Position numbers and translations under genes: made by a program. From NCBI GenBank assembly GCA_019136325.1, contig JAGVUJ010000247.1, positions 1 to 9,155 on the forward strand: a stretch of DNA of 9,155 nt, written 5' to 3'. The notes beneath the pieces were generated by a model. That model saw nothing but the letters and a program-made list of their open reading frames with translations, ran no database searches and was not told where the DNA came from. Shown here piece after piece: positions 1 through 9,155 of the stretch. Position 1 is the first letter of the stretch. Every line of letters starts with the position of its first letter. The stretch comes from Deltaproteobacteria bacterium (GTDB lineage Bacteria; Desulfobacterota; Syntrophia; Syntrophales; Smithellaceae).

Positions 1-93
1 ACCCAAAAACGCCCGCACAACAAACTCCACCGGATAAACGGCAGGCGTTTTGTCTCCCTTGTAACGGGATGCATATTGCTGTTTTATGGACAT
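1..93 (-). CDS. Probable class I SAM-dependent methyltransferase, N-terminal 31 codons only
   Basis: The reading frame opens with ATG at 93 and stays open to the left edge of the window, so only the first 31 residues are seen. They begin MSIKQQYASRYKG and contain YPVEFVVRAFLG (residues 20-31). A 'YPxEFVVRxFLG' segment just ahead of the SAM-binding glycine loop is, from memory, typical of methyltransferases found in polysaccharide and lipopolysaccharide clusters. The SAM motif itself would lie outside the window, so the function is inferred from this short stretch and the context. The start is supported by a good Shine-Dalgarno sequence (AAGGAAG, plus-strand 102-108) about ten bases upstream. 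The gene follows the glycosyltransferase after a 25-base gap and is probably the next gene of the same operon. It could methylate a sugar or a polyprenyl-linked intermediate. Confidence 0.6.
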   Translation of the reverse strand, partial: MSIKQQYASRYKGDKTPAVYPVEFVVRAFLG

Positions 94-101
94 AAAATCT
101 T

Positions 102-108
102 CTTCCTT
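102..108 (-). promoter_or_regulatory. Ribosome-binding site of the partial methyltransferase gene
   Basis: The minus strand reads AAGGAAG here, ending about ten bases before the ATG at 93. It is the main reason for calling the short left-edge frame a real gene start and not a run-on of the glycosyltransferase. Confidence 0.6.
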
Positions 109-118
109 TCCGGGTATT

Positions 119-1066
119 TCAATTCCTCTCCTCCGGCTTCCGATCCGGCAAATCAGCGTCAAAAACATTCCGGATAATGACGTAGGGTCTGTTCTTCGTT
201 TCAATAAAGATGCGGGAAATATAAAGACCCACCAAACCGATACACAACAGGATCAGCCCTCCCAGGCTCCACACCGAAACCATGACGGAGATCCAGCCAT
301 CCAGAACGTAACCGGTCAGACGGCGGACAATGAGGGCAACGGTCACCAGAAACGATACGAAGAAAATCGCCAGCCCCAGAAAAAAAACGCCGTAGAGAGG
401 AACTTGGCTGAACGATGTCACCGAATCTAAGAGAGCCCTGAGTCGTTTGACGAAGGAATAGGCGGATTCCCCGCGCGAGAGTTTGTCAAAAACCAGTCCG
501 TGCTGACGAAAACCCGTCAGCACCCACAATCCGCCAATAGCCGTCATATGCTCCTTGTGCCGGATCAGTTGACGGACGTAAGAGGAGCGCATCAGACGAA
601 CCGTACAGAGGTTAAAGGGCATATCCACGGAAACCAATAATTTTATCAACCACCAACCGAATCTTCCGCCAATTTTTTTAATCAAGCCGCCCTTTCGTTC
701 CTTTTGAAGGCCGTAAACAACATCCCAGTTGCCAGCTTTCAATTCATCGTAAAACCACGTCAGGAGTTCCGGAGGCTCTTCCAGATCGACATCAATCAGA
801 AAAACAAGATCGCCGCGGGCGTATTCAAGACCGGCCATCATGGCCTTGTGATGACCGAAATTGCGCGACAGTTCAATGATGCGGAGATGCGGGTCGGCTG
901 ACTGGAGGGCAAGCGCCTGTGTGAGGGAATTGTCCGGCGATCCATCATCGACCATAACGATCTCGTAGTCTTGGGTGATTTTTTTTGCTTCAAGACCGAT
1001 GCGCCGCACGAATTCTTCAATAAAACGCGCTGACTGATACATGGTGGTCACAATGGACAGTTTCAT
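119..1066 (-). CDS. Family 2 glycosyltransferase, DPM1/GtrB-like, with two C-terminal membrane helices
   Basis: This 315-residue protein has a GT-A fold glycosyltransferase domain (about 1-215) followed by two hydrophobic helices (about 224-246 and 260-285). Visible family 2 motifs are VDDGSPDNS (D40-D41, nucleotide binding), LSRNFGHHKAMMAGL (67-81) and the metal-binding DXD as DVDLEEPPE (D92, D94). SRGESAYSFVKR (197-208) matches the conserved loop before the membrane helices of DPM1/GtrB/ArnC-type enzymes, and RPYVIIRN (293-300) resembles their usual tail. Such enzymes move a sugar from a nucleotide donor to polyprenyl phosphate on the cytoplasmic face of the inner membrane, giving a lipid-linked donor for use outside. 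The donor sugar cannot be read. The ATG at 1066 shares an ATGA overlap with the stop of the upstream propeller gene, and GGAGG at 1077-1081 sits ten bases ahead of it. The catalytic residues look intact. Confidence 0.93.
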   Translation of the reverse strand: MKLSIVTTMYQSARFIEEFVRRIGLEAKKITQDYEIVMVDDGSPDNSLTQALALQSADPHLRIIELSRNFGHHKAMMAGLEYARGDLVFLIDVDLEEPPELLTWFYDELKAGNWDVVYGLQKERKGGLIKKIGGRFGWWLIKLLVSVDMPFNLCTVRLMRSSYVRQLIRHKEHMTAIGGLWVLTGFRQHGLVFDKLSRGESAYSFVKRLRALLDSVTSFSQVPLYGVFFLGLAIFFVSFLVTVALIVRRLTGYVLDGWISVMVSVWSLGGLILLCIGLVGLYISRIFIETKNRPYVIIRNVFDADLPDRKPEERN

Positions 1067-1983
1067 GAACGGTGATCCTCCGTTAAGACGGCCAAACCGA
1101 ATCCTGTTTTGCCGTATTCATTGCCGCAGTAAATCATGTATCGTTTTTGCCCCAGGTCAAAAACACAGGGGTAGCAAATCATATCGGAATCCCAATCCTT
1201 CTCCGAAACATCGATTCCAACCTGCTCATCCATCCGGTGAAATGTCCGGCCGTCATGGGATTCGGCATATCCAATACGGTATTTCCTTCCGCGATAGGAA
1301 TACCACATCTTATAGATGTTTCCGTCTTTCAAAACGCACGGCGTGGAGACGACATGATCGCCGTCTCCGTGGCCAACCGCCGGCGCCTTTTGACGCCTCC
1401 AGTCCAGTCCGTTTTCCGACTCGGCGTAACCGATGGAGCAGGCAACCGCCGGCTTGCCGTCCATCAGCAACCAGGGCTCACCGGATGCAAACCACATCTT
1501 GAAGGCATCACCTTCTTTGAGAACGCACGGCGTGGCGCAAAGATTGGGGAATTCCTTCGACCGATCCATCATGGGGCCCGCATATAAACGTTTCAGCATG
1601 ACACCGTCTTCGGCTTCCTCGGCGACTCCGATGGAGTTTCTGAAGGGCACGGTCACGCCAAGATTCCATCCGTAATAGTAGAAGCGTTTCCTGCCGTTTA
1701 TTTTTACAATCGACGTCACGTTCACGCCGCTGTCGTCAAAATTGCCTAAAGCGGCCTTCTCCATTATGGGCTCGTGGTGATTATAAAGGATCGAAAACTT
1801 GTCGTCCACGATAGATGCGTCCATGTAAGTTGGAAATCCATAATTGGTTTTGTCACGGTGCGTGTAATAGATGCGGACCAGGCCTCTTTCGTTATCCGTA
1901 ACCTCAACAACTGGAAACATCGCATGCGTATAGGGATCTTCCTCCGACGGACAATAGACGCGCCCCTGTTTTTTCCATTTCAT
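1063..1983 (-). CDS. Five-bladed beta-propeller 'glycosylase' family protein (GH43/GH130-like fold)
   Basis: This 306-residue soluble protein has no signal peptide or membrane helix. It resembles a family of roughly 300-residue 'glycosylase' propellers often found in polysaccharide clusters. The start MKWKKQGRVYCP, the segment YYGWNLGVTVPFRNSIG (103-119) and DRSKEF (140-145) fit my memory of that family. Blade repeats are plain: TPCVLKEGDAFKMWF (151-165), TPCVLKDGNIYKMWY (214-228) and YPCVFDLGQKRYMIY (271-285). GYAES recurs at 185 and 238. The period is about 60 residues. The fold is shared with GH32/43/130 enzymes and with the N-terminal part of plant GINT1. No catalytic acid pair could be assigned, so hydrolase, phosphorylase, transferase and sugar-binding roles are all possible. 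The start overlaps the phosphoesterase stop by ATGA and has a strong Shine-Dalgarno sequence (GGGGAGG, 1991-1997). Confidence 0.85.
   Translation of the reverse strand: MKWKKQGRVYCPSEEDPYTHAMFPVVEVTDNERGLVRIYYTHRDKTNYGFPTYMDASIVDDKFSILYNHHEPIMEKAALGNFDDSGVNVTSIVKINGRKRFYYYGWNLGVTVPFRNSIGVAEEAEDGVMLKRLYAGPMMDRSKEFPNLCATPCVLKEGDAFKMWFASGEPWLLMDGKPAVACSIGYAESENGLDWRRQKAPAVGHGDGDHVVSTPCVLKDGNIYKMWYSYRGRKYRIGYAESHDGRTFHRMDEQVGIDVSEKDWDSDMICYPCVFDLGQKRYMIYCGNEYGKTGFGLAVLTEDHRS
1333..1535 (-). repeat. Direct 14-base repeat marking duplicated propeller blades
   Basis: The plus-strand 14-mer aacgcacggcgtgg occurs at 1333-1346 and again at 1522-1535, exactly 189 bases (63 codons) apart and in the same frame. 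It encodes the TPCV turn of two successive propeller blades. The flanking bases are also similar (tctttcaa and tctttgag). It reflects internal blade duplication and is not a mobile or regulatory repeat. Confidence 0.7.
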
Positions 1984-2684
1984 TTTCTTTCCTCCCCTGC
2001 AGATTCTGCGCCGGATCGCTGAGCACCGATTTTCCGGCCCGAATACAAGCTTTCATAAACATAGGGACTAAACCCGCAATCTTTCATCGCAAAAGCAATG
2101 CGGTCGATATCGTAATCGACCCTTCTGAGACATACCTTCTCTCCGTTAAAAAGGGCAAAGGCTGCTTTGGGGTCGTTGTCTCTGGGCTGCCCCACAGAAC
2201 CGGGATTGCAGTGGCAGATGGTCCCCAGAACACTCAGAGACTGAATATGCGTATGGCCGGAAAAGAAATACTTCGCCGACTCATTTCGAAAATACTCTTT
2301 ACTGACATCGGTTAAATACTCGTCCAGAGGATCCTGCCAGCCGCCGTGAACAAACGAGGCTTTGCCGTATTCCATTCTTGGAACCGAACACCTGAGCCAT
2401 TCCATATTTTCCGGCTTAATCTTCCCACGCTGGTATTCCAGCAGAACGTTGGCCACATTTGACCGAGGACAGGGCTGATCATATGCCAGGTAGTAATCGT
2501 GGTTCCCCAGAATATTCGGGATATTTTTTTGCCTCAGCAAATCAATGCATTCATTGATCTCGCAGTAATATCCGGCTACGTCACCCAGCGATACGATCCG
2601 GTCACAGCCGCTTTTTTCAATTTCACGTAAAACCGCCTGCAGCGCGGGAAAATTTCCGTGAATGTCGGAAATAACGGCCATCAT
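1980..2684 (-). CDS. Calcineurin-like metallophosphoesterase (YfcE/Ap4A-phosphatase type)
   Basis: This 234-residue cytoplasmic protein carries the full set of metallophosphoesterase motifs in order: DIHG (D7, H9), GDVAGY (D35), GNHD (N61, H62), VHGG (H113) and GHTH (H144, H146). NPGSVGQPRD (160-169) is typical of the small YfcE/MJ0936-like class. These residues bind two divalent metals and hydrolyse phosphomonoesters or phosphodiesters. The substrate cannot be predicted from the motifs. The gene begins with two tandem ATG codons (2684 and 2681). The first forms an ATGA overlap with the stop of the ATP-grasp gene, and no convincing Shine-Dalgarno sequence lies upstream, so expression probably depends on translational coupling. 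Within a glycan operon it may remove a phosphate from a sugar or acyl intermediate, or it may hydrolyse a by-product. That role is inferred from position only. Confidence 0.92.
   Translation of the reverse strand: MMAVISDIHGNFPALQAVLREIEKSGCDRIVSLGDVAGYYCEINECIDLLRQKNIPNILGNHDYYLAYDQPCPRSNVANVLLEYQRGKIKPENMEWLRCSVPRMEYGKASFVHGGWQDPLDEYLTDVSKEYFRNESAKYFFSGHTHIQSLSVLGTICHCNPGSVGQPRDNDPKAAFALFNGEKVCLRRVDYDIDRIAFAMKDCGFSPYVYESLYSGRKIGAQRSGAESAGEERK
1991..1997 (-). promoter_or_regulatory. Strong ribosome-binding site of the propeller gene
   Basis: The minus strand reads GGGGAGG, ending seven bases before the ATG at 1983. It lies inside the 3' end of the phosphoesterase gene and fixes the propeller start despite the ATGA overlap. 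It is the best Shine-Dalgarno sequence in the operon, so this gene may be translated partly on its own. Confidence 0.7.
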
Positions 2685-3646
2685 GAGAGGTCCACAACGT
2701 CTTCAATGTAGCGGACAGCCGTTCCTTTTTTAATGACTGCAGGACGGGGCATAACCTTCTCTCCAAAATATTCGATGCACATTTCCGGTTCATTAAAGCC
2801 GAACGCGGTGCGCAGAGAAAGCGAAGAAGAAAATCGCGGATTCACTTCCAGGAGAAGATAATCCCCCTGATGCCGCCTGAATTGAAAATTTGTAGGTCCG
2901 ACCGGCCTGAACAGAGCCGTCAGTCGCTTGATTTCCTCGTCAAGCTCCGGGATATCAACGGATTGCGCCTTGGCTGTGGAACCTTCCCTGCTCAGTTTTC
3001 TTGAAAAAGCAATGGATTGCGACAATGATCCATCCCCCAGCCCAAAAACACCGACGGTATATTCATGATCCTCATCGCCGACAATTTCCTGAAGCATAAA
3101 GTTGTCGCCCAACTTACCCTTCCAGTAGTCAAAATCCTCGCGGGACTGGAGAGTCACAATACCTTTGGAGGCGGATGAACGTCTCGGTTTAACCAAACAG
3201 GGGAGTTTTAATGATGAGGCAATGGTTTCGTAATCCTCCTCTGCGAAAGTATTTATCGCCTGAATCGAATGCGCGGTAAGATACTCATATAAACGCCACT
3301 TGTCTCTTGAGATTTCAATCAGCTCCCTGTTGTTCAAAATAATCTTGCTGATATCTCCTTTAAAACGATCCTGATCGTCGCAAAGTCTGTAAATCTCCGG
3401 TTCCAACCCTAAAAAAACCAAGTCGATCTTGTATTGATCAATGACGTCGGCGACAAAGTCGCAATAGCCGGGATCGGAAGCCCAAACCGCCTGAAGAAAA
3501 GCGTCGCACCATCGCCGGCCCACGGCGTCCGGATAAACATCCATGCCGACGATGTTGACGTCATACCGGCACTGTCTCAAAGAACGGACAATCCCGTAGC
3601 CGATGATCGCACCGATACCGGTGACCAACACATTATATTTTTTCAT
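2681..3646 (-). CDS. ATP-grasp ligase, carbamoyl-phosphate-synthase-like
   Basis: This 321-residue protein has an N-terminal preATP-grasp Rossmann-like domain starting VLVTGIGAIIGYGIV (6-20). An ATP-grasp domain follows, with the nucleotide-binding lysine in LVKPRRSSASKG (K153), QEIVGDEDHEYTVG (186-199), GPTNFQFR (250-257) and the magnesium-binding LLLEVNPRFSSS (E267, N269). ATP-grasp enzymes activate a carboxylate as an acyl phosphate and join it to an amine, thiol or similar nucleophile. The best guess is an amide-forming ligase that decorates a sugar or small acid with an amino acid or related group. The closest recognisable relatives are the CarB-like ATP-grasp proteins often found in capsule and O-antigen clusters. 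Its first 14 bases overlap the end of the thiamine enzyme gene. The only purine-rich stretch (AAGG) touches the ATG, so translation is probably coupled. The substrates are unknown. Confidence 0.9.
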   Translation of the reverse strand: MKKYNVLVTGIGAIIGYGIVRSLRQCRYDVNIVGMDVYPDAVGRRWCDAFLQAVWASDPGYCDFVADVIDQYKIDLVFLGLEPEIYRLCDDQDRFKGDISKIILNNRELIEISRDKWRLYEYLTAHSIQAINTFAEEDYETIASSLKLPCLVKPRRSSASKGIVTLQSREDFDYWKGKLGDNFMLQEIVGDEDHEYTVGVFGLGDGSLSQSIAFSRKLSREGSTAKAQSVDIPELDEEIKRLTALFRPVGPTNFQFRRHQGDYLLLEVNPRFSSSLSLRTAFGFNEPEMCIEYFGEKVMPRPAVIKKGTAVRYIEDVVDLS

Positions 3647-5408
3647 CCTTGGAAACAGGATCGTCCATATTACAAAGACGACTCAATTCCTTTCTGTCCA
3701 GCGGAGGAAACTGGTCTTCCACCGGACCCCTTGGAGCAGGTTCGGGAACAACCTGGGTTTTGGAAGAAAGCACTACCTCAAAAAGATGAGGCTTATCCAT
3801 TTCGAGCCCTCCATCGAGCCGGTCAAAATCTTCACGAGTACGAATTTTTGTATATAAAATATCAAATGCATATGCAAGTTTTTCAAAGTCCGGATTGGCA
3901 TATCCCTGAACCGAACCGTAGCATCGGTCATTGAAATATTTCTCCTGATAAGTCCGTATCAGCCCCAAAGATTGATTATTCATGACGAATATCTTCAATG
4001 GAATTCTTTCCCGAAACACAGTTTGCAATTCCTGCAGATTCATCTGAATGCCGCCGTCGCCCATCACACAAATAATCTGCCGATTGGGTGACGCACAATA
4101 AGCGCCAATCCCCGCCGGCAGGGAGTATCCCATTGCGCCATGCCCGGAGGAACTCAGCAGTTGTTTTCCACCGAAGAGACAGAAAGACTGAGCAACCCAC
4201 ATCTGGTTTTGTCCGACATCCGCACACACCACGGCCTTTCCGGAGGCCTTCCTGCTCAGAATATACAAGAATTCGTTGGGATCGACGCCACAGGGTTGAT
4301 CGTGCACCGGGTATGAAGGATATTGAACTTTCCACCGATGAATCTGGGCCAACCATTTTTTATTGTCTAAAGTTCCGCCACCTACTGCCGCGAGCGCCTC
4401 TTTCAGGAACGATTCGACATCGCAGCAGACGCTGATCGCTTCACAAACGTTATGGTTCAGTTCATCGGAGTCGACATCGACATGGATGATCCTCGCCTCT
4501 CTCGCAAAAAGAGTTTTATCCGGCCCCGTCTGGCGTTCATCCAGCCTTGAACCGAGAACCAGCAGCAGATCTGAATTTGCAACGGCAAAATTGGCATAGC
4601 GATTACCGTAGGATCCAATAAATCCGCAGAAATGTTTGTCCTCATGGTCAATTGCATCGAGGCCTCTCAGGGAACAAACGACCGGAAGATCGCAAACGGT
4701 ATAAAATTCTTCAAATATTCCCCGGCCTCTGATCGATGCCAGTCCGCCACCTGCCAAAATAACCGGTCTTTTGGCTTCCGACAACAGGGCGACTATTTTT
4801 TTTACCGTCAGTGAGTCAGGATGGCTCCTCTTTTTCATTTCCGCGGCGTATTCTTCAGAATCATAGAAGCTTTGCAGCAACGGAACATTGATTTCGCTTG
4901 CCTGCACATTGTGCGGAAGATCGATTAAAACAGGTCCGGGACGCCCAGACTGAGCATAAAAAAAAGCTTTTTCAAGAAAAAAACGTATTCTTTCCGGCTC
5001 CATAACCGTTTCGGCATATTTGGTAATCGGATTGACAATCGATACGATATCCGTTTCCTGAAAACCCTGCTGACGAATGGATTGCTTTGTTTTCATCTCA
5101 CGCTGACTCACCTGTCCGGTGATGAAAAGACAGGGTACGGAATCAAAAAAAGCATTAGCAATCCCCGTGATCAAATTGGTCGCGCCGGGACCGCTCGTGG
5201 CAATGGCAACGCCGACACCTCCGCTCACTCTTGCATAAGCGTCTGCGCAGAAGGAGGAAGCCTGTTCATGGTAATTCTGGATATAGGACAACCCTTTGAC
5301 TTTATGAAGCGAATCAATCAAGTGCGTAACGGAACCGCCCTGATAGCCGAAGATATGGCTGATCTTCTTTTCAAAAAGAAAGTTCATCACGTAATCTGAA
5401 AGCTTCAT
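3633..5408 (-). CDS. Acetolactate-synthase-like ThDP-dependent enzyme
   Basis: This 591-residue protein has the three-domain plan of the acetolactate synthase/pyruvate oxidase family. The PYR domain holds the catalytic glutamate in NYHEQASSF (E48) and [17 protein letters not shown] (71-87). The segment [16 protein letters not shown] (115-130) matches the substrate and flavin region of acetolactate synthases. The central domain carries [10 protein letters not shown] (286-295). The C-terminal domain has [14 protein letters not shown] (423-436) and the diphosphate motif from GDGG (450-453) to NN (477-478). Such enzymes decarboxylate a 2-oxo acid, usually pyruvate, and join the two-carbon unit to an acceptor. 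The tryptophan found after the NN motif in biosynthetic acetolactate synthases is tyrosine here (Y487). No regulatory subunit or other ilv gene is nearby, so branched-chain amino acid synthesis is unlikely. YerE, which adds acetyl to a keto-sugar, is a possible functional parallel. The start has an ATGA overlap with wbqC and GAGGT at 5419-5423. Confidence 0.93.
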
Positions 5409-6112
5409 CGTCGAACATACCTCATATACCGAGGCACATCGCTGCCACAGTTGAACAGCAGGTCCAGAATAGTGACGCCGTGCGTGAAATCACCCCAGAG
5501 CTGGGGGTATTCGGGATAGCCTTCATAATCAAACCAGGTAAGCTGGATGCCATTTTCAATAAAAACGGCTTCCTCGATATAACCCCGCGCGGCTGGCCCG
5601 GATATATATTCTTTGCCGCCGGCCTGGACGCATAAGTTGACCAGGCGCTCGGTTTTGCCGTCCATCAACTGGTAATCCCAGGAATTACGGATGATGGTAC
5701 GAATACCCAACTTCATGCACACCCATTCAATCAATGTGCGATTAAGTTGTGACAGATGCGAGTACTCGTTTTGGAGGTAAAGAGGCTCAAGCTCTTTCGC
5801 GATTTCATCAAAATGCTTTGCGCGACGGTAGTGCTGACTAAAAGATTTCCAATGTAATTCGGCCCATTCCGTGCCGTCGATTTCCGTTTCGCGAATGGTC
5901 TGGTGATATTTTCCTTTCACCTTGACCGGCACAGTCAACCATTGCACACCCTGCGGCGTCTTGATCTGGTTGCGGTTGCGCCAGTCGCGCCGCGTATATT
6001 GCATATCATCATAAAGGATGAATTCATCCACGGAGGCGATCATATCGAAATATCCCTTCCAGGGGATGTAGTTGGACTGGACGATGGCCACTTTCTTTTT
6101 ATTTGATTCCAT
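5405..6112 (-). CDS. WbqC-like family protein
   Basis: This 235-residue soluble protein is recognised by the signature N-terminus of the WbqC family: [18 protein letters not shown] (8-25), then [18 protein letters not shown] (33-50) with WLTVPVK (58-64). Later landmarks are [11 protein letters not shown] (169-179) and YPQLWGDF (202-209) followed by ILDLLFNCG (215-223), all in the usual order and at full family length. WbqC homologues occur in O-antigen, capsule and related glycan clusters, often beside aminotransferases or ligases. I know of no firmly established reaction for them; a transferase-like role is sometimes suggested. It is the first gene of the left-hand operon. The ATG at 6112 is chosen because the family motif begins within ten residues. 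Only a weak purine stretch (AAGAAA) lies upstream, and a candidate promoter is about 110 bases before the start. Its stop overlaps the ATG of the thiamine enzyme. Confidence 0.92.
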
Positions 6113-6221
6113 TGCGGTTTCTTGCCGTGTAAGATATTAATTTTTGGTTTTCTTCAAAATCTCTTCCCGCCAGGTGCTTTGAGGACAGCGATTTGCACAC
6201 AAATGATATAGCCTGTTGTTA

Positions 6222-6250
6222 TCAATACAAAATATACTAAATCCTGTCAA
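6222..6250 (-). promoter_or_regulatory. Candidate sigma-70 promoter for the wbqC operon
   Basis: On the minus strand TTGACA (6245-6250) matches the -35 consensus exactly. After a 17-base AT-rich spacer comes TATTGA (6222-6227), a poor -10 match with three of six bases. The site lies in the 227-base gap ahead of wbqC and would give a leader of about 100 bases. The position and spacing fit the start of the seven-gene unit, but the -10 is weak. No JUMPstart/ops element or clear leader structure was seen in the rest of the gap. Confidence 0.4.
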
Positions 6251-6309
6251 TGAATTACATTTTTCACGCCGCCTGATCCACTGGGAAGAGGCCTTTGAAA
6301 AACCGTGAG

Positions 6310-6328
6310 AAAAAAATCAAAAAGATTT
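6310..6328 (-). terminator. Weak terminator-like hairpin after the acyltransferase gene
   Basis: About a dozen bases past the acyltransferase stop, the minus strand reads AAATC-TTTTT-GATTT and then four more T residues. The stem has five pairs with only one G-C pair, so it would be unstable and might stop transcription only partly. It is the only hairpin plus T-run noticed in the gap between the acyltransferase and wbqC. Confidence 0.22.
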
Positions 6329-6339
6329 AAGAAGCAAAT

Positions 6340-8301
6340 TTATCTTCCTTCAGCGCCCAATCCTCCGGTTAATTCGGCCAGCTTTTGCGCCAGGTACAGA
6401 GCGCCGGGCGTTGTTAAGTGACCTTCGTCCCATGTGGTTAGCCCATCGGCACGCCCATTAACCGTTGTCAGGCAGCCCGTTTTGTTGCACATGGCCTTCA
6501 GCGCGGAAAAATACACGACATCGTCCAAATTCTGAAGCTGAGTCTTGATCGTTTCATCAACGGCAACAACGCTTTGATCAAAATACTGATATGTGCGTTC
6601 CGGAACGTTGGCGGCACGAGTGCGTCTTAATTCTTTTACAAGAAGATTAGGTAATGGGCTCAGCCATTGCGGCGAAGGACCGACAACGATAATTTTTGAG
6701 ACACCTGCCTCTTTCAGTCTTTGAATGGTCGGAACAAGCGACCGCATGACCGTATCGTTATGGTCCAACTTAAGATAGCCTATCCAATGTGCGTGCAGAA
6801 TGACAATCGTCGGCCGCAGTTCTTTTATTTTTCCGAAAACGTAAATATTGGATTTATTGCAGTTGTTGTAGCCATAATTCAAAACTGGTGGGCAGGCGTT
6901 GCGGGCGAATTGCGCCAGACGGAAATCATCGCCTCCTAATGCTTTAAGGCCTGTATAGAAGCGGGCCGCATGTGAGTCCCCCCATACCAGAATGAATGTT
7001 TTTCCTTTTTCCGGCGGATCAACGCAGTCAGCGGAATACCCCTGTGCGTCGGCTGCCACGTCGAGCCAGCAGGCCCCCCGTCGGGTATCCGTCGCAGGAT
7101 CATATTTATACGTTGCATAGGACTGTATATCCGCACTGAACCGTTGAGGCATCCCGTTCATTATGAAACAGTAAAATCCCGCCACCCCGACAATTACCAT
7201 TGCCAAGAACAATGCCGGCGCTGTTCTCTTGGTTGAAAACGCAAATCGTATTGGCTTCTCAATGAGGCGATAGGTTAGATAGGCCAATAAGAGACTTAAA
7301 ATAACGATGGCGAGGCGCACCCATGTTGGCGGTATCTCTGAATGTATGATTCTCGCAAAAGAGAGCAGTGGCCAATGCCAGAGGTACAAAGGATAGCTGA
7401 TAAGCCCAACCGTAACAAACGCGCGTCGTGACAAAACCACTCGATTGAAAAATGAGCCTGGCCCGGCTTGGATTAACAGACCGGCCCCGACAACAGGCAA
7501 CATCGCTCTCCATCCGGGAAATTGAACATCATCTTTGAATAGCACGACCGACAACACAATAAGTAAAATTCCAAAGAACGACAGAAACGAGTGGAAATCA
7601 CTTTTGGAATCAACTCCGTTGCTTTTATCCGTCAAATTGCAGCAGGCAAGAATGCTTCCAAGCATCAATTCCCAAAAACGAGTAACGGGGGAATAGAATG
7701 CCGCTACAGGACTATTACACGTTAAATATAGGTTTATTACAAATGAAGCCACGAACAAAAAAAACAACAAATAAAAAGGATTGATCCGTTTTTTGCTTAC
7801 CGTGGCCAGAAGAAGCGGCCATATTATATAAAATTGTTCTTCGATGCCGAGCGACCATAGATGTAGAAGAGGTTTTAGCTCACTCGCTTTGTCAAAATAT
7901 CCGGACTCGGTCCATAGCAAAACATTAGCAATGAAACCTGCGCCTGCCGCAACATGCTCTCCCAATGCGCCGTATTCATTTGGCAATAACACCAGCCATC
8001 CAAGCGCCAGACAAAAGATCAGTACCAGCAGCAAGGCTGGAAAAATTCGTTTGATCCGCCGTTCGTAGAATAGACGAAATGAAAAAGTATTCTCTTTCAG
8101 GCTTTTGAGAATGATGCTTGAGATTAAAAATCCTGAAATGACGAAAAAAATATCAACACCAACAAAGCCGCCTGGCAACAACTCCGGAAATGCATGATAT
8201 GCAACAACGGATAAAACCGCAACGGCTCGTAATCCATCAATATCGCTTCTGTAAGTGAGGGTCACCAGTGAGCTCCCCTGATGCTCTGCCTTGCGGGTCA
8301 T
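6340..8301 (-). CDS. Membrane O-acyltransferase with C-terminal SGNH domain (OafA/YrhL family)
   Basis: From the ATG at 8301 the protein has 653 residues. An acyltransferase-3 membrane domain (about 17-380) is followed by a periplasmic SGNH domain (about 400-650). The membrane part shows YRSDIDGLRAVAV (17-29), the R-X10-H motif (R25, H36), FVGVDIFFVISGFLIS (46-61), FYERRIKRIFPAL (78-90), HLWSLGIEEQFYIIWPL (147-163) and SYPLYLWHWPLL (302-313). The SGNH part has VWGDSHAARF (nucleophile S443) and DEGHLTTPGA (D625, H628). Such proteins pass an acyl group, usually acetyl, across the inner membrane onto O-antigen, capsule or peptidoglycan. Three cysteine pairs (C411/C426, C470/C481, C605/C610) lie in the SGNH domain. 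An in-frame TTG at 8343 overlaps the folD stop and would add 14 residues. I prefer the ATG because the family domain starts soon after it, although its Shine-Dalgarno sequence is weak. Base composition is far more AT-rich than folD. Confidence 0.93.
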   Translation of the reverse strand: MTRKAEHQGSSLVTLTYRSDIDGLRAVAVLSVVAYHAFPELLPGGFVGVDIFFVISGFLISSIILKSLKENTFSFRLFYERRIKRIFPALLLVLIFCLALGWLVLLPNEYGALGEHVAAGAGFIANVLLWTESGYFDKASELKPLLHLWSLGIEEQFYIIWPLLLATVSKKRINPFYLLFFLFVASFVINLYLTCNSPVAAFYSPVTRFWELMLGSILACCNLTDKSNGVDSKSDFHSFLSFFGILLIVLSVVLFKDDVQFPGWRAMLPVVGAGLLIQAGPGSFFNRVVLSRRAFVTVGLISYPLYLWHWPLLSFARIIHSEIPPTWVRLAIVILSLLLAYLTYRLIEKPIRFAFSTKRTAPALFLAMVIVGVAGFYCFIMNGMPQRFSADIQSYATYKYDPATDTRRGACWLDVAADAQGYSADCVDPPEKGKTFILVWGDSHAARFYTGLKALGGDDFRLAQFARNACPPVLNYGYNNCNKSNIYVFGKIKELRPTIVILHAHWIGYLKLDHNDTVMRSLVPTIQRLKEAGVSKIIVVGPSPQWLSPLPNLLVKELRRTRAANVPERTYQYFDQSVVAVDETIKTQLQNLDDVVYFSALKAMCNKTGCLTTVNGRADGLTTWDEGHLTTPGALYLAQKLAELTGGLGAEGR

Positions 8302-8339
8302 TGTATGTTTTCTTAGCAAAAAGTTTTGATAGCTGAAGG

Positions 8340-9155
8340 TCAAGATGCTGCCATTCTCGCCGCGTCCAGGGTGTTTTTCATCAGCATGGCAATCGTCATC
8401 GGGCCGACGCCGCCGGGCACGGGCGTGATGGCGGATGCTTTGGGAGCGACTTCATCAAACGCCACATCGCCCGCCAGCTTGCCGTTTTCCAGACGGTTGA
8501 CGCCGACGTCGATCACCACCGCTCCTTCTTTGACCATGTCCGCGGTGATCATGCGCGGCTTTCCGACGGCGGCAATCAGGACATCGGCGCGTCTTGCCAC
8601 GGCGGGCAGGTCCTTCGTTTTGGAATGGCACATCGTCACCGTGGCATTTTGCGCCAAAAGCAGAAACGCCATGGGTTTGCCGACGATGTTGCTGCGCCCG
8701 ATCACGACCGCGTCTTTTCCGGAAAGCTCAATGCCGGTGCGGGCGATCAGCTCCATGATGCCCCGGGGCGTGCACGGAATAAACAGCGGCGAGCCGGTGA
8801 CGAGACGGCCGACGTTGGCCGGGTGAAAGCCGTCCACGTCTTTGTGCGGGTCGATGGCGGCGATTATTTTATCCGTGACGATATGTTTGGGCAGGGGAAG
8901 CTGAACCAGGATGCCGTGAATCTGCCTGTCGTTGTTCAGATCGCGGATCAGGGCCAGAAGCTCCGCCTCGCCGACATCGGCGGGCAGCTTGTATTCGCGT
9001 GACAGAAAACCCACCTCCGCGCAGGCTTTGGCCTTTCTTCCCACGTAAACTTTCGAGGCGGGATCGTCTCCCGCCAGCACGACGGCCAGACCGGGCACGA
9101 CGCCGGTCCTTCGCGTTAAGACTAATGTTTCTTCCCGAACCGCCTGGCGGATATC
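8340..9155 (-). CDS. folD: Bifunctional methylenetetrahydrofolate dehydrogenase/cyclohydrolase FolD, 5' end cut by the window edge
   Basis: The frame is open to the right edge and shows 271 codons. Compared with the roughly 290-residue family, about a dozen N-terminal residues are missing. FolD oxidises 5,10-methylene-THF to 5,10-methenyl-THF with NADP and hydrolyses it to 10-formyl-THF in the cytoplasm, feeding purine and formyl-methionine synthesis. Clear signatures are [19 protein letters not shown] followed by RKAKA, with the catalytic Y-X3-K pair; [29 protein letters not shown]; the nucleotide-binding [12 protein letters not shown]; and [12 protein letters not shown] near the end. All expected motifs are intact. 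A GTG at 9098 is in frame, but it falls inside the conserved PGLAVVL region, and family-like sequence (IRQAVREE) continues upstream, so the true start lies beyond 9155. The gene is GC-rich, unlike everything to its left. The acyltransferase ATG follows its stop by 38 bases, so read-through transcription is likely. Confidence 0.97.

What the first reader, a model, noticed from the sequence alone, without database searches (positions are those of the whole stretch)
2681..6112. Tightly linked WbqC, ThDP enzyme and ATP-grasp unit of unknown product
Seen: a WbqC-like protein, an acetolactate-synthase-like enzyme and an ATP-grasp ligase are encoded with overlapping ends, followed directly by a metallophosphoesterase. 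Known: ThDP enzymes of this type add a two-carbon unit from pyruvate to a carbonyl acceptor, ATP-grasp enzymes ligate carboxylates to nucleophiles, and WbqC proteins belong to glycan clusters without a settled reaction. Inferred: the set makes an unusual building block, such as a branched-chain or amide-substituted sugar, or an acyl group attached to one. I do not recall a described pathway with this exact set.
Basis: partly seen in the sequence, partly recalled or inferred. Interest (0 to 1): 0.72.

Follow-up and report, generated by a model that had tools for sequence, protein, structure and literature searches.

The report
Modular amino-sugar decoration gene cassette
Six tightly packed bacterial genes look like a swappable kit that builds an unusually decorated amino sugar for the cell surface, and they suggest what a large family of uncharacterised proteins (WbqC) might do.

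The parts
5405..6112 (-). WbqC family protein; predicted BshC-like fold, proposed amide-forming enzyme acting on an amino sugar
3633..5408 (-). ThDP-dependent carboligase of the YerE superclade, clade B
   Evidence: TPP_enzyme N/M/C; TIGR00118 494 bits, below cut-off 538.35; insert and Trp loss; tree; best PDB 5ahk
2681..3646 (-). ATP-grasp ligase of the carbamoyl-phosphate-synthase-like family PRK12767.1-1
   Evidence: NF009402 243 bits, cut-off 218; ATPgrasp_Ter 49 bits, cut-off 29.1
1980..2684 (-). metallophosphoesterase with complete metal-site motifs; proposed to remove a phosphate from an intermediate
   Evidence: Metallophos_2 73.5 bits; 3rqz_A E 1.1e-23; motifs visible in the translation
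1063..1983 (-). GH130-like protein of unknown role, recurrent in these clusters
   Evidence: weak GH130 match, 19.5 bits against cut-off 26; 33% identical to an alphaproteobacterial WbqC-cluster protein; 7fip E 0.006
119..1066 (-). GT2 of the GtrB/ArnC type (undecaprenyl-phosphate sugar synthase)
   Evidence: full-length matches to sll0501 (5eke, which I recall to be GtrB) E 5.6e-46 and to the ArnC enzyme 9hwj E 3.5e-35
6340..8343 (-). AT3-SGNH membrane O-acyltransferase upstream; possible later step, membership uncertain
   Evidence: PF01757 and PF19040 above cut-off; separated from WbqC by 227 bases

Best explanation
The operon is one version of a modular cassette that makes an amide-decorated amino-deoxyhexose for the cell surface. 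Step 1 (inferred; gene outside the window): a WecE-type transaminase makes a dTDP-4-amino-4,6-dideoxyhexose. Step 2 (inferred): WbqC, which has a BshC-like predicted fold, and the ATP-grasp enzyme form the amide bond or bonds on the sugar nitrogen, and the metallophosphoesterase removes a phosphate carried by the attached group. Step 3 (family shown, substrate inferred): the YerE-type ThDP enzyme adds a two-carbon unit, most likely from pyruvate, to a carbonyl of the intermediate and leaves a tertiary alcohol. Sister clusters have an SDR or a methyltransferase in this gene slot, so the same position may be reduced or methylated instead. Step 4 (strong homology): the GtrB/ArnC-type GT2 puts the sugar on undecaprenyl phosphate for flipping and transfer. 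Whether the branch sits on the ring or on the attached group is not resolved.
Against: No transaminase lies in the window, and 4 of 13 loci (W, L092, L213, L186) show none in the stretch held. WbqC is missing near 4 of 13 ATP-grasp loci (L028, L032, L213, L215), so it is not essential to the module. MPE is missing in 2 of 13 (L018, L094). BshC and WbqC show no sequence homology (hhalign probability below 1%; no PDB chain), Foldseek gave no match at E 0.001, and BshC's own activity had not been shown in vitro according to the 2015 review (PMC4360819, passages). Two amide-forming candidates in one operon need two amides or a different role for one of them. The HMM seeds for ATP-grasp, HAD and MPE came from clade A and B loci. 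Some inner nodes of clade B are weak (0.051, 0.345). The slot argument rests on 13 loci and the ATP-grasp tree on 15 sequences.
Confidence: 0.45

Rival explanations
1. Acyl-building route: the ThDP enzyme joins pyruvate to a phosphorylated keto acid or aldehyde, giving a branched hydroxy acid that the ATP-grasp enzyme ligates to the amino sugar; the phosphoesterase then removes the phosphate.
For: ThDP, ATP-grasp and, mostly, a phosphatase travel together in two clades whose phosphatases differ in fold (HAD in 7 of 8 clade A loci; MPE in 3 and HAD in 1 of 6 clade B loci); the Arg that I recall as binding the acceptor in AHAS is kept in 22 of 25 clade B proteins; amino sugars with varied N-acyl groups are known (PMC3210612, passages).
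Against: The ATP-grasp tree does not group by ThDP, MTase or SDR slot (15 sequences), as would be expected if the ATP-grasp enzyme had to recognise the ThDP product. The Arg is no discriminator: it is kept in 51 of 52 clade C proteins too.
Confidence: 0.2
2. Yersiniose-like route: the ThDP enzyme adds an acetyl branch to the ring of a dTDP-keto sugar, and the ATP-grasp, WbqC and phosphoesterase genes serve another sugar of the same glycan.
For: The closest characterised subclass, YerE-like lyases, acts on keto-sugar nucleotides (PMC12247030, section 2.1); the SDRs that fill the same slot in L186, L212 and L215 belong to the NAD-dependent epimerase/dehydratase family (PF01370), many of whose members act on nucleotide sugars (recalled).
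Against: No CDP-hexose dehydratase or RfbH within 8 genes in 6 of 6 clade B loci; the WecE-type transaminase would use up the same 4-keto group; the window genes overlap.
Confidence: 0.2
3. The ATP-grasp and phosphoesterase attach an amino-alcohol phosphate to a sugar carboxylate and then dephosphorylate it, as in Campylobacter, and the ThDP enzyme with the transaminase makes the amino alcohol.
For: Same logic as Cj1437, Cj1438 and Cj1435 (PMC11800397, passages).
Against: The three transaminases tested are of the WecE sugar type. UDP-sugar dehydrogenases were not searched for.
Confidence: 0.08
4. Ordinary biosynthetic acetolactate synthase that happens to lie in a glycan cluster.
For: TIGR00118 is the best NCBIfam model (494 bits).
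Against: Below the cut-off of 538.35; YerE insert; no Trp; no small-subunit gene seen in the window; the ATP-grasp association would be unexplained.
Confidence: 0.02

Closest known systems
YerE-like lyases (YpYerE, PpYerE, ErwE, JanthE) of yersiniose-type branched sugars
   Same: ThDP decarboxylase superfamily; shares the 6-residue insert and lacks the AHAS Trp; best PDB hit 5ahk, which from memory is PpYerE
   Different: Separate clade; next to ATP-grasp, phosphatase and amino-sugar genes instead of RfbF, CDP-hexose dehydratase and RfbH
BshC, the bacillithiol cysteine-adding enzyme
   Different: WbqC is 235 aa against about 540; no detectable sequence homology; not a PF10079 member; substrates unknown
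Campylobacter Cj1438 C-terminal amide ligase with Cj1435 phosphatase
   Same: ATP-dependent amide formation followed by phosphate removal in glycan decoration
   Different: HAD phosphatase instead of metallophosphoesterase; uronic acid substrate; kinship of the ligases not tested
dTDP-Fuc4N / dTDP-Qui4N pathways (WecE, VioA/VioB)
   Same: WecE-type transaminases in sister clusters; a NeuD/VioB-type acetyltransferase in the alphaproteobacterial WbqC cluster tested
   Different: In the window no such acetyltransferase is seen and ATP-grasp plus MPE are present
ArnC / GtrB undecaprenyl-phosphate sugar synthases
   Same: GT2 is homologous over nearly its full length
   Different: Scores 134 bits against the ArnC equivalog cut-off of 529; donor sugar unknown

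Membership tests
Biosynthetic acetolactate synthase (IlvB/G/I) | Score above TIGR00118 cut-off | tested here: not met
   494 bits, cut-off 538.35
Biosynthetic acetolactate synthase (IlvB/G/I) | Trp for 2-ketobutyrate preference (role recalled) | tested here: not met
   Tyr487 in the window; Trp in 19 of 23 IlvB-like and 0 of 85 superclade members
Biosynthetic acetolactate synthase (IlvB/G/I) | Regulatory small subunit beside it | tested here: inconclusive
   None seen in the 9155-base window; genome not held
YerE-like lyase | Sequence kinship with YerE-type proteins | tested here: met
   Insert shared; superclade support 0.919; 5ahk best PDB hit and has the insert. No named YerE sequence was put in the tree
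YerE-like lyase | Cluster with CDP-3,6-dideoxy-4-ketohexose genes | tested here: not met
   RfbH 0 of 6 and NDP-hexose dehydratase 0 of 6 in clade B; none in the window
YerE-like lyase | Carboligation to a ketone | not testable with these tools
   needs enzyme assay
BshC | Fold | tested here: met
BshC | PF10079 profile match or sequence homology | tested here: not met
   Only PF08889 reported; hhalign no match
BshC | Amide bond to an amino-sugar amine | not testable with these tools
   needs enzyme assay
ATP-grasp PRK12767.1-1 | Score above curated cut-off | tested here: met
   243.3 against 218
ATP-grasp PRK12767.1-1 | Carboxylate-amine ligase activity | not testable with these tools
   needs enzyme assay
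GtrB/ArnC-type GT2 | Full-length homology including the membrane part | tested here: met
   residues 2-303 of 315 to 5eke and 2-302 to 9hwj
ArnC | Equivalog cut-off NF007986 | tested here: not met
   134 bits, cut-off 529
Campylobacter-type Cj1438/Cj1435 pair | HAD phosphatase partner | tested here: not met
   partner in the window is a metallophosphoesterase; HAD occurs in 7 of 8 clade A loci and in L022 of clade B

The most novel reading that the evidence does not exclude
WbqC proteins are a widespread family of BshC-fold amide ligases that place amino or hydroxy acids on nucleotide-linked amino sugars, and the window shows a combinatorial cassette in which the same amide-bearing amino sugar is finished by reduction (SDR), methylation (MTase) or two-carbon branching (YerE-type ThDP enzyme), giving an undescribed class of amide-decorated, C-branched surface amino sugars.
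Probability: 0.25. Interest if true: 0.78.

Novelty: new variant of a known kind. Interest (0 to 1): 0.57.

Why it matters
WbqC is a large Pfam family (one search stopped at its 7,999-candidate limit), and none of the five papers whose WbqC passages I read gives it a reaction (one search lists 12 papers holding the letters, most by their titles unrelated). A BshC-like fold together with transaminase neighbours turns it into a testable enzyme. The clusters also show YerE-superclade carboligases in at least two groups outside the CDP-dideoxyhexose setting, which would widen the known uses of ThDP chemistry in surface glycans and offer new biocatalysts for tertiary alcohols.

Tried and rejected
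Own-genome questions (second ilvB, rest of the cluster) could not be asked: no genome is held. ATP-grasp query in viral contigs: nothing. Distant DNA search of E. coli genomes for WbqC: only two short chance-level matches. Sequence-level proof of WbqC-BshC homology failed three times: hhalign with 4 BshC sequences, hhalign with 34 BshC and 167 WbqC sequences, and a WbqC profile against PDB. Rfam gave no match at gathering scores; promoter matches (8 against a shuffle mean of 9.5, sd 3.6) and terminator matches (16 against 11.1, sd 3.6) are near chance. ATP-grasp query: 0 of 321 genomes in the phylum of G1142, although a Chloroflexi protein is 68% identical to the ThDP enzyme. I first held that the ATP-grasp enzyme ligates the acid made by the ThDP enzyme; the ATP-grasp tree did not favour this, so it became a rival. 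Genome-wide search with the window ATP-grasp found none at E 1e-20 in 39 clade C genomes, but it also missed most clade A ATP-grasps, so it is a weak test. A third methyltransferase case was withdrawn on recheck: the ORF before the ATP-grasp in L213 is a 120-aa piece, 40% identical to the L093 methyltransferase but without a Pfam match, and it is counted as uncertain. Rows dropped before the counts: L017 (ThDP ORF not called by my script), L056-L080 from the neighbour census (IlvB-like), L062 and L078 from the tree (no full ORF called), L081-L084 and L088 pruned from the tree as duplicates, L087 left out as a duplicate of L012; of the 120 proteins listed, 29 were put in the tree.

Full report
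What is there. The window's minus strand carries folD (incomplete at the window edge), an AT3-SGNH acyltransferase (8343-6340), then after 227 bases WbqC, ThDP enzyme, ATP-grasp, metallophosphoesterase, GH130-like protein and GT2, each overlapping the next by 4 bases except ThDP and ATP-grasp (14 bases). The GT2 ends at position 119, so what follows is outside the window. The host is probably a Smithella-like bacterium: a partial Smithella protein is 92% identical to the ThDP enzyme over 56% of it and a Smithellaceae WbqC is 88% identical. No genome is held.

The ThDP enzyme. It scores 494 bits with the biosynthetic acetolactate synthase model, below its cut-off of 538. In an alignment of 8 clade A, 25 clade B, 52 clade C and 23 IlvB-like proteins, a 6-residue insert after the GQV motif is present in 85 of 85 members of A, B and C and 0 of 23 IlvB-like proteins; the residue that is Trp in 19 of 23 IlvB-like proteins is never Trp in A, B or C; the catalytic Glu is kept in all. 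The best solved relative is 5ahk, which shows the same insert and which I recall to be PpYerE. The tree separates the three clades from IlvB-like proteins (0.919); the window is in clade B (0.984), some inner nodes of which are weak (0.051, 0.345), and L022 is its outermost member.

Neighbourhoods (55 loci, ORFs within 8 genes, families found with HMMs seeded partly from these loci). Clade C, 41 loci: RfbH 35, NDP-hexose dehydratase 34, RfbF 23, WecE-like DegT 6, FdtA 2, ATP-grasp 0, HAD or MPE 0: the yersiniose setting, in line with the substrate described for YerE (PMC12247030, section 2.1). Clade A, 8 loci: ATP-grasp 8, HAD 7, FdtA 6, WecE-like DegT 6, FemAB-like 4, GH130-like 4, NDP-hexose dehydratase 4, RfbH 1, RfbF 1, MPE 1. 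Clade B without the window, 6 loci: ATP-grasp 6, WecE-like DegT 5, WbqC 3, MPE 3, HAD 1, GH130-like 1, FdtA 1, RfbH 0, NDP-hexose dehydratase 0. So the window's clade and clade A share an ATP-grasp, mostly a phosphatase, and mostly an amino-sugar-type transaminase. The transaminases of L020, L028 and L093 pass the WecE cut-offs.

The modular cassette. Thirteen loci carry a window-type ATP-grasp: the window, L018, L020, L028, L032, L092, L093, L094, L186, L212, L213, L214, L215. MPE is beside it in 11 of 13 (not L018, L094); WbqC is in the locus in 9 of 13; a DegT aminotransferase in 9 of 13; several loci are short. The gene just before the ATP-grasp is ThDP in 7, an SDR of the epimerase/dehydratase family in 3 (L186, L212, L215; PF01370), a methyltransferase in 2 (L092, L093) and uncertain in 1 (L213: a 120-aa methyltransferase-like piece). 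Four of the seven ThDP cases (L018, L020, L028, L032) were found by searching with the ThDP enzyme and are biased. Among the seven loci found first with the ATP-grasp query (L092, L093, L094, L212-L215), ThDP is in 2, MTase in 2, SDR in 2, uncertain in 1; MPE is in 6 and WbqC in 5. The set is rare: ATP-grasp matches at E 1e-50 in 1 of 345, 3 of 344, 0 of 321 and 5 of 286 genomes, the centre genome being one of the matches. The ATP-grasp tree of 15 sequences groups mostly by taxon, with ThDP and SDR versions mixed among Gastranaerophilales (L094 ThDP with L212 SDR, 0.908; L215 SDR next, 0.981). This points to a constant ATP-grasp step and a variable finishing step, though the sample is small.

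Mechanism. Shown by sequence: the enzyme families, the overlapping genes, the undecaprenyl-phosphate type of the GT2, intact motifs. Inferred: a WecE-type enzyme outside the window supplies the amino sugar; WbqC and ATP-grasp make amide bonds; MPE removes a phosphate (analogue: Cj1438/Cj1435, PMC11800397, passages); the ThDP enzyme adds a two-carbon unit to a carbonyl that other clusters reduce or methylate. Known N-substituents of Qui4N include formyl, acetyl, N-acetylglycyl and N-(3-hydroxybutyryl)alanyl, and Qui3N with N-acetylalanyl is listed (PMC3210612, passages), so amino-acyl amides on such sugars are real chemistry. Whether the branch is on the ring or on the amide group stays open.

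Novelty. Searches for WbqC, for acetolactate synthase with O-antigen terms, for ATP-grasp with ThDP and amino sugar terms and for YerE listed no paper that, by title and abstract or the passages read, describes this set; the library holds only open-licence papers. Each enzyme family is known, so I call it a new variant of a known kind.

Noticed in passing
window 8001-9155: G+C rises from about 0.45-0.51 in the glycan genes to 0.55 over the folD end, suggesting that the island begins next to a housekeeping gene.
   Followed up: no
window 1063-1983: GH130-like proteins recur in clade A ThDP clusters (4 of 8 loci), in Gastranaerophilales and in rhizobial WbqC clusters, without a clear enzyme role.
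   Followed up: partly
L128:6261-8931: In Sinorhizobium pSymB a related ATP-grasp overlaps a PHP-domain protein and precedes an epimerase-family oxidoreductase: a third phosphatase-type partner for this ATP-grasp family.
   Followed up: partly
L022:6341-11725: FdtA, ATP-grasp, HAD, an HMGL-like aldolase and a clade B ThDP enzyme lie in a row; the aldolase might supply a hydroxy-keto-acid donor.
   Followed up: partly
L045 and L094 (both in genome G439): One Gastranaerophilales genome carries both the clade A and the clade B type of cluster.
   Followed up: no
L131-L134: WbqC relatives (53-67% identical) lie on IMG/VR viral contigs, two of them 155-169 kb long.
   Followed up: no
P0184, P0190, P0224: The window's WbqC is 78-79% identical to proteins from Pseudomonas, Anaerolineales and Deltaproteobacteria, high for a glycan gene across phyla.
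   Followed up: no
L186:7888-13645: A locus from the phylum sample of G001 has WbqC (36%), two radical SAM proteins, MPE, ATP-grasp and SDR in a row.
   Followed up: partly
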